Assembly: GCA_027315365.1 (NCBI GenBank)
Contig: DAHUYF010000055.1
Coordinates: forward strand, 62,001 to 126,000
DNA: 64,000 nucleotides
Direction of reading: 5' to 3'
From: Rhodospirillales bacterium
Lineage (GTDB): Bacteria > Pseudomonadota > Alphaproteobacteria > ATCC43930 > CGMCC-115725
Part shown: one piece after another, positions 1-64,000 of the stretch
How positions within the stretch are numbered: the stretch's first letter is position 1
How the letters are laid out: the number at the start of each line of letters is the position of its first letter
Position numbers and translations under genes: made by a program
Notes under the pieces: generated by a model
Database searches by the model: none
The model's input: only the letters and a program-made list of their open reading frames with translations
Told to the model about the DNA's origin: nothing

Positions 1-1051
1 CCCGGGATACGGCGCCTTCCTGGCCCTGCGCTTTCTTACGGCCATCGGCGTCGGCGCCGAGTACTCGGCCGTCAATGCCGCCATCAGCGAGCTGATTCCG
101 GCGCGCTACCGCGGCCGCGCCGCGGCCACGGTGATGAACTTCTGGCCGGTCGGCTCGATCCTGGCGGCCTTCGTCACGCTTTATTTCATCAGCGTGCTGC
201 CCGCCGCGGTCGGCTGGCGCTTTGCCTTCGCCCTCGGGGCGATCATCGCCCTTTTCAGCATCTGGGCGCGCCGAGCCTTGCCCGAATCGCCGCGCTGGCT
301 TGCCGGGCGCGGACGCGGCGAGGCGGCCCGGGCGGTGTCCGCGCGGATCGCCGGCGGCGCCCGCGATTTCGCGCCCCACGGCCCGGCCGAGACGCTCCCG
401 GCCGCGCGCGCAAGCGGATTCATCGCCCAGCTGCGCGACCTCGCCAGGCGGCAGCCCGGGCGGCTGGCGCTCGGCTGCCTGCTCGATTTCTCCGAAGCGG
501 CGGGCTATTACGGCCTTTTCGCGCTCCTGCCGCTGCTCGTCCTGCCGCGTCTGCACGTCGCCGACCAGGCCGTGCCCTGGTTCTTCATCATCGGCAATCT
601 CGGCGCCGCCGCTGGCGGGCTCATCGCCGCCGCCATGCTCGACAAGGTGGGCCGCAAGGCGACGGTCACCATCTTCTACCTGCTCGCCGCCGCATCCATG
701 CTGGTCATGGGCCGGGCCGCGACGGGCGGCAGCACGGGCGGCGTGCTGCTCGCTTTCGTTGCCGCCAATCTCTGCGCCACGGGCAGCTGGATCGCCGCCT
801 ATCCGACGTTTTCCGAGTTGTTCCCGACCCGGCTGCGCGCGACCGGCATCGGCTTCTCGGTCGGGTTCGGCCGGATCGGAGCGGCAATCGCGCCACCGCT
901 GCTCGTGGCGGTCGCGCAGCATGTCTCGCTCGAGGCATCGTTCGCCGTGCTCGCCGCCTTCTGGCTGCTGGGCGCCGCCGCGATGATTCCCTGGGCAATC
1001 TGGGGCACCGAGGGAAAGAACCGGTCCCTCGAATTGCTCGCCGAGCCGTGA
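1..1051 (+). CDS. MFS transporter, 5'-truncated by the window edge
   Basis: The frame is open from base 2, so the true start lies outside the window; 349 residues are visible. They contain an R-Y-R-G-R loop signature, typical of the cytoplasmic loop between helices 2 and 3 or 4 and 5 of MFS porters, then an LPESPRWL motif after helix 6, a long cytoplasmic loop, and a C-terminal half of about six hydrophobic segments. The LPESPRWL motif is common in sugar, aromatic-acid and metabolite:H+ symporters, so this is probably an inner-membrane uptake carrier. The substrate cannot be told. The next gene starts inside its stop codon. Confidence 0.85.
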   Translation, partial: PGYGAFLALRFLTAIGVGAEYSAVNAAISELIPARYRGRAAATVMNFWPVGSILAAFVTLYFISVLPAAVGWRFAFALGAIIALFSIWARRALPESPRWLAGRGRGEAARAVSARIAGGARDFAPHGPAETLPAARASGFIAQLRDLARRQPGRLALGCLLDFSEAAGYYGLFALLPLLVLPRLHVADQAVPWFFIIGNLGAAAGGLIAAAMLDKVGRKATVTIFYLLAAASMLVMGRAATGGSTGGVLLAFVAANLCATGSWIAAYPTFSELFPTRLRATGIGFSVGFGRIGAAIAPPLLVAVAQHVSLEASFAVLAAFWLLGAAAMIPWAIWGTEGKNRSLELLAEP

Positions 1052-1371
1052 CGCGGCAAAGCCGGTCGCTTCCCGGCGCCGGCGAAAAGGCGATGCGGCG
1101 CGGGCCGACCTATCGCATCTGCGACAAGATCTTCGCCATGGCCCGGCCCTGGCAGGGCGGCGCTTCGGTGTGGTGCAAGGCGCCGCCGGGCAGCCAGGAG
1201 GTGCTGGTCGGCTCGGACCCGGCGCGGTTCTTCGCGCCGCCCTATGTCGGCACCAAGGGCTGGGTTGGAATGCGCATCGACCACCGGCCCGACTGGCAGG
1301 AGGTGGCGGCGCTCGTCCGCCGCAGCTACCGCCTCGTCGCGCCCCGCCGGTTCGCGATTCTTGTCGCGTGA
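1048..1371 (+). CDS. MmcQ/YjbR family protein (DUF419)
   Basis: Short cytoplasmic protein of 107 residues. The pattern of an early LPG, a central K-I-F-A strand and a C-terminal GWVGMRID, then D-W-x-E-V, then S-Y-R-L-V-A-P-R-R fits the MmcQ/YjbR double-wing fold. Family members are implicated in DNA binding in a few cases, but no general function is known. The GTG start at 1048 overlaps the stop of the upstream transporter, suggesting translational coupling. Family members usually have about 10 more N-terminal residues before the LPG motif; an ATG at 1093 would cut the fold, so the GTG is preferred. Confidence 0.7.
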   Translation: MTRQSRSLPGAGEKAMRRGPTYRICDKIFAMARPWQGGASVWCKAPPGSQEVLVGSDPARFFAPPYVGTKGWVGMRIDHRPDWQEVAALVRRSYRLVAPRRFAILVA

Positions 1372-1372
1372 T

Positions 1373-1837
1373 TCATCCGCCGTTGCCGAACAGCGCGTCG
1401 TGGACGACGTCGCCGGGCTTGATGCCGAGCCGCGCCACGGTGCCGCCATTGAGCTCGAGCACGGCGCGCACCGGCACTTTCGATGCGATGATCGCTTCCG
1501 ACAGCGGCACGGCGCGCTGGTGGATATCGGCGATGCGGCCGTCGCCGGCGATAAACAGCATGTCCAGCGGAATGAGCGTGTTCTTCATCCAGAAGGTGGC
1601 CGGCCGCTCGCTGCCGAGATCGAACAGCATCCCGGCATCGGGCGCGAGCTCGCGGCGGAACATGAGCCCCTGCTCCTGCTGCGCCGGCGTTAGCGCCAGC
1701 TCGATGGCAAAGCGCCGCGGTCCTGCGGCGGTGTCGATGGTGAGCGTGGATTTCTTGAAGACGGCGAGCTGCGCCTGAGCGCCGAGCGTCAGGGCCAGCA
1801 GGAGCGCCATGGCGAGAACCGGACGAAGGCGGGACAT
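1373..1837 (-). CDS. DUF192 family exported protein
   Basis: 154 residues starting with a clear signal peptide (MSRLRPVLAMALLLALTLGA, cleavage near AQA). The mature part carries the DUF192 (COG1430) core: E-x-x-x-T-P-A-Q-Q-E-Q-G-L-M-F-R, G-M-L-F-D, then T-F-W-M-K-N-T-L-I-P-L-D-M-L-F-I and a C-terminal L-G-I-K-P-G-D. Such proteins are small periplasmic or exported beta-rich domains of unknown role. The frame stays open upstream to 2137, but the ATG at 1837 gives the signal peptide and full family length. It is convergent with the MmcQ-like gene, ending 1 bp from it. Confidence 0.85.
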   Translation of the reverse strand: MSRLRPVLAMALLLALTLGAQAQLAVFKKSTLTIDTAAGPRRFAIELALTPAQQEQGLMFRRELAPDAGMLFDLGSERPATFWMKNTLIPLDMLFIAGDGRIADIHQRAVPLSEAIIASKVPVRAVLELNGGTVARLGIKPGDVVHDALFGNGG

Positions 1838-2094
1838 GGGGTGAGCGTGTTGGCGGCGGAACGAGCACGGTTCTAGCCCGCCGCCGCCATCGCGGCAAGA
1901 CACGCGAGCGCCCAGACACGCGAGCGCCCAGCGGCGCCGAGCCGGGAGCCTTAAGCAATCGTGAACGCGATCCCGATACATTGCTAAAATGCGCCGCGCG
2001 TTCGCCGCGATAGATTTTGACATATGACCGCCGCTCCTCAAGCATGACGCGCTTTTCAGGATCGCGCCGGACGCGCGCCGCAGGAGATCGGGAC

Positions 2095-2838
2095 ATGTCG
2101 CAGAGGCTGCCTGCCGCCGTTGACGAAGCCGCGCCATTCTTGAGCGACCGGCTGTGGCGCGAGCTTCAGGGCACCGCGATCTACGAGTGGGCGGTCCACC
2201 GCGCGGTCACGCTGTGGTTCCTGCTGCTGGCGGCCGCTCTGGCCGTCGGCCTCGTCAAGAGTGCCGACCGGCTGGACCTCGCCGCGCCCGGCACCGTCAC
2301 GGTCGCCGCGGTCGCCGACATGCTGTCGCGCTTCTTCACCCTCGCCTTCTTCGTCATTGCCGCCTGGCTCACTCTCATCCGCTCGCAGCCGGTCGCCAAG
2401 GCGCGTGGCCTGCTGCCGCGGCTCACCGCGCTGCTGGCGGTGATGCTGCTCTTTCTCCTTCCCCTACTGCCGCGGCTTGACCCGGCGCCGACCTGGCTGC
2501 TGTTCCTCTCGGCGGCGCTCGCCTTCACCGGCAATGCGCTGGCGCTGCTGGTGCTCAACCGGCTCGGGCGCTCCTTCAGCATCATGTCCGAGGCGCGCCG
2601 GCTGGTCACCGACGGTCCCTACCGCGTCGTCCGCCATCCGCTTTATCTCTGCGAGGGGATCGCCATCCTCGGTATCTTCCTGCCCTATTGGGGCTGGCCG
2701 GCGGCGCTGCTGTTCTTCACCCAGATCGCGGTACAGCTGCTGCGGCTGCGCAACGAGGAGCAGGTGCTGCGCGAGGCCTTCATCGAGTATGCCGATTACG
2801 CGCGCCGCACCGCCCGCCTCATCCCGGGCCTCTGGTGA
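2095..2838 (+). CDS. Isoprenylcysteine carboxyl methyltransferase-like membrane protein
   Basis: 247 residues with about five hydrophobic segments and the ICMT/PEMT-type signature G-P-Y-R-V-V-R-H-P-L-Y near residue 177, followed by a paired C-terminal helix and N-E-E-x-x-L. This motif forms the S-adenosylmethionine site in membrane methyltransferases. The bacterial substrate is unknown; lipids, isoprenoids or small alcohols have been proposed for relatives. The start at 2095 has a GGAG-type ribosome site at 2082-2086; an upstream ATG at 2017 in the same frame would add a charged, unlikely extension. It ends base to base against the convergent antiporter gene. Confidence 0.8.
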   Translation: MSQRLPAAVDEAAPFLSDRLWRELQGTAIYEWAVHRAVTLWFLLLAAALAVGLVKSADRLDLAAPGTVTVAAVADMLSRFFTLAFFVIAAWLTLIRSQPVAKARGLLPRLTALLAVMLLFLLPLLPRLDPAPTWLLFLSAALAFTGNALALLVLNRLGRSFSIMSEARRLVTDGPYRVVRHPLYLCEGIAILGIFLPYWGWPAALLFFTQIAVQLLRLRNEEQVLREAFIEYADYARRTARLIPGLW

Positions 2839-4170
2839 TCACCGGAAAAAGATGAACTGCGCGAGCAGCAGCCACGGCAGCAGGCAGGCCATCGCCCAGC
2901 CGATATAGGCGAAGAAATGCGGCATGGCGATGCCATGCTGCTCGGCCAGCCGCTTGATCAGCAGGTTGGGAGCGTTGCCGGTATAGGTGAGCGCACCGAA
3001 GAATGCCGCCGCCGCCGAGATCGCCGCCAGGGTGCGCGGAAACTCCGCCGTGAGACGCGCCGCATCGCCGCCGGCAAAGCCAAAGAAGACGAGATAGGTC
3101 GGTGCGTTGTCGAGGACGGCCGAGAGCAGCCCGGTGACCCAGTAGAACAAGGGATCGTTCGGCACGCCGCCGTTCGTCAGCCGGGCGAAGAGCAGCGCCG
3201 CCGGGCCGGACGGGCCGGCGGCGATCATCGCCATGACCGGGATGATGGTGATGAAGATGCCGGCGAAGAGGATCGCCACCTCGATCATCGGCCCCCAGGC
3301 GAAATCGTTGCGCCGCCGCGTCTCCCGTGGCGTGACCGCCAGCGACAGCGCCGCCGCCGCCAGCAGCAGCGCATCGCTGATGATGGCGGCAAGGTCCCAA
3401 TGGACGCGACGAAATGACAGCACGGGCGCCATCGGCCAGACGGCGCGCAGCAGCACCGCGGCGATGATCAGCGCGAACAGCAGGAGATTGACGCCGCCGT
3501 CGAGGCCCAGCTTCTCGATCTCCGGCAGCACCGCGGGATCGTTGCGGCCGCCGCGGCGGAGGAAATGATGGTCGACGAGGTAGAAGCTGGCAAGCAGGCC
3601 GCCCGCGACCAGCAGCGTCGGCGCCCAGAGATGGGTAAGCGTCCACAGGAACGGCACGCCGGCAAGAAAGCCCAGGAAGATCGGGGGATCGCCGAGCGGC
3701 GTCAGCGCACCGCCGACATTGGCGACCAGCAGGATGAGGAAGATGATGATGTGCGCCGCATGCCGGCGGTGGCGGTTGGCGCGGATCAGCGGCCGGATCA
3801 TCAGCATGGCGGCGCCGGTGGTGCCGACGAAGCTCGCCAGTATCCCGCCGATCGCCAGCAAGGCGGTGTTCACCGCCGGCCCGCCGCGCGGCACGCCGGT
3901 GACGCGCAGCCCGCCGGCCACGGCGAACAGTGCGCCCAGCAGCAGGATGAACGGCAGATACTGGAGCAGCGCCGTCTCGATCAGCGCGTCGAGCGCCGCG
4001 CCCGGCCGGTCGAGACCCGCCGCGGGCACGAGGAAAGCCAGCGACCACAGCGCCGTCCAGACCGGATAATGGCGATGCCAGTGCCGCGGCGCGAGCAGCG
4101 GCGCGCAGGCGATGGTCAGCAGCAGGCCGAAAAACGGCACCGCCCAGAGCAGCGAGCTGGGCACGATCAT
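2839..4170 (-). CDS. Sodium:proton antiporter, citrate-transporter-like (NhaD/ArsB-type)
   Basis: 443 residues with about 11 to 12 hydrophobic segments. The order W-A-V-P-F-F-G-L-L-L-x-I-A at the N-terminus, G-V-P-R-G-G-P-A-V-N-T, F-V-G-T-T-G-A-A-M-L, then L-T-P-L-G-D-P-P-I-F-L-G-F and D-N-A-P-T-Y-L-V-F matches the ion transporter superfamily group annotated as sodium:proton antiporters. The GDPP and DNAPTY motifs are the re-entrant ion-binding segments. The start is the ATG at 4170, because the longer open frame adds a basic, non-membrane leader. It probably has its own promoter, divergent from coxG. Ion specificity is inferred from family naming only. Confidence 0.8.
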   Translation of the reverse strand: MIVPSSLLWAVPFFGLLLTIACAPLLAPRHWHRHYPVWTALWSLAFLVPAAGLDRPGAALDALIETALLQYLPFILLLGALFAVAGGLRVTGVPRGGPAVNTALLAIGGILASFVGTTGAAMLMIRPLIRANRHRRHAAHIIIFLILLVANVGGALTPLGDPPIFLGFLAGVPFLWTLTHLWAPTLLVAGGLLASFYLVDHHFLRRGGRNDPAVLPEIEKLGLDGGVNLLLFALIIAAVLLRAVWPMAPVLSFRRVHWDLAAIISDALLLAAAALSLAVTPRETRRRNDFAWGPMIEVAILFAGIFITIIPVMAMIAAGPSGPAALLFARLTNGGVPNDPLFYWVTGLLSAVLDNAPTYLVFFGFAGGDAARLTAEFPRTLAAISAAAAFFGALTYTGNAPNLLIKRLAEQHGIAMPHFFAYIGWAMACLLPWLLLAQFIFFR

Positions 4171-4313
4171 GCCGCGACTATGCGGTGGGGCCGCCGCCGA
4201 GACCAGAGGGTGTCGGCGCAACCCCGCCGATGGCGCGCCGCCCCGTCCTTGCTCCTGTCGCAGGCGCGCGATAGGCTCGCCGCCACTCAAGAAGAACCCG
4301 AAGGACAACCGCC

Positions 4314-4943
4314 ATGGACATGACCGGAGAGTTTCTGATCCCGGCACCGCGCCAGAAGGTATGGGCAGCGCTCAACGATCCCGAGATCCTCAAGCAGTCG
4401 ATCCCGGGCTGCGACGAAGTCGAGAAGCTTTCCGACACCGAGCTCCAGGCCAAGGTCACGGCCAAGGTCGGGCCGGTCAAGGCACGCTTCGGCGGCAAGG
4501 TCACGCTGAGCGATCTCGACCCGCCCAACGGCTACAAGATCACCGGCGAGGGCAGCGGCGGCGCCGCCGGCTTCGCCAAGGGCGGCGCCACCGTCAGGCT
4601 CAGCGACGCCGATGGCGGCACCAAGCTCGCCTACACCGTGGAAGCGCATGTCGGCGGCAAGCTCGCGCAGATCGGCTCGCGGCTGATCGACGCCACCGCG
4701 CGCAAGATGGCCGAGGACTTCTTCTCGCGCTTTTCGGCGGCGCTGAGCGCCGGCGCCGCGGCGCCGACCGCCGCTGCCCCCCTAGCCGCTGCGGCTGCCG
4801 AGCCCGCCCCGGCGCCAGCCGCCGCCACCGCCAAGCCTCCAGCCTCCGCTTCGCCGCGGCTGTCGCCGGTGCTGTGGGTGGCCGGGCTGGTGATCGTCAT
4901 CGCCGCGCTGCTCTATTTCTTCACCCGCGGCGGCGGGCACTGA
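4314..4943 (+). CDS. coxG: CoxG family protein (SRPBCC fold, membrane anchored)
   Basis: 209 residues. Residues 1-145 form a CoxG/START-like domain: M[22 protein letters not shown] at the start, then S-I-P-G-C, and a C-terminal helix ending D-F-F-S-R-F. A low-complexity Ala/Pro linker (about 146-180) leads to one transmembrane helix near 185-203. CoxG was proposed to recruit CO dehydrogenase to the membrane, and recent work on relatives shows quinone carriage between enzyme and respiratory chain. Its place directly upstream of coxSLM supports this electron-transfer role here. Start ATG 4314; an alternative ATG at 4320 also exists. Confidence 0.88.
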
Positions 4944-5072
4944 TCGGCTTGACCGGGGGTCTCCGGCGCACGAAACTTGCCTGATATCCTCGTCCTCGTG
5001 GCGCTCCCAGCGGTTTCGGCAAGCGCGGCGGCACGGGAACGTCTTTGACAACGACATAAGGGAGTGAAATCC

Positions 5073-5546
5073 ATGGCCACCGTGACCCTTACGGTGAACG
5101 GCAAGTCGGTGACGGCCACCGTCGAGCCGCGCACCCTCCTCGTTCAGCTTCTGCGCGAGCAGCTCGCCCTCACCGGCACCCATGTCGGCTGCGATACCAG
5201 CCAGTGCGGCGCCTGCGTCGTGCATGTGAACGGCGATTCCGTGAAGAGCTGCACCATGCTCGCGGTGCAGGCCAACGGCGCGCAGGTGACCACCATCGAA
5301 GGCCTTGCCACCGGCGACAAGCTGCATCCGATGCAGGAGGCGTTCCGCGAGAATCACGGCCTGCAATGCGGCTTCTGCACCCCGGGCATGGTGATGAGCG
5401 CGGTCGACTTCGCGAAGCATCACAAGAGCCCCACCGAGCAGCAGATCCGCGAATGGCTCGAAGGCAACATCTGCCGCTGCACCGGCTATCACAACATCGT
5501 GAAGGCCATCAAGGCCGGCACCGAGGCGATGGGGAGGACCGCGTAA
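5073..5546 (+). CDS. coxS: Molybdenum hydroxylase small [2Fe-2S] subunit (CoxS)
   Basis: 157 residues, the usual length for CoxS. The N-terminal plant-ferredoxin-like domain binds one [2Fe-2S] cluster through C40, C45, C48 and C60; the C-terminal helical domain binds the second through C99, C102, C134 and C136 (Q-C-G-F-C-T-P-G and C-R-C-T-G-Y). It passes electrons from the molybdenum site in CoxL to FAD in CoxM. The ATG at 5073 lies 8 bases after an AAGGGAG ribosome site; a GTG at 5064 would overlap that site and is rejected. The S-L-M order is the usual one for form II clusters. Confidence 0.95.
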
Positions 5547-7915
5547 TGTCCGCCACCGGGATCGGCGCCCCGGTGCGCCGAAAGGAGGATTCCCGCTTCC
5601 TCACGGGCCGCGGCACCTACACCGACGACATCAACCGGCCGGGCCAGGTCCATGCCTTCCTGTTGCGCAGCCCGCATGCCCATGCCGAGCTGCGCCGCGT
5701 CGATACCACCAGCGCCAAGGCCGCACCGGGCGTGCTCGCCGTCTTCGCCGGCGCCGACATGCAGGTGGGCGGACTGCCCTGCGGCTGGCTCATCCATTCG
5801 AAGGACGGCAACCCGATGGCGGAGCCGCCGCATCCGGTGCTGGCGCAGGGCAAGGTGCGCCATGTCGGCGACCCCATCGCCGTGGTCATCGCCGAGACCC
5901 GGGCGCAGGCCAAGGACGCCGCCGAGCTGATCGTCGTCGACTACCAGCCGCTGCCCGCCGTGGTAGCCGGCGAGGACGCGCTGAAGCCCGGCGCGCCGCA
6001 GCTGCACGAACAGGCCAAGGGCAATCTCTGCTATGACTGGCACCTCGGCGACAAGCAGGCCGTCGACGCCGCCTTCGCCAAGGCGGCGCATGTCACGCGG
6101 CTCGACATCGTCAACAATCGCCTGGTGGCCAATCCGATGGAGCCGCGCGCGGCCATCGGCGAATACGATCGCGCCTCGGGCGAATACACGCTCTACACCA
6201 CCAGCCAGAACCCGCATGTGATCCGGCTGCTGATGGGCGCCTTCGTGTTGCAGCTTCCAGAGCACAAGCTGCGGGTGGTGGCGCCCGACGTCGGCGGCGG
6301 CTTCGGCTCGAAGATCTATCACTACGCCGAGGAAGCCATCGTCACCTGGGCAGCGCCGCATGTCGGCCGGCCGATCAAATGGACGGCCGAGCGCGGCGAG
6401 AGCTTCGCCTCCGACGCGCAAGGCCGCGACCATGTCACCCATGCCGAGCTTGCGCTCGACAAGGACGGCAAGTTCCTGGCGCTGCGCGTCGCGACCATCG
6501 CCAATCTCGGCGCCTATCTCTCCACCTTCTCGACGGCGATCCCGACTTATCTCTATGGCACCTTGCTCGCCGGCACCTATACGACGCCGGCGGTCTATGT
6601 CGAGGTCAAGTCGGCCTTCACCAACACCGTGCCGGTCGACGCCTATCGCGGCGCCGGGCGGCCCGAAGCCTGCTACGTCATCGAGCGCATCGTCGACACC
6701 GCGGCGCGCGAGCTGAAGATCGATCCAGCCGAGCTGCGCCGGCGCAACTTCATCCCGAAGGACGCCTACCCGTACCAGACGCCGGTGGCGCTCACCTATG
6801 ACAGCGGCGACTACTTCACCACCCTCGACATGGCGATGAAGGCGGCGGACTATGCCGGCTTCGCGCAGCGCCGCGAGGCCGCGGCAAAGCGCGGCAAGCT
6901 GCGCGGCATCGGCATCGCCACCTACATCGAGGCCTGCGGCATCGCGCCTTCGGCGGTGGCCGGGGCGCTCGGCGCCCGCGCCGGCCTCTACGAGACGGCG
7001 GAGCTGCGCGTCCATCCCACCGGCAGCGTCACCGTCTTTACCGGCACCCACAGCCACGGCCAGGGCCACGAGACGACCTTCGCCCAGCTCGTCTCCGACC
7101 GCCTGGGATTGCCGCTCGAGATGATCGACGTCGTCCATGGCGACACCAACAAGATCCCTTTCGGCATGGGGACCTATGGCTCGCGCTCGCTGCCGGTCGG
7201 CGGCTCGGCGCTGGTCAAGGCGATGGACAAGGTGGTGAACAAGGGCAAGAAGATCGCCGCCCACCTGCTCGAGGCCGCCGAGGCCGATATCGAGTTCAAG
7301 GACGGCAAGTTCTCGGTCGCGGGCACGGACAGGAACGTCGCCTTCGGCCAGGTTGCCTTCGCCGCCTATGTTCCGCACAACTATCCCATCGAGGAGCTCG
7401 AGCCCGGCCTCGACGAGACCGCGTTCTACGATCCCAAGAACTTCACCTACCCTGCCGGCTGCCACATCGCCGAGATCGAAATCGATCGCGACACCGGCGA
7501 CGTCGCGGTGGTGCGCTTCACCGCCGCCGATGATTTCGGCCGCATCATCAACCCGATGATCGTCGAGGGCCAGGTCCATGGCGGCCTCGCCCAGGGCATC
7601 GGTCAGGCGCTTTACGAGAACGCGGTCTACAGCGATGACGGCCAGCTCGTCACCGGGTCGTTCATGGATTACTGCATGCCGCGGGCGGACAATTTGCCGT
7701 CCTTCGACGTCGCCACCCACGCCACGCTGTGCACGCACAACCCGCTCGGCGTGAAGGGCTGCGGCGAAGCCGGCGCGATCGGCGCGCCGGCGGCAATCAT
7801 GAATGCCGTCGCCGACGCGCTGGCGCCGCTCGGCATCGGCAGTCTCGACATGCCGGCGACACCCGAGCGCATATGGCGGGCGATCGCGGCGAAAACCATG
7901 CCCCAGGCGGCGTAA
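5546..7915 (+). CDS. coxL: Form II CO dehydrogenase-like large subunit, molybdopterin binding (CoxL)
   Basis: 789 residues; the start overlaps the coxS stop in a TAATG junction. It has the xanthine oxidase family layout: an a/b hammerhead domain (G-A-P-V-x-R-x-E-D, F-L-T-G-R-G-x-Y-x-D), then molybdopterin-binding domains with D-V-G-G-G-F-G-S-K. The active-site loop at residues 366-372 reads AYRGAGR, the form II signature; true CO dehydrogenases (form I) carry AYXCSFR with a catalytic cysteine. The general-base glutamate is E741 in G-C-G-E-A-G. The enzyme should hydroxylate or dehydrogenate a small molecule; oxidation of CO is not supported by the motif. It needs CoxS and CoxM. Confidence 0.95.
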
Positions 7916-7930
7916 TAAGGGAGCGAAGCC

Positions 7931-8725
<795 letters not shown>

Positions 8726-8741
8726 TTCGACGCCGAGCAGC

Positions 8742-8794
8742 GCCCCTCCCTCTCCCCCTGCGAGAGAGGGAGGGGCCCATGGCGAAGCCATGGG
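8742..8794. repeat. Tandem hairpins after coxM (terminator or intergenic palindromic repeat)
   Basis: Two adjacent inverted repeats: a perfect 13-bp stem (8742-8754 with 8764-8776, 9-nt loop) and a perfect 8-bp stem (8776-8783 with 8787-8794, 3-nt loop). The segment 8792-8806 can also pair imperfectly with the first arm, giving a nested structure. There is no T-run, so a classical intrinsic terminator is uncertain; the form resembles palindromic extragenic repeats of GC-rich alphaproteobacteria. The remaining 8726-8976 region shows no gene. Confidence 0.6.
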
Positions 8795-8976
8795 AGGGTG
8801 AGGGGCGGTGCCCACCGAAACCGTCCACCGCCGCCGCGATATGGCGGATGTAAAACAGATCATATAGCAGGTGTTTCGCGTGGCGCGTCAGAAACCTGCG
8901 ATTGATATTCAGGCACGGTACCCGCGCATGGGGTGATAGCCTGTTCCCATCATCCGCTTCTGCCAGGAGATTCCCG

Positions 8977-10593
8977 GTGTTCTGGTCCAGCTCGGCAGCA
9001 TGCCGGCCTCTGCTGCTGATCGTCATGCTGGTCCTGACACTGCTGCCGTGCCTGGCCTTGGCGCAGCTCACGCCGTCTCTTCGCTCCTCGCTCGGCGACA
9101 TCCAGTCCGCCCCCTTGTCCCCGCAGGACATCGCCCGCGGCGCCTACTACACCGAGATTGATCGCGAATACGAGAACCGCGCCCGCCGCGAACTCGCCGA
9201 ACAGGGCCTCGGCGAGGAACAGCTGCGTGATCTCGCGATCCGTCACCTGAAAGAGCAAGGCACTCCCATCTACCGCTTCCAGCGCATTTTCGTCTCGGGC
9301 GTGCTCTCCGCCAGCGACGACGAGACCGAGGCCGCTTACGGCCGATATTGGGACCAGCGCATCGCGCTCTCGTTCTTCGACGACGAGCCGGGCGGTACTT
9401 CCTTGTGGCAGCATGTTTTGAACGGCGTCAGCGACTTCGCCGCCTGGCGCCAGGACCGCTCCGGCGAGGCTTCCGAACGTTCCCACCAAGAGCTGAAGAA
9501 CCTCTCAGGCGCGAGCATCAACGAGCTATATGCCCATAGCTGGGGGACGGAAGCGGTCTATGCCGCCATCCTCGACGGCACCATCCTGCCGCCGAACAAG
9601 CTCGTGCTGATGGGCGTCCCGACGCGCAACCTGGCGAAGTGGGAAGCGCTGTCGCGCGCTACCGGCACCGAGGTCGACATCCGCGGCTTCGATCAGGATT
9701 TCGCTTCACGCCTGCGCCTCATCGAGCTTCCCGACGGTTCCGAGATCCGCTTTTCCATCGACGACATTCCCGGTCACCGCGTCAGCGACGACCCGGGGGT
9801 GCTCGCCCAGGCCTGGAATGCCTGGTGCGACCGCAACGCCGCGCTCTGCCACCCTCCGGGCCACCCCGGCGGTCCTCCGGCCGTGCTGTGGCAGCTTCCC
9901 GACGGGACGATCACCTTTCATTTCGTCCGCCAGTACTTTGCCTACTTCGTCGGCCAGCTTGACTGGCTTGTGCCTGTGCAGGACATGAATGCTCAGCAAG
10001 AGCATCTCATCGACAGCGAGGCGCAGAAGGTCGTCAATGCCAAGGTCGCCGACCTTGAGCGGCGCGATCCTCCCCCGCCCTTTCCGGGGGACGCCGCTGT
10101 CGCGGCCGTCGCGGCGCCACCCGCCGCGGCCGCCGCCGCGGCCGCTCCCGGCATCGTGCCGGATGCGTGCTTTCTCGCCGGGGTTGCCGCCGCCTGCAGT
10201 TCCGGCGGCCATCTCGCTGCGCTTCCCGCCAACATATGTGGCGGTAGTGCCACCGTCGTACACGCCACGCCCGGTCAGCGCCACGCTGCGCTCGACCGAA
10301 GCGACATGACCGATTGCAGCCGCGAACTCATCCGCCGCCTCGACAATGTTCCCGATCAGGTCGAACGTCTTTACGGGTTCTTCGAACTCTCCACGCTCAA
10401 TCAGCTCGCGGCCGAGATCACGCGTGTCGCCTCCATCTCGGTACCGGCCGGGCAGCGCTGTCGCCCGGTGTGCAGCACGCAGATGCAGTGCGGCGCCGTC
10501 ACCTACGAAAACCGCTGCGTCTCGGGCGCCTGCTTCAACTTTCCCCGTCAGCATTGCGCGGCGCGGAACGTCTGCGCCACTCAATGCTATTGA
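8977..10593 (+). CDS. Secreted hydrolase-like protein with Cys-rich C-terminus, function unknown
   Basis: 538 residues from a GTG at 8977, which sits 6 bases after an AGGAGA ribosome site and opens a strong signal peptide (hydrophobic core L-L-L-I-V-M-L-V-L-T-L-L-P-C-L-A-L-A, cleavage about residue 30). A charged helical part (45-95) leads to an A-H-S-W-G-T segment at 186-191 preceded by a hydrophobic strand and followed by G-x-x-x-P-P-N-K-L-V-L-M-G-V-P, which looks like the nucleophile elbow of an alpha/beta hydrolase with S188 as candidate. An Ala/Pro linker (about 370-395) is followed by a cysteine-rich tail (at least 12 Cys). It lies between the cox structural and maturation genes. I do not recognise a family. 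Confidence 0.75.
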   Translation: MFWSSSAACRPLLLIVMLVLTLLPCLALAQLTPSLRSSLGDIQSAPLSPQDIARGAYYTEIDREYENRARRELAEQGLGEEQLRDLAIRHLKEQGTPIYRFQRIFVSGVLSASDDETEAAYGRYWDQRIALSFFDDEPGGTSLWQHVLNGVSDFAAWRQDRSGEASERSHQELKNLSGASINELYAHSWGTEAVYAAILDGTILPPNKLVLMGVPTRNLAKWEALSRATGTEVDIRGFDQDFASRLRLIELPDGSEIRFSIDDIPGHRVSDDPGVLAQAWNAWCDRNAALCHPPGHPGGPPAVLWQLPDGTITFHFVRQYFAYFVGQLDWLVPVQDMNAQQEHLIDSEAQKVVNAKVADLERRDPPPPFPGDAAVAAVAAPPAAAAAAAAPGIVPDACFLAGVAAACSSGGHLAALPANICGGSATVVHATPGQRHAALDRSDMTDCSRELIRRLDNVPDQVERLYGFFELSTLNQLAAEITRVASISVPAGQRCRPVCSTQMQCGAVTYENRCVSGACFNFPRQHCAARNVCATQCY

Positions 10594-10675
10594 CGCCACC
10601 CGAGGCCATCTCCGTCGATTGCCATCCGCGGCCTGATCTCCTAGAACCTCGGGCAGTCACTCGGAACGGATCCTC

Positions 10676-11590
10676 ATGCCCTCCCTGCCCGCTTCGGTCG
10701 GCGATACGCTGGAGCTGTTGCGCCGCGGCAATTATGTCGGCGACCGCAGCCTTGCCACCGCCTGCTATCTCGCCCTCGCGCTCAAGCGACCGCTGTTCCT
10801 CGAAGGCGAGGCCGGGGTCGGCAAGACCGAGATCGCCAAGGTGCTGGCCGAGACGCTGGGCCGCCGGCTGATCCGGCTGCAATGCTACGAGGGTCTCGAC
10901 GTCGCCTCGGCGGTCTATGAGTGGAACTATGCCCGCCAGATGATCGAGATCCGGCTTGCCGAAGCCGGCAGCGACAGCCGCGAGACCGTCGAGGAGGAGA
11001 TCTTCTCCGACCGCTTCCTGATCAAGCGGCCGCTGCTGCAGGCGCTCGAGCCGGAGCTCGCGGGTCCGCCGGTGCTGCTGATCGACGAGCTCGACCGCAC
11101 CGACGAGCCCTTCGAGGCCTATCTCCTCGAAGTGCTGTCCGACTATCAGATCACCATCCCCGAGATCGGCACCGTGAAGGCGGCGCAGCCGCCGATCGTC
11201 ATCATCACCTCCAACCGCACGCGCGAAATCCACGACGCGCTGAAGCGCCGCTGCTTCTATTTCTGGGTCGATTATCCCAGCGCCGAGCGCGAGCTCGAAA
11301 TCCTCAGGGTCAAGGCGCCCGGCGCCGCCGAGGCGCTGTCGCGCGAGGTCGTGGCCTTCGTGCAGAAGCTGCGCGCCGCCACCGAGCTGTTCAAGCTGCC
11401 GGGCGTCGCCGAGACCATCGACTGGGCGCAGGCGCTGATGCAGCTCGACGTTCTGGCGCTGACGCCGGAGGCGATCAACGACACGCTCGGCGTGCTGCTG
11501 AAGTATCAGGACGACATCGCCAAGATCCAGGGATCGGAGGCGCAGCGCCTGCTCACCCAGGTGAAGCAGGAGCTTGCGGCCGCCAGCTGA
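10676..11590 (+). CDS. coxD: MoxR-type AAA+ ATPase (CoxD)
   Basis: 304 residues. Walker A is G-E-A-G-V-G-K-T at 44-51, Walker B V-L-L-I-D-E-L-D at 133-140, sensor 1 I-I-T-S-N-R-T-R follows, and the N-terminal R-G-N-Y-V-G-D-R is typical of CoxD. In Oligotropha CoxD acts with CoxE and CoxF in building the [CuSMoO2] centre of CO dehydrogenase; in form II clusters it is thought to assist molybdenum-cofactor sulfuration or insertion. Its stop overlaps the start of the VWA gene by one base, the usual MoxR-VWA pair. First gene of the maturation operon. Confidence 0.92.
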   Translation: MPSLPASVGDTLELLRRGNYVGDRSLATACYLALALKRPLFLEGEAGVGKTEIAKVLAETLGRRLIRLQCYEGLDVASAVYEWNYARQMIEIRLAEAGSDSRETVEEEIFSDRFLIKRPLLQALEPELAGPPVLLIDELDRTDEPFEAYLLEVLSDYQITIPEIGTVKAAQPPIVIITSNRTREIHDALKRRCFYFWVDYPSAERELEILRVKAPGAAEALSREVVAFVQKLRAATELFKLPGVAETIDWAQALMQLDVLALTPEAINDTLGVLLKYQDDIAKIQGSEAQRLLTQVKQELAAAS

Positions 11591-12780
11591 TGGCCGGCCG
11601 ACTTCTCGCCAACATCATGTATTTCGCGCGCACCTTGCGCGCGGCGGGGCTGCCGATCGGGCCGGGCAAGGTGTTGGCGGCGGTGGAGGCGGTGCGCGCC
11701 GTCGGCGTCGGCGACCGCAGCGATTTCTACTGGGCGCTGCACGCCGTTTTCGTCAACCGCCGCGACCAGCGCGAGCTGTTCGATCAGGCGTTCCACATCT
11801 TCTGGCGCAATCCCGAGCTGCTCGAGAAGATGATGGCGCTGATGCTGCCGGCGATCCGCAGTGACGAGCCCGGCGAGGAGATGAGCCGCCGGCTCGCCGA
11901 GGCGCTCCATGCCGGCGACGGCAGCGACAAGGACCGGCCGGGCGAGACCGAGATCGAGATCGACGCCCGCATGACCTTCTCGGAGCGCGAGCTGCTGCAG
12001 AAGATGGATTTCGAGAAGATGTCGAACGCCGAGGTGGCGCAGGCCAAGGCCGCCATCCGCCGGATGGCGCTGCCGCTCGCCGACATCGCCACGCGGCGCT
12101 TCGGCCCCGATCCGCGCGGCAATCGCACCGACATGCGCGCCACCCTGCGCGCGCAGCTGCGCTCGAGCGATCTCCTGAGCCTGAAGCGCAAGCGCCGCCG
12201 CCGCCGCCCGCCGCCGCTGGTGGTGCTCTGCGACATCTCGGGCTCGATGAGCCGCTACAGCCGCGTCTTCCTGCACTTCATGCACGCGATCACCAACGAC
12301 CGCGACCGCGTCCACACCTTCCTCTTCGGCACCCGGCTCACCAACATCACCCGCTTCCTGCGGGCGAAGGATGTCGACGTGGCGCTCGACCGGGTGGCGG
12401 GCGCGGTCGAGGACTGGTCGGGCGGCACGCGCATCGGCCAGTGCCTCGCCGAGTTCAACCGCCGCTGGTCGCGGCGCGTGCTGGGCCAGGGCGCGGTGGT
12501 GCTGCTCATCACCGACGGGCTCGACCGCGATGCCGGCGCCGGGATCGGCCAGGAGATGGACCGGCTGCATAAGTCGAGCCGAAGGCTGATCTGGCTGAAC
12601 CCGCTGTTGCGTTATGAGGGTTTCGCGCCAAAATCATTGGGCATGAGGGCTATCCTGCCGTTCGTGGACGAGTTTCGTCCGGTCCACAGCCTGGAGAGCC
12701 TGGAAGAGCTGGTTTTGGCATTGACCCGGCCGGGTTCGCGGCGCCTAGATGCCGCAGCCGCCTGGCGGGAAGCGGGGTGA
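11590..12780 (+). CDS. coxE: VWA domain protein, CoxE family
   Basis: 396 residues, cytoplasmic. The N-terminal half is helical; an acidic stretch (about 105-126) precedes S-E-R-E-L-L-Q-K-M-D-F, then a very basic KR-rich run (198-206) leads into a von Willebrand A domain with the MIDAS motif D-I-S-G-S-M-S at 215-221 and later G-G-T-R-I-G and I-T-D-G-L-D-R. CoxE partners the MoxR ATPase CoxD in metallocentre assembly. ATG at 11590 overlaps the coxD stop. The downstream XdhC-like gene starts 4 bases after its stop. Confidence 0.9.
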   Translation: MAGRLLANIMYFARTLRAAGLPIGPGKVLAAVEAVRAVGVGDRSDFYWALHAVFVNRRDQRELFDQAFHIFWRNPELLEKMMALMLPAIRSDEPGEEMSRRLAEALHAGDGSDKDRPGETEIEIDARMTFSERELLQKMDFEKMSNAEVAQAKAAIRRMALPLADIATRRFGPDPRGNRTDMRATLRAQLRSSDLLSLKRKRRRRRPPPLVVLCDISGSMSRYSRVFLHFMHAITNDRDRVHTFLFGTRLTNITRFLRAKDVDVALDRVAGAVEDWSGGTRIGQCLAEFNRRWSRRVLGQGAVVLLITDGLDRDAGAGIGQEMDRLHKSSRRLIWLNPLLRYEGFAPKSLGMRAILPFVDEFRPVHSLESLEELVLALTRPGSRRLDAAAAWREAG

Positions 12781-12784
12781 GAGC

Positions 12785-13105
12785 ATGGGCGACAACGAGG
12801 ATATCCTGCAGCAGGCGGCGGATTGGCGTGCCGCCGGCAAGGGCGTGGCGCTGGCAACCGTGGTGTCGACCTGGGGCTCCTCGCCCCGGCCGGTCGGCTC
12901 CAAGCTGGCGCTGGAGCAGTCCGGCGGCTTCATCGGCTCGGTCTCGGGCGGCTGCGTCGAAGGCGCGGTGATCGAGGAAGGGCTCAAGAGCATCGCCGAC
13001 GGCCAGCCGCGACTGCTCAGCTTCGGCGTCAGCAACGATCGCGCCTGGGAAGTGGGCCTGGCTTGCGGCGGCAAGATCCAGGTCTTCGTCGAGCGCGTCG
13101 AATGA
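12785..13105 (+). CDS. XdhC/CoxI family protein, N-terminal half only (CoxF-like)
   Basis: 106 residues corresponding to the XdhC_CoxI domain: A-L-A-T-V-V-S-T-W-G-S-S-P-R-P-V-G-S-K and V-S-G-G-C-V-E-G-A-V, ending with a GGKIQVF strand. In XdhC this part binds the molybdenum cofactor for insertion into the apoenzyme. The usual single XdhC chain is here split: the Rossmann half is the next gene, whose ATG overlaps this stop. Start ATG 12785 directly after the VWA stop; a longer in-frame start inside coxE is unlikely. Coupled translation suggests the two halves form a complex. Confidence 0.88.
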   Translation: MGDNEDILQQAADWRAAGKGVALATVVSTWGSSPRPVGSKLALEQSGGFIGSVSGGCVEGAVIEEGLKSIADGQPRLLSFGVSNDRAWEVGLACGGKIQVFVERVE

Positions 13106-13818
13106 AGCTGCCGCTGCTGGAAAAGGCGCTCGCCGCGAGCCGCTCGGGCCGCGCCGCGGTGCTGCTCACGCATTTGCAGAGCGGCCACCAGAGCTTTATC
13201 GAAGGCTCTGAAACCATTGGCGATTTAACCCTCGATGCGGCGACGCTCGAGGCCATTCGCAAAGCCGTGACCGACGATCGCAACATGACGGTTGAGACCG
13301 CCCAGGGCCCGGTCTTCATCGAGGTGTTCAATCCGCGGCTGCGCTGCATCATCGTCGGCGCCGTGCACATCGCCCAGCCGCTGGCGCGCATGGCGGCGCT
13401 CACCGGCTATCTGGTGACCGTGGTCGATCCCCGCACCGCCTTTGCCAGCGACGAGCGCTTTCCCGACGTGACGCTGTCGACCGACTGGCCGGACGAGGCG
13501 CTGGAGAAGCTCAAGCCTAACCGCCGCACCGCCATCGTCACTCTCACCCACGATCCCAAGCTCGATGACCCCGCGCTGGCGGCGGCGCTGCGCTCGGACG
13601 CGTTCTATATCGGCGCGCTCGGCTCGAAGAAGACGCATGCGGCGCGGCTGAAGCGGCTGACCGGGCTGGGCTTCGGCGAGGCCGAGCTCGCGCGCGTCCG
13701 CGGGCCGGTCGGCCTCGATATCGGCGCCGTCTCGCCGGCCGAGATTGCCGTCGCGATCATGGCGCAGATCACCCAGGTGCTGCGCGCGGAGCCGCAGAGC
13801 GACCGCGAGGCGGCATGA
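13102..13818 (+). CDS. XdhC Rossmann-domain protein (C-terminal half of XdhC)
   Basis: 238 residues. A non-conserved N-terminal region (1-75) leads to a Rossmann-like XdhC_C domain: C-I-I-V-G-A-V-H-I-A-Q-P-L, V-V-D-P-R, V-T-L-T-H-D-P-K-L-D-D, Y-I-G-A-L-G-S-K-K-T-H and the ending G-L-D-I-G-A-V-S-P-A-E-I-A. XdhC chaperones accept molybdenum cofactor, promote its sulfuration and hand it to the hydroxylase. ATGA overlaps link it to the preceding XdhC half and to the following cofactor-transferase gene, so all three are surely co-expressed. Confidence 0.9.
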   Translation: MKLPLLEKALAASRSGRAAVLLTHLQSGHQSFIEGSETIGDLTLDAATLEAIRKAVTDDRNMTVETAQGPVFIEVFNPRLRCIIVGAVHIAQPLARMAALTGYLVTVVDPRTAFASDERFPDVTLSTDWPDEALEKLKPNRRTAIVTLTHDPKLDDPALAAALRSDAFYIGALGSKKTHAARLKRLTGLGFGEAELARVRGPVGLDIGAVSPAEIAVAIMAQITQVLRAEPQSDREAA

Positions 13819-15458
13819 AGTTCGGCGAGATCCCCGTCGACGAGGCAGTCGGCGCGGTCCTCGCCCATTCGCTGAAGGCCGGCGCGCTCAGCCTGCGCAA
13901 GGGCCGGGTGCTCAGCGCCATCGATGTGGCGGCGCTGAAATCCGCCGGCCGGAGCAGCGTCGTCGCGGCGCGGCTCGAGCCCGGCGACGTCGACGAGAAC
14001 ACCGCCGCTACCGAACTCGCCCGGCCACTCGCCGGCGGCCATGTCAGCCTCGCCCCGGCCTTCACCGGCCGTGTCAATCTCTTCGCGCAAGCCGCTGGAC
14101 TTGTTGTATTCGATCGCGGCCGCATCGATCGCTTCAACCTGGTCGACGAGACCATCACGCTGGCCACGATCGAGCCTTACGCGGTGGTGGCGCCGAAGCA
14201 GATGGTGGCGACGGTCAAGGTCATCCCGTTTGCCGTACGGCGCCAATCGGTGACCGCGTGCCTGGAGGAAGCGGCGTCCGCCGGGCCGCTCATTGCCGTG
14301 GCGCCGTTCCAGGAAAAGCGCACCGCGCTGATCCAGACCCGGCTGCCTGGCCTCAAGGAGAGCGTCCTCGACAAGACCGTCGAGACTACCCGCGAGCGGC
14401 TCGCCGCCCTCGGCAGCACGCTGCTGCTCGAGCGACGCTGCGAGCATCGCACGGCAGCGCTGGCGCCCGCGATTGCCGCCGCCCTCGACGACGGCGCCGA
14501 GCTGGTGCTGATCGCCGGCGCCTCGGCCATCGTCGATCGGCGCGACGTCATTCCCGCGGCCATCACGGCGGCGGGCGGCGCCATCGAGCATTTCGGCATG
14601 CCGGTCGATCCCGGCAACCTGATGCTGATGGGCCGGCGCGGCGCAGTGCCGGTGCTGGGGCTGCCGGGCTGCGCCCGCTCGCCCAAGGTCAACGGCTTCG
14701 ACTGGGTGCTGCAGCGCGTGCTGGCGGGGTTGCCGGCGGGGCCGGGCGAGATCATGCGGATGGGGGTCGGCGGGCTGCTCGCCGACATCCCGACCCGGCC
14801 GCTTCCCCGGACCAAGCTGGCGGCCGAGGCGGCCGAGCACGCGCCGCGCGCCGCGCGCATCGCCGGGCTAGTGCTCGCCGCCGGCCAGTCGCGGCGCATG
14901 GGAACGCTCAACAAGCTGCTGATCGGCATCGACGGCAAGCCCATGGTCCGCCACGTCGCCGAGGCAGTCGCGGCCTCGCAGGCAAGCCCGCTGGTGGTGG
15001 TCACCGGCCACGAGCGCGACAAGGTGGAAGCGGCGCTGGCCGGTCTGCCCGCGCGCTTCGTCCACAATCCCGACTACGCCCAGGGCCTCTCCACCTCGGT
15101 CAAGTGCGGCCTTGCGGCGCTCCCCGAGGAGGTCGACGGCGCCGTCGTCTGTCTCGGCGACATGCCGATGGTGGCTGCGGCTGCCATCGACCGGCTGATC
15201 GCCGCCTTCAACCCGGTCGAGGGCCGCGTGCTCTGCGTCCCCACCCGCCGCGGCAAGCGCGGCAATCCGGTGCTGCTGGGCAAGCGGCTGTTCGCGGAGC
15301 TGGCCGCCGTCTCGGGCGATGTCGGCGCCCGCAGCCTCATCGCCGGCCACCCGGAGCTGGTGGCCGAGGTCGAGATGGAGAGCGACGCCGTGCTCACCGA
15401 CATCGATACGCCGCAGGCTTTGGCCCGGCTCGCGGCGACCGCCAGGATCGATGCGTAA
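13815..15458 (+). CDS. MoeA/MoaB-like molybdopterin-binding domain fused to MobA-like nucleotidyltransferase
   Basis: 547 residues. Residues 1-345 resemble the molybdopterin-binding part of MoeA/MoaB proteins (I-A-G-A-S-A-I-V-D-R-R-D-V, H-F-G-M-P-V-D-P-G-N-L, P-V-L-G-L-P-G-C). Residues 350-547 are a MobA-like transferase with L-A-A-G-Q-S-R-R-M-G at 354-363, a K-L-L motif and G-D-M-P-M at 448-452. The enzyme should convert molybdopterin-type cofactor to the cytosine dinucleotide form (MCD) used by xanthine oxidase family enzymes, as MocA does. Fusions of this kind accompany cox-type clusters. The start overlaps the XdhC_C stop by ATGA. Confidence 0.9.
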   Translation: MKFGEIPVDEAVGAVLAHSLKAGALSLRKGRVLSAIDVAALKSAGRSSVVAARLEPGDVDENTAATELARPLAGGHVSLAPAFTGRVNLFAQAAGLVVFDRGRIDRFNLVDETITLATIEPYAVVAPKQMVATVKVIPFAVRRQSVTACLEEAASAGPLIAVAPFQEKRTALIQTRLPGLKESVLDKTVETTRERLAALGSTLLLERRCEHRTAALAPAIAAALDDGAELVLIAGASAIVDRRDVIPAAITAAGGAIEHFGMPVDPGNLMLMGRRGAVPVLGLPGCARSPKVNGFDWVLQRVLAGLPAGPGEIMRMGVGGLLADIPTRPLPRTKLAAEAAEHAPRAARIAGLVLAAGQSRRMGTLNKLLIGIDGKPMVRHVAEAVAASQASPLVVVTGHERDKVEAALAGLPARFVHNPDYAQGLSTSVKCGLAALPEEVDGAVVCLGDMPMVAAAAIDRLIAAFNPVEGRVLCVPTRRGKRGNPVLLGKRLFAELAAVSGDVGARSLIAGHPELVAEVEMESDAVLTDIDTPQALARLAATARIDA

Positions 15459-15543
15459 AATATCGGAATAAATCGCCGGGTGATCTCGTTGTCGGGAAAA
15501 CGCGGGTTCCGAAAGGAGCCCAGCCCGAAGGAGAACCCCGTCG

Positions 15544-15675
15544 ATGAGCTCGCTGCTCGGTGCCGTCACCCTCGCCAGTACAGTTTGCGGGCTGATGCTC
15601 GGCCAGATCACCGCCGGCGCGCAAAGCGCCGGCGTCGTCATCGCCTCGCTGGTGCTGATGACCCTCCGCGCCTGA
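15544..15675 (+). CDS. Small membrane protein, 43 residues, unknown function
   Basis: A short frame begins with ATG at 15544, 10 bases after a good AAGGAG ribosome site (15528-15533), 85 bases beyond the MoeA-MobA fusion. The product is almost entirely hydrophobic: a first helix about residues 4-24 and a second about 29-41, joined by a short Gly/Gln/Ser turn, with one Arg near the end. It could be a small inner-membrane subunit or leader peptide read with the molybdenum operon. No family is recognised; support is the ribosome site, composition and position. Confidence 0.5.
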   Translation: MSSLLGAVTLASTVCGLMLGQITAGAQSAGVVIASLVLMTLRA

Positions 15676-16034
15676 GGCGCGACCCGCCTCGACTACCCCG
15701 CCATTGGCGGCACGGCGCTGCCTTGCCCGCTCCGGCGGAGCAGATGCGGCGCGGTGTCGCAGCGCGCCCGCCGGAGCACCGGCGGCAAATGCCGGAATAG
15801 CCGCGGAAAACCTCGGCGCCCTCGCCTCCGCCTCCTGTTCCGGCCCGCGCCGCGCGATCGCCTTCCCCATGGTTGCCAACAGTTCTCGGTTCGTCGCATC
15901 GCCGACGGTGGAATGACCGCGCCGCGACATCACCCCCAGCGCTAGTGCTGGCCCTGCCCAAAACCACCCGGAAACTTTTTCTTAGGGATTGGCGCCCATA
16001 TCCTGGCATCGCCTTCGGCTACGAAAGACCGACG
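15676..16034. other. Intergenic region without a supportable gene
   Basis: About 360 bases between the 43-residue membrane peptide and the secreted hydrolase. Short frames on both strands are Arg/Pro-rich and lack ribosome sites, so none is called. A small inverted repeat (CCAGC-GCTAGT-GCTGG, about 15935-15952) and a run of A then T near 15969-15980 lie upstream of the hydrolase gene and may belong to its promoter. Confidence 0.4.
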
Positions 16035-16880
16035 ATGGACCTTCGCAGACTCCTTTTCGGCCTGATGGCGGCCCTGCCGCTCATCGGCAGCGCCGAGGCG
16101 CATGACGCGCAATGGCTCGATCCGGCCTATGCCAATCGCCCGGCGCTCGGCCCGGCCAAGGCCGCCGGCGCGGTCATCTGGAGCCACGGCCGTTCGGTCG
16201 ATTCCGAGGATTCGACGGCCCCCACCCCGCCCTATATGGCGGCGCTGCAGGAGGGCGGCTGGGACACCTTCCGCTTCAATCGCATGCGCGCCGCCGACTC
16301 CCTCTCCCTCTCGGCCCAGGCGTTGGTCGAGGAGATTCACCGGCTGAAGCGGCGCGGCTATCGCCAGGTGGCGCTCACCGGCCAGTCCTTCGGCGGTTTC
16401 CTCGCGCTTATGGCGGCCGACGCGAGCGACGAGGTCGATGCGGTGGTGGTCACCGCGCCCGCCGCCTATGGCAGCTTCTCCGAGTATTACGACAGCTGGC
16501 GCAACAACGCGACCAAGCTCTATCCGCTGCTCGAGCACGTGCGTCACGCCCGGGTCATGGCATTCTTCTTCCATGGCGACGATTTCGATCCCGGGGGACG
16601 CGGCGAGCGCTCGCGCGCCATCCTCGCCGCGCGCCGCCTGCCCTACGTCATCGTCGACCAGCCGGCGCTGCTGACCAGCCATTGGGCGGCCTCGACCCCC
16701 AAATTCGCCAAGCTCTATGGCGGCTGCATGCTGGGCTTTCTTGACGCCGTGCGGGTCAATGACGGCGCCGCCTGCCGTGGCGACGAGTTCTGGGCCGGCG
16801 CGAGCGAGGCGCCGCCGCTCCACCCGGCCGCCACCGCCTCGGCCCAGGGCACCACCGACCTGCCGCTGGAGCCGCGGTGA
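16035..16880 (+). CDS. Secreted alpha/beta hydrolase-like protein
   Basis: 281 residues with a signal peptide (MDLRRLLFGLMAALPLIG, cleavage near A22). A strand A-V-I-W-S-H-G-R (46-53) corresponds to the oxyanion strand, and G-Q-S-F-G-G at 116-121 is a nucleophile elbow with S118; F-F-F-H-G-D-D-F-D-P follows as the probable acid region, and T-S-H-W supplies a candidate histidine. The fold is that of serine hydrolases of the dienelactone/esterase type. Substrate unknown. The ATG at 16035 is chosen because it starts the signal peptide; the frame extends upstream without one. It is convergent with the GST gene. Confidence 0.8.
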   Translation: MDLRRLLFGLMAALPLIGSAEAHDAQWLDPAYANRPALGPAKAAGAVIWSHGRSVDSEDSTAPTPPYMAALQEGGWDTFRFNRMRAADSLSLSAQALVEEIHRLKRRGYRQVALTGQSFGGFLALMAADASDEVDAVVVTAPAAYGSFSEYYDSWRNNATKLYPLLEHVRHARVMAFFFHGDDFDPGGRGERSRAILAARRLPYVIVDQPALLTSHWAASTPKFAKLYGGCMLGFLDAVRVNDGAACRGDEFWAGASEAPPLHPAATASAQGTTDLPLEPR

Positions 16881-16886
16881 CCGGCG

Positions 16887-17582
16887 TCAGGTCACGGGAT
16901 AACCCGTGGCCTTGCCGGCGAGCCCGTCATGGAGGGCGAGCATGCGCCGGCGCCAATCCGCCACCGGATCGTCGGCGGCCAGCACCGCATAGTCGCTGAC
17001 GCAACGTACCCACTGGAAGGCACCGAAGACGATGTAATCGGCGTAAAGCGGCTGCTCGCCGCCGAGAAACGGCTGTGCCTGCAGCGTCAACCGCAGCGGC
17101 GTCAGGCTCTGGCGGAAGGCGCCGAGCCGCTGGTCGCGATCGGCGACGAACGCCTCGAGGCTGACGCCGAAGCGCTCCTCGCGCGAGCGGCGGAAATACT
17201 CTTTGTCCTCGGGCGCGAGGTGGCGCCAGATGTCGAGCAGGGCGAAGCGGATGAGCCCGGGCTGTAGCACCGCATCGGTCCAGTTGCCGTAGAATCGGCT
17301 GAGCGCACGTCCGGCCTCGCCGCCGAACAGCGACGGCCGATCGGGATAGGCGTCCTCGAGATAGTTAGCGATCGCCCAGGAATCGGCAACCCAGCGCCCG
17401 CCATCGACCAGCACCGGCACCTTGCCCTGGCCCGAGGGCGCCAGGCTCGCCTTCTCGGTGAAGCGCCAGGGCAGCGTTCGTACCGCCAGATCCTTATGCG
17501 CCAGCGCCAGCCGCGTGCGCCAGCAATAGGGGCTGAAGCGCCGATCCTCCTCGGCGCCGGCGAGATCATAAAGCTCCATCAT
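16887..17582 (-). CDS. Glutathione S-transferase family protein, beta-etherase-like
   Basis: 231 residues. The thioredoxin-like N-terminal domain begins M-M-E-L-Y-D-L and contains F-S-P-Y-C-W-R-T-R-L-A-L-A-H-K, then G-Q-G-K-V-P-V-L-V-D-G-G and the glutathione-binding D-S-W-A-I-A-N-Y-L-E; the C-terminal half is helical. The S-P-Y-C-W-R-T-R motif with the following P-W-R-F-T-E-K is typical of the group containing the lignin beta-etherases LigE/LigP, which cleave aryl ether bonds with glutathione. Whether this member has that activity is not shown. Two adjacent ATGs (17582, 17579) are possible starts. 17583-17730 holds no gene. Confidence 0.85.
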   Translation of the reverse strand: MMELYDLAGAEEDRRFSPYCWRTRLALAHKDLAVRTLPWRFTEKASLAPSGQGKVPVLVDGGRWVADSWAIANYLEDAYPDRPSLFGGEAGRALSRFYGNWTDAVLQPGLIRFALLDIWRHLAPEDKEYFRRSREERFGVSLEAFVADRDQRLGAFRQSLTPLRLTLQAQPFLGGEQPLYADYIVFGAFQWVRCVSDYAVLAADDPVADWRRRMLALHDGLAGKATGYPVT

Positions 17583-17730
17583 GAGAGGTCCATCCCGTGC
17601 AACTGGCGGCTGCGGCCGGCAGCCGAGAATGGCATCGCGCAAGGAGCTTGTCTGCCGCCTTTGCGCACGCCTGGGGCGCGACGAGCGCATGACGCCGAGG
17701 CCTGGGCGGACGCGCCGCCACACCGGCCGG

Positions 17731-19416
17731 CTACGCTGCTCTGATGCCGTCGCGGAACTGCTCGAATTCCTGACGCAGCTCGCCGGAATCGCCAGCGACC
17801 GCCTCGGCGGCGCGCTGGACGTCGCCGACCACCTGACGGCTGTCGCGGACCGCCGACTTGACCGCGGCGATGTTGGCCGAAACCTCTTGGGTGCCGGCGG
17901 AGGCCTGCTGGATATTGCGCGCGATTTCCTGGGTCGCCGAGTTCTGCTCCTCGATGGCGGAGGCGATGCTCGTCGCAACCTCGTCGATTTCGGCGATGAT
18001 CCGCGCGACTTCTTCGATGGCGGTCACCGCGGCGCCGGTCGAGCCCTGGATCGACGAAATCTGCGCGGCAATGTCCTCCGTCGCCTTGGCCGTCTGCGTG
18101 GCAAGCCCCTTGACCTCGCTCGCGACCACGGCAAATCCCTTCCCTGCGTCGCCGGCCCGTGCCGCCTCGATGGTGGCGTTCAGCGCGAGCAGGTTGGTCT
18201 GCGAGGCGATGCCGTTGATCATCTCGACAATCTCGCCGATCTTCTGCGCGCCGCTCGACAGCGTCGAGACCACCTGCGAGGCGTTGCCGGCGCGCTCGAC
18301 GGCGCGGCGCGCCACTCCGGCCGAGTGATGCACCTGCCGGCCGATCTCGCTGACCGAGCTCGCCAGCTCCTCCGCCGCTGCGGCCACGGTCTGGACGTTG
18401 GCGGATGCCTCTTCCGAAGCGGAGGCGACGGCGACCCCGCGCTCATCGGCCTGCTGGGTTGCCGTCTTCAAGGTCGCCACGACGCCGCTCATGCCGTCCG
18501 CCGCCATCGCCAGCCGCGCGATCACCGCACTCACCTTCTCCTCATAGCCGCGCATCAACGCTTCCAGGCGCTGTGCGCGGGCCGCCCTGGCGGCATCCTC
18601 CGCCGCCTTCTCCCGGGTCAGGCGCTGCGCCTCGCGAGCATTGTCGCGGAAGACCACGACCGCTTTGGCCATCGCGCCGATCTCGTCGCGCCGGTCGGCA
18701 TCGTCGAGCTGCACATCGAGATCACCCTTGGCGAGGCGCCCCATCAGCGCCGTCATCACCTTGATCGGATGCGACATGAGCCGCGAGAAGAACAGGCCCG
18801 ATCCAAAAGAGAAGATGATCGCCAGCGCGGCCATGGCGACCGCCTGGATTTCGGCACGGCTCAGCATATGGGCGGCTTCCGCATCGATGCGTTCTCGCAC
18901 CGCCTGCGACCGCGCCACCAGCTCGTCCATGTCCTTCTTCACCGGGCCGAACTGCTGCTGCGCCTGATTCATGTCCATGGCGGCGATGAAGGCGTCGGTT
19001 TTGACGATCTCGGCGGTGTCTTTCGCCGCCTTGCCATAGGTGCCGAGCCCGCTGCTCACGCGTCTCACGAGATCGGCGTCGGCGAGCGCGTTGGCCTGAA
19101 GCGCCTCGGCGGCCTGCCGGGCCAATCCGATCGCCTGCAGCGCGTCGGCGCCGGCCGCCTCGACGATCTTGTCCTCGACGCCCTGCGATTTGAGGCTGAT
19201 CGCCCGGTAGAGGTCGGCGTGCGCGCTGGTCAGCCCGATCACCGCCGTGGCCGCCTCCTTCGTCATCGCCGCCGCGAGCTGCTTCCGCTCGTTCGCCTGC
19301 CGGACTCCGGAGAAGGCCGACACGAACAGCGCCAGCATGAGCAGCATGGCGATCGAGCCGATCACGGGCGAAGCCAGCGATTTGGCGGCGATCGAGGCGC
19401 TTTTCAGCAGACGCAT
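17731..19416 (-). CDS. Methyl-accepting chemotaxis protein
   Basis: 561 residues. TM1 lies at about 16-38, a periplasmic four-helix-bundle type region at 40-188, TM2 at about 190-212 ([14 protein letters not shown]), a HAMP domain to about 265, and then the long coiled signalling domain. The conserved tip [16 protein letters not shown] is present, so it should couple to CheA/CheW. No pentapeptide for CheR docking is seen at the C-terminus (ends R-D-G-I-R-A-A). It follows a secreted cache-domain gene on the same strand by 54 bases, suggesting joint expression. Confidence 0.93.
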
Positions 19417-19470
19417 CGTGGCCTGTCCAAGAGAGGAGCGGAAGGCGCGAGGCCTTCCACCGGTGGGTTC

Positions 19471-19917
19471 TCAGCCCGCATACGCGCCGACGCAGACGAC
19501 GTAATCGCCGACACGGACGACGTAGGTCTTCTTCGGCTCGACCTTCTTCGTCACCGGGTCCTGCCACTTGTAATCGACCCAGCCCTCCGTCTTGACGTCG
19601 TTCATCTCGCGGGTGAAGGGTTTGCCGTCCACATCCTTCAGATCGGCAAAGGAGCGGCCAATGAGGTTGGGCAGCGTGCCATGGGCCCGGACGGTGATGC
19701 TGTTGTCCTGGACGAAGACATAGAGATCACGGTCGTGCCAGGCGACATCCTTGTCGAAGGCCGGGAAGGCCTTCTCCGGCCCGACGTCCTTGAGGTAGGC
19801 GGCGGCCTTGAGCGCCATCGCCTTGGCCTCCTCTGGCGTGGCATGCTCGCTCGCCTGCGCAACCGGCGACAGCATGACGGCGAGACCGAGGACGAGAGAA
19901 AGGAAGAGCGACTTCAT
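19471..19917 (-). CDS. Secreted single cache-domain protein
   Basis: 148 residues with a signal peptide (M-K-S-L-F-L-S-L-V-L-G-L-A-V-M-L-S, cleavage after A-Q-A). The mature protein is a stand-alone cache domain: helical start A-x-x-Y-L-K-D-V-G-P-E-K-A-F, then D-R-D-L-Y-V-F-V, V-R-A-H-G-T-L-P-N-L-I-G, and a C-terminal strand set T-Y-V-V-R-V-G-D-Y-V-V-C-V-G-A-Y. Such domains bind small organic ligands, usually within chemoreceptors. Its position directly upstream of the chemoreceptor suggests it is a soluble periplasmic sensor that works with it. ATG 19917 follows a GGAG ribosome site. Confidence 0.85.
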   Translation of the reverse strand: MKSLFLSLVLGLAVMLSPVAQASEHATPEEAKAMALKAAAYLKDVGPEKAFPAFDKDVAWHDRDLYVFVQDNSITVRAHGTLPNLIGRSFADLKDVDGKPFTREMNDVKTEGWVDYKWQDPVTKKVEPKKTYVVRVGDYVVCVGAYAG

Positions 19918-19973
19918 GGGAGCGGCTCCAAGGTTCGGTTTCGCCTCCACGCTGGGGCGTGCGGCTTAAAAAC

Positions 19974-19992
19974 CGATTAATCAGGTTAATCG
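19974..19992 (-). terminator. Possible intrinsic terminator of the CopD-like gene, or operator for the cache gene
   Basis: A 7-bp inverted repeat (19974-19980 with 19986-19992, 5-nt loop) is followed on the minus strand by GTTTTT. Read after the CopD-like gene this looks like a weak, AT-rich Rho-independent terminator; it also lies 57 bases upstream of the cache gene start and could be an operator. The rest of 19918-20083 shows nothing coding. Confidence 0.45.
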
Positions 19993-20083
19993 AATGCCCG
20001 TGAGCCGTCGTATGTACCGACCTTCCCTCTCAGACTTCTCTTACAACAGGCAAATATCCGGACCATGCCCCGGCAGCGCCGAT

Positions 20084-20551
20084 CTACCCCCAATAGCGCC
20101 CGGTGGCGCCGATGACGACGACGATCAGGCCGAGCACGAGGTTGTAGCCCACGATGCGACGGATGCGGTCGAGCTGCGGCGCCGCGGCGGCGAGATCGCC
20201 GGCGTCGACGGCACGGCGGAAGCGCGCCCAGGGCGCGAAATAGAGATGCGCGAAGAGCAGCATCATGACGATGCCGATACCCTGCATGAGGTCGATGTGC
20301 AGCCCAATATGGGCGAAGCCGCCGAGCGCCGAGATCATGCCGTAGCCGCTCAGCAGCAGCACCGCGATGAGCGCCCAGACCAGAGGAAAGAAGCGCTGGA
20401 AGACGCGGCGCCAGAGCGGCAGGCGCTGCGCCGCGTCGAGCTTGCCCGCGGCCGGGCGCAGCATCTGATGGGCGAAGAACATGCCGCCCACCCAGATCAC
20501 CGCGGCGAGGATGTGGACGAAGAGCCCGACGATCATCGCGATCGAGTTCAC
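20084..20551 (-). CDS. CopD-like four-helix membrane protein
   Basis: 155 residues with four predicted transmembrane helices. The first helix V-G-L-F-V-H-I-L-A-A-V-I-W-V-G-G-M-F-F-A-H has the H-x-x-A-x-x-x-W-x-G-G-M-x-F pattern of the CopD/YebZ family, and a conserved His occurs in each of the later helices (I-G-L-H-I-D-L-M-Q, L-F-A-H-L-Y-F). Members of this superfamily bind copper or haem in the membrane. The GTG start at 20551 overlaps the TGA of the binding-protein gene (GTGA), so translation is coupled although the functional link is unclear. An ATG at 20536 is the alternative start. Confidence 0.75.
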   Translation of the reverse strand: MNSIAMIVGLFVHILAAVIWVGGMFFAHQMLRPAAGKLDAAQRLPLWRRVFQRFFPLVWALIAVLLLSGYGMISALGGFAHIGLHIDLMQGIGIVMMLLFAHLYFAPWARFRRAVDAGDLAAAAPQLDRIRRIVGYNLVLGLIVVVIGATGRYWG

Positions 20552-21762
20552 TGGTGCGCCCCCGTCTGCTGCACCAACGGACAGCCGCCCTGATCCAGCG
20601 GACGATAGGCCCGGTCGCCGGGCACGGTCTCGACGATCCTGGCGTAGTCCCACGGCCCCTTCGACTCCTCCGGCGTCTTGACTTCGAGCAGGTACATGTC
20701 GCGCACCACCCGGCCGTCGACGCGCAGCCGGCCGTCATGCGTCATGACATCGTTGATCGGTGTCGCGCGCATCTGGGCCATCACCTTGAGCGGCTCCTTG
20801 CTGCCCAGCGCCTTCACCGCCTCCAGATAGTGGTGCGTGGCGCTGTAGACGCCGGCCTGGACCATGGTCGGCATGTGGTGAACGCGCTCGAAGAAGCGCT
20901 TGGAAAAGGCGCGCGTCGCCGCGTCCCGATCCCAATAGAAGGCCGAGGTGAAGTGCAGTCCCTGCGCGGTCTTGAGCCCGAGGCTGTGCACGTCGGTGAT
21001 GAACATCAGCAGGGCGGCAAATCTCTGCCCGCCGGCGGTGATGCCGAACTCGGCGCCCTGCTTGATCGAGTTGATGGTGTCGCCGCCGGCATTGGCAAGC
21101 CCGATGATTTTCGCCTTGGAGCCCTGCGCCTGCAACAGGAAGGAGGAGAAATCGGCGGTGTTGATCGGCGCGTAGACGGCGCCCAGCACCTTGCCGCCAG
21201 CCTGCTCGATCACCGCCGCGGTGTCGCGCTCCAGCGCATGGCCGAAGGCGTAGTCGGCGCCGAGAAAGAACCAGGTGGTACCGCCGGATTTGACGATGGC
21301 GGACCCGGTAACATGGGCGAGTGCGTAGGTATCGTAGGTCCAATGCGCGGCATAGGGCGAGCATTTCGCCCCGGTGATGTCGGAGCTCGCCGGGCCCGAG
21401 AACAGCACCAGCTTGCGTTTCTCGCGCGACACCTCCTCGACTGCGAGCGCGACCGCCGACGAGCCGCCATCGGTGACCATGTCGACGCCCTCGGCGTCGT
21501 ACCATTGCCGCACGATGGCCGAAGCGATGTCCGGCTTGTTCTGGTGGTCGCCGTTGATTACCTCCACCGGCTGGCCGAGCACCGGGCCGAAATCCTCCAC
21601 CGCCATGCGCGCCGCCGCGACGGAACCCGGGCCGGTGATGTCGGCATAGAGCGAGGACATATCGCTGAGCACGCCGATCTTGACCGGCGCCTCTCCGGCC
21701 ATGGCGACGCCGGCGGCCATGGCAAACAGCAGACTCCAAGCGGCAAACAGTCCCGGACGCAT
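20548..21762 (-). CDS. ABC transporter substrate-binding protein, branched-chain amino acid type
   Basis: 404 residues. A signal peptide (M-R-P-G-L-F-A-A-W-S-L-L-F-A-M-A, cleavage near A-M-A) precedes a Peripla_BP_6 fold: V-K-I-G-V-L-S-D-M-S-S-L-Y-A-D-I-T-G-P-G-S, A-V-E-D-F, D-H-Q-N-K-P-D-I-A, T-D-G-G-S-S-A-V-A and F-L-G-A-D-Y-A-F-G. These proteins bind amino acids, amides or aromatic acids. No permease or ATPase genes are adjacent, so it is either an orphan binding protein for a system elsewhere or a sensor. A strong GGGAGGGAA ribosome site supports ATG 21762. The downstream CopD-like gene overlaps it. Confidence 0.9.
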   Translation of the reverse strand: MRPGLFAAWSLLFAMAAGVAMAGEAPVKIGVLSDMSSLYADITGPGSVAAARMAVEDFGPVLGQPVEVINGDHQNKPDIASAIVRQWYDAEGVDMVTDGGSSAVALAVEEVSREKRKLVLFSGPASSDITGAKCSPYAAHWTYDTYALAHVTGSAIVKSGGTTWFFLGADYAFGHALERDTAAVIEQAGGKVLGAVYAPINTADFSSFLLQAQGSKAKIIGLANAGGDTINSIKQGAEFGITAGGQRFAALLMFITDVHSLGLKTAQGLHFTSAFYWDRDAATRAFSKRFFERVHHMPTMVQAGVYSATHHYLEAVKALGSKEPLKVMAQMRATPINDVMTHDGRLRVDGRVVRDMYLLEVKTPEESKGPWDYARIVETVPGDRAYRPLDQGGCPLVQQTGAHQ

Positions 21763-21888
21763 GTCTTCCCTCCCCTGGGCCCGACGGCGGCTCGGATCGC
21801 CGCTCTCGCTGCGCGGCAGCGAAGCTAGGCCATCGGCCCGGACGGCACAACTGCGTCCGAATATCAACCTAGGGAGGTCAGCCGGCCG

Positions 21889-22224
21889 TCAGCGATCGTC
21901 CGACAACAACGGGCCGAGCTGCGCCAGCAAGCCCTGGCGCAGCTCTTCCGGCTGCGCCTCGATCGCATCGTGCAGCAGCCTGAGACGCCGGCGCAGCGCA
22001 TAGACCTGGTCGAGCAGGCGCAGCACCACCGGCATCGCCTCCTCATCGATCGCGAGATCGTAGCGCAGCTCGTGGATCAGCTGCACCCGCGCCACATCGA
22101 CCTCGTGGAAGACGTAGCCCGCGGCGCCGCTTTCCGGCAGCACCCAGCGCTCGGCGATCCAGCGCCGCAGTTCCTCGTCCCCGACATCGCCGACCAGGCG
22201 GATCACCGCATCGAAGCTCATCAT
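21889..22224 (-). CDS. cbpM: Chaperone modulator CbpM-like protein
   Basis: 111 residues with a MerR-like helical layout: [20 protein letters not shown], then [24 protein letters not shown] and a C-terminal coiled region L-R-R-R-L-R-L-L-H. This matches CbpM, which binds the J-domain of CbpA and blocks its co-chaperone action. The ATGATG start overlaps the stop of the cbpA gene just upstream, so both are made together. Confidence 0.85.
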
Positions 22225-23159
22225 GGCGTCATCCCCCGGCGCGGGTCATAGGGGTGCTTCTGCGCCCAATCGCGCACCAGACGCGAGAGATCGGCGTCGC
22301 CGCCTTCGGGCAGCACCACCTTGAGATGGACATACTGGTCGCCGCGCGCGCCCCCCGGACGCGCCACGCCCCTTCCCTTGAGGCGCAGCACCTGGCCGGT
22401 ATTGGCATTGGCCGGGATGGTCATGCTGACGGTGCCGGACGCGGTCGGCACCGTCACCTTGCCGCCCAGCACCGCCTCGCCGAGCGTTACCGGCAGGTCG
22501 AGATGGATGTCGTCGCCCTCGCGGCGGAAGAAGGCATGCGGCGCAACATGGATTTCGATCAGCGCATCGCCCGGCGGTCCGCCATTGAGGCCGGGCGCAC
22601 CCTGCCCCTGGAGGCGCAGGATCTGCCCGTCGCGCACCCCGGCCGGGATCGTCACCTCGAGGCTGCGGTCGGGCGCCAGCGACAGGCGCTGGCGAGCGCC
22701 GTTGACCGCGGTGAGGAAGTCGACGGTCAGCGCGAAGGGCAGATCGGCGCCGCGCATCCGCATCGTGCCGCCGCCCCGTCCGCCGTGCCCACCCTGGCGG
22801 AAAAACCCGAAGAGGTCGTCGATATCCTCCGGCGCCATGCCTTCGGCCGAATGGTACTCGTAGCGCTCGCCGGGTGCGCCCTCGGCGAAGCCGCGATAGC
22901 GCGAATAGGCATGCTCCGGCCGCTCTGCGCCGCTGGCATCGATCTCGCCGCGATCGAAGCGCGCACGCTTGTCCTTGTCGGACAGCAGGTCATAGGCCGC
23001 GGCGATGTCCTTGAACCGCGCTTCCGCCGCCTTGTTGCCGGGGTTGAGGTCGGGATGGTGCTGCTTGGCGAGCTTGCGGTAGGCGGTGCGGAGCTCGTCC
23101 TCGCTCGCCTCCTTCTTGACGCCCAGCACTTCGTAGGGATCGCGCGCAGCCATGGCCAT
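22221..23159 (-). CDS. cbpA: J-domain co-chaperone CbpA/DnaJ-like
   Basis: 312 residues, class B J-protein. The J-domain covers about 8-72 with H-P-D at 35-37; a Gly/Arg-rich linker follows, and two DnaJ C-terminal beta domains (about 135-305) carry [14 protein letters not shown] and L-K-G-R-G-V. No zinc-finger cysteines are present. It stimulates DnaK ATPase activity and, in E. coli, also binds curved DNA. Coupled with CbpM downstream. The first two in-frame Met codons (23159, 23153) are both possible starts. Confidence 0.92.
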
Positions 23160-23354
23160 GCCGAGATCGTGGTGTCCGCCATATAGAGGTGCCGCCGCAA
23201 TCTGCCAAGCCGGGGCAGTGCCGACGGATCAAAGCTCAGGCAGGAAACATCGCCCCCGAAATGACCACCTCGCCGGGCGTCTGCCCAATCGATGGGCAGC
23301 ACTGCCGCGAAGGGAAAAGCGCCGGTCTCCCGGCCGCGGCGCCGGCGCGGGCGC

Positions 23355-23552
23355 TCAGCCGGTCAGCGTCGCCTTCTCCACCGCGCGTACATGCTCCGCC
23401 TGGCAGGGCAGCGCCATGATCCCGGCGCATTCCGGCTGGAACAGCAGCCGCGCCTCGCCCGTGGCACGATCCTCCGTCGTCACCAGCCGGCCCTCCAGCC
23501 CGCGGAAGACCGCCTCCGGGCCGACGTAAACCACCCGCGTTGCAGCAGACAT
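23355..23552 (-). CDS. Small hypothetical protein, 65 residues
   Basis: Frame with coding-like third-base GC, beginning M-S-A-A-T-R-V-V-Y-V-G-P and continuing G-L-E-G-R-L-V, two Cys near the middle and an amphipathic C-terminus. The pattern V-Y-V-G-P, G-L-E-G, F-x-P-E recalls small SH3-like beta proteins found as uncharacterised genes in proteobacteria. No good ribosome site is visible before the ATG, so it may be spurious. 23160-23354 upstream of cbpA shows no feature. Confidence 0.45.
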   Translation of the reverse strand: MSAATRVVYVGPEAVFRGLEGRLVTTEDRATGEARLLFQPECAGIMALPCQAEHVRAVEKATLTG

Positions 23553-23740
23553 GAAGGCCGCCCCGACCTTTGTTGCGCCGCAGCAAATCTAGGCCGAAAG
23601 CCGCCGCCGGCGCAAGCGCCCAGGAGACGAAGAGAACCGGCGCGATGCCTGGCGATTGACGGTTTGCTAGTGTTGCAGCTTCGATGCCTGCGTCCCGATC
23701 AGGCGCCGAAACCGCAACACATCGCTTTATGATGTCTGCC

Positions 23741-23789
23741 AGTGTTCCCGCTCCGACGCTTGGTTCCCAAGCGTCGGAGCGGGAACACT
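23741..23789. repeat. Perfect 23-bp inverted repeat with 3-nt loop
   Basis: Arms 23741-23763 and 23767-23789 are exact reverse complements with TTC between. The right arm contains the TAG stop codon of the response regulator on the minus strand (23788-23790). No T-run follows on either strand, so it is not a standard intrinsic terminator; it may be an extragenic palindrome, an RNA stabiliser or a Rho-independent stop acting without a U tract. Elsewhere 23553-23740 shows nothing. Confidence 0.85.
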
Positions 23790-24225
23790 AACCGTCGGGG
23801 CGGACGCCCTCCACACGGCTGCCGCTGCGCAGCGAGGCGTGGACGAGCTGCACCAGCTCGCTCAACTCGAAGGGCTTGGCGAGGTAGTGGGCCGGATTCA
23901 TGCCGTGCTCGGCCGCCCATTCGGGATCGCCGCTCATGAGGATGAGCGCGATGCCGAGCTCGCGAGCGGTCTCCGCCAGCCGCAGCCCGGTCTCGCCGGG
24001 GATGCGCGCATCGGTGATGACGAGGTCGATGGCGTGCCGCACCAGCACGTCGCGGGCGACCGAGACGCGGCGCGCCTTGCTGACGCGAAAATTCGCGGCG
24101 GCGAGTGCGCGCTCGATCACCTCGAGGATCGCGGGATCGTCGTCGACCACCAGGACATGCTTCGGTGTCACCGCACTGCAATCCAACTGCTGCTGCGTAC
24201 TTGCTGCCGGCAACGCAAAGGCCAT
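23788..24225 (-). CDS. Single-domain response regulator (CheY-like)
   Basis: 145 residues. The receiver domain has the acidic triad D28-D30, the phosphoacceptor D72 in V-I-T-D-A-R-I-P-G-E, the switch S98 in L-M-S-G-D-P and K117 in A-K-P-F. There is no output domain. The N-terminal 20 residues are extra, and a GTG near residue 19 would give a more typical start. No histidine kinase is adjacent, so its partner is unknown. The gene ends inside a perfect hairpin. It runs divergently from the ATP-grasp cluster; 24226-24460 has no gene. Confidence 0.88.
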   Translation of the reverse strand: MAFALPAASTQQQLDCSAVTPKHVLVVDDDPAILEVIERALAAANFRVSKARRVSVARDVLVRHAIDLVITDARIPGETGLRLAETARELGIALILMSGDPEWAAEHGMNPAHYLAKPFELSELVQLVHASLRSGSRVEGVRPDG

Positions 24226-24460
24226 GCCAGTGCCCGAGTTTGCTGCAACGAGGGCGTTTGTACCGCCGCGCGCCCGGAGGCTGCCTGTTGTTTAATCAAC
24301 AGCTCGGCCCCATCCTGCGCCAGCGGCGGCGTCCGGCGCTCCCGCGCAGGTGGAAAAGCCAAGTGCAGCAAGCGTTTCCGGCCGCGATCTGGCGATTGGC
24401 CCGGGCTTTGCAGCCGCATCGCCAGGAGCGGCAGCAAGACAGCGAGGAGCGGAAGCAATC

Positions 24461-25903
24461 GTGACCTTGCCGGTGATCGAGACGATCGGCGCAGCACTCC
24501 CGTTCGACGAAATGGGCGAGCCGGAGAACTGCCGCGCGCAGTATCAGCTCATCCAGCGCTGGATGGCGGAAATGCCGCCGGAGTTGCTGGGGCTGAAGCG
24601 GCGCGAGGCCGAGCTGCTCTTCCGCCGCATCGGCATCACCTTCGCGGTCTATTCCGAGGGCGGCGATCCCGAGCGGCTGATTCCCTTCGACATCATCCCG
24701 CGCGTGCTCGACGCCGCGGAATGGGAGCTGGTGTCGCGCGGGCTGCGTCAACGCGTGCGCGCGCTCAATGAATTCCTGCGCGACGTCTATCACGGACGCC
24801 AGATCCTGCGCGCCGGCCTGATCCCGCCGGAGCTGGTGCTGCACAATGCCGGCTTCCGCCCGGAGATGCAGGATTTCGAGCCGGCGCAAGGCGTCTACAC
24901 CCATGTCGCCGGCATCGATCTGGTGCGGCTGGGCCCGCGCGACTTCACTGTGCTCGAGGACAATTGCCGCACCCCCTCCGGGGTCTCCTACATGCTGGAG
25001 AACCGCGAGGCGATGATGCGGCTCTTCCCGGACCTGTTCGCCCGCCACCGCATCGCGTCGGTCTCGCACTATCCCGAGGACCTGCTGGAGACGCTGCAAT
25101 CGGTGGCGCCGCCGAACTGCGCCGGCGAGCCGCGCGTGGCGCTGCTCACGCCCGGTGCTTACAACAGCGCCTATTACGAGCACTCCTTTCTCGCCGACGA
25201 GATGGGCATCGAGATCGTCGAGGGGGTCGACCTGTTCGTCGACGACAACATCGTCTATATGCGCACCACCGAGGGACCGAAGCGCGTCGACGTGATCTAT
25301 CGCCGCATCGACGACGATTTCATCGACCCCCTCACCTTCCGTCCGGACTCGCTGCTCGGCACGCCGGGTCTGTTCAACGCCTATCGCTCCGGCAATGTGA
25401 CGCTGGCCAACGGCATCGGCGCCGGCATCGCCGACGACAAGGCGATCTATCGCCACGTGCCGGCAATGATCCGCTTCTACCTCGGCGAAGAACCGATCCT
25501 GCACAACGTCCGCACCTACAGCTGCGGCGACCGCGAGGACCTCGCTTATGTGCTCGAGCACCTCGCCGAGCTCGTGGTCAAGGAGACGCACGGTTCCGGC
25601 GGCTACGGCATGCTGATCGGCCCGCAGGCGACGCGCGAACAGCTCGCCGCCTTTGCCGACAAGCTGCGAGCATCGCCCGGGGACTACATCGCGCAGCCGA
25701 CGCTTGCGCTCTCCACCTGTCCGACCTTCGTCGAGTCCGGCATCGCGCCGCGCCACGTCGACCTGCGGCCCTTCGTGCTGGTGGGCAAGGAGATCCGCGT
25801 CGTGCCCGGCGGGTTGACGCGCGTCGCGCTGCGCGACGGCTCGCTGGTGGTCAATTCGAGCCAGGGCGGCGGCACCAAAGACACCTGGGTCTTGGAAGGA
25901 TAG
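24461..25903 (+). CDS. Circularly permuted ATP-grasp protein (former DUF404/DUF407)
   Basis: 480 residues from the GTG at 24461, the usual family length; the frame opens further upstream but adds a low-complexity leader. The conserved order is R-R-E-A-E-L-L-F-R-R-I-G-I-T-F, I-P-F-D-I-I-P-R, L-N-x-F-L-x-D-V-Y-H, E-D-N-C-R-T-P-S-G-V-S-Y-M-L-E-N-R, V-V-K-E-T-H-G-S-G-G-Y-G-M and a terminal N-S-S-Q-G-G-G-T-K-D-T-W-V-L. This is CP_ATPgrasp_2, predicted to make amide or peptide bonds using ATP. It heads a four-gene set with alpha-E, transglutaminase and Anbu genes, a known association. Confidence 0.92.
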   Translation: MTLPVIETIGAALPFDEMGEPENCRAQYQLIQRWMAEMPPELLGLKRREAELLFRRIGITFAVYSEGGDPERLIPFDIIPRVLDAAEWELVSRGLRQRVRALNEFLRDVYHGRQILRAGLIPPELVLHNAGFRPEMQDFEPAQGVYTHVAGIDLVRLGPRDFTVLEDNCRTPSGVSYMLENREAMMRLFPDLFARHRIASVSHYPEDLLETLQSVAPPNCAGEPRVALLTPGAYNSAYYEHSFLADEMGIEIVEGVDLFVDDNIVYMRTTEGPKRVDVIYRRIDDDFIDPLTFRPDSLLGTPGLFNAYRSGNVTLANGIGAGIADDKAIYRHVPAMIRFYLGEEPILHNVRTYSCGDREDLAYVLEHLAELVVKETHGSGGYGMLIGPQATREQLAAFADKLRASPGDYIAQPTLALSTCPTFVESGIAPRHVDLRPFVLVGKEIRVVPGGLTRVALRDGSLVVNSSQGGGTKDTWVLEG

Positions 25904-25916
25904 AAGGGGCCTGACC

Positions 25917-26861
25917 ATGCTGAGCCGCACGGCCGACGGCCTCTACTGGCTCGCGCGGCACATGGAGCGGGCCGAGAACGTCGCCCGCATCGTCATGGTC
26001 GGACACCGCATGTCGAGCATGGCGCGCTCGCTCGACAACCCCGGCAATGAATGGCATTCGACGCTGCTGGCCGCCGGCTGCGAACCAGGCTTCTTCGCCA
26101 AGCACGGCGAAGCGACGGCGCCGCTGGTCATCGATTATCTCGTGCGCGATCCCGACAACCCCTCGAGCATCTTCTCCTGCCTCGAGACGGCACGGCGCAA
26201 TGCGCGCGCGGTGCGCACGGCGCTCACCGTCGACATGTGGGATGCTCTGAATGAGACTTGGTACCAGGCGCGCAGCAGCGCCCGCTTCGTTGCGCCGTCG
26301 GCCAATCTGCCGGAGCTGCTGGAATGGGTGAAGGAGCGCTCGCTGCTGTTCAACGGTGCCTATTCCAACACCATGCTGCGCAACGACGCCTATTATTTCA
26401 CCCGCCTCGGCACCTTCATCGAGCGTGCCGACAACACCGCCCGCATCCTCGACGTCAAATATCACGTGCTGATGCCGCGGCACGAGGCGGTGGGCGGCGC
26501 GCTCGACTATTATCACTGGCAGGCGATCCTGCGCTCGGTCTCGGCGCTGCGCAGCTACCACTGGGTCTATCAGGACCGGTTGAAGCCCTGGCAGGTGGCG
26601 GAATTCCTGATCCTGCGCCCGGAGATGCCGCGCTCCCTGCTGAGCTGCTACGATCAGATCATCCGCACCCTGGAGCAGTTGGCCGAGGCCTATGGCGGCA
26701 AGCGCGGCGAATGCCACCGCATCGCCGGCGAGCTGCATGCCCGGCTGCGCTTCGGACGCATCCGAGACATCTTCCAGTCCGGCCTGCACGAATTCCTCAC
26801 CGATTTCGTCGATCGCTCGGTGACGCTGGGCGATGCGATCAGCACGCTTTATCTGATGTAG
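25917..26861 (+). CDS. Alpha-E domain protein (former DUF403)
   Basis: 314 residues, all-helical. It starts M-L-S-R-T-A-D-G-L-Y-W-L-A-R-H-M-E-R-A-E and contains E-R-A-D-N-T-A-R-I-L-D-V-K-Y, Y-H-W-Q-A-I-L-R-S-V-S-A-L, and L-S-C-Y-D-Q-I, the repeated E-R-A-x-N motif being the hallmark of the alpha-E fold. The family always travels with circularly permuted ATP-grasp and transglutaminase genes and is believed to join a peptide-ligase complex, but no reaction has been assigned. It lies 13 bases after the ATP-grasp gene. Confidence 0.93.
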   Translation: MLSRTADGLYWLARHMERAENVARIVMVGHRMSSMARSLDNPGNEWHSTLLAAGCEPGFFAKHGEATAPLVIDYLVRDPDNPSSIFSCLETARRNARAVRTALTVDMWDALNETWYQARSSARFVAPSANLPELLEWVKERSLLFNGAYSNTMLRNDAYYFTRLGTFIERADNTARILDVKYHVLMPRHEAVGGALDYYHWQAILRSVSALRSYHWVYQDRLKPWQVAEFLILRPEMPRSLLSCYDQIIRTLEQLAEAYGGKRGECHRIAGELHARLRFGRIRDIFQSGLHEFLTDFVDRSVTLGDAISTLYLM

Positions 26862-26871
26862 CCGAGACGCG

Positions 26872-27687
26872 ATGCGCCTGCACGTCCGACATCAGACCTC
26901 CTACCGCTACGACAATCCGATCGCGGCCGCGATCCAGACGCTGCGGCTGACGCCGCGCTCCTATGACGGGCTGCGCATCGTGCAGTGGCGGGTATGGAGC
27001 GACGCGCGGCGTGATTTCCCGGTCTTCGTCGACGGCTATGGCAACCTCACCCATTGCCACGCCGTCAACCAGCCGCACAGCTCGGCCGTGGTCTTCGTCG
27101 AGGGCGAAGTGGAGACCGCCGCCACCAGCGGCATCGTGCGCGGCACGCCCGAGCCGCTGCCGCCGCTGTTCTTCCTGCGCCGCACCAGGCTGACGGAGCC
27201 GGACGCGGCGATCGAGACGCTGGCTCGCCAGATCGCCCCGCAAGGCTCGGCGCTGAAGCAGCTGCATGCGCTGCTGAACGCCGTGCGCGACCGGCTCGAC
27301 TATCTCCCGGGCGCGACCGACGCCGCCACCCCCGCCGCGGCCGCGCTCGCCGCCGGCGCCGGCGTCTGCCAGGATCATGCCCACCTCTTCATTTCGGCGG
27401 CGCGGCTGCTCGCCATCCCGGCGCGCTATATCGGCGGTTACCTGTGGACAGGGATGGAGTCGCGCGAGTATCAAGCGAGCCATGCCTGGGCCGAGGCCTT
27501 CGTGCATGATCTCGGCTGGGTGGGCTTCGATCCCGCCAACCGGATCTGCCCGACCGAGGCCTATATCCGCACCAGCGTCGGGCTCGATTACTGGTCGGCG
27601 GCGCCGGTGCGCGGGGTGCGGCGGGGCGCGGCGGCGGAGAGCCTGTCGGTCGCGGTGCAGGTGACCCAGGCGGGCGGCGACCAATAA
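26872..27687 (+). CDS. Transglutaminase-like cysteine peptidase
   Basis: 271 residues. The N-terminal beta domain (Bact_transglu_N, M-R-L-H-V-R-H-Q-T-S-Y-R-Y) is followed by a transglutaminase core with the catalytic triad C166 (G-V-C-Q-D-H-A-H), H204 (A-S-H-A-W-A-E) and D220 (G-F-D-P-A-N). No signal peptide. It should hydrolyse or transfer amide bonds, probably in the product of the neighbouring ATP-grasp ligase. Gaps of 10 and 24 bases to its neighbours support one transcript. Confidence 0.93.
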   Translation: MRLHVRHQTSYRYDNPIAAAIQTLRLTPRSYDGLRIVQWRVWSDARRDFPVFVDGYGNLTHCHAVNQPHSSAVVFVEGEVETAATSGIVRGTPEPLPPLFFLRRTRLTEPDAAIETLARQIAPQGSALKQLHALLNAVRDRLDYLPGATDAATPAAAALAAGAGVCQDHAHLFISAARLLAIPARYIGGYLWTGMESREYQASHAWAEAFVHDLGWVGFDPANRICPTEAYIRTSVGLDYWSAAPVRGVRRGAAAESLSVAVQVTQAGGDQ

Positions 27688-27711
27688 GCCGGCGGCGGGA
27701 GAAACCGGAAG

Positions 27712-28446
27712 ATGACGTATTGCGTCGGGCTCGATCTCAGGGACGGCCTCGTGCTCCTGTCGGACACGCGGACCAATGCCGGGGTCGACAACATCGCCAC
27801 CTTTTCGAAGACCTATATCTTCGAGCGGCCGGGCGAGCGATTCATGGCGCTGCTCGCCGCCGGCAACCTCGCGCTGACCCAGGCCATCGTCAACCTGCTG
27901 CACGAAGGCATCGAGACCGGCGAGACGATCGAGACGCCGCTCTCGGTGAAGAGCATGTTCCGCGCCGCGCAACTCGTCGGCGAGGCGGTGCGGCGCACCT
28001 ACCGCGTCGACGGCGCGGCGATGCAGGCGCAGAACGTGCAGTTCGACGTCTCCTTCCTGCTCGGCGGCCAGATCAAGGGCCGCTCGATGCGCCTCTTTCA
28101 GGTCTATGCCGCCGGAAACTTCATCGAGGCGACGGCGGACACGCCCTTCCTCCAGATCGGCGAGCACAAATACGGCAAGCCCATCCTCGACCGCGCGGCG
28201 CGCTACGACACCGACCTCTATGACGGGGTCAAGCTCGCCCTGGTATCGATGGATTCGACGCTGCGCAGCAATCTCACCGTCGGATTGCCGATCGACTTGC
28301 TGGTCTACCGCCGCGATGCGCTCAAGGTCGAACTCCGGCGCCGCATCACCGAGGACGACGAGTACTTCAAGATGATCCGCGAGCGCTGGTCGGAGGCGCT
28401 GCGCGAGGCCTATCGCGTCATTCCACGCCCGGATTGGGGCGGATGA
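27712..28446 (+). CDS. Anbu-type proteasome-like peptidase
   Basis: 244 residues, COG3484. After removal of Met the chain begins with a threonine (T-Y-C-V-G-L), the N-terminal nucleophile; the supporting residues are D17 (L-S-D-T-R-T-N-A-G-V-D-N) and K32. It has the long C-terminal extension of Anbu (ancestral beta subunit), which assembles into open, spiral-like dodecamers unlike the sealed HslV or 20S rings. Peptidase activity has been hard to demonstrate and substrates are unknown. Its linkage with ATP-grasp, alpha-E and transglutaminase genes suggests it handles a peptide made by them. The following GntR gene overlaps its stop. Confidence 0.92.
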   Translation: MTYCVGLDLRDGLVLLSDTRTNAGVDNIATFSKTYIFERPGERFMALLAAGNLALTQAIVNLLHEGIETGETIETPLSVKSMFRAAQLVGEAVRRTYRVDGAAMQAQNVQFDVSFLLGGQIKGRSMRLFQVYAAGNFIEATADTPFLQIGEHKYGKPILDRAARYDTDLYDGVKLALVSMDSTLRSNLTVGLPIDLLVYRRDALKVELRRRITEDDEYFKMIRERWSEALREAYRVIPRPDWGG

Positions 28447-29120
28447 TGGCCGCCCGCCCGACCCGCGCCGACCTCGTGCGCGAAGCGCTGGCCGACGACA
28501 TCATCTGCGGCCGGGTGCCGGCGGGCGCCAGGCTCGACGAGGCCAGCCTCGCCCGGCGCTTCGCCGTGTCGCGCACGCCGGTGCGCGAGGCGTTGCGCGA
28601 GCTGGCCGCCGCCGGCCTGGTGCGCAGCCGGGCGCATCGGGGCGCGGTCGCCGCGACCATCACCGAGGAGCGCGTCGCCGAGCTGTTCGAGGCGCTGGCC
28701 GAACTGGAAGCGGTCTGCGCCCGGCTCTCGGCGATCAAGATGGCGCCCGGCGAGCGCCGTCGCCTCGAGGAGCTGCATCGCCGCTGCGGCGATCTCGTGC
28801 GCTCGAGCCACAGTGACCTCTACCACGCCGCCAACGCCGATTTCCACGCCGCCATCCGCGGCGGCAGCCGCAACTCGGTACTGCAGGAGATGGTGGCGGA
28901 TCTGCGCCGCCGCTTCGCGCCGTTGAGCCGCGCCCAGTTCCGCGGCCCCGGCCGGCTTGCCCAATCCTATGCCGAACACGACGAGATCGTCCGCGCGATC
29001 CTGCGCGGCAATGCGCAGCAGGCCTATCAGGCCGCCCGCCAGCATGCGCTCGGCATCCGCCGCTCCTTCGTCGACTATGCCGCCCGCTCGGTTGGCGGCG
29101 CCTGGGTCGCGGCCGAGTAG
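28443..29120 (+). CDS. GntR family transcriptional regulator, FadR/FCD type
   Basis: 225 residues. A winged helix at about 7-70 contains A-D-D-I-I-C-G-R-V-P-A-G-A-R-L-D-E, L-A-R-R-F-A-V-S-R-T-P-V-R-E-A-L-R-E-L, and the C-terminal helical FCD domain carries the metal- and ligand-binding H-x-x-x-A, N-A-D-F-H and E-H-D-E-I residues. FCD regulators respond to carboxylic acids or related metabolites. The ATG at 28443 overlaps the Anbu stop (ATGA), so it may control the Anbu cluster. A GntR-like palindrome at 32534-32547, in front of the nearby amide-degradation operon, is another possible target. Confidence 0.9.
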   Translation: MMAARPTRADLVREALADDIICGRVPAGARLDEASLARRFAVSRTPVREALRELAAAGLVRSRAHRGAVAATITEERVAELFEALAELEAVCARLSAIKMAPGERRRLEELHRRCGDLVRSSHSDLYHAANADFHAAIRGGSRNSVLQEMVADLRRRFAPLSRAQFRGPGRLAQSYAEHDEIVRAILRGNAQQAYQAARQHALGIRRSFVDYAARSVGGAWVAAE

Positions 29121-29219
29121 GCTCGCCCTCTCCGCCCGAGACACGGCACCGACGCCTTGACGCGGTCCGCCCGGTCTCCGCAAGCTCCCGTTCCGCGCGC
29201 AGGAGCAGGGAGCAAGCCG

Positions 29220-29540
29220 ATGATCGAAGCTCAGGGCGTCGCTCGGAACGCGGTCCCCGCCGGCGCCTATCGGCCGCGGGGCCAGGCGCGGCTGCTCGCC
29301 ACGCTGCTCGTGGCGGCGACGCCGAGCGTCGCGTCGGCGCAGCAGACGCACGCAACCCTGACCCTCTACAAGACCGCAAGCTCCGCCGCCTGCGGCGGCG
29401 ACCAGACGGTATGGGTCGACCCAAAGACGCAGACCTACTACCTCAAGGGCAAGGGGCTCTACGCCAAGACGACGCCCGGCGGCTACAATTGCCGGCAGCA
29501 GGCCGAGGCCGCCGGCTACCGCGCGAGCGGCTCGCGCTGA
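29220..29540 (+). CDS. Small secreted protein with a VWV...YY..G..YAKT..G.Y module
   Basis: 106 residues from ATG 29220, 7 bases after AGGGAG. A signal peptide with a long n-region ends near A-S-A-Q. The mature part has two Cys and the pattern C-G-G-D-Q-T-V-W-V-D-P-K-T-Q-T-Y-Y, G-K-G-L-Y-A-K-T, G-Y-N-C, A-E-A-A-G-Y-R. This resembles the short secreted module usually written VWVNTKS-x-Y-H, Y-G-K-T, G-x-Y-M-x-E, A-G-Y-R found in many proteobacteria, with no known role. Confidence 0.68.
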   Translation: MIEAQGVARNAVPAGAYRPRGQARLLATLLVAATPSVASAQQTHATLTLYKTASSAACGGDQTVWVDPKTQTYYLKGKGLYAKTTPGGYNCRQQAEAAGYRASGSR

Positions 29541-29588
29541 GAGCGCACCGCGCGGACGGGTGTGCCAGAAGGCCGATGGAGGTCGAGG

Positions 29589-30017
29589 ATGAGCAGCGAA
29601 TGGCAATACCAGATCAGGATCGGTCTCGCCGATGACGCCGCCCGGAGGGCGCGCCGCGATCCCGGCGATCGCTCTCTCAAGCCGCTTGCGGACATTCTTT
29701 CCGCGCATCATGCGACCCTTAAATGTCAATTCGACGCCTTCGCCGAGTATGTCGCCGAGGCTGAGCAACGCGGCGCCGAGAATTACCCGCTCTATGCCTG
29801 GACCAAGGCGACAATCGAGCAGCCGGAAAAGAAGGCGAAGTACATAAAATCCTTCACAGTCTATTTGGACGGCCGCGACGTCTACGACCGGAAGGCGGCC
29901 GATGCGCTCGAAGCCGATCTGCGGCCGCTGGTCGGCGGTCCCTTGATCACGCGGCTCGCCAAGCACGACACCAATCCCGCCAACAACCCGCAGCCGCCGG
30001 CGCGCTTTCGCAAGTAG
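29589..30017 (+). CDS. Hypothetical protein, 142 residues
   Basis: Cytoplasmic protein starting M-S-S-E-W-Q-Y-Q-I-R-I-G-L at an ATG preceded by GGAGGT. It has alternating charged helices and one strand region (K-Y-I-K-S-F-T-V-Y-L-D-G-R-D-V-Y), ends in a proline-rich basic tail, and contains one Cys. No motif is recognised. The local base composition is slightly less GC-rich than neighbours (for example the stretch near 29700-29870), which could point to separate origin. Confidence 0.6.
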   Translation: MSSEWQYQIRIGLADDAARRARRDPGDRSLKPLADILSAHHATLKCQFDAFAEYVAEAEQRGAENYPLYAWTKATIEQPEKKAKYIKSFTVYLDGRDVYDRKAADALEADLRPLVGGPLITRLAKHDTNPANNPQPPARFRK

Positions 30018-30144
30018 CCGCCGCGTCTCGACCGGCACGGATCGCCACGGCGCGCTTTCGCTTGTCGGCGCGGTCGCGAACAACTTATTATTGCTTCGAT
30101 GGAAGTCCGGACGCTGGCGATCCGGACGCCGGGAGGGAGGGATC

Positions 30145-30573
30145 ATGCGGCTCACACGAAGAGAGTTTGCCGGGGTTGCGTCCTGTGCGATCTGCGCGGC
30201 CACGGGACTGGTTGCGACCGGAGCGGCGGCGCAGGGTACGGCGCCCGCGGCGACCTCCGGCCTCAAGCGAAAGATCCTGTCGCAGATGGACGGCCCGATG
30301 CCGGGCTATGTGACCATCGTCGCAGAGGTGGAAATCGAGCCAGGCGTGATGGTGGCGCGGCACACCCATCCCGGCATCGAATCCGGCTATGTCGTCGAAG
30401 GCGGCATCGACCTCCCCATCCAGGGCCAGCCAACCCGCGCGTTGAAGCCGGGCGACGGCTTCCAGGTGCCCGCCGAGACGCCGCATGCCGGCGGCAGGAA
30501 CGGCGACAAGATGACCAAGATCACCAGCACCTACGTCGTGGAAAAAGGCAAGCCGTTCGCGTCGCCGGCCTGA
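30145..30573 (+). CDS. Exported cupin-domain protein with Tat-like signal
   Basis: 142 residues. The signal has a twin-arginine motif (M-R-L-T-R-R-E-F-A-G) and hydrophobic core ending A-A-A-Q-G. The mature part is a single cupin: motif 1 H-T-H-P-G-I-E-x-G-Y-V-V-E-G-G with metal ligands H-x-H and E, and motif 2 P-A-E-T-P-H-A-G. Such periplasmic cupins usually bind a divalent metal; the role is unknown. ATG 30145 follows GGGAGGGAGG. It runs convergently towards allophanate hydrolase. Confidence 0.85.
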   Translation: MRLTRREFAGVASCAICAATGLVATGAAAQGTAPAATSGLKRKILSQMDGPMPGYVTIVAEVEIEPGVMVARHTHPGIESGYVVEGGIDLPIQGQPTRALKPGDGFQVPAETPHAGGRNGDKMTKITSTYVVEKGKPFASPA

Positions 30574-30606
30574 TCGGCGGAGGGGCTCTGCTGCGTCACG
30601 GCGGCG

Positions 30607-32403
30607 CTACCGCCGGCGCAGATATTCCCGCCAGCCGCCGAAGGCTGAGATGTCCTTGGCACGCGCCGCCGCCGCCGCCTCGCACAGGAAGCCCTTGACC
30701 GCGCGCCCGTCGGCGAGCAGCACGGTGCCGACCGAGAGCGGCGGCGCGGTCTCGGCGACGAGCGTGCCGAGCGCCGCGGCGCTCATCGCCCAGAGTTCGA
30801 TCTCGAAGGCGCTGCCGCCCGCGGCTTCGCGCAGCAGGCCCGGCCGCGCCGGCGCACCGTCGAGCAGGAACATGCGATAGGCCGGCGCGGTCCGCGCCCG
30901 TTCGAGGAGGTGCGCGCCGAGTTCGACCAGGCGGCCGTTGAGCGGCATGCCGGAGAGATGGGCACCGGCCACGGCGACGGCGATGCGGCCGTCCGGCGCG
31001 GATGCCGCCGCATCGGCCGGCGGCAGGCGGTGCGCCGTGGCGCCCAGCCTCAGATCGAGGCGGCGCTGAAAGGCCTCGCCCAGCGCGCAGAGCGCCCGGT
31101 CGCTGAAGGCCGGCGCGATGCAGGTGACGCCGAAGGGCAGCCCGTCGCGACGGAAGCCCGCCGGCAGCGCGACCGCCGCGAGGTCGAAGAAGTTGACGAA
31201 ATTGGTGTAGCGGCCGAGCCGCGTGTTGCGGCCGACCGGATCGGCCTCGATCTCCGCCAGGCTGTAGATCGTCCCGGCGGTCGGCACCAGCAGCAGCTCG
31301 GCCCGCTGCCACAGCGCCTCGCTCTCGCGGCGCAGCGCCGCCAGCCGGTAGCTCGCCTTGAAGGCGTCGACCGCGCTGTGCCGTGCGCCGGCGGCGATGA
31401 TCTCGCGCGTCACCGGCAGCAGCGCCTCGGGGGCGCGACCATAGAGCTCCTCGACTGCCGCCAGCCGCTCCGCCACCCAGGGACCGCCATACAGCAGCGC
31501 CGCGGCCGCGAAAAACGACGTGAGATCGGCCTCGATCCGCGTGCCGCCGAGCGCCTCGAGCGCGGCGGCGGCGTGCTCGAACAGCGCCGGCGCGTCGCTA
31601 TCGCCGAAAAACTCGAGATCGGCCGCGCGCGGCACGGCGAAGCGGAAGGGTGTCGCCGGCGCACCCGCATCCGGCGGCATCCGGCGGGAAAACGGATCGG
31701 CCTCCTCATAGACGCCGCAGACCGCGAGCAGCGCCGCCGCATCCGCGGCGGTGAGCGCGAAGATCGAGACGCAGTCGAGCGAGCGGCAGGCCGGGACCAC
31801 GCCGCTGGTGCTGATGCGGCCGCGCGTCGGCTTCAGCCCGACGACGTTGTTGAACGCCGCCGGCACCCGGCCCGAGCCGGCGGTATCGGTGCCGAGCGCG
31901 AAGCTCACCAGCCCCGCCGCCACCGCCACCGCCGAGCCCGAGCTCGACCCGCCCGGGATGTAGCGGGGATCGAAGGGGTTGCGCGGCACGCCGTAGGGCG
32001 AGCGGGTGCCAACCAGGCCGGTGGCGAACTGGTCGAGATTGGTCTTGCCCACCAGCAGCGCCCCGGCCTCGATCAGCCGCGCGACCGCGGGCGCCGTCGC
32101 CGCCGGCGCATAGGCAAAGGCCGGACAGCCGGCCGTGGTCGGCAGCCCCGCGACATCGATGTTGTCCTTGACCGCGAACGGCACGCCGAACAGCGGCAGC
32201 CGGGCCAGCAGGCTCGGATCGCGGGCAACCGCCGCATCGAGCGCCGCGGCGCGCTGGCGCAGCGCATCCTCGCCGACGCGGGCGATCCACACCTTGTCAT
32301 CGCCGGCCGCGGCGAGCCGCGCCAGCACCTCTTGCGCCAGCGCCGCCGCCGACAGCTCGCCGGCGACAATGCGCCGGCGGAGGCTGCCGAGGTCGAAACT
32401 CAT
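30607..32403 (-). CDS. atzF: Allophanate hydrolase
   Basis: 598 residues, full AtzF length. The amidase-signature domain holds the Ser-cisSer-Lys triad: K79 (A-V-K-D-N), cis-S153 (G-G-S-S-S-G-S) and nucleophile S177 (D-T-A-G-S-G-R). The C-terminal domain (about 445-598, G-A-H-L-S-G-M-P-L-N and the late strands G-F-L-C-E-A) is the allophanate-hydrolase-specific beta domain that performs the second decarboxylation-linked step. It turns allophanate into ammonia and CO2. It is divergent from the BMP transporter operon that encodes biuret hydrolase, the enzyme producing its substrate, so they form one pathway. Confidence 0.93.
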   Translation of the reverse strand: MSFDLGSLRRRIVAGELSAAALAQEVLARLAAAGDDKVWIARVGEDALRQRAAALDAAVARDPSLLARLPLFGVPFAVKDNIDVAGLPTTAGCPAFAYAPAATAPAVARLIEAGALLVGKTNLDQFATGLVGTRSPYGVPRNPFDPRYIPGGSSSGSAVAVAAGLVSFALGTDTAGSGRVPAAFNNVVGLKPTRGRISTSGVVPACRSLDCVSIFALTAADAAALLAVCGVYEEADPFSRRMPPDAGAPATPFRFAVPRAADLEFFGDSDAPALFEHAAAALEALGGTRIEADLTSFFAAAALLYGGPWVAERLAAVEELYGRAPEALLPVTREIIAAGARHSAVDAFKASYRLAALRRESEALWQRAELLLVPTAGTIYSLAEIEADPVGRNTRLGRYTNFVNFFDLAAVALPAGFRRDGLPFGVTCIAPAFSDRALCALGEAFQRRLDLRLGATAHRLPPADAAASAPDGRIAVAVAGAHLSGMPLNGRLVELGAHLLERARTAPAYRMFLLDGAPARPGLLREAAGGSAFEIELWAMSAAALGTLVAETAPPLSVGTVLLADGRAVKGFLCEAAAAARAKDISAFGGWREYLRRR

Positions 32404-32782
32404 TGCTGCTGCCGTCAACCCGCCCTCTCCTGTTCGACACCCGCCTCGCGCGGGGCCGCTGCTTAACCCCTTGCAGGGTCGATGCCAACCGGCAGCGGTA
32501 GCGCTGCGACCATCACCGGCCCTCTCGCCGAAGCATTGCATACAATGAACGCAGCACTGCCTTTATTTTGGGCTCGCCCTCTTTCGCGGCAGACACTGGC
32601 GCGGCGAGCAGCGGCGTCGGGCTTTCCCGCCGCCCGACACGCTGCGGCGAGCCGCCGGCCATTTTGCACGCGGCCGCGCCGAAATGGCGATGCCGGCGCC
32701 AATTGGCATGGGGCTTGCGAGCCAAAGGGCGCTGGTCGCCGCCCGACGGGAGAGCGTCCTCGCGACAACAGAGGAGCACAAG
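32404..32782. promoter_or_regulatory. Divergent control region between atzF and the amide-transport operon
   Basis: 379 bases with no supportable gene. It must hold the promoters for both directions. An AT-richer patch at 32536-32568 follows a 14-bp palindrome (32534-32547, listed separately). The transporter start at 32783 has a GAGGAG ribosome site. Confidence 0.55.
32534..32547. promoter_or_regulatory. Candidate GntR/FCD operator
   Basis: The palindrome CATTG-CATA-CAATG differs by one base from ATTGTATACAAT, the pattern bound by many FCD-type GntR regulators. It lies in the divergent region of the atzF and BMP transporter operons. The nearest FCD regulator is encoded at 28443-29120. Binding is inferred from the pattern only. 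Confidence 0.5.
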
Positions 32783-33904
32783 ATGGCTTTCACCAGGATT
32801 TCGCGTCGTCATCTGCTGCAGGGAACTGCGGCCATCGGGGCCGCCGGCGCCATTGCCGGCCTGTTGCCCGGCCGCCCGGCCTTCGCCGGCGACGTCGTCG
32901 TCGGCTTCATCTATGTCGGGTCGCGCGACGATTACGGCTACAACCAGGCGCACGCCCAGGGCGCGGCAGCGCTCAAGAAGGTGCCCGGGGTGAAGGTCGT
33001 CGAGGAGGAGAACGTCCCCGAGACGGATGCGGTCGAGAAGACCATGGAGTCGATGATCAATCTCGACGGCGCGACGCTGCTCTTTCCCACCTCCTTCGGC
33101 TATTACAACCCGCATGTGCTGAAGATCGCCGCGAAAGATCCCAAGGTCCGCTTCGAGCATTGCGGCGGCCTGTGGACCGAGAAGGACCCGAAGAACGCCG
33201 CGAGCTATTTCGGTTACATCGACGAGGCCCAATACGTCGCCGGCATCGTCGCCGGCCACACCAGCAAGACCGGCAAGCTGGGCTTCGTCGCCGCCAAGCC
33301 GATCCCGCAGGTGCTGCGCAACATCAACGCCTACACGCTCGGCGCCCAAACCGCCAATCCCAAGATCACCACGCAGGTCATCTTCACCGGCGACTGGTCG
33401 ATGCCGGTGAAGGAGGCCGAGGCGGCCAACAGCCTGATCGACCAGGGCGTCGACGTCATCACCTGCCATGTCGACGGACCCAAGACGGTGGTCGAGACCG
33501 CGGCACGGCGCGGCATCATGGTGACGGGCTATCACTGCGACCAGTCGGTGCTGGCGCCCAAGGCGTATCTCACCGGCGCAGAATGGAATTGGGAGGGGCT
33601 CTATCCCAAATTCGGCAAGATGTTCATGGCCGGCGAGCCGATCCCGAACTTCTACCGCGGCGGCCTCAAGGAAGGGCTGGTCAAGGTGTCGGCCTATGGG
33701 CCCGCGGTCGGCGAGGCGGCGCGCAAGGCGGCCGATGATGCCAAGGCCAAGCTGATGGCCGGCGGCTTCGCCATCTTCAAAGGACCGATGACCGACAACA
33801 AGGGCAAGATGGTGATCGCCTCGGGCCAGGCGCACGGCCAGACGGACCCCGTGCTCGAGCGCATGGACTACCTGGTCGAGGGCGTGGTCGGTTCGACCTC
33901 CTGA
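32783..33904 (+). CDS. BMP family ABC transporter substrate-binding protein
   Basis: 373 residues. A Tat-type signal (S-R-R-H-L-L-Q-G, hydrophobic core, A-F-A-G cleavage near 36) precedes a BMP/PnrA fold: V-V-V-G-F-I-Y-V-G-S-R-D-D-Y-G-Y-N, M-I-N-L-D-G-A-T-L-L-F-P, F-G-Y-I-D-E-A-Q-Y-V-A-G and G-V-D-V-I-T-C-H-V-D-G. Family members bind nucleosides, purines or related nitrogen compounds. With biuret hydrolase and formamidase in the same operon, the ligand is probably a urea-like amide or a purine-derived compound (inference). First gene of the operon. Confidence 0.9.
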   Translation: MAFTRISRRHLLQGTAAIGAAGAIAGLLPGRPAFAGDVVVGFIYVGSRDDYGYNQAHAQGAAALKKVPGVKVVEEENVPETDAVEKTMESMINLDGATLLFPTSFGYYNPHVLKIAAKDPKVRFEHCGGLWTEKDPKNAASYFGYIDEAQYVAGIVAGHTSKTGKLGFVAAKPIPQVLRNINAYTLGAQTANPKITTQVIFTGDWSMPVKEAEAANSLIDQGVDVITCHVDGPKTVVETAARRGIMVTGYHCDQSVLAPKAYLTGAEWNWEGLYPKFGKMFMAGEPIPNFYRGGLKEGLVKVSAYGPAVGEAARKAADDAKAKLMAGGFAIFKGPMTDNKGKMVIASGQAHGQTDPVLERMDYLVEGVVGSTS

Positions 33905-33929
33905 GCCGGCGCCGACGGCGGCGCGGGCC

Positions 33930-35021
33930 ATGGCGATTGCAATCGGCGACAAGCTGGCCGGCCGGGCCGCACTCGGCGACCGGCTGCGCCAGGCGGCGGA
34001 AGGCGTCGTCATCCCGACCCTTGCGCTCATCGCGGCGATGATCCTGTTCGGTATCTTTGTCGCGGTGTCGCGGGTCGATCCGCTCGAGCTCTATGCGGTG
34101 ATGTATCGCGGCGCCTTCGGCACCTGGTTCTCCTGGCAGAACACGCTGACCCGCGCCGCGCCGCTCATCCTCACCGCGCTGTGCACCGCGCTCCCGGCGC
34201 AGCTCGGCATGGTGATCATCGGCGGCGAAGGCGCGCTCGTCATGGGCGGCCTCGCCGCCACCGCGGCGGCGCTGGCGCTGCCCGGCGCCCCGCCGCTGGC
34301 GGTGCAGCTCGCGATGGCGCTGGCCGGCATGACCGCCGGCGGCTTGTGGATCGCGCTTGCCGGGGGCTTGCGCCACTATCGCGGCGTCAACGAGACCATC
34401 TCGAGCCTGCTGCTGGTCTATATCGCCATCGCGCTGCTCAACCATCTGGTCGAGGGGCCGATGCGCGATCCCGCCAGCCTCAACAAGCCGTCGACGCGGG
34501 CGATCGGCGCCGCCAACATGATCGGCTCGATCCCCGGCACCGATATCCATTGGGGGCTGGTCTTCGGCATCATCGCCGCCGTGCTCGCCTATTTCCTGGT
34601 CTATCGCACCACCTTCGGCTTCGCCGCGCGCATTGCCGGCGGCAACATGCGCGCCGCCAAGGTGGTCGGGCTCGCGGTCGGACGGCTGGTGCTGGCGATG
34701 TGCTTCCTCGGCGGCGCCGCGGCGGGGCTCGCAGGCATGATCGAGATCGCCGCCGTCCACGGCCGCGCCAACGGCAACCTCGCGGCCGGCCTCGGCACCA
34801 CCGGCATCCTCGTCGCCTTCCTCGCCCGCCACAACCCGCTGGCGGTGATCCCGGTCGCCGTCCTGCTTGGCGGCATCGGCGCCAGCGGCGGGCTGATCCA
34901 GCGGCGTCTCGGCCTGCCCGACGCCTCGGTCATGGTGCTGCAGGGGATCATCTTCCTGATGGTGCTGGCGAGCGACGCGCTCTACGGGCGCATCCGCTTC
35001 TTCGCGCCGAGAGGAGGCTGA
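33930..35021 (+). CDS. ABC transporter permease, BMP type (first)
   Basis: 363 residues with about 8 to 10 transmembrane helices, BPD_transp_2 family. The block G-A-F-G-T-W-F-S-W-Q-N-T-L-T-R-A-A-P-L-I-L-T-A-L followed by G-E-G-A-L-V-M-G-G-L is the conserved permease signature of nucleoside-type importers. It pairs with the next permease and with the ATPase encoded downstream of the hydrolases. Separated by 25 bases from the binding protein and 2 bases from the second permease. Confidence 0.9.
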   Translation: MAIAIGDKLAGRAALGDRLRQAAEGVVIPTLALIAAMILFGIFVAVSRVDPLELYAVMYRGAFGTWFSWQNTLTRAAPLILTALCTALPAQLGMVIIGGEGALVMGGLAATAAALALPGAPPLAVQLAMALAGMTAGGLWIALAGGLRHYRGVNETISSLLLVYIAIALLNHLVEGPMRDPASLNKPSTRAIGAANMIGSIPGTDIHWGLVFGIIAAVLAYFLVYRTTFGFAARIAGGNMRAAKVVGLAVGRLVLAMCFLGGAAAGLAGMIEIAAVHGRANGNLAAGLGTTGILVAFLARHNPLAVIPVAVLLGGIGASGGLIQRRLGLPDASVMVLQGIIFLMVLASDALYGRIRFFAPRGG

Positions 35022-35023
35022 GC

Positions 35024-35968
35024 ATGGCGGTAGCGGCGGCCGCCGGGACGGCGCTGGGCTGGTGGGGCGTGCCGCTCGGGGTCGTCGCCGGCGCGGTGCG
35101 GGTCAGCACGCCCTTCCTCTTCGTCAGCCTCGGCGAGTGCCTGACCGAGCGCAGCGGGCGCATCAACCTCGGCCTTGAAGGCACGCTGGTGATGGGCGCG
35201 ATGACCGGCTACGGCGTCTCCTATCTCACCGGCTCGCCCTGGCTCGGCGTGCTGGCGGCGGGGCTCGTGGGCGCCGTCTTCGGCGCGACCCATGCCGCCT
35301 TCTGCAGCCTGCCGCGGGTCAACGACATTGCCATCGGCATCGCCCTCATGCTGTTCGGCATCGGCCTCGCCTTCTATATCGGCAAGCCGCTGATCGAGCC
35401 GCAGGCCGCGATGCTGCCCTCGATCAATCTCGGCTGGTGGAGCAGCGTGCCGCCGCTGCGCGATGCGCTGCGCGTCAACGTGCTTTTCCTCATCGGCGTG
35501 GTGCTGGCGCCGGCGCTGGTCTGGGGGCTGAAAAACACGCGCTGGGGGCTCATCCTGCGCACCGCCGGCGAAAGCGCCGATGCGGCGCTGGCGCTGGGCT
35601 ATTCGGTCAATCTCATCCGCCTCGGCGCGACCATGGCCGGGGGATTCCTCGCCGGCATCGGCGGTTCCTTCCTGTCGCTCTACTACCCCGGCAGCTGGAA
35701 CGAGCGGCTCTCCAGCGGCCAGGGCATCACCGCCGTGGCGCTGGTGATCTTCGCGCGCTGGGACCCGATGCTGTGCTTCTGGGCCTCGATCCTGTTCGGC
35801 GGCGCGGGCGCGTTCGGCCCGGCGCTCCAGTCGGTGGGCGTGACCGAAGGCTACTACCTGTTCAACGCCGCGCCCTACATCCTGACCTTGCTGATCATGA
35901 TCATCACCTGCTCGCCGCGGCGCACGCTGACCGGCGCCCCGGCGGAACTGTCGATCACGCGTAGCTAG
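35024..35968 (+). CDS. ABC transporter permease, BMP type (second)
   Basis: 314 residues, about 8 to 9 helices. The N-terminal T-P-F-L-F-V-S-L-G-E-C-L-T-E-R-S-G-R-I-N-L-G-L-E-G motif is diagnostic of the second permease of simple sugar/nucleoside importers. The cytoplasmic coupling segment lies near G-E-S-A-D-A-A-L-A-L-G-Y. Start ATG 35024, two bases after the previous stop. Formamidase follows 12 bases later, so transport and hydrolysis are co-expressed. Confidence 0.9.
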   Translation: MAVAAAAGTALGWWGVPLGVVAGAVRVSTPFLFVSLGECLTERSGRINLGLEGTLVMGAMTGYGVSYLTGSPWLGVLAAGLVGAVFGATHAAFCSLPRVNDIAIGIALMLFGIGLAFYIGKPLIEPQAAMLPSINLGWWSSVPPLRDALRVNVLFLIGVVLAPALVWGLKNTRWGLILRTAGESADAALALGYSVNLIRLGATMAGGFLAGIGGSFLSLYYPGSWNERLSSGQGITAVALVIFARWDPMLCFWASILFGGAGAFGPALQSVGVTEGYYLFNAAPYILTLLIMIITCSPRRTLTGAPAELSITRS

Positions 35969-35980
35969 GAGGAAGCGAGC

Positions 35981-36985
35981 ATGAGCGGCCTCGGCGGCCT
36001 CAACAAATCGCCCAAGGGGGTGGTCATCGGCCTGGTGCAGCTGCACTTGCCGGTAATCGTCGGCCCGGCCGACATCGCGGCGCAGACCGCGAAGATCTGC
36101 GCCATGGTGGCGAAGGCCCGGCGCGGCACGCCGTCGATGGATATCGTGGTCTTTCCGGAATACGCGCTGCACGGGCTTTCCATGGATACCAACCCGGAGA
36201 TCCTGTGCCGGCTCGACGGGCCCGAGGTTGCGTCCTTCAAGCGCGCCTGCCGCGACAACCGCATCTGGGGCTGCTTCTCGATCATGGAAGCCAATCCTGA
36301 CGGCAATCCCTGGAACAGCGGCCTCGTCATCGACGATGCCGGCGAGCTGCGCCTCTATTACCGCAAGCTCCATCCCTGGGTCCCGGTCGAGCCCTGGGAG
36401 CCCGGCGATCTCGGCATTCCCGTCTGCGATGGGCCGAACGGCAGCAAGCTGGCGCTCATCATCTGCCATGACGGCATGTTCCCCGAGATGGCGCGCGAAG
36501 CCGCCTACAAGGGCGCCGAGATCATGCTGCGCACCGCCGGCTATACCGCGCCGATCCGCCACGCCTGGCGGGTCAGCAACCAGGCCAACGCCTTCGGCAA
36601 TCTGATGGTGACCGCCAGCGTCTGCATGTGCGGCAGCGACGGCACCTTCAATTCGATGGGCGAGGCGATGATCTGCAATTTCGACGGCACGGTGATGGTC
36701 GAGGGCGGCGGATTCCCCGACGAGATCGTGACCGCCGAGGTGCGCCCGGATCTGGTGCGCGAGGCGCGCGAGGGCTGGGGCGTCGAGAACAACATCTATC
36801 AGCTCGGCCACCGCGGCTTCGTCGCGGTCCGGGGCGGCGCCGGCGACTGTCCCTACACCTACATGCGCGACCTCGTCGCCGGCCGCTACCGCCTGCCCTG
36901 GGAGGAGCGCGTCGCGATCACCGACGGCACCTCCTGCGGCTTCACCCTCCCCAACCGAGCCTATCGCGGAGGTCGTCATGGCTGA
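35981..36985 (+). CDS. Formamidase (AmiF-like nitrilase-fold amidase)
   Basis: 334 residues, the same length as Helicobacter AmiF and close to it along the chain. The nitrilase triad is E60 (F-P-E-Y-A-L-H-G), K129 (Y-R-K-L-H-P-W) and C162 (I-C-H-D-G-M-F-P-E); the K to C spacing of 33 is that of AmiF. Family signatures F-S-I-M-E-x-N-P-D, I-E/V-E-P-W-x-P-G-D-L-G and L-G-H-R-G are present. It hydrolyses formamide to formate and ammonia; longer aliphatic amides are possible. It lies between the permeases and biuret hydrolase, overlapping the latter by 8 bases. Confidence 0.9.
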
Positions 36986-37661
36986 GCGCTACGTCCCGGC
37001 CGATCCCTATCCCTGGCCCTATAACGGCAAGCTCGCGCCGGCGAACACGGCGCTGATCATCATCGACATGCAGACCGATTTCTGCGGCATCGGCGGCTAT
37101 GTCGACAAGATGGGCTACGATTTGTCGTTGACCCGGGCGCCGATCGAGCCGATCAAGCGCGTGCTGGCGGCGATGCGCACCAAGGGCTTCCACATCCTGC
37201 ATACCCGCGAGGGGCATCGCCCCGACCTCGGCGACCTGCCCGAGAACAAGCGCTGGCGCTCGCGCCGGATCGGCGCCGGCATCGGCGATCCCGGTCCCTG
37301 CGGCCGCATCCTGGTGCGCGGCGAGCCCGGCTGGGAGATCATTCCCGATCTGGCGCCGCTGCCCGGCGAGCCGATCGTCGACAAGCCAGGCAAGGGCTCG
37401 TTCTGCGCCACCGACCTGGAGCTGATGCTGCGCCTCAAGGGCATCGAGAACATCGTGCTCACCGGCATCACCACCGATGTCTGCGTCCATACCACGATGC
37501 GCGAGGCGAACGACCGCGGCTTCGAATGCCTGCTGCTACAGGATTGCTGCGGCGCCACCGACAAGGGCAACCACGACCACGCCGTCAAGATGATCAAGAT
37601 GCAGGGCGGCGTGTTCGGCGCGGTCTCCGACAGCAAGGCCTTCCTCGAGGCCTTCGCCTGA
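36978..37661 (+). CDS. biuH: Biuret amidohydrolase-like cysteine hydrolase (isochorismatase fold)
   Basis: 227 residues. Catalytic residues fit Asp-Lys-Cys at D30 (I-I-D-M-Q-T-D-F), K136 (V-D-K-P-G-K-G-S-F) and C169 (T-T-D-V-C-V-H-T-T); the spacings (106 and 33) equal those of Rhizobium BiuH (D36, K142, C175). The [14 protein letters not shown] segment is also typical. BiuH converts biuret to allophanate and ammonia. The closest alternative is RutB or triuret hydrolase, but atzF across the intergenic region favours biuret. It overlaps the formamidase and the ATPase genes. Confidence 0.87.
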
Positions 37662-39175
37662 TGCCCGTCGCCGGGGCGCTCGGCATCGAAGCGGTCGCCA
37701 TGACCAAGCGCTTTGGCGACTTCGTGGCGCTCGACGACGTCTCGCTCAAGGTCGCGGCTGGCAGCTTTCACGCGCTGCTCGGCGAGAACGGCGCCGGCAA
37801 GAGCACGCTGGTCAAATGCATCATGGGCTATTACCGCCCCGATCAGGGCGCGGTCATCGTCGGCGACCGCGAGCGCAGCATCGACAATCCCCGCGCCGCC
37901 CACGCGCTCGGCCTCGGCATGGTCTATCAGCATTTTACCCTGGTGCCGGCGATGACGGTGGCGGAGAACCTGGTACTGGCGCGCGCCGAGCTGCCCGCCA
38001 TCGTCGATTGGCGGCGCGAGAGCGAGGCCCTCGAGGGGTTTCTGGCGCGCATGCCGTTCCGCGTGCCGCTCGACGTCAAGGTCTCGGCGCTCTCGGCGGG
38101 CGAGCGGCAGAAATGCGAGATCCTGAAGCAGCTCTATCTCGAGCGCCGGCTGCTCATCCTCGACGAGCCGACCTCGGTGCTGACGCCGCCGGAGGCCGAC
38201 GAGATGCTGGGCCTGCTGCGCGGCCTCAGCGATCGCGGCGAGATCACGGTGCTGATGATCACCCACAAATTCCGCGAAGTGATGGCGTTCGCCGACGAGG
38301 TCACCATCCTGCGCCGCGGCCGGCTTGCGGCGCAGGGCAAGGTCGCCGATCTCACCCCGGATGACATGGCGCGCAGCATGATCGGCGCGGAGGAGCTGAC
38401 TGCGGCGCCGGCGCGCCTCGACCGGCGCGGCGAGGCGCGGCTCGAGATCCGGCACCTCGCGGCGCTCGACGATGGCGGCCAGCCGGCGGTGCGCGATCTT
38501 TCGCTCTCGGTTCATGCCGGCGAGATCGTCGGTGTCGCCGGCGTCTCCGGCAACGGCCAGCGCGAGCTGGTCGAGGTGCTGGCGGGGCAGCGCGAGGCGA
38601 GCGCGGGCGAGATCCGCATCGGCGGCGAGGCCTATCACGCCACGCGCGACGAGATGCGCCGCCACAAATTCTCCTGCCTGCCGGAGGAGCCGCTGCGCAA
38701 CGCTTGCGTCGGCCGCATGAGCGTCGCGGAAAACCTGGCCTTCCGCGAGTTCGACCGCCCGCCTTTCGCGTTCGGCGGCGTCTGGCTGCGCAAGAGCCGC
38801 TTCCGCGAGGAGGCCGAGGGCAAGATCCGGCGCTATCGCATCAAGACGCGTTCTCCGGAGACGCCGGTAGGCATGCTGTCGGGCGGCAACGTGCAGCGTA
38901 CCGTGCTGGCGCGCGAGCTCGGCGAGCGGGTCGAGGTGATGATTTCGGCCAATCCCTGCTTCGGCCTCGATTTCTCCGCGGTGGCGCAGATCCACGCCGA
39001 GATCATCGCGGCGCGCAACCGCGGCGCCGCCGTGCTCCTGGTCAGCGGCGACCTCGACGAAATCCTCGAGATTGCGGACCGGATCGTGGTCATGTTTAAT
39101 GGCCGGCTAGTGCACGAGACGCCGGCAGGCCGGGCCGATCTCGTCGAGATCGGCCGCCACATGGCAGGACATTGA
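37661..39175 (+). CDS. ABC transporter ATPase, double-domain BMP/sugar type
   Basis: 504 residues, two nucleotide-binding domains. NBD1 is complete: Walker A G-E-N-G-A-G-K-S-T, Q-loop Y-Q-H-F, signature L-S-A-G-E-R-Q and Walker B L-I-L-D-E-P-T. NBD2 is degenerate as in relatives: Walker A reads G-V-S-G-N-G-Q-R (no Lys), signature L-S-G-G-N-V-Q-R, and the Walker B region M-I-S-A-N-P lacks the usual glutamate. It energises uptake through the two permeases. Its ATG overlaps the biuret hydrolase stop, though it is separated from the permeases by the hydrolase genes. Confidence 0.92.
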   Translation: MPVAGALGIEAVAMTKRFGDFVALDDVSLKVAAGSFHALLGENGAGKSTLVKCIMGYYRPDQGAVIVGDRERSIDNPRAAHALGLGMVYQHFTLVPAMTVAENLVLARAELPAIVDWRRESEALEGFLARMPFRVPLDVKVSALSAGERQKCEILKQLYLERRLLILDEPTSVLTPPEADEMLGLLRGLSDRGEITVLMITHKFREVMAFADEVTILRRGRLAAQGKVADLTPDDMARSMIGAEELTAAPARLDRRGEARLEIRHLAALDDGGQPAVRDLSLSVHAGEIVGVAGVSGNGQRELVEVLAGQREASAGEIRIGGEAYHATRDEMRRHKFSCLPEEPLRNACVGRMSVAENLAFREFDRPPFAFGGVWLRKSRFREEAEGKIRRYRIKTRSPETPVGMLSGGNVQRTVLARELGERVEVMISANPCFGLDFSAVAQIHAEIIAARNRGAAVLLVSGDLDEILEIADRIVVMFNGRLVHETPAGRADLVEIGRHMAGH

Positions 39176-39192
39176 CCGGGAACATCGACAGC

Positions 39193-39552
39193 GTGACAGA
39201 CAAGGCCGTGATCCTGCCGCAGGCGCTGTCGCGCGACCCTGCCGGCCTCGCGTGGCAGCCGTTCCGCGCCGGCATCGAGGTGTCCTGGCTCTATCGCAAC
39301 GGCGATCACGGGCCGGCCGCCGCCTTCCTGCGCTATGCGCCGGGCGCCGGCGTGCCGCATCATCTCCATGCCGGCTACGAACATGTGATGGTGCTTCAGG
39401 GCTCGCAGAGCGACCACAACGGCCGCCACAGCGCCGGGGCGCTGGTGATCAATCCCCCCGGCACCAGCCACGAGGTGGTCAGCGATGAAGGCTGCATCGT
39501 GCTCATCATCTGGGAGCGGCCGATCATCCTTACGCCGGCCCCAGCGGGCTGA
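39193..39552 (+). CDS. Cupin-domain protein, ChrR-like
   Basis: 119 residues from GTG 39193; a TTG at 39172 overlapping the ATPase stop is the other option. It contains a cupin with Y-A-P-G-A-G-V-P-H-H-L-H-A-G-Y-E-H-V-M-V-L-Q-G, S-A-G-A-L-V-I-N-P-P-G-T-S-H and I-L-I-x-W-E-R-P, the pattern of the ChrR C-terminal cupin (anti-sigma or metal-binding enzymes). Last gene of the amide operon; it may act on or sense a pathway compound. Role unproven. Confidence 0.8.
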   Translation: MTDKAVILPQALSRDPAGLAWQPFRAGIEVSWLYRNGDHGPAAAFLRYAPGAGVPHHLHAGYEHVMVLQGSQSDHNGRHSAGALVINPPGTSHEVVSDEGCIVLIIWERPIILTPAPAG

Positions 39553-39558
39553 GCGCGG

Positions 39559-39578
39559 TAGAGCGGAATCCCGCTCTA
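39559..39578. terminator. Short hairpin between convergent cupin and SDR genes
   Basis: An 8-bp perfect stem (39559-39566 with 39571-39578, 4-nt loop) fills the 23-base gap between the convergent genes and includes the SDR stop codon. No T-run follows. It may stop transcription from both sides, but weakly supported. Confidence 0.45.
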
Positions 39579-40421
39579 GCCCGGCAGCCCCGCGATCTTG
39601 GCGCTGTCCTCCCAGAGCCGCCGCGCCGCCGCATCGTCCTGCGCCGCGGCGGTGGGCGTCGCCGGGCGGCTCTTGGCGAAATAGCCGCCCGTGGTGCCGG
39701 CCACCTCCGGCGAGGTCGCGAGATAGACGATGGTCTCCGCGCCCTTCTCCGGCGAAATCGCGAAAAAATTCTTGGCAACACCGATGCCGAGCCGGATGAG
39801 ACCGCCGTTATTGTCGCCGAAACGAGTGGCGACGAAGCCCGGATGCAGGCAATTGGCGGTGACGCCGGTGCCGGCGAGACGGCGTGCCAGCTCGCGGGTG
39901 AACAGGATGTTGGCGAGCTTGGAGCGGCCATAGGCAGTGAAGCCGCGATAGTTTTGCTCATATTGCAGATCGCTGAAATCGAGCGTGTTGCCGCGATGCG
40001 CGGCCGATGCGACGCTGACGATGCGCGAGGGCGCGGCCGCGGCCAGGCAATCGCGCAGCCGGTTCGACATCAGGAAATAGGCCATGTGGTTGAGCGCGAA
40101 GGTACGCTCGAGCCCGTCGGCGGTGACGCGGCGCCGGCTGAACATGGCACCGGCATTGTTGACCAGCACGTCGATGCGCGGCTCGGCGGCGGCGATCTCG
40201 GCCGCGAGCCGCTCCATCTCCGCGAGCAGCGACAGATCGGCGTAGCGGATGGCGAGCTGTGCCCCCGGCACGCGCTGCCGGATGCGCGCGAGCGCCGTCT
40301 CGCCGCGCGCGGGATCGCGGCCGATGAGCACCAGCCGCGCGCCCTGTGCGGCGAGCCGCTCGGCGGCGATGAGGCCGATGCCCGAGGTCGCACCGGTTAT
40401 GACGCAGACCTTGCCCTGCAT
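39576..40421 (-). CDS. Short-chain dehydrogenase/reductase, retinol dehydrogenase-like
   Basis: 281 residues, classical SDR. Cofactor motif T-G-A-T-S-G-I-G at 9-16, N-N-A-G at 88-91, catalytic S139 and Y164-x-x-x-K168 (Y-G-R-S-K). R34 after the second strand (I-G-R-D) suggests NADP(H) preference. The segment H-R-G-N-T-L-D-F-S-D-L-Q-Y and N-C-L-H-P-G-F-V-A-T are those of the retinol dehydrogenase/WW-oxidoreductase-like group. Substrate unknown. ATG 40421 begins the Rossmann strand; a longer start at 40448 adds only a loose leader. The EamA gene lies just upstream on the same strand. Confidence 0.9.
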   Translation of the reverse strand: MQGKVCVITGATSGIGLIAAERLAAQGARLVLIGRDPARGETALARIRQRVPGAQLAIRYADLSLLAEMERLAAEIAAAEPRIDVLVNNAGAMFSRRRVTADGLERTFALNHMAYFLMSNRLRDCLAAAAPSRIVSVASAAHRGNTLDFSDLQYEQNYRGFTAYGRSKLANILFTRELARRLAGTGVTANCLHPGFVATRFGDNNGGLIRLGIGVAKNFFAISPEKGAETIVYLATSPEVAGTTGGYFAKSRPATPTAAAQDDAAARRLWEDSAKIAGLPG

Positions 40422-40434
40422 CGTGACGTCTCCT

Positions 40435-41331
40435 TCAGCCGGCGGCATCGCTCATCCTAGCGCGTTTTTGCAGCGTGCGCTCACGGTAGAGGATATAGAG
40501 GCCGCTGCCGATGATCACCGCCGCACCGACCCAGGTGCCGAGATCCGGCCATTCGGCAAAGACGACATAGCCGATGATCGCCGCGCCGAGGAGCTGGGCA
40601 TAGTTGAACGGCGCGATCACCGCCGCCGGTCCCCATTCCAGCGCCTTGACGATGAAATAGTGGCCGAAGCCGCCGAAGATGCCGAGGCCGATGAACAGCA
40701 GCAGGTCGAGCAGCGACCGCGGCGTCTGCCAGACGAACGGCACCGCGAGGCTGGCGAGGACGAAACCCACCAGGGCGATATAGGTGTTGGAGGTCTCGGC
40801 AGAATCGCGCGCGGCGAGGCTGCGCGTCAGCAGCTGATAGAACGCGTTGCAGGCGGCGCTGATCAGCACCAGGAACGAGGCGAGATGTACCACCCCCGCG
40901 CCCGGCCGCAGGATGATCAGCGCGCCGATGAACCCGGCCACCACCGCCGCCCAGCGCCGCGGACCGACCGGCTCGCCCAGCATGACGAAGGAGAGCGCGG
41001 TGATCATCAAGGGCGAGACGAAGCTGATGACCGCCGCGGTAGGCAAATCCGTATAGTGGAGCGCGGTGAAATAGACGCCGGTCGCGGTCACCAGCAGCGC
41101 CGAGCGCAGCACCTGGATGCCGAGCCGCTGGGTGTAGAACAGGCGGACGCCGCGACGCGGAAAGAAAGCGACGATCATATAGGCGAAGTGGCCGGCATAG
41201 CGCGCCCAGACGATCTCCACCGTCGCATAGCTGCGCCCGAGATATTTCGCCGAGGCGTTGAGGCACGGGATGAGCGCCATCGCCAATGCCATATAGAGCA
41301 CGGCCCGGCCGATATTGTGTCCACGCGCCAC
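40435..41331 (-). CDS. EamA/DMT family transporter
   Basis: 298 residues with ten predicted helices forming two EamA repeats (about 12-140 and 150-285). Typical patterns include V-W-A-R-Y, F-T-A-L-H-Y-T-D-L-P-T-A-A-V-I-S-F-V-S-P-L, G-E-P-V-G-P-R-R-W and A-P-F-N-Y-A-Q-L-L-G-A-A. The family exports or imports amino acids, nucleotide derivatives or other metabolites; no substrate can be read here. It ends 13 bases before the SDR gene and may be co-transcribed. The 41332-41528 region upstream has no gene, only short repeats of CGCGCTCTG-like words near 41430-41465. Confidence 0.9.
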   Translation of the reverse strand: MARGHNIGRAVLYMALAMALIPCLNASAKYLGRSYATVEIVWARYAGHFAYMIVAFFPRRGVRLFYTQRLGIQVLRSALLVTATGVYFTALHYTDLPTAAVISFVSPLMITALSFVMLGEPVGPRRWAAVVAGFIGALIILRPGAGVVHLASFLVLISAACNAFYQLLTRSLAARDSAETSNTYIALVGFVLASLAVPFVWQTPRSLLDLLLFIGLGIFGGFGHYFIVKALEWGPAAVIAPFNYAQLLGAAIIGYVVFAEWPDLGTWVGAAVIIGSGLYILYRERTLQKRARMSDAAG

Positions 41332-41528
41332 GCGACGATGTCCCGGAAGTTCCGCTCGCCGGCCAGCTTAGGGCGCCGGACCAGGATTCACCACCGAGGC
41401 ACCGGGATGACGGAGAAAAATTGCACTCTATCTTCGCGCTCTGAGCGTCATCTCCGCGCTCTGCGCGTCCGCGTGGCCAATCTTCGCTGGCGACGCGATC
41501 TTCATAGCGACGCGGCGAGCGCCGGCGC

Positions 41529-42329
41529 TCACGCCAGCGCCATCACCGTGGTCCGCACCGTGTCCCACGCAGCTTGGCTCGATGCCGCCAGCACCGGCCG
41601 GTCGCTGATGCGGGGATCATAGGGCGTGCCGTCGAAAAAGCCGGCGATGCCGCCGGCCTCGGCCACGACCAGCATGCCGGCCGCGTGGTCCCAGGGCAGC
41701 GAGCGCGAATGCAGCGAGAAATGCGCGCGGCCGAGTGCGAGGGCGCTGTATTCGAGCGCGCTGCTGCCGAGATTGCGCACCGCCGCGATGCGGCCGCTAT
41801 CGGCGAGCGCCTTGGCGGCGCGCGGACCGGCGGCGGTCCGGCCGTAGGCGGCGCCGACCATGCGCCCGGGCGCCGCCTCGCGGTCGACCGCGAGCCGCCT
41901 TCCCTCGCTCCAGGCGCCGCTGCCGCGTTCGGCCAGCACCATGCCGGCGCCGAGCGGATCGTAGATCCAGCCGGCGCGGACCTCGGCGCGTTCGACCAGC
42001 GCCAGGATCACGGCGAAGCCGGGCTCGCCGCGGGCGAAATTGCCGGTGCCGTCGATCGGGTCGATGACCCAGACCGGCGCGTCGCCGACGAGCAGATCGA
42101 GCCGCGCCGGATCCTGTGCCGCCCCCTCCTCGCCCAGCACCACCGATCCCGGCAGCGCGTCCCGCAATCGCGCCTCGAGCAGCCGCTCGGCCTCGGTGTC
42201 GGCGATGGTGACGTAGTCGCCCGGCTTCTTCTCGCGGATGTCCTCCTGGCGCAACTGGCGGAAGCGCGGCAGGATCGCGACCTCGGCGGTCTCGCGGATG
42301 AAGCCGGCGATGGTCTCGGCATCGAGCAT
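41529..42329 (-). CDS. Inositol monophosphatase family protein
   Basis: 266 residues. Metal- and phosphate-binding motifs of the FIG superfamily are intact: G-E-E-G (66-69), D-P-I-D-G-T-G-N-F (90-98) and near the end L-P-W-D-H-A-A-G-M-L. These bind two to three Mg2+ ions for phosphate ester hydrolysis. Members include inositol-1-phosphatase, histidinol-phosphatase and PAP phosphatase; the short chain does not decide between them. Monocistronic on the minus strand, divergent from the amine oxidase gene. Confidence 0.92.
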   Translation of the reverse strand: MLDAETIAGFIRETAEVAILPRFRQLRQEDIREKKPGDYVTIADTEAERLLEARLRDALPGSVVLGEEGAAQDPARLDLLVGDAPVWVIDPIDGTGNFARGEPGFAVILALVERAEVRAGWIYDPLGAGMVLAERGSGAWSEGRRLAVDREAAPGRMVGAAYGRTAAGPRAAKALADSGRIAAVRNLGSSALEYSALALGRAHFSLHSRSLPWDHAAGMLVVAEAGGIAGFFDGTPYDPRISDRPVLAASSQAAWDTVRTTVMALA

Positions 42330-42458
42330 GCCGCTTCCTAGCCGATCGCGGCGGGCAATTCACGGGAAAAACGCCGCCAGCGCGGATCGCCGCCGCGGTT
42401 GTGCTTGCCGCGCCAGCGCCTATATGGCTGCCGACGGCGGGGCGCGGGCGAGGTGCTC

Positions 42459-43709
42459 ATGGCGAGCGAGGTCGATGTCATCGTGGTGGGCGCCGGCGCG
42501 GCCGGGATCGCCGCCGGACGGCGTCTGGCCGAGACCGGCGTGTCGGCGCTCATCCTCGAGGCGCGCGACCGCGTCGGCGGCCGCGGCTGGACGGTGCCGA
42601 CCGCGCTCGGCCATGCCGTCGATCTCGGCTGCGAATGGCTGCATTCGGCGGACAGCAATCCCTGGACGGTGATCGCGCGCGAGATGGGCTTCGCCATCGA
42701 CCAGCGGCTGCCGGATTGGCGCAGCCGCATCGCCGCCCGCTTCGGCGAGGCGGCGCAGGCCGAATGGCTGGCCGCCCAATCCGCCTATGAGGCGCGCTTC
42801 GACGCCGCCGCCGCGCGCGGCGAAGACGCGGCGGCGAGCACGCTGCTCGTCCCCGGCGAGCGCTGGAACGGGATGATCGACGCGATCAGCACCTGGGCCA
42901 ACGGGGTCGAACTCGACCGTCTATCGATCCTGGATCATGCCCGCTACGCCGACAGCGGCGTCAATTGGCGGCTGCTCGCCGGCTATGGCGCGCTGATGAC
43001 CGCCTATGCGGCGGCGCTGCCGATTCGTCTCGGCACCATCGTCGAGGCGATCGACCATGCCGGCGCCGAGATTGCCGTCGCCACCAGCCGCGGCGTGCTG
43101 CGCGCGCGCGCGGTCATCGTCACCGTGCCGAGCAACGTACTGGCGGCGGAGGCCATTCGCTTCACCCCGGCGCTGCCCGACAAGCTGGCCGCCGCCCACG
43201 GCCTGCCCCTTGGCATCGCGAACAAGCTGTTTCTGGCGATTGCAAAGGGCGCGGAGGAGTTTCCGGTCGATCGCCATGTGCTCCGCCACACCGACCGCAC
43301 CGCCACCGGCGGCTACCTGCTGCGGCTGCATGGCTGGCCGATGATCGAGGGCTATTTCGGCGGTCGACTCGCGGCCGATCTCGAGCGCGCGGGACCGCGG
43401 GCGATGACCGAGTTCGCCCTTGACGAGCTTGCCGGCGTCTACGGCACCGGCATCCGGGACCGGCTGTCCTTCGTCGCCGCCTCCGCCTGGGTCGGCGACC
43501 GCTTCGCGCGCGGCTCCTATTCCTACGCGTTGCCCGGCCATGCCGGCGACCGCGCGGTACTGGCGGCGCCGGTGGACAACCGCCTGTTCTTCGCCGGCGA
43601 AGCCTGCTCCGCCCGGGATTTTTCCACCGCGCACGGCGCCTATCGCACCGGCCGGGCGGCGGCCGAGGCGGTGCTCGCATCGCTCGCGGGCCGGGCCCCC
43701 GCCGGCTGA
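42459..43709 (+). CDS. FAD-dependent amine oxidase family protein
   Basis: 416 residues, cytoplasmic. The FAD fold starts V-I-V-V-G-A-G-A-A-G-I-A-A-G-R-R-L (G11-x-G-x-x-G16) with E34 in L-I-L-E-A-R-D-R-V-G-G-R-G, and the C-terminal flavin motif is R-L-F-F-A-G-E-A, followed by T-A-H-G-A-Y-R-T-G. This is the monoamine oxidase/polyamine oxidase family (NAD-binding_8 plus amino-oxidase). Substrate unknown. ATG 42459 is chosen since it immediately precedes the dinucleotide-binding strand; an upstream in-frame ATG at 42399 lacks a ribosome site. Confidence 0.9.
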   Translation: MASEVDVIVVGAGAAGIAAGRRLAETGVSALILEARDRVGGRGWTVPTALGHAVDLGCEWLHSADSNPWTVIAREMGFAIDQRLPDWRSRIAARFGEAAQAEWLAAQSAYEARFDAAAARGEDAAASTLLVPGERWNGMIDAISTWANGVELDRLSILDHARYADSGVNWRLLAGYGALMTAYAAALPIRLGTIVEAIDHAGAEIAVATSRGVLRARAVIVTVPSNVLAAEAIRFTPALPDKLAAAHGLPLGIANKLFLAIAKGAEEFPVDRHVLRHTDRTATGGYLLRLHGWPMIEGYFGGRLAADLERAGPRAMTEFALDELAGVYGTGIRDRLSFVAASAWVGDRFARGSYSYALPGHAGDRAVLAAPVDNRLFFAGEACSARDFSTAHGAYRTGRAAAEAVLASLAGRAPAG

Positions 43710-43853
43710 AAATTCGCGCGCGGCGTCAGAGAGCGTCTATCTCCCGAGATGACCAAAGTGCTACAATGACGGGCGATCCGGAACGCCATCGCACTTGCTG
43801 CTGACCGGAACGAGCAGTGGCGGCGTTCCGTTGGCTGAAAGCGGGGGAAGATC

Positions 43854-44339
43854 ATGACCAGTCTCGCTACCGGCGCGCCCGCCAGACCGCGGCAGCGGCG
43901 CCGGACCATCGTCGTCGACGGCCCTCATCCGATCGACGTCTATGTCGGCGCCCGCATCCGGCTCCAGCGCGTGATGCGCGGCCTGACGCAGAGCGAGCTG
44001 GCCGAGCTGGTCGGCATCAGCTTCCAGTCGGTGCAGAAATACGAGCGCGGCGAGAACCGGGTCAGCGCCAGCCGGCTGCACGAATTCTCCGCCGCGCTGG
44101 GCGTGCCGGAGCAGTTCTTCTTCGATGGGGTCGGCGGCGACACGGCCGCGCCGGCCGAGGCGGCGCCCGACCACGCGATCTCGGCGAGCGAGGGCAAGGA
44201 ACTGCATCGCCAACTCGCCGCGGTGATGTCGCTGGAGGACAAGCGGCTGCGCGGCCTCATCCTTCAGTTGCTGAAGCTGCTGACGGAGCTGCACCCGCCG
44301 CGACCCGCCGGCGGCGCGACGCCGCCAGACGAGACCTAG
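43854..44339 (+). CDS. XRE-family transcriptional regulator, SinR-like
   Basis: 161 residues. A basic N-terminus (R-P-R-Q-R-R-R) leads into a helix-turn-helix at about 28-88: V-G-A-R-I-R-L-Q-R-V-M-R-G-L-T-Q-S-E-L-A-E-L-V-G, then F-Q-S-V-Q-K-Y-E-R-G-E-N-R-V-S-A-S-R-L. This form is widespread in alphaproteobacteria and often controls motility, symbiosis or stress genes. The helical C-terminus is probably for dimerisation. No adjacent target genes are evident; the cold-shock gene follows 186 bases later. Confidence 0.88.
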   Translation: MTSLATGAPARPRQRRRTIVVDGPHPIDVYVGARIRLQRVMRGLTQSELAELVGISFQSVQKYERGENRVSASRLHEFSAALGVPEQFFFDGVGGDTAAPAEAAPDHAISASEGKELHRQLAAVMSLEDKRLRGLILQLLKLLTELHPPRPAGGATPPDET

Positions 44340-44401
44340 GCGCGGACTTCTCGTCCGACCCCGGGGACTTGCAATTCCGTCGTCGCCGCTTATTTTCCCT
44401 G

Positions 44402-44437
44402 CGTCACTTCGCTTTGGCTCGGCCTCGTCACTTCGCT
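44402..44437. repeat. Imperfect tandem repeat upstream of the cold-shock gene
   Basis: The 12-mer CGTCACTTCGCT occurs at 44402-44413 and 44426-44437, each followed by a related T-rich word and GGCCTCG, giving an imperfect tandem duplication of about 24 bases. It lies 90-120 bases before the cold-shock gene, in the likely 5' untranslated region. The rest of 44340-44525 shows no gene. Confidence 0.55.
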
Positions 44438-44525
44438 CCTTTGCTGGGCCTCGACCCGGTCCCTACCAAACGACATTGACCCGTCGCGCAGCCGCGCGGC
44501 GGCCTATCATCTATGGAGACGACGT

Positions 44526-44732
44526 TTGTCTAGCGGCACTGTGAAATGGTTCAATACCACCAAGGGCTATGGCTTCATCGAGCCCGACGACGGCGCCAAG
44601 GATGTGTTCGTTCACATCTCGGCGGTGAGCCGGTCGGGGATCGGCAGCCTGCATGAAGGCCAGCGCGTGAGCTTCGAGCTCGAGAGCGGCCAGCAGGGCA
44701 GGGTCTCGGCGATCAATCTGAAGCAGATCTGA
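44526..44732 (+). CDS. CspA-type cold-shock protein
   Basis: 68 residues, a single cold-shock domain. RNP1 is K-G-Y-G-F-I-E-P at 13-20 and RNP2 V-F-V-H-I-S at 27-32, both intact, so it should bind single-stranded RNA or DNA and melt secondary structure. The start is TTG at 44526, placed 7 bases after GGAG (44515-44518); the resulting N-terminus ([10 protein letters not shown]) matches the family, while the next GTG would cut the first strand. A strong terminator follows 18 bases after the stop. Confidence 0.93.
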
Positions 44733-44749
44733 TCCGTTCGCACATGATC

Positions 44750-44781
44750 GGCGGGGCGGCCACCGGCCGCCCCGCCCTTTT
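44750..44781 (+). terminator. Rho-independent terminator of the cold-shock gene
   Basis: A perfect 12-bp GC stem (44750-44761 with 44765-44776, 3-nt loop ACC) is followed by CTTTT. Strong and correctly placed after the csp stop at 44732. Confidence 0.9.
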
Positions 44782-44860
44782 CATGTCCGCGGCGACCCGC
44801 CCGGGCGGCTTGCGCCGGCGCGGCGCGGCACGCGATAGTGCGCCGCCAAGGGAGGCCGAC

Positions 44861-45466
44861 ATGGACGAAATGCACGAGCGGCTGCGAATCCGCGAGGTGG
44901 TCGAGAACTGGGTGCTGTGGCGCGACGCCGGCGACTGGGAGCGCTTCCGCACCGTCTGGCACGAGGATGGCTGGATGATGGCCACCTGGTTCCAGGGACC
45001 GGCGGAACGCTTCATCGAGGTGAGCCGCGACGGCTTCGAGCGCGGCGTCAACATCCTGCATTTTCTCGGCGGCAGCACCATCGATGTCAGCGAGCACCGC
45101 GCCATCGCCCAGACCAAGATGCAGATCATGCAGCGCGCCGCGGTCGACGGCGTGCCGTGCGACGTGGTCTGCACCGGCCGCTTCTACGATTTCTTCGAGC
45201 AGCGCCGGGGACGCTGGGGCGTGGTGCTGCGTCAGCCGATCTACGAGAAGGACCGGCTCGATCCGCTCGATCCGGCCGCGACGCTGGCGCTCGACGCCAA
45301 GCTCCTCGCCGACTACCCCGAGGGCTACCGCCACCTGGCCTATCTCCAGCACAAGAGCGGCTTCACGGTGAAGCGCGACATGCCGGGTCTCAAGGGCCCG
45401 GCGGTGGAGCGGCTCTATCACCAGGGCAAGGCCTGGCTTCAGGGCGATCCCCTGCCCGCCCGCTGA
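44861..45466 (+). CDS. SnoaL/NTF2-like protein
   Basis: 201 residues; ATG 44861 follows a GGGAGG ribosome site. The N-terminal part has the pattern I-R-E-V-V-E-N-W-V-L-W-R-D-A-G-D-W-E-R-F-R-T-V-W-H-E-D-G-W-M, a standard SnoaL-like opening (compare the ring-hydroxylating dioxygenase beta subunit and limonene-epoxide hydrolase folds), then H-F-L-G-G-S-T-I-D-V and C-T-G-R-F-Y-D. A C-terminal extension of about 60 residues is outside the core. Such proteins often act on or bind small hydrophobic ligands; no specific function can be given. Confidence 0.82.
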   Translation: MDEMHERLRIREVVENWVLWRDAGDWERFRTVWHEDGWMMATWFQGPAERFIEVSRDGFERGVNILHFLGGSTIDVSEHRAIAQTKMQIMQRAAVDGVPCDVVCTGRFYDFFEQRRGRWGVVLRQPIYEKDRLDPLDPAATLALDAKLLADYPEGYRHLAYLQHKSGFTVKRDMPGLKGPAVERLYHQGKAWLQGDPLPAR

Positions 45467-45539
45467 TCGTCCGCCCGCGCCGCTGGCGCGCCGCCGTGGA
45501 TAGGGCATAATCCGGGGCGCGCCGGCCAAGGGGGAAGCA

Positions 45540-46031
45540 ATGGGACCATCACGGGGAGCGCGTGCCGTCGCACTGATGCTCGGGGCAATTCTGGGCGGCT
45601 GCACCGCAAGCCAGGGCGGCGGCGCCGACAAGCCCGGCGAGGCGGCGGCGACCGAGGCGCCGCGCGTCGAAGTGCCGCCGGGAACCGCGCTGCCGGCCGG
45701 CTATCGCATCGACAGCAGCCGGTCGCTGATCCTTGGCGACGGCGAGACCTGGACCGGGCGGCTCGACTATTCCGCCGCCGGCTCGGCCGACGACGTCTTC
45801 GATTTCCTGCGACGCGAAATGCCGAAATTCGGCTGGGCGGAGATCTATGCCGTGCGCTCCGAGGTCGATCTCCTCGGCTTCGCCTCGGCGGCGACCGGCC
45901 GCGTCGCCAATATCCGCATCGAGCGCGGTTCGATGCTCGACGGCACCCGCGTCGACATGATCGTCTCGCCGGCGACCGCCGCGAGCAAGCCGGCGCCTGC
46001 TGCCCGTACCCGGCCGCCGCCGGCGCACTGA
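45540..46031 (+). CDS. Putative lipoprotein
   Basis: 163 residues. A type II signal ends in the lipobox L-G-G-C with the lipidated Cys at 21, followed by a Gly/Ala-rich spacer. The folded part (about 45-145) has strands such as I-L-G-D-G-E-T-W-T-G-R-L-D-Y, V-F-D-F-L-R-R-E-M-P-K-F-G-W, and A-N-I-R-I-E-R-G, and a Pro-rich tail. Likely anchored in the outer or inner membrane facing the periplasm. No known family assigned. It is followed by a weak hairpin at 46053-46069. Confidence 0.8.
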   Translation: MGPSRGARAVALMLGAILGGCTASQGGGADKPGEAAATEAPRVEVPPGTALPAGYRIDSSRSLILGDGETWTGRLDYSAAGSADDVFDFLRREMPKFGWAEIYAVRSEVDLLGFASAATGRVANIRIERGSMLDGTRVDMIVSPATAASKPAPAARTRPPPAH

Positions 46032-46052
46032 GAGCCGATCCGGAAGACCGTT

Positions 46053-46080
46053 GCCGGCGCCACGCCGGCGCCGCAGTTTT
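46053..46080 (+). terminator. Weak terminator-like hairpin after the lipoprotein gene
   Basis: A 7-bp perfect stem (46053-46059 with 46063-46069) is followed after 7 bases by TTTT. Position between the lipoprotein stop and the AT-richer region before 46180 fits a terminator, but the distance to the T-run weakens the case. Confidence 0.45.
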
Positions 46081-46179
46081 GCCTAAAATTCCGCTAAAAC
46101 ACCGGCGAACGTTATCAATCGCTTAAAGCGAACATGCCTAGAGTTGTCGCCTGTGACGCGTTGCGGATGAGGCCACGAG

Positions 46180-46644
46180 ATGTCGCTGATCTCGCTCCAT
46201 GCACCGTTGCCAGTATCGATTTTCCAGGGCGTCAAGAGCGCCCTCGCCCGTGTCCCTCGCGGCCTGCGGCTGCTGGCGGCCGCCGGCATGCTGGTCGCGG
46301 CAGGGTATCAAGTCTGGGTCGCGCTGCAGACGCCGGCGCAATCGATCCGGTACGCGCTGACCGCCGCCGGAGAGGACGCCGCCGGCATGCCCTGGACGCG
46401 CAACGGCGAGGAGATCCGGCTCGCGCTGGCGCGGCATTTCGCGGGCCGGAATGCCCGTGTCGAGCCGTCGCGATTTCCGGCGGAGGTGGCGGTCGTGCTC
46501 GACGGGCTCGATCGCGCCACCTGCCTCGAGGCGCGCACGCTGACGCGGCGCATCGAAGGCAACGTGGTCATCGCCCTCGACGGCTATGGCTCCGCCACCG
46601 ACTGCGGCGAGCGGAACGCGATGACCTGGCACATCCTGCCGTAA
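46180..46644 (+). CDS. Hypothetical single-pass membrane protein
   Basis: 154 residues. A basic N-terminus precedes one transmembrane helix at about 30-47 (L-R-L-L-A-A-A-G-M-L-V-A-A-G-Y-Q-V-W), leaving a periplasmic domain of about 105 residues with two Cys (C-L-E-A-R-T-L and S-A-T-D-C-G) that may form a disulfide. An AT-rich stretch upstream (46080-46135) holds the probable promoter. I do not recognise the family. Its stop is 10 bases from the convergent MFS gene. Confidence 0.7.
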   Translation: MSLISLHAPLPVSIFQGVKSALARVPRGLRLLAAAGMLVAAGYQVWVALQTPAQSIRYALTAAGEDAAGMPWTRNGEEIRLALARHFAGRNARVEPSRFPAEVAVVLDGLDRATCLEARTLTRRIEGNVVIALDGYGSATDCGERNAMTWHILP

Positions 46645-46654
46645 GCGAGCGCCC

Positions 46655-47872
46655 TCAGCCGCTCGCCGGCGCGCGACCGACCAGCAGCGTGCGGAGCGCG
46701 AGGCCGAGCAGCCCGAATCCGAGAATGATCGCCGCCATCGGCAGCGCGCTCGCGCTCTGCAGCGCCCCCACCAGCGCCGCCGCGGCGGCGGCCAGCGCGA
46801 ATTGCAGCACGCCGAGCAGCGCCGAGGCGACGCCTGCGGTCAGGCGGTGCGGCGCCATGGCGAGCGCCACCGAATTGGGCGTGACCACGCCGACGCAGGC
46901 GACGTAAAGGAACAGCGCGGCGGCCAGCCCTGCCGGGCCCGCCCACCCCGTCGCCGCCGCGGCCAGCAGCAGCACCCCGGCCGCGACCTGCACCAGATTG
47001 GCGGCGACGAGCAGCACATCGGCGCTGCGATGGCGCAGCAGCCGATGATTGAGCCGCGAGGCGAGCGCGATGCCGAAGGCGTTGGCGCCGAACAGCCAGG
47101 CATAGGCCTGCGGCGCCAGATGGTGGAGGGTGATGAAGACGAAGGGCGAGCCGGCGATATAGGCGAACATGCCGGCCATGCTGGCGGCGCCGGACAGCGC
47201 GTAGCCGAGATACCGGCGATCGAGCAGCAGCCGCAGATACCGTGCCGCCACCGAGCCGAGCGCCAGCGATCGTACGCTCTCCGGACGATGCGTCTCCGGC
47301 AGCCGCAGCCAAACCGCGACCAGGCAGGCGAGGCCGAAGGCGGCCAGCACCCAGAAGATCACCGGCCAATCGAACCACAGCAGCAGATATCCCCCGATCA
47401 GCGGCGCGAGGATCGGCGCCAGCCCCATCACCACCATCAAGGCGGTGAAGATGCGCGCCGCCTCCTGGCCGACGAAGAGATCGCTGACCACCGCCCGGGC
47501 GACCACCGCGCCGGCGCAGGCGCCGATCGCCTCGAGAAAGCGCAAGCCCGCGAGCGTGCCGATATCGGGCGCCAGCGCGCAGCCGATCGACGCGCCGATA
47601 TAGAGCACCAGCCCGACATAGAGCGACGGCTTGCGGCCATAGCGGTCGGCGATCGGACCATAGAACGCCTGACCGAGCGCGAAGCCCAGGAAGAACGCCG
47701 CCAGCGTCCACTGCACATGCGCCGCGTCGGTGGCGAAGACCCGCTGCAGCCGCGGCATCGCCGGCAAGTACATGTCGGTCGCCAGCGGCGCAAAGGCGCT
47801 GAGCCCGCCCAGGATGAAGACGAGCTCGGCGCGCCGGGGCGCGACGGAGGGAGAAGGCGGGAGATCGCTCAG
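46655..47872 (-). CDS. Bcr/CflA-type MFS drug exporter, start codon unclear
   Basis: About 405 residues with 12 helices. The N-terminal half matches Bcr/CflA closely: L-S-A-F-A-P-L-A-T-D-M-Y-L-P-A-M-P, F-F-L-G-F-A-L-G-Q-A-F-Y-G-P-I-A-D-R-Y-G-R-K-P and D-L-F-V-G-Q-E-A-A-R. These proteins export chloramphenicol, bicyclomycin or other compounds. No ATG, GTG or TTG lies in frame before helix 1; the first ATG (47773) would delete that helix. CTG at 47872 is used here because it gives the family length. A small indel or a rare start codon is possible. Confidence 0.8.
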   Translation of the reverse strand: MSDLPPSPSVAPRRAELVFILGGLSAFAPLATDMYLPAMPRLQRVFATDAAHVQWTLAAFFLGFALGQAFYGPIADRYGRKPSLYVGLVLYIGASIGCALAPDIGTLAGLRFLEAIGACAGAVVARAVVSDLFVGQEAARIFTALMVVMGLAPILAPLIGGYLLLWFDWPVIFWVLAAFGLACLVAVWLRLPETHRPESVRSLALGSVAARYLRLLLDRRYLGYALSGAASMAGMFAYIAGSPFVFITLHHLAPQAYAWLFGANAFGIALASRLNHRLLRHRSADVLLVAANLVQVAAGVLLLAAAATGWAGPAGLAAALFLYVACVGVVTPNSVALAMAPHRLTAGVASALLGVLQFALAAAAAALVGALQSASALPMAAIILGFGLLGLALRTLLVGRAPASG

Positions 47873-47958
47873 AGGCCGGTTCCGCGCAGGCGGGGAAATT
47901 GGAATCGTTCCAAACCGTAGAACGCAGGGCGCCGCCGCGCAACCCCCGTCGGCGCAGG

Positions 47959-48654
47959 TCAGCCGCTTTCCGATGGCAAGGCCGGGAATTGCAGCGCCAG
48001 CGCGCCCAGCACCGCGGCGAAGGGCAGCGGGACGAGCAGGCCCGGATGGCGCGGCGCCAGCGCGCCCGCGAGCATCGCGCCGGCCAGATAGGTCGAGAAC
48101 ACCGCGCTCTGCCGCCACGCGTCGAACGACAGAGGCTGGCGGCGCCGCGCCGCGGCGACCGCCGTCGTGATGATGGCGGCAAGCGTGCTGGTGAAGACCA
48201 CGGTGGGGATGCCGGGAAGATTGACCTGCCGCGCCGCGACGATCTGCAGCCCCATGCCCAGCGCCGAGAGCAGGATCAGCGGATAGACGAGCCCGTCCGC
48301 GACCGGCCGGGCGGTGGCGCACCACAGCGCCACGAAGAGGCCAAGGCACAGCGCCTCGAGCCCGAGCACCGCCGCCAGCGCGCGCGCATCACGGCTTTCG
48401 CCCGCCGCCAGCGCGCCGGCGACGACCCCCAGAGCGAAGCCGAGCAGCGCCGCCGCCGCATGCGCCGCCGCCGGCCCCTGTCTCTGCCCGAGTGCGAGCC
48501 CGAGCAGCGCGGTGTTGCCGGTCATCGCCGAGGTGAATACCTGGTCGAGGATGAGAAAGCTCAGCACGTCGCTGCTGGCCGAGGCGAAGGCGAGCAGCGC
48601 CAGCGTCATCTCGCGGCGCCCGAACCCCCATCCCGGCGCGACGCTCTCGGCCAT
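47959..48654 (-). CDS. YoaK/DUF1275 family membrane protein
   Basis: 231 residues with about six helices. Signature elements of DUF1275 are present: A-S-A-S-S-D-V-L-S-F-L-I-L-D-Q-V-F-T-S-A-M-T-G-N-T, then G-L-Q-I-V-A-A-R-Q-V-N-L-P-G-I-P-T-V-V-F-T-S-T-L. Its function is unknown; the helices resemble a small transporter. It ends 86 bases before the MFS exporter on the same strand. Confidence 0.88.
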   Translation of the reverse strand: MAESVAPGWGFGRREMTLALLAFASASSDVLSFLILDQVFTSAMTGNTALLGLALGQRQGPAAAHAAAALLGFALGVVAGALAAGESRDARALAAVLGLEALCLGLFVALWCATARPVADGLVYPLILLSALGMGLQIVAARQVNLPGIPTVVFTSTLAAIITTAVAAARRRQPLSFDAWRQSAVFSTYLAGAMLAGALAPRHPGLLVPLPFAAVLGALALQFPALPSESG

Positions 48655-48681
48655 GGCGGCGCTCTCCCAAGCGGGCCGCGC

Positions 48682-49200
48682 TCAGTCGCGACCGCGTTCG
48701 AAGTTGACGACCAGCAGGATCATGCTCACCTCGCTGCCATCCTCCGACAGCGGCAGCAGTACGTTCCCGCAGCGCCTGAGATCGCGCTCCGGCCCGACAT
48801 AGGGCGGGGCGCGCGACAGCGGTGCCTTGCTCAGCACCACCTCTTCGCAATTGCTCCAGACGACGCTGCCCCTGTCTTTGCCCGGCACTTGCGAAAAGCG
48901 CAAGCCGGTGTAGTCGCGGGCGATAATGGCGCGTATCTCGGTGCCGATCAGCCGGTAGCGGAAATCGAGCGGTGCCGGCAGCACGTCGATCAGCATGAGA
49001 TAGGCCAGCAGTTGCGGCATCTCGACGGGATCGATGTCGCGCCGCGCCGGCATCGAACGGCCGGCCAGCTTGCTCTGCCAATAGGCAAAGGCCTCCTTGA
49101 GGCGCGGCGCGGGGAGCATGGAGGGGTCGAACATGGGCGTCATCGGGAACGGAGCATAATCCCTTATGGTCTCGCCCCACCATGGGAGAGAGAGGTTCAT
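48682..49200 (-). CDS. PAS_5 domain protein
   Basis: 172 residues from ATG 49200 (a second Met at 49143 is possible). The core R-L-K-E-A-F-A-Y-W-Q-S-K, then M-P-A-R-R-D-I-D-P-V-E-M-P-Q-L-L-A-Y-L-M-L-I-D-V, F-R-Y-R-L-I-G-T-E-I and a C-terminal strand L-P-L-S-E-D-G-S-E-V is the PAS_5 pattern common in Rhodospirillales-type alphaproteobacteria. It is a cytoplasmic sensory domain without an output module. Role unknown. Confidence 0.85.
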   Translation of the reverse strand: MNLSLPWWGETIRDYAPFPMTPMFDPSMLPAPRLKEAFAYWQSKLAGRSMPARRDIDPVEMPQLLAYLMLIDVLPAPLDFRYRLIGTEIRAIIARDYTGLRFSQVPGKDRGSVVWSNCEEVVLSKAPLSRAPPYVGPERDLRRCGNVLLPLSEDGSEVSMILLVVNFERGRD

Positions 49201-49269
49201 GCCGCGTTCCGGGCAACGCCTCGATCGGCGCGCCGGGCACAACTTGAGCTGGCGAACCCGTCCGCCGCC

Positions 49270-50856
49270 TCAATGTCCCTGGCTCGACGGCGGCGGAGGC
49301 GCCACCACCTTGCGCATCAGCGGCACCATGGCGGTGGCGACGACGAAGCAAAGCGCGATCGTCAGGAAGGCGTCGGAATAGGTATCGACCTGCGCCTCGC
49401 GCCAGGCAAGCGACCACAACCGCCGCATCGCCGCCGCCTCGCCATGGAGCGCGTCGCCGCCGAGCGCCAGGGCGTAGGCGGCGCCGAGCCGGTGCAGCGC
49501 CGCCACCATGGCGGCATTCGTCGTGTTGAGATGCTCGGCGAGCCGCAGGAAATGCAGGTTGGTACGATCGTTCAGGATCGTGCCGCAGCCGGCGATGCCG
49601 ATGGCGCCGCCGAGATTGCGCATCAGGTTGAAGAGCCCGGAGGCGAGCTTGAGCCGCTCCGGCGCCAGCCCGCCCAGCGTCAGGGTCACCGTCGGCGCCA
49701 CGGCAAATTGCTGCGCGAAGCCGCGAAAGGCTTGCGGCAGCAGCAGCTCGCGCCAGCCCCAATCATGGGTGATCGGCGTGAAGTTCCACATACTGACCGC
49801 GTAGCAGGCGAGGCCGAACATCATCAGCCAACGCAGATCGACGCGTCGAGCCAAGAAGGTGTAGATCGGGATTCCGAGCACCTGGAAAATGCCGGTGGTG
49901 AAGACGGCGAGCCCGATCTGCAGCGCGCTGAAGCCGCGCACGCGGGCAAGGAACAGCGGCGTCAGATAGATCGTCGCGAAGATGCCGATGCCGGTGACGA
50001 AGGAGAAGAGGCAGCCGAGCGAGAAATTGCGGCTCCTCAGTGCGCGCAGATCGACCACCGGCCTCGCATGGCTCAGGCTGCGCCAGATGAAGGTCGGCCC
50101 GGCGATGCCGGCGATCCACGCCGTCATGCGGATGGTGTCGTCGCCGAACCAGTCCCAGCGCGGCCCCTCCTCGAGCGTATATTCCAGGCAGCCGAGAAAC
50201 ACCGCCATCAGCGCCATGCCGAAATAGTCGGCGCCGCGCAGCAGCGACAGATCCGGCCGGTCGATCCGCACCAGGATCGGCACCACCACGGCGACGAAGA
50301 TCCCCGGCACCAAATTGATGAAGAAGAGCCAGTGCCAGGAATAATTGTCGGTGATCCAGCCGCCCACCGTCGGACCCAGCGTCGGCGCCAGCGAGGACAA
50401 CGCGCCGACCGTGGCGGCGGCGATCACACGCTGATGCCCGCCGAAGAAGATGAAGGCGGCGGTGAAGACGGTCGGGATCATCGAGCCGCCGAGGAAGCCC
50501 TGCAGCGCGCGAAACGCGATCATGCTCTGGATATCCCAGGCCCAGCCGCACAGCAGGCTGGTCGCGGTGAAGCCCACCGCCGAGGCGGCGAACAGCCAGC
50601 GCGTCGACATCACCCGCGACAGCCAGCCCGACAGCGGGATGACGATGATCTCGGCGATGAGATAGCTGGTCTGCACCCAGGAGATCTCGTCGGGGCTCGC
50701 CGACAGCCCGCCGCCGATATCGGCGAGCGAGGCCGAGACGATCTGGATGTCGAGGAGCGCGATGAAGAATCCGACGCACATCGCGCCGAAGGCGAAGACC
50801 CTGCCCGCCAGCGACGGTTCTGCCGGCGCCGCCCGCGAGATCGCCGCGACGGTCAC
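49270..50856 (-). CDS. emrB: EmrB/QacA-type MFS multidrug exporter (DHA2)
   Basis: 528 residues with 14 predicted helices. Signature motifs include L-D-I-Q-I-V-S-A-S-L, W-V-Q-T-S-Y-L-I-A-E-I-I-V-I-P-L-S-G-W-L-S, R-A-L-Q-G-F-L-G-G and G-P-T-V-G-G-W-I-T-D-N-Y-S-W-H-W-L-F-F-I-N. It expels hydrophobic drugs or metabolites using the proton gradient. The GTG start at 50856 overlaps the emrA stop (GTGA). It forms a tripartite-type pump with the membrane-fusion protein emrA, under the upstream MarR gene. Confidence 0.93.
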   Translation of the reverse strand: MTVAAISRAAPAEPSLAGRVFAFGAMCVGFFIALLDIQIVSASLADIGGGLSASPDEISWVQTSYLIAEIIVIPLSGWLSRVMSTRWLFAASAVGFTATSLLCGWAWDIQSMIAFRALQGFLGGSMIPTVFTAAFIFFGGHQRVIAAATVGALSSLAPTLGPTVGGWITDNYSWHWLFFINLVPGIFVAVVVPILVRIDRPDLSLLRGADYFGMALMAVFLGCLEYTLEEGPRWDWFGDDTIRMTAWIAGIAGPTFIWRSLSHARPVVDLRALRSRNFSLGCLFSFVTGIGIFATIYLTPLFLARVRGFSALQIGLAVFTTGIFQVLGIPIYTFLARRVDLRWLMMFGLACYAVSMWNFTPITHDWGWRELLLPQAFRGFAQQFAVAPTVTLTLGGLAPERLKLASGLFNLMRNLGGAIGIAGCGTILNDRTNLHFLRLAEHLNTTNAAMVAALHRLGAAYALALGGDALHGEAAAMRRLWSLAWREAQVDTYSDAFLTIALCFVVATAMVPLMRKVVAPPPPSSQGH

Positions 50857-51956
50857 GGCCTGCCTGCCGCGCCGCGCTGATCCACCGACACCGCCACCGA
50901 GAGCCCCGGGCGCAGCCGGCCGAGCGTGGCGGCATCGCCCTCCAGCGCGATGCGCACCGGCACGCGCTGCACGATCTTGGTGAAGTTGCCGGTGGCGTTC
51001 TCGGGCGGCAGGATGCTGAACTCGGCGCCGGTCGCCGGCGCCAGGCTGAGGACGCGGCCGTGAAACACCTCGCCGGGCAGCACGTCGGCGACCACCGAGG
51101 CCGGCTCTCCGGGCCGCATCGCCGCGAGCTGGCTTTCCTTGAAGTTGGCGTCGATCCAGAGGCCGCGCGCCGGCACCACCGACAGAAGCTGGCCGCCGAT
51201 GGCGGCAAAGGCGCCCACCCGCGCGCTGCGATTGCCGATGGTGCCGTCGATCGGCGCGCGCAGCTCGGTATATCCCAGATTGAGCTGGGCGAGATCGCGA
51301 TCCGCCTGCGCCTGGCCCAGCGCGGCCGCGGTCTGCTGCTTCTGCGTGTCGATGACGTCGAGCCGGCGCTCGGCCGCCTCCAGCGCCGCCCGCGCCTTCT
51401 GCCCCTCGGCCAGCGCTTCCTTGTAACTGGCGTCGGCCTTCTGGAAGCTCTGCACCGAGGCGGCGGAAAGGGCGGCGAGCGTGCGGTAACGGCTTTCGTC
51501 ATCGCGCGCGCGCGCGGTCTCGGCATCGGCGGCGGCGATGCCGGCCTCCGCTTCGGCCACCAGCGCCGCTTGCAGGCGGCGGTTGGCCTCGAGATTGGCA
51601 AGCGTCGCGTGCTGCGCCGCCACCGCCGCAGTCGCCTTGTCCAGCGCCGCGCGGTAGTCGCGATCGTCAAGCTTCGCCAGCAGGTCGCCGGCATGGACCG
51701 CCTGGTTGTCGGCCACCATCACCGCGGCGATGAGGCCCGAGACCTTGGGCGCGATCACGGTGACGTCGCCGCCGACATAGGCGTCATCGGTGCTCTCCTG
51801 ATAGCGCCCGACGGTCCACCACTCATGCCCGTACCAGGACGCGCCGACCGCGACAAGGAGCCCGATGGCGGCGAGCCCCAGTCGTTTGAGATGCCGCCGC
51901 GTGGCGGGACGCGCGGCAGACGCTGCCGGATTTCGCGCGAGTGTCGTCTCGGTCAT
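50853..51956 (-). CDS. emrA: EmrA-type membrane-fusion (HlyD) protein
   Basis: 367 residues. One N-terminal transmembrane helix (about 27-45) is followed by a biotinyl-lipoyl-like half (S-T-D-D-A-Y-V-G-G-D-V-T-V-I-A-P-K-V-S-G-L-I), a long coiled-coil hairpin (about 105-205) and a second lipoyl half Y-T-E-L-R-A-P-I-D-G-T-I-G-N-R. It bridges EmrB to an outer-membrane channel. The marR gene ends 30 bases upstream on the same strand, giving the order marR-emrA-emrB. Confidence 0.93.
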   Translation of the reverse strand: MTETTLARNPAASAARPATRRHLKRLGLAAIGLLVAVGASWYGHEWWTVGRYQESTDDAYVGGDVTVIAPKVSGLIAAVMVADNQAVHAGDLLAKLDDRDYRAALDKATAAVAAQHATLANLEANRRLQAALVAEAEAGIAAADAETARARDDESRYRTLAALSAASVQSFQKADASYKEALAEGQKARAALEAAERRLDVIDTQKQQTAAALGQAQADRDLAQLNLGYTELRAPIDGTIGNRSARVGAFAAIGGQLLSVVPARGLWIDANFKESQLAAMRPGEPASVVADVLPGEVFHGRVLSLAPATGAEFSILPPENATGNFTKIVQRVPVRIALEGDAATLGRLRPGLSVAVSVDQRGAAGRP

Positions 51957-51986
51957 GTCATCGCCTCCCGCGGCGCGCCGCCGGCG

Positions 51987-52451
51987 CTAGCGCGCTGCCG
52001 CGGCGAGATCGTCGGCCAGTTCGCTCGCCGACACCGCCCGCATCATGGCGCGCAGCTCGCGGCTGCGCTCGGCGCCGAACACCGCCTCGAACCGCGCCTG
52101 CGCCTTGGCCCAGCCCTTGATCGCGGCGGCGAGCCGCGCCGCCCCGGCCGCGGTCAGGTGCAGCTCCTTGCTGCGGCGGTCGGTGCTGCCCGTCACCGCG
52201 GCGACCAGCCCCTCGCGCTGCAGCGGCTGGATGTTCCGGCCGAGCGTGGTCCGGTCCATCACCATCTCGCGCGCGAGCGCGTTGATGGTCATCGGCCCCC
52301 GGCGCTTCAGCTTCGCCAGGATCGAGAATTGCGTGGTGCGCAGCCCGGCGGGCGCCAGGCACTGATCGTAGAACTGGCTGACGTGCCGCGCCGCCTGGCG
52401 CACCGCGAGGCAGTTGCACAGCTCGGGCTTGAGGTCGACATCATCGCTCAT
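51987..52451 (-). CDS. MarR family transcriptional regulator
   Basis: 154 residues. N-terminal Cys pair (L-C-N-C, near 13-15) precedes a winged helix with L-R-T-T-Q-F-S-I-L-A-K-L, M-T-I-N-A-L-A-R-E-M-V-M-D-R-T-T-L-G-R-N-I-Q-P-L and wing residues D-R-R-S-K. It probably represses emrAB and itself, with relief by pump substrates. Paired N-terminal cysteines could permit redox sensing (inference). ATG 52451 follows GGGGA; a TTG at 52469 is rejected. A palindromic promoter lies just upstream. Confidence 0.9.
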   Translation of the reverse strand: MSDDVDLKPELCNCLAVRQAARHVSQFYDQCLAPAGLRTTQFSILAKLKRRGPMTINALAREMVMDRTTLGRNIQPLQREGLVAAVTGSTDRRSKELHLTAAGAARLAAAIKGWAKAQARFEAVFGAERSRELRAMMRAVSASELADDLAAAAR

Positions 52452-52462
52452 CGCGTCCCCGC

Positions 52463-52512
52463 TTGACAAACGTGTATATGCGCTTATATAGGTGCATATA
52501 CGCTGATGTCAA
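52463..52512. promoter_or_regulatory. Divergent promoters sharing one -10 element, with MarR-type operator
   Basis: TTGACA (52463-52468), 16 bases, TATATA (52485-52490) reads rightward; TTGACA on the other strand (52512-52507), 16 bases and the same TATATA reads leftward. The whole 50 bp is thus a palindrome around one self-complementary -10. Inside it GTATATGC (52474-52481) and GCATATAC (52494-52501) form an inverted repeat fitting a MarR operator. It would drive marR-emrAB leftward and the ketopantoate reductase-like gene rightward. Confidence 0.85.
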
Positions 52513-52564
52513 TATGCCGACCTGCCCGACCGGGCAGCCTCGGCCCGCGGACAGGGAGAGCAGC

Positions 52565-53509
52565 TTGCGCATTCTGGTGGTGGGCGCGGGCGGGATCGGC
52601 GGCTATTTCGGCGGAAGGTTGCTGGAGGCCGGCGGCGACGTCACCTTCCTGGTGCGGCCGCGCCGAGCCGCCGAACTGGCGCATACCGGCCTGGTCATCC
52701 GCAGCCGGCTCGGCGATGTCCGGGTGCCGGCCCCGCCGACGGTCACCGCGGACGCGCTGACGCCGCGCTTCGATCTCATGCTGCTGAGCTGCAAGGCCTA
52801 TGACCTCGAAGGCGCGATGGCGTCCTTCGCACCGGCGATGGCGCCGGAGACCGCGATCCTGCCGCTGCTCAACGGCATGCGCCATCTCGATGCGCTGGCG
52901 GCGCGCTTCGGTGCCGGGCGGGTGCTCGGCGGCCAATGCCTGATTTCGACGGCGCTCGACGCGGAAGGCCGCGTCCTGCACCTCAACGACAGCCATACCC
53001 TCACCTTCGGCGAACGCCGCGGCGGCCGCTCGGCGCGGGCGGAGGCGATCGCCGCCGCGTTCTCGGCTGCCCGCTTCGAGACCAGGCTCAGCGAGGCGAT
53101 CCTGCAGGAGATGTGGGAGAAATGGGTGTTCATCGCCGCCGCGGCGGGCATCACCTGCCTGATGCGCGCCGCGATCGGCGACATCGTCGCCGCCGGCGCG
53201 GCGCCGCTGGCGCTGGCGCTGTTCGAGGAATGCGCCGGCATCGCCGCGGCCGAGGGCTTTCCTCCGCGCGCCGCCTTCCTCGAGCGGATGCGCGCCATCT
53301 TCGCCGCGCCCGGCTCGCTGCTCACCGCGTCGATGCTGCGCGACATCGAGCGCGGCGCAGGGATCGAGGCGGACCACATCCTCGGCGACCTGCTCGGCCG
53401 CGCCGCCGCCTCGTCGCGGGAGCGCTCGCTGCTGGCCATCGCCTACGCCCATCTCAAAGCCTACGAGGCGCGGCGCGCACGCGATGGCGCCGCGCTGCCC
53501 GCCGGCTGA
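52565..53509 (+). CDS. Ketopantoate reductase family protein (ApbA/PanE)
   Basis: 314 residues from TTG 52565, placed just after AGGGAGAG and directly before the Rossmann strand (R-I-L-V-V-G-A-G-G-I-G-G-Y-F-G-G). The NADP motif G7-x-G-x-x-G is complete; later signatures are L-L-L-S-C-K-A-Y-D, W-E-K-W-V-F-I-A-A and the C-terminal S-M-L-R-D-I-E-R-G. PanE makes pantoate from ketopantoate, and panB is encoded 1.6 kb downstream, so a pantothenate role is plausible, but the family also contains other 2-ketoacid reductases. A longer in-frame ATG at 52514 lacks a ribosome site. Confidence 0.85.
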   Translation: MRILVVGAGGIGGYFGGRLLEAGGDVTFLVRPRRAAELAHTGLVIRSRLGDVRVPAPPTVTADALTPRFDLMLLSCKAYDLEGAMASFAPAMAPETAILPLLNGMRHLDALAARFGAGRVLGGQCLISTALDAEGRVLHLNDSHTLTFGERRGGRSARAEAIAAAFSAARFETRLSEAILQEMWEKWVFIAAAAGITCLMRAAIGDIVAAGAAPLALALFEECAGIAAAEGFPPRAAFLERMRAIFAAPGSLLTASMLRDIERGAGIEADHILGDLLGRAAASSRERSLLAIAYAHLKAYEARRARDGAALPAG

Positions 53510-53524
53510 GACCAAGGAGACGCC

Positions 53525-54988
53525 ATGCCGCTCAACGAACCCGCACTCCGCGACGCCGTCGAACCCGCCGGCGGCGCCGCGCCCACGGCCGGGCGTCATG
53601 ATCCGCGCACCCGCCTGCTGCTCGAGGCGCCGATCGCCGCCACCCTGCTGCGGCTGGCCGCGCCCAATATGCTGGTGATGCTGGCGCAGGCATCGACCGG
53701 GCTGATCGAGACCTATTTCATCGGCAAGCTCGGCACCGAACCGCTGGCCGGCGTGGCACTGGTCTTCCCGCTGCTGATGCTGATGCAGATGATGTCGGCG
53801 GGGGCGATGGGCGGCGGAATCTCCTCCGCCATCGCCCGCGCGCTCGGCGCCGGGCGCCGCGGCGACGCCGATGCGCTGGCGTTGCACGCGCTCGCCCTGG
53901 CGCTGGGCTTCGCCCTTGTCTTCATGCTCGCGCTGCTCGGCGGCGGCCGGCATCTCTATCGCGCGATGGGCGGCAGCGGCGGCGTGCTGGCGGCGGCGCT
54001 GGCCTATTCGAACGTGGTCTTCGCCGGCGCCGTCCTGATCTGGGTCTTCAACTCGCTGGCCAACGTCATCCGCGGCACCGGCGACATGGCGACGCCGGCG
54101 ATCGTCACCTGCGCCGGCGTCGTGGCGCTGATCCCGCTCTCGCCCTGCCTGATTTTCGGCTGGGGGCCGTTTCCGCGGCTCGGGATCGCCGGCGGCGCCG
54201 TGGCGATGCTCGCCTTCTACGCCGCCGGCAGCCTCGCCCTGGCGGCATATCTGCGCTCCGGTCGGTGCGTCGTCCGCCTCGCCTTCCGCGGCATGCGCCT
54301 GCGCCGGCGGCTCTTCGCCGACATCCTGCGCGTCGGCGCGGTGGCGGCGCTGATCACGCTGCAGACCAACCTCACCATTGCCATTGCCACCGGCCTGGTC
54401 GGCCGCTTCGGCGCCGGCGCGATCGCCGGCTACGGCACCGGCTCGCGTCTCGAATACCTGCTGGTGCCGCTGGTCTTCGGCCTCGGCGGCCCGCTCGTCG
54501 CGATGGTCGGCACCAATCTCGGCGCCGGAAGGCGCGACCGCGCCTTGCGCACCGCCTGGATCGGCGCCGCCATCGCCTCGGCGCTGTGCGAGGCGATCGG
54601 CCTCGCCGCCGCCGCGGTGCCGGGCGCCTGGCTGCGGCTCTTCGACAGCGATCCCGCGATGCTCGACGCGGGATCGCGCTACCTGCACGCGGTCGGTCCG
54701 GCCTACGGCCTGTTCGGCCTCGGTCTCGCGCTCTACTTCGCCGCGCAAGGCGCCGGGCGGCTGCTCTGGCCGCTGCTGGCGAATGTCGCACGCCTGGCGA
54801 TCGCGGCGGGCGGCGGTCTGCTGGTGCTGCGCTGGGGCGGTGGCCTCACTCCCGTCTTCCTCGCGCTCGCTGCGGCGCTCGCCGCCTTCGGGCTGATCAA
54901 TGCCGCGGCATTGGCCGCCGGCGCGTGGTTCGCCGGTGAAACCGCGCTGCGCCCGCAACCGCTGCTGCGCCCGACCGACCGGCGATGA
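53525..54988 (+). CDS. MATE family efflux transporter
   Basis: 487 residues with 12 helices in two MatE repeats. Typical elements are L-A-A-P-N-M-L-V-M-L-A-Q, I-G-K-L-G-T-E-P-L-A-G-V-A-L-V-F-P, V-F-N-S-L-A-N-V-I-R-G-T-G-D-M and G-P-L-V-A-M-V-G-T-N-L-G-A-G-R-R-D-R-A. It should export cationic compounds with Na+ or H+ exchange. It lies 15 bases after the PanE-like gene, thus in the same transcript and perhaps under the same MarR promoter. Confidence 0.93.
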   Translation: MPLNEPALRDAVEPAGGAAPTAGRHDPRTRLLLEAPIAATLLRLAAPNMLVMLAQASTGLIETYFIGKLGTEPLAGVALVFPLLMLMQMMSAGAMGGGISSAIARALGAGRRGDADALALHALALALGFALVFMLALLGGGRHLYRAMGGSGGVLAAALAYSNVVFAGAVLIWVFNSLANVIRGTGDMATPAIVTCAGVVALIPLSPCLIFGWGPFPRLGIAGGAVAMLAFYAAGSLALAAYLRSGRCVVRLAFRGMRLRRRLFADILRVGAVAALITLQTNLTIAIATGLVGRFGAGAIAGYGTGSRLEYLLVPLVFGLGGPLVAMVGTNLGAGRRDRALRTAWIGAAIASALCEAIGLAAAAVPGAWLRLFDSDPAMLDAGSRYLHAVGPAYGLFGLGLALYFAAQGAGRLLWPLLANVARLAIAAGGGLLVLRWGGGLTPVFLALAAALAAFGLINAAALAAGAWFAGETALRPQPLLRPTDRR

Positions 54989-55116
54989 CGGCGCCGGGAG
55001 CGCAGCCGGTGCCCGGCAGCATTGCCCTTCCGTAAGGGCGCCCCCGGCGGTAAAGACCTCCGATCCGCCCCCGCCGCAAGCCTGTCGGCCGGGAGCCTGG
55101 GTCGGGAGTATGGACC

Positions 55117-55956
55117 GTGAGCGTCACCGCCGAGACCAAGCGACTAACGCCCAGCGATCTGCGCCTGCGCAAGGGCGCGGAACCGTTGGTCTGCCTCACC
55201 GCCTACACCACGCCCATGGCGCGGCTGTTCGATCCCTCCTGCGATCTGTTGCTGGTCGGCGATTCCCTCGGCATGGTGCTCTATGGCTTCGACACCACGC
55301 TTCCGGTCACGCTCGAGATGATGATCGCCCATGCCGGCGCCGTGATGCGCGGCTCGCGCCGGGCCTGCGTCATCGTCGACCTGCCCTGGGGCGCCTATCA
55401 GGAAACGCCGGAGCAGGCTTTCCGCAATTCCGCGCGCGCCATGGCAGAAAGCGGCTGCGCCGGCGTCAAGATCGAGGGCGGCGAGGTCATGGCCGAAACC
55501 ATCCGCTTCCTGGTCGGGCGCGGCGTGCCGGTGCTCGCCCATATCGGGCTGCAGCCGCAATCGGTGCATGCGCTGGGGGGATTCCGCGCCCAGGGAAAGA
55601 GCGCGGCCGAGGCCGAGCGCATCCTCGCCGATGCCCGCGCGGTGGCCGAGGCCGGCGCCTTCGCGGTGGTGGTCGAAGGCACCACCGAGGCGGTGGCGCG
55701 CGCAGTGACCGAGGCGATCGACATTCCGACCATCGGCATCGGCGCCTCGGCGCGTTGCGACGGACAGGTGCTGGTGAGCGAAGACATGCTCGGGCTGTTC
55801 ACCGAGTTCAAGCCGCGCTTCGTCAAGCGCTATGCCGATCTCGCGCCGGCGATCGCCGCCGCGGCGGCGGCCTATGCCGCCGATGTCCGCGCGCGGCGCT
55901 TCCCCGGCGCCGAGCATGTCTATGGCGCGCCGCCCGCGGCGGCGGGCCCCCAATAG
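55117..55956 (+). CDS. panB: 3-methyl-2-oxobutanoate hydroxymethyltransferase
   Basis: 279 residues, the usual PanB length. Signatures: [49 protein letters not shown] and [18 protein letters not shown]. The enzyme adds the hydroxymethyl group of methylene-tetrahydrofolate to 2-oxoisovalerate, first step of pantothenate synthesis. GTG start at 55117 follows GGGAGT. panC is not adjacent. 54989-55116 holds no gene. Confidence 0.95.
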
Positions 55957-55966
55957 CCGCGCGGCG

Positions 55967-56791
55967 TCAGCCGGCGGCGAAGGCCGCGAGATCGGCGTTG
56001 ACGCGGTCCATATGCGTGTACATCAGCCCATGCGGCGCGCCTTCGTATATCTTGAAGGTGCAACCGGGAATGAGCGCGGCGGTCGGCCGGCCGGTCAGCG
56101 CCAGCGGCGCCGAGACGTCCTTGTCGCCATGCAGCAGCAGCGTCGGTACCGCGATGCGCCCGAGCTCGGCGCGGAAGTCGGTGCCGGCGACCGCGCGATT
56201 GCATTCTATGGCGACGGGGAGCGAAATCTCCAGCAGCAGATCGATGCCCCATTTCATCAGTGCCGGCGAGGTTTCCGGCGTGAAGAACGGCGCCGTGTTG
56301 TCGGCCACCCATTTCGGGAAATCCCGCCGCCATTGCGCGCGCACCGCTTCGAGCGCGGCGGCGGGAAAGCCGTCGGGATTGTCCTCCGTCCGGGTCAGGA
56401 GCGGCGTGGTCGGCGCGAGCAGCGCGATGCGCTTCACCCGGGAACCGCCGTGGCGCGTGAGATAGCGCACGATCTCGCCCGCGCCCATGGAATGGCCGAC
56501 CAGGGTCAAGCCGCCGAGATCGAGCGCGTCGATCACCGCCGCCACATCGTCGGCGAGCGTGTCGTAATCGTAGCCCGCCGCCGCCGGATCCGAGCCGCCA
56601 TGGCCGCGGCGGTCGAAGCCGATGCAGCGCAGCCCGCGCTCGGCGAGCGCCGCGAACTGATAGTCCCACATCCGCGTCTGCATCGCCCAGCTGTGCAGGA
56701 AGAGGACGGGCGCGCCCCGTCCCCACTGGCGCCAATGAAGCCGCGTGCCGTCGCGGCTCTCGATGAAGGGCGAACGCTGCCTGCCGGCCAT
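55967..56791 (-). CDS. Alpha/beta hydrolase, non-haem peroxidase-like
   Basis: 274 residues. Oxyanion strand V-L-F-L-H-S-W-A (29-36), nucleophile G-H-S-M-G-A with S101, acid D in L-L-H-G-D-K-D and the final histidine in [11 protein letters not shown]. The pattern [11 protein letters not shown] is that of chloroperoxidase/esterase group members such as RsbQ-like and arylesterase-type enzymes. The substrate is unknown. ATG 56791 follows GAGAGAGGTG and starts the protein core. Convergent with panB, 10 bases apart. Confidence 0.88.
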
Positions 56792-57023
56792 GACTGCACC
56801 TCTCTCGCTGATACCGGCGCCATCATCGCGGCCTGCGCCGCGGCGCTCAATTACGCGGGAGGTAATGTTCTCGCCGGCGCTCTCGGCCGTTGCCCGGCCG
56901 GCACCGCGCCGCGGCCGCATCGCCCGACCGCGCGGCTCCGCGCCATCCCGCTCCGCCTGGCGCAACTCTTGCGAAAGGGCTCTGATACCCGTAACACATG
57001 CCCCTCCTGCCTGGAGATCGACA

Positions 57024-57620
57024 ATGCCCGAGTTGCCGTCGGACGCCGTCCTCGACACGCTGCTGCGCGAAGCGCGGGGGACACAGAATGCCTGGCAGGA
57101 TCGCGCCGTCGACGATGCCCTGCTGCACCGGCTCTACGACCTCTTCCGCTGGGGGCCGACCTCGGCGAATTGCAGCCCGGCGCGGGTGCTCTTCCTGAAG
57201 TCGCGCGACGCGAAGGAGCGGCTCGGGCCGGCGCTGAGCGCAAACAATCTCGACAAGACGATGGCGGCGCCGGTCACCGCGATCGTCGCCTACGACACGC
57301 GGTTCTACGACTTCCTGCCCAAGCTGTTCCCGCGCAACCCGGCGGCGAAATCCTGGTTCACCTCGAGCCCGGCCTTCGCCGCCGAGACCGCCTTCCGCAA
57401 CGGCACGCTGCAGGGCGCCTATCTCATCATCGCCGCCCGCGCCCTCGGCCTCGATTGCGGCGCCATGTCAGGCTTCAAGAATGCCGTCGTCGACCAGGAA
57501 TTCTTCCCGGACGGCCGGCTCAAATCGAACTTTCTGTGCAATCTCGGCTATGCCGTGCCGGGCGGCCTGCCGCCGCGCGACCCGCGCCTCTCCTTCGACG
57601 AGGCCTGCCAGATCCTGTGA
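57024..57620 (+). CDS. Nitroreductase family protein, RutE/HadB-like (malonic semialdehyde reductase type)
   Basis: 198 residues. The flavin-binding features of the small nitroreductase group are present: [17 protein letters not shown], then [45 protein letters not shown]. This matches RutE, which reduces malonic semialdehyde in the pyrimidine Rut pathway, and related HadB-like enzymes. No other rut genes are near. ATG 57024 follows a GGAG site. The 56792-57023 divergent region holds promoters but no gene. Confidence 0.87.
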
Positions 57621-57726
57621 CCGCACGGTGGCGCGTTCGACCGTCGCCCCGGGCCGCGGGCTTCCCGTCGGAAGCGTCTTGGTAAAGCCGTTCTGGAAAT
57701 CGACACCGAGACGCCCGAGCGCGCGG

Positions 57727-60150
57727 CTATCCGGCCGCGGCGCCGCGGCCCGGATCTTCCGGCGACCAGCGCCAGTCTCTCACCTCGGGCATGTCCTCGC
57801 CGTATCGGCAGATATAGGCCTTGTGCTCGATCAGCCGGTCGCGCAGCGCCTGCTTGGCATAGGCCGCCCGGGAGCCGAGCTGCGGCAGCCGGTCGATCAC
57901 GTCGGCGGCGAGGTGAAAGCGGTCGAGGCTGTTGCGCACCACCATGTCGAACGGCGTCGTGGTCGTGCCCTCCTCCTTGTAGCCGCGGACATGGAAATTG
58001 TCGTGGTTCGTCCGCCGGTAGGTCAGCCGATGGATCAGCCAGGGATAGCCGTGATGGGCGAAGATCACCGGCTTGTCGGCGGTGAAGAGCGCGTCGAAAT
58101 CGGGGTCGGTGAGCCCGTGCGGATGCTCCTCATGCGGCTGCAGCGTCATGAGGTCGACGACGTTCACCACCCGGATCCTGAGATCGGGCAGGTGCCGCCG
58201 CAGCAGCTCGACCGCGGCCAGCGTCTCCAGGGTCGGCACGTCGCCGGCGCATGCCATCACCGCGTCGGGCTCGACGCCGCGGTCGTTGCTCGCCCATTCC
58301 CAGATGCCGATGCCGGCGGTGCAGTGCTTGATCGCGGCGTCGAGGCCGAGCCATTGCGGCTGCTTCTGCTTGCCGGCAACGATGACGTTGATGCGGTTCC
58401 AGCTCCTGAGGCAGTGATCGGCGACGAACAGCAGCGAGTTGGCGTCGGGCGGCAGGTAGACGCGCACGATGTCGGCCTTCTTGTTGCAGACGTAGTCGAT
58501 GAAGCCGGGGTCCTGATGGCTGAAGCCGTTATGGTCCTGGCGCCAGACATGCGAGGTGAGCAGGTAGTTGAGCGACGGGATCGGCCGTCGCCAGGCGATC
58601 TCGCGGCACACCTTCAGCCATTTGGCGTGCTGGTTGAACATGGAATCGACGATGTGGACGAAGGCCTCGTAGCAGTTGAAGAGACCGTGTCGGCCGGTCA
58701 GGAGATAGCCTTCGAGCCAGCCCTGGCAGGTATGCTCGGAGAGGATCTCCATCACCCGGCCGTCGGGCGCCAGATGCTCGTCATAGGCGACGGTCTCGGC
58801 GTCCCAGGCGCGATCGGTCGCTTCGAAGACATGCGACAGCCGGTTCGACGCGGTCTCGTCGGGACCGAAGATGCGGAAATTCCGCCGCGCGGCGCTGGCG
58901 CGCAGCACGTCGCGGAGGTATTGCGCCAGCACCGCCGTCGCCTCGGCGCTGTCCCTCCCCGGCTCGTCGACCGCGACCGCATAGGCGGCGATATCGGGCA
59001 GTTCGAGCTCGCGCATCAGGAGCCCGCCATTGGCATGCGGGTTGGCGCTCATGCGGCGCTCGCCGGAAGGCGCCAGCGCCGCGATCGCGGGGCGGATCAT
59101 GCCCTCGGCGTCGAACAGCTCCTCCGGCCGGTAGCTTTTCATCCACGCTTCGAGCAGCCGGATGTGATCGGGCCGGGTCGCCATCTCCGCGATCGGCACC
59201 TGGTGCGAGCGCCAGAAGCCTTCGGTCTTGAGCCCGTCCACCTCCTTGGGCCCGGTCCAGCCCTTCGGCGTCTTGAGGATGATCATCGGCCAGGCCGGGC
59301 GCACCCCGCCGCGCCGCTGCCGCGCCGCGGCCTGGATCTCGCGGATCTCGTCGAACACCCGGTCCAGCGTCGCGGCCATGAGCTGGTGCATCGCCATGGG
59401 ATCGTCGCCTTCGACCAGGTGGGGCTTGTAGCCGTATCCCACGAAGAGGCTGTCGAGCTCGCTTGCGCCGATGCGCGCCAGCACCGTCGGGTTGGCGATC
59501 TTGTAGCCGTTCAGATGCAGGATCGGCAGCACCGCGCCGTCGGTGGCCGGGTTGAGGAATTTGTTGGAATGCCATGACGTGGCCATCGGCCCGGTCTCCG
59601 CCTCGCCGTCGCCGACGACGCAGGCGACGGTGAGCCCGGGATTGTCGAAGGCCGCGCCATAGGCATGCGACAGCGCATAGCCGAGCTCGCCGCCCTCGTG
59701 GATCGAGCCCGGCGTCTCCGGCGCCGCGTGGCTCGGGATGCCGCCGGGAAAGCTGAACTGCTTGAAGAGGCGCCGCATGCCGCGGGCATTCTGCGGCACA
59801 TGCGGATAGATCTCGCTGTAGCGGCCTTCGAGCCAGGTGTTGGCGACGATGCCGGGCCCGCCATGGCCGGGGCCGGCGATGTAGATCATGTCGAGATCGC
59901 GCGCCTTGATCGCCCGGTTCAGATGCGCATAGACGAAATTCAGCCCCGGCGTCGTGCCCCAATGGCCGAGAAGCCGCGGCTTGATGTGGTGAAGCGCCAG
60001 CGGCTCGCTCAGCAGCGGATTGTCGAGCAGATAGATCTCGCCGACCGAGAGGTAATTCGCCGCCCGCCACCAGGCGTCGATCAGCGCTATATCCTTGGCC
60101 GACAGCGGGCCGCCCTCGCTCGCCTGCCGGCCGATTTCGGATTTTGCCAT
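57727..60150 (-). CDS. xfp: Phosphoketolase (xylulose-5-phosphate/fructose-6-phosphate type)
   Basis: 807 residues, full length. Thiamine diphosphate site G-D-G-E-A-E-T-G-P at 180-188; family motifs [10 protein letters not shown] (91-100), L-G-H-W-G-T-T-P-G (61-69), and the phosphate-binding [13 protein letters not shown]. It cleaves xylulose-5-phosphate or fructose-6-phosphate into acetyl phosphate plus an aldose phosphate. No acetate kinase or phosphotransacetylase gene is adjacent, so acetyl phosphate must be used elsewhere. The flanking 57621-57726 and 60151-60345 regions have no gene. Confidence 0.96.
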
Positions 60151-60345
60151 GCGCCGCCCTCCGCTTTCCCGGCGTCGCCGGCGCCGCCGCGCGTCGCGGC
60201 CACGCGGTCATGCCGCCAAGGAAAACGGCAGCGGCGCGCAATGATCCCATCCGCCGCGTCGGGCGGAGGTCGCGCGCAGGTCGTCGCCGCGGCCTCCGCA
60301 TTGCGCCGGCGCCGCGCGAGCAATGAGCCGCTGCGCCGCCGGTTT

Positions 60346-60975
60346 CTATTCCGCTCCCACGGCAAGCGGCAGATGCGTGTCCAGCCAGGAACGCAGCTCC
60401 GCTTCGGCCGGCCTCGATCGCTCCGATCGCCCCTCTGCCGCTTCCAGATGAAGGAAGCGCGGCTCCCGAATCCCCAGCGTCGCCAGCACCGCTCCAAGGT
60501 AGGGCGTCAGGAAATCCGGCTGGCGCGCGCGCTCGCCGGCGATGAACCCGCCGGTCGCGACGACGACATAAGCCGGCCGGTCGGCAAGCAGCCCCGCCTT
60601 TCCCGCCGGCGTCCGCCGGAACGTCCGCCCGATGCGAAGGACCTGGTCGATCCACGCCTTCAGCGGCGCGGGCACGGTGAAATTGTGCATCGGCGTGCCG
60701 ATGACCAGGACGCTGGTCGCTTCGAGTTCGGCGATGAGCGCTTCCGACGCCTCGAGCGCCTGCCGCTGCGCGGGGGTATGCTCGGCGGCCGGAAGGCGTA
60801 TCGCCTCGCTGAAGGCCTCGTCGATCAGCGGCGGCGGATGCACGGCAAGATCGCGTCGCAGCAGGCCCAGGCCCGGTTCCCGCCGCTTCAGCCGATCGAC
60901 AAGCTGCTCGGCCGCCGCGCGGCTCCGGGAGCGCGCGAAACGCGGGCTGCATTCGACCAGCAGCACCGCGCTCAT
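60346..60975 (-). CDS. FMN-dependent NADH-azoreductase/quinone reductase (AzoR-like)
   Basis: 209 residues, flavodoxin-like fold 2. Phosphate-binding loop S-P-R-F-A-R-S-R-S (10-18), then the highly characteristic P-M-H-N-F-T-V-P-A-P-L-K-A-W-I-D-Q-V and R-T-F. The enzyme reduces quinones and azo compounds by two electrons, guarding against quinone stress. The ATG at 60975 overlaps the stop of the GNAT gene; it is the last gene of a three-gene operon divergent from the MocR regulator. Confidence 0.92.
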   Translation of the reverse strand: MSAVLLVECSPRFARSRSRAAAEQLVDRLKRREPGLGLLRRDLAVHPPPLIDEAFSEAIRLPAAEHTPAQRQALEASEALIAELEATSVLVIGTPMHNFTVPAPLKAWIDQVLRIGRTFRRTPAGKAGLLADRPAYVVVATGGFIAGERARQPDFLTPYLGAVLATLGIREPRFLHLEAAEGRSERSRPAEAELRSWLDTHLPLAVGAE

Positions 60976-61406
60976 GCCAGGCGCTTGGCGAAATGCAGCG
61001 CGGCCGAGAGCATGCCCCGGCGAAAGTAGAAGCGCTGGGCGAACGCGTTGCCCAGCCCGGTATCGAGCGTCATCCAGAGGCAGCCGCCCGCCTGCGCCAG
61101 GCGCGCCACCTCGTCGAGCAGCGCCGCACCGGCCCCGCGGCGCCGCTCGCCTTCCAGCACGGCGAGATCGTCGACATAAACGAAGCGTCCGCGTATCAGG
61201 TTTTCCTGCAGCCGATACCCGGCGGCGCCGATGACGCGCTCGCCGTGCCAGGCGATCAGCAGCCGATAGCCCGCTTCCTGCTGGCGTCGCACCCGCGCCA
61301 CGAGTTCCTCCCGGTCGGCGAGCTGCGGGCGAAGCTGCTGCAGCACCGGGAAACACGCCGCGACGTCGCCGTCGTCCGCGGCATGACGCAGCTCGATCGC
61401 CGTCAT
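60972..61406 (-). CDS. GNAT family N-acetyltransferase
   Basis: 144 residues. Acetyl-CoA-binding loop R-R-R-G-A-G-A-A (88-95) preceded by F-V-Y-V-D-D-L-A-V-L, with a typical N-terminal R-H-A-A-D-D-G-D-V-A-A-C-F-P. The acceptor is unknown. It overlaps both neighbours (ATGA with the AzoR-like gene and with the AhpD-like gene), so the three proteins are produced together. Confidence 0.9.
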   Translation of the reverse strand: MTAIELRHAADDGDVAACFPVLQQLRPQLADREELVARVRRQQEAGYRLLIAWHGERVIGAAGYRLQENLIRGRFVYVDDLAVLEGERRRGAGAALLDEVARLAQAGGCLWMTLDTGLGNAFAQRFYFRRGMLSAALHFAKRLA

Positions 61407-61867
61407 CCTGCCTCCGGCGCGCGATCGGCATCGGGCACGTAGCGCATGCCGATCGCCAGCCGGTTCCAGAGATTGATCATGCCGACCAGAATGGTGAGGT
61501 CGACGATCTCCTTGTCCGAGAAGTGCTGCCGCAGCGCCGCGTAATCGGCGTCGGACGCGTGTTTGTCCGCGACCAGGGTCAGCGCCTCGGTCCAGGCCAG
61601 CGCGGCGCGCTCGGCGGCCGCATAGAGCGGCGATTCCCGCCAGCCGTTGAGCAGATAAAGCCGCTGCTCGGTCTCGCCGCGCTTGCGCGCATCCCTGCTG
61701 TGCATGTCGAGACAGAAGGCGCAGCCGTTGATCTGGGACGCGCGCATCTTCACCAGTTCGATCAGGCGATGAGGCAATCCGCTGCGCTGAATGTAGGCTT
61801 CGACGCCGCGCAGCGCGGCATGGCCGTCGGGGGCGATTTCCGGGGTCAGCAGGCGTTCGGCATGCAT
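61403..61867 (-). CDS. Carboxymuconolactone decarboxylase/AhpD-like protein
   Basis: 154 residues. The CxxC motif C49-A-F-C52 with H56 and an upstream helix R-L-I-E-L-V-K-M-R-A-S-Q-I-N-G is the alkylhydroperoxidase D signature; E39-like and H-F-S-D-K-E-I-V-D-L-T follow. It probably acts as a thiol peroxidase or related antioxidant enzyme. ATG 61867 has a GGAG ribosome site 9 bases before; an ATG at 61882 lacks one. It heads the operon. Confidence 0.9.
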   Translation of the reverse strand: MHAERLLTPEIAPDGHAALRGVEAYIQRSGLPHRLIELVKMRASQINGCAFCLDMHSRDARKRGETEQRLYLLNGWRESPLYAAAERAALAWTEALTLVADKHASDADYAALRQHFSDKEIVDLTILVGMINLWNRLAIGMRYVPDADRAPEAG

Positions 61868-61886
61868 GGTTTTTTTCTCCATCAGG

Positions 61887-61916
61887 CGATGGCCCGAGGA
61901 TGGCGCGCCGATGGCC
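61887..61916. promoter_or_regulatory. Direct-repeat operator candidate for the MocR regulator
   Basis: The 8-mer CGATGGCC occurs at 61887-61894 and 61909-61916, spaced 22 bases start to start (about two helical turns), in the 87-base gap between the AhpD-like gene and the MocR gene. Direct repeats are usual for MocR/PdxR operators. A partial third copy (GATGGC) starts near 61899. Confidence 0.5.
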
Positions 61917-61954
61917 TATCGTCTTGCGCCAACATCCGCTAAAGAGACTGGGCC

Positions 61955-63403
61955 ATGTCGCCCGCCGCATCCCGCACGCTGGCCTCGATCCGGCTCGCCC
62001 GGCGGTCGCTGCCCCTGCAAGAGCAGCTCTACCAGCGTGTCCGCACGGCCATCGCCCAGGGGCGGCTGGTTCCCGGCGAAAGGCTGCCGGCGAGCCGCAC
62101 GCTGGCGAGCGACCTCGGCGTCGCCCGCGGCACCGTGGACGCGGCCTATGCGCGGCTCGCCGGCGAGGGCTATCTGCTCGCGCGCGGGCCGGCCGGCACC
62201 ATCGTCTCGCCGGCGCTGCGCCTCGCGCCCCATCCGCCGCGCCCGGCGCGAGCGACGGCGCCGGAGCCGCCGGCGCGGCCGCTCGCTCAGCCGCTGCCGT
62301 TTCAGCTCGGCCTGCCGGCGCTCGACCTCTTCCCGCGCACGCTCTGGGCGCGATTGACGGCGCGCGCGGCGAAGCGGCTCGGCGGCGCGGCGCTGGCCTA
62401 TCCCGATCCGGCCGGCCTGCCGGGCTTGCGCGCGGCGCTCGCCTCCTACCTCGCGGTGTCGCGCGGCGTTGCCTGCGAGCCGCGACAGGTGATGATTACC
62501 GGGGGATATCAGCCGGCGATCAACCTCCTGGCCCGGCTGCTCCTGCGCCCCGGCGACCGGGTGTGGTTCGAGGAACCCGGCTATTTTCTCGCGCGCCACG
62601 CGCTGGAAGCGGCGGCGGCGCGCATCGTGCCCGTGCCCGTCGACGCCGACGGCATGGCGGTCGACCTTGCCCAAAGGCGCGCTCCGGACGCAACGCTGGC
62701 GGTGGTGACGCCGGCGCACCAGGCGCCGCTCGGCGTCGCCCTGTCGCTCGCCCGCCGGCAGGCGCTGCTCGTCTGGGCCGCCGCCGCCGGCGCCTGGATC
62801 ATCGAGGACGATTACGACAGCGAATTCCACTATGTCGGCCGCACGCTGCCGGCGCTGAAGAGCCTCGACGCCGCCGACCGCGTGATCTACGCCGGCAGCT
62901 TCAGCAAGACGCTCTTCCCCGGCCTGCGTCTCGGCTACCTCGTCGTGCCCCTGTCGCTGGTTCCGGCGGTCGCCGAAGCCATGCGCACCACCGGTCATGG
63001 CCAATCGGCCTTGGCGCAAATGGTGGTCGCCGATTTCCTCTCCGGTGGTCATTTTGCCCGTCACCTGCGGCGCATGCGCGGGCACTATGCCTCCAGGCGG
63101 GCGGCGCTCGCCGGCGCCCTGGCCGAGGCCTTCGGCGACCGGATGGCGCTGGCGCTCCGCCCCGGCGGCCTGCACGTGCTGGCGCGCTTTCCCGCCGGCG
63201 GCAGCGATGCCGCGCTGGTGCGCCGGGCGCTCGCCCAGGGTCTCGCGCCGACGGCGCTCTCGGCCCATTATGCCGGGCGGCCGCGCGACCACGGGCTGCT
63301 GCTGGGATTCACCAATATTCCCGAAGCCCAGGCCGCGCGCAGCGCGGCGGCGCTGCGGCGCGCCCTGGCGACAAGCGATCGGCCTGAAGCACCGCCGGAC
63401 TAA
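61955..63403 (+). CDS. MocR/PdxR-type GntR regulator with aminotransferase domain
   Basis: 482 residues. An N-terminal winged helix (about 18-85: P-L-Q-E-Q-L-Y-Q-R-V-R-T-A-I, P-A-S-R-T-L-A-S-D-L-G-V-A-R-G-T-V-D-A-A-Y) is joined to a fold-type I aminotransferase domain with Y-P-D-P-A-G-L-P-G-L-R, G-G-Y-Q-P-A, E-D-D-Y-D-S-E-F and the PLP lysine K318 in S-F-S-K-T-L-F-P-G-L-R-L-G-Y. It is a PLP-dependent regulator, probably acting on the divergent AhpD-GNAT-AzoR operon. It overlaps the convergent DUF2459 gene by 4 bases. Confidence 0.92.
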   Translation: MSPAASRTLASIRLARRSLPLQEQLYQRVRTAIAQGRLVPGERLPASRTLASDLGVARGTVDAAYARLAGEGYLLARGPAGTIVSPALRLAPHPPRPARATAPEPPARPLAQPLPFQLGLPALDLFPRTLWARLTARAAKRLGGAALAYPDPAGLPGLRAALASYLAVSRGVACEPRQVMITGGYQPAINLLARLLLRPGDRVWFEEPGYFLARHALEAAAARIVPVPVDADGMAVDLAQRRAPDATLAVVTPAHQAPLGVALSLARRQALLVWAAAAGAWIIEDDYDSEFHYVGRTLPALKSLDAADRVIYAGSFSKTLFPGLRLGYLVVPLSLVPAVAEAMRTTGHGQSALAQMVVADFLSGGHFARHLRRMRGHYASRRAALAGALAEAFGDRMALALRPGGLHVLARFPAGGSDAALVRRALAQGLAPTALSAHYAGRPRDHGLLLGFTNIPEAQAARSAAALRRALATSDRPEAPPD

Positions 63404-64000
63404 CCGCCGCCGCTGCGACCGATGCCGGCGCAGCCCGGCGCCGGCGACGATTGCAGCCGCTGCTGGCGCGCCGCGATCTGCCGCACCTGCGCCATCACCT
63501 GGCCGGCGAAGATCACGCCGTCGGGATCGGCCGGCAGGCCGGCGCTCAGCAGCGCCGCGAGCGTCCAGCGGTTGCAATCGTGGAAGAGGTCGTAGGTCTC
63601 GCTCGAGGCATAGAACAGGCTGCCGCGATAGGGCCCGTCGCCCAGCCGCTGCGGCGAGCCGTCGGCGCGGCTTGCCAAGGCGCGCCGGAGGAAGGCGGTC
63701 ATCGTGTCGAGCTCGCGGCACGACAGGCGAAGGGTGACGACGCGATCGGCGCCGAACGCCGCCGCCGGCGGCGCGCCGAGCCCGGTCACCAGGATGACCC
63801 CCGGACCGGGGAACATCGCCGCCACCGTCTGCAGCACGCTCTCCTCACGCGACATGTAGAACTCGCGATCGCCGAAGCCGAACACCAGGAACCGCGCGCC
63901 GGGAAATTCCTGCGCCACGCCGGCGACCGGCCCGGCGACGGCATCGGCCGGCAGCGCGATGTCGGTGTGCCAGCCGCGGTCGATGACGGCGACGGCCGCG
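63400..64000 (-). CDS. DUF2459 family protein, 5' end beyond the window
   Basis: About 199 residues are visible and the frame is open to the window edge. Motifs of DUF2459 (TIGR02117) are clear: V-I-D-R-G-W-H-T-D-I-A-L-P-A-D-A, F-P-G-A-R-F-L-V-F-G-F-G-D-R-E-F-Y, P-G-P-G-V-I-L-V-T-G-L, Y-R-G-S-L-F-Y-A-S-S-E-T-Y and C-N-R-W-T. Members occur near urease or in other loci as uncharacterised, often lipoprotein-like, proteins, sometimes with peptidase-like features. A GTG at 63918 is an internal start only. Function unknown. Confidence 0.85.
   Translation of the reverse strand, partial: AAVAVIDRGWHTDIALPADAVAGPVAGVAQEFPGARFLVFGFGDREFYMSREESVLQTVAAMFPGPGVILVTGLGAPPAAAFGADRVVTLRLSCRELDTMTAFLRRALASRADGSPQRLGDGPYRGSLFYASSETYDLFHDCNRWTLAALLSAGLPADPDGVIFAGQVMAQVRQIAARQQRLQSSPAPGCAGIGRSGGG

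Follow-up and report, generated by a model that had tools for sequence, protein, structure and literature searches.

The question raised by this locus is whether a single 50 bp element could serve genes transcribed away from it in both directions, and whether one repressor would switch the two sides together or one at the expense of the other.

Sequence of the element and its expected frequency

The element occupies positions 52463–52512 of the window (the whole 64 kb stretch of DNA analysed here). Direct reading of the plus strand gives TTGACA at 52463–52468, a 16 bp spacer, TATATA at 52485–52490, a second 16 bp spacer and TGTCAA at 52507–52512. The minus strand also reads TTGACA-N16-TATATA and uses the identical six bases as its −10 box, exactly as the earlier note had described, and 19 of the 25 pairs in the 50-mer are complementary, which confirms the 50 bp palindrome reported there. 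The promoter features are as follows:

52463–52468, plus strand: putative outward −35 box TTGACA, towards panE-MATE (direct reading)
52485–52490, both strands: putative shared, self-complementary −10 box TATATA, serving both directions (single occurrence of TATATA in the 64 kb window)
52507–52512, minus strand: putative −35 box of marR-emrAB (TTGACA on the minus strand; direct reading)

Palindromy of 19/25 is not rare alone, as one other 50 bp stretch in the window and one in 20 Markov-simulated windows reach it. Candidate positions for the second stretch in the window are 52049, 61414 and 63410. The element is rare because of its hexamer content, not its degree of palindromy: besides the single TATATA, TTGACA occurs three times in 64 kb, and the 18-base pattern TTGACA-N16-TATATA-N16-TGTCAA, with up to two mismatches, was unique to 52463–52512 in a search of 61 genomes. 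TATATA matches the −10 consensus at 4/6 positions and does not end in the T that is conserved in sigma-70 −10 boxes; an alternative −10 box, TATAAG with an 18 bp spacer, is found on the marR strand.

Shared −10 bidirectional promoters are defined by −10 elements that overlap on the two strands and have −35 boxes on their flanks, as found here; divergent starts in this class typically lie 10, 18 or 23 bp apart. Starts predicted from the −10 positions fall at ~52497 (plus strand, outward) and ~52478 (minus strand, marR), about 18–19 bp apart. A hairpin or attenuator reading of the palindrome was set aside because both predicted transcripts begin inside it and would hold only half of it.

Gene content on either side

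Transcription units point away from the element on both sides, the arrangement expected of a bidirectional promoter. The gene order agrees with the earlier assignment of marR-emrAB to one side and panE-MATE to the other:

49270–50856, minus strand: emrB-like MFS efflux transporter (Pfam MFS_1, E = 8e-52)
50853–51956, minus strand: emrA-like membrane-fusion protein of the HlyD family (Pfam HlyD_D23, E = 1.3e-19)
51987–52451, minus strand: marR, MarR-family repressor, probable start ATG 52451 (Pfam MarR, E = 1.6e-9)
52565–53509, plus strand: panE/apbA-like ketopantoate reductase, probable start TTG 52565 (Pfam ApbA, E = 2.8e-37)
53525–54988, plus strand: MATE efflux transporter (Pfam MatE, E = 1.9e-38)

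The MATE gene is followed by panB on the plus side. The frames called at 52469 and 52463 are longer and cross the promoter; PanE homologs (55–56% identity), divergent to marR at L093 and L094, align from TTG 52565.

Predicted MarR operators

Seventy distinct upstream regions of marR homologs were gathered from several genome groups. A 16 bp near-palindrome with the consensus AGGYGYATATRCRCCT recurs in these regions and stands alone at many of them. Two copies, with centres 20 bp apart, are predicted within the element:

52470–52485: predicted MarR operator A, 14/16 to AGGYGYATATRCRCCT; fills the outward spacer and covers the predicted marR start (~52478)
52490–52505: predicted MarR operator B, 14/16 to AGGYGYATATRCRCCT; fills the marR spacer and covers the predicted outward start (~52497)

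Among 71 scored regions, made up of 68 regions upstream of marR and three other sites, 66 have at least one predicted operator of 11/16 or better. Of these 66, 25 carry one copy and 41 carry two or more, at a loose threshold that lets in some chance second sites; multiple copies are often 20–23 bp apart. Upstream of distant marR homologs there is a single GTGTATATACAC-like palindrome, and lone operator palindromes are found at L095 (16/16), L086, L071, L072 and L097. The predicted palindromic sites thus lie over marR's own promoter and are conserved with the gene, as is characteristic of MarR regulators, and this conservation supports the earlier proposal that MarR controls the element. At L025, L031 and L034, where the marR homologs share ~41–44% identity, the palindrome GTTGATATCAAC takes the place of the GTGTATATACAC type, so operator specificity seems to shift within the marR family. 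A literature search for the operator sequence found nothing relevant.

The inner inverted repeat described earlier, GTATATGC at 52474–52481 and GCATATAC at 52494–52501, is present, and its arms do make an 8 bp inverted repeat of the kind that could suggest one operator for a single MarR dimer. That reading is very improbable, however, as the arm centres lie 20 bp apart and homologs bear one arm-like palindrome alone. Taken as 12 bp sequences, the two arms also match at 10/12 whether compared in direct or in inverted order, because each arm is nearly self-complementary. The repeat is best read as parts of two complete dimer sites; in place of the one dimer site first proposed, there are two full predicted operators, each inside a promoter spacer.

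Promoter direction among marR homologs

Of the 68 marR upstream regions, 11 have facing TTGACA/TGTCAA pairs that span 49–52 bp end to end, whereas dinucleotide shuffling predicts 0.1. The earlier note had proposed conservation in relatives as a check on its reading, and the facing −35 boxes are indeed kept in these 11, while many relatives keep one direction only. Several facing-pair relatives have a poor −10 box in one direction (L108, L109). The recurrent module consists of TTGACA, a 16 bp spacer that coincides with the operator, and TATATT or a similar hexamer. It occurs singly and outward at the MATE-divergent loci L069, L071, L072 and L075, and singly and marR-ward at L086 (emrAB). The −35 hexamers therefore go with transcriptional direction and do not belong to the operator.

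A divergent MATE gene is found at 19 other homologous loci and is the commonest divergent partner of the marR family in the set. Divergent panE genes occur at L023 in addition to L093 and L094, and further divergent genes encode MaoC, DUF302, GNAT, thiolase and tautomerase proteins. The window is the sole locus of the set with both emrAB and MATE partners, and it carries both modules. By automatic count, a divergent gene is present at 8 of 11 facing loci and 35 of 57 non-facing loci, which gives no clear separation. The count at facing loci becomes 10 of 11 once L099 (where the divergent MATE gene continues past the contig end) and L100 (with a divergent short-chain dehydrogenase-like frame) are added by hand.

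Promoter direction was compared between the two kinds of neighbourhood using E. coli weights on an alphaproteobacterial genome. Mean scores at emrAB-downstream loci (n = 8) were 12.4 inward and 4.8 outward, against 6.6 inward and 7.9 outward at MATE-divergent loci (n = 19). The Mann-Whitney p-values of 2e-4 and 2e-3 treat loci as independent and, because the loci are related by descent, overstate the contrast and are indicative only; the contrast amounts to only two changes on the marR tree, and an independent-pairs test on the tree had only 1–2 independent contrasts to draw on. An outward −35 box (at least 4/6) is in place at 15 of 19 MATE-divergent homologs but at 1 of 8 emrAB-downstream homologs. 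All eight of the latter have a strong inward promoter, six of them with an inward −35 box of at least 5/6 in the fixed-offset count.

These comparisons bear on the possibility that the element has a genuine promoter for marR-emrAB alone, with two operators in tandem, in which case the outward TTGACA would be incidental and panE-MATE promoted from elsewhere. Many double-operator homologs are consistent with it in having no outward −35 box (L101, L102, L103, L104). One of these, L104 (G427:C7), comes from another family; counted from the marR −35 box, it is identical to the window at 38 of the first 40 positions, and TGTCAA is nevertheless missing. Upstream there is just a short divergent frame of 71–83 codons. 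Against this possibility, a perfect outward −35 box in register is also found at L099, L100, L108, L109 and L038, facing pairs far exceed the shuffled expectation, and an outward promoter goes together with a divergent MATE gene. A promoter for marR-emrAB only is therefore unlikely, and the comparison of homologous loci instead supports promoters in both directions with a shared −10 box, as the earlier note had it.

At L104, the operator-(−10)-operator core has 30 bases identical to the window, and marR is followed not by emrAB but by a gene for an RND-type fusion protein and a frame of 1033 aa.

Operator modules away from marR

In G025 and G031, the genomes with the two closest marR homologs, emrAB is located away from marR. 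These emrAB genes (69–70% and 79–80% identical) are preceded by TTGACA-operator-TAT-operator, without an outward −35 box. The tie between emrAB and the operator is therefore independent of adjacency to marR. The double-operator modules upstream of emrAB at L105 (G031:C606) and L106 (G025:C528) are candidate regulon members, as is a module at L107 (G440:C448) upstream of a gene for a predicted 350 aa protein. No MarR homologs were found in the plasmid collection.

The predicted repressor

The MarR protein of the window scores 37.9 bits against PF01047 (curated cut-off 24.6), as expected for a winged-helix MarR protein. Its best PDB sequence match is 4fx0 (E = 1.1e-19), which, with 4fx4, we take to be MosR of Mycobacterium tuberculosis. 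The sequence LCNC, in the region of residues 12–14, aligns with ECAC of 4fx0, and the N-terminal CxC, the MosR-type motif, is kept in 59 of 68 MarR homologs. The pair, at the start of helix 1, aligns between the two regulators, which have different gene neighbours. In MosR, oxidation joins two N-terminal cysteines in an intrachain disulphide, and DNA is released (PMC5823404). The window MarR resembles this redox sensor and may respond to an oxidative signal, and the kept CxC suggests a family of oxidation-sensing efflux regulators in Alphaproteobacteria.

Proposed mechanism

Positions 52463–52512 are best interpreted, with a probability of about three in four, as a repressible bidirectional promoter with a shared −10 box and two MarR operators as its spacers. 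The single self-complementary −10 box is flanked on either side by a consensus TTGACA, and RNA polymerase would be able to bind it in either orientation. With a MarR dimer on operator B, the marR spacer and the panE start region would be blocked; with one on operator A, the outward spacer and the marR start region would be. Each dimer would obstruct one spacer and the other start, so both directions would be shut and opened together. In the simplest reading, one repressor thus switches drug-efflux genes on both sides by joint repression and release; here, we infer MarR binding, the start sites and repression. More speculatively, MarR could be released by oxidation of its CxC pair, as in MosR.

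The earlier note had further proposed that only one polymerase can occupy the element at a time, which follows from the geometry and from work in E. coli, and that marR-emrAB and panE-MATE could be exclusive alternatives, which is doubtful given that the repressor spans both start regions. A related reading would have polymerase competition, or unequal filling of the operators, alternate the two sides between cells or conditions. Competition is possible once the promoter is strong, because the −10 box is shared and the −35 boxes are perfect on both sides, and it has been seen in E. coli bidirectional promoters, though there it depended on strong activation of one direction (PMC12825309). At basal activity, however, five such promoters showed little competition, and losing one direction did not raise the other (PMC12825309). 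Partial operator binding should not choose a direction either, because each operator covers parts of both promoters. A direction selector of this kind is quite improbable, and just as improbable is cell-to-cell variation in whether EmrAB or PanE-MATE is expressed, brought about by polymerase in one orientation measurably suppressing the other after MarR release. With joint release expected and little basal competition in E. coli (PMC12825309), exclusive alternatives are unsupported as the main function.

Relation to known systems and significance

Bidirectional promoters with a shared −10 box were described by Warman, Grainger and colleagues, with E. coli acrA/acrR and soxS/soxR among the examples (PMC12825309). 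Like the present element, these have facing −35 boxes, one −10 region on both strands and starts some 18–19 bp apart (a predicted distance in the present case), and acrA/acrR likewise combines an efflux operon with the gene of a repressor. The present element differs in having a −10 box that is fully self-complementary, two perfect −35 boxes, and predicted operators of the locus's own MarR as its spacers. Paired operators are known from the MarR regulator SCO3205 of Streptomyces coelicolor, which has two pseudopalindromic operators between divergent genes and binds as one dimer per palindrome in its crystal structure (PMC3737563). In both loci, one intergenic region has two similar palindromes, positioned so that the regulator gene and a divergently transcribed gene could come under control, but the SCO3205 operators are taken to serve one gene each, whereas those of the window lie inside one promoter with a shared core. 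Shared-core bidirectional promoters and paired MarR operators are both known, and the present element combines them; it is not a new class.

The locus offers an unusually clean, nearly symmetric putative bidirectional promoter in an alphaproteobacterium, in which predicted sites for its own repressor make up the two spacers. Homologous loci with a marR-ward module only, an outward one only, or both together provide a natural series. With it one can ask if promoter direction and gene neighbourhood evolve together, and if competition between polymerases has any effect at promoters with two perfect −35 boxes. From the operator consensus, in turn, a MosR-like regulon can be predicted across Alphaproteobacteria.
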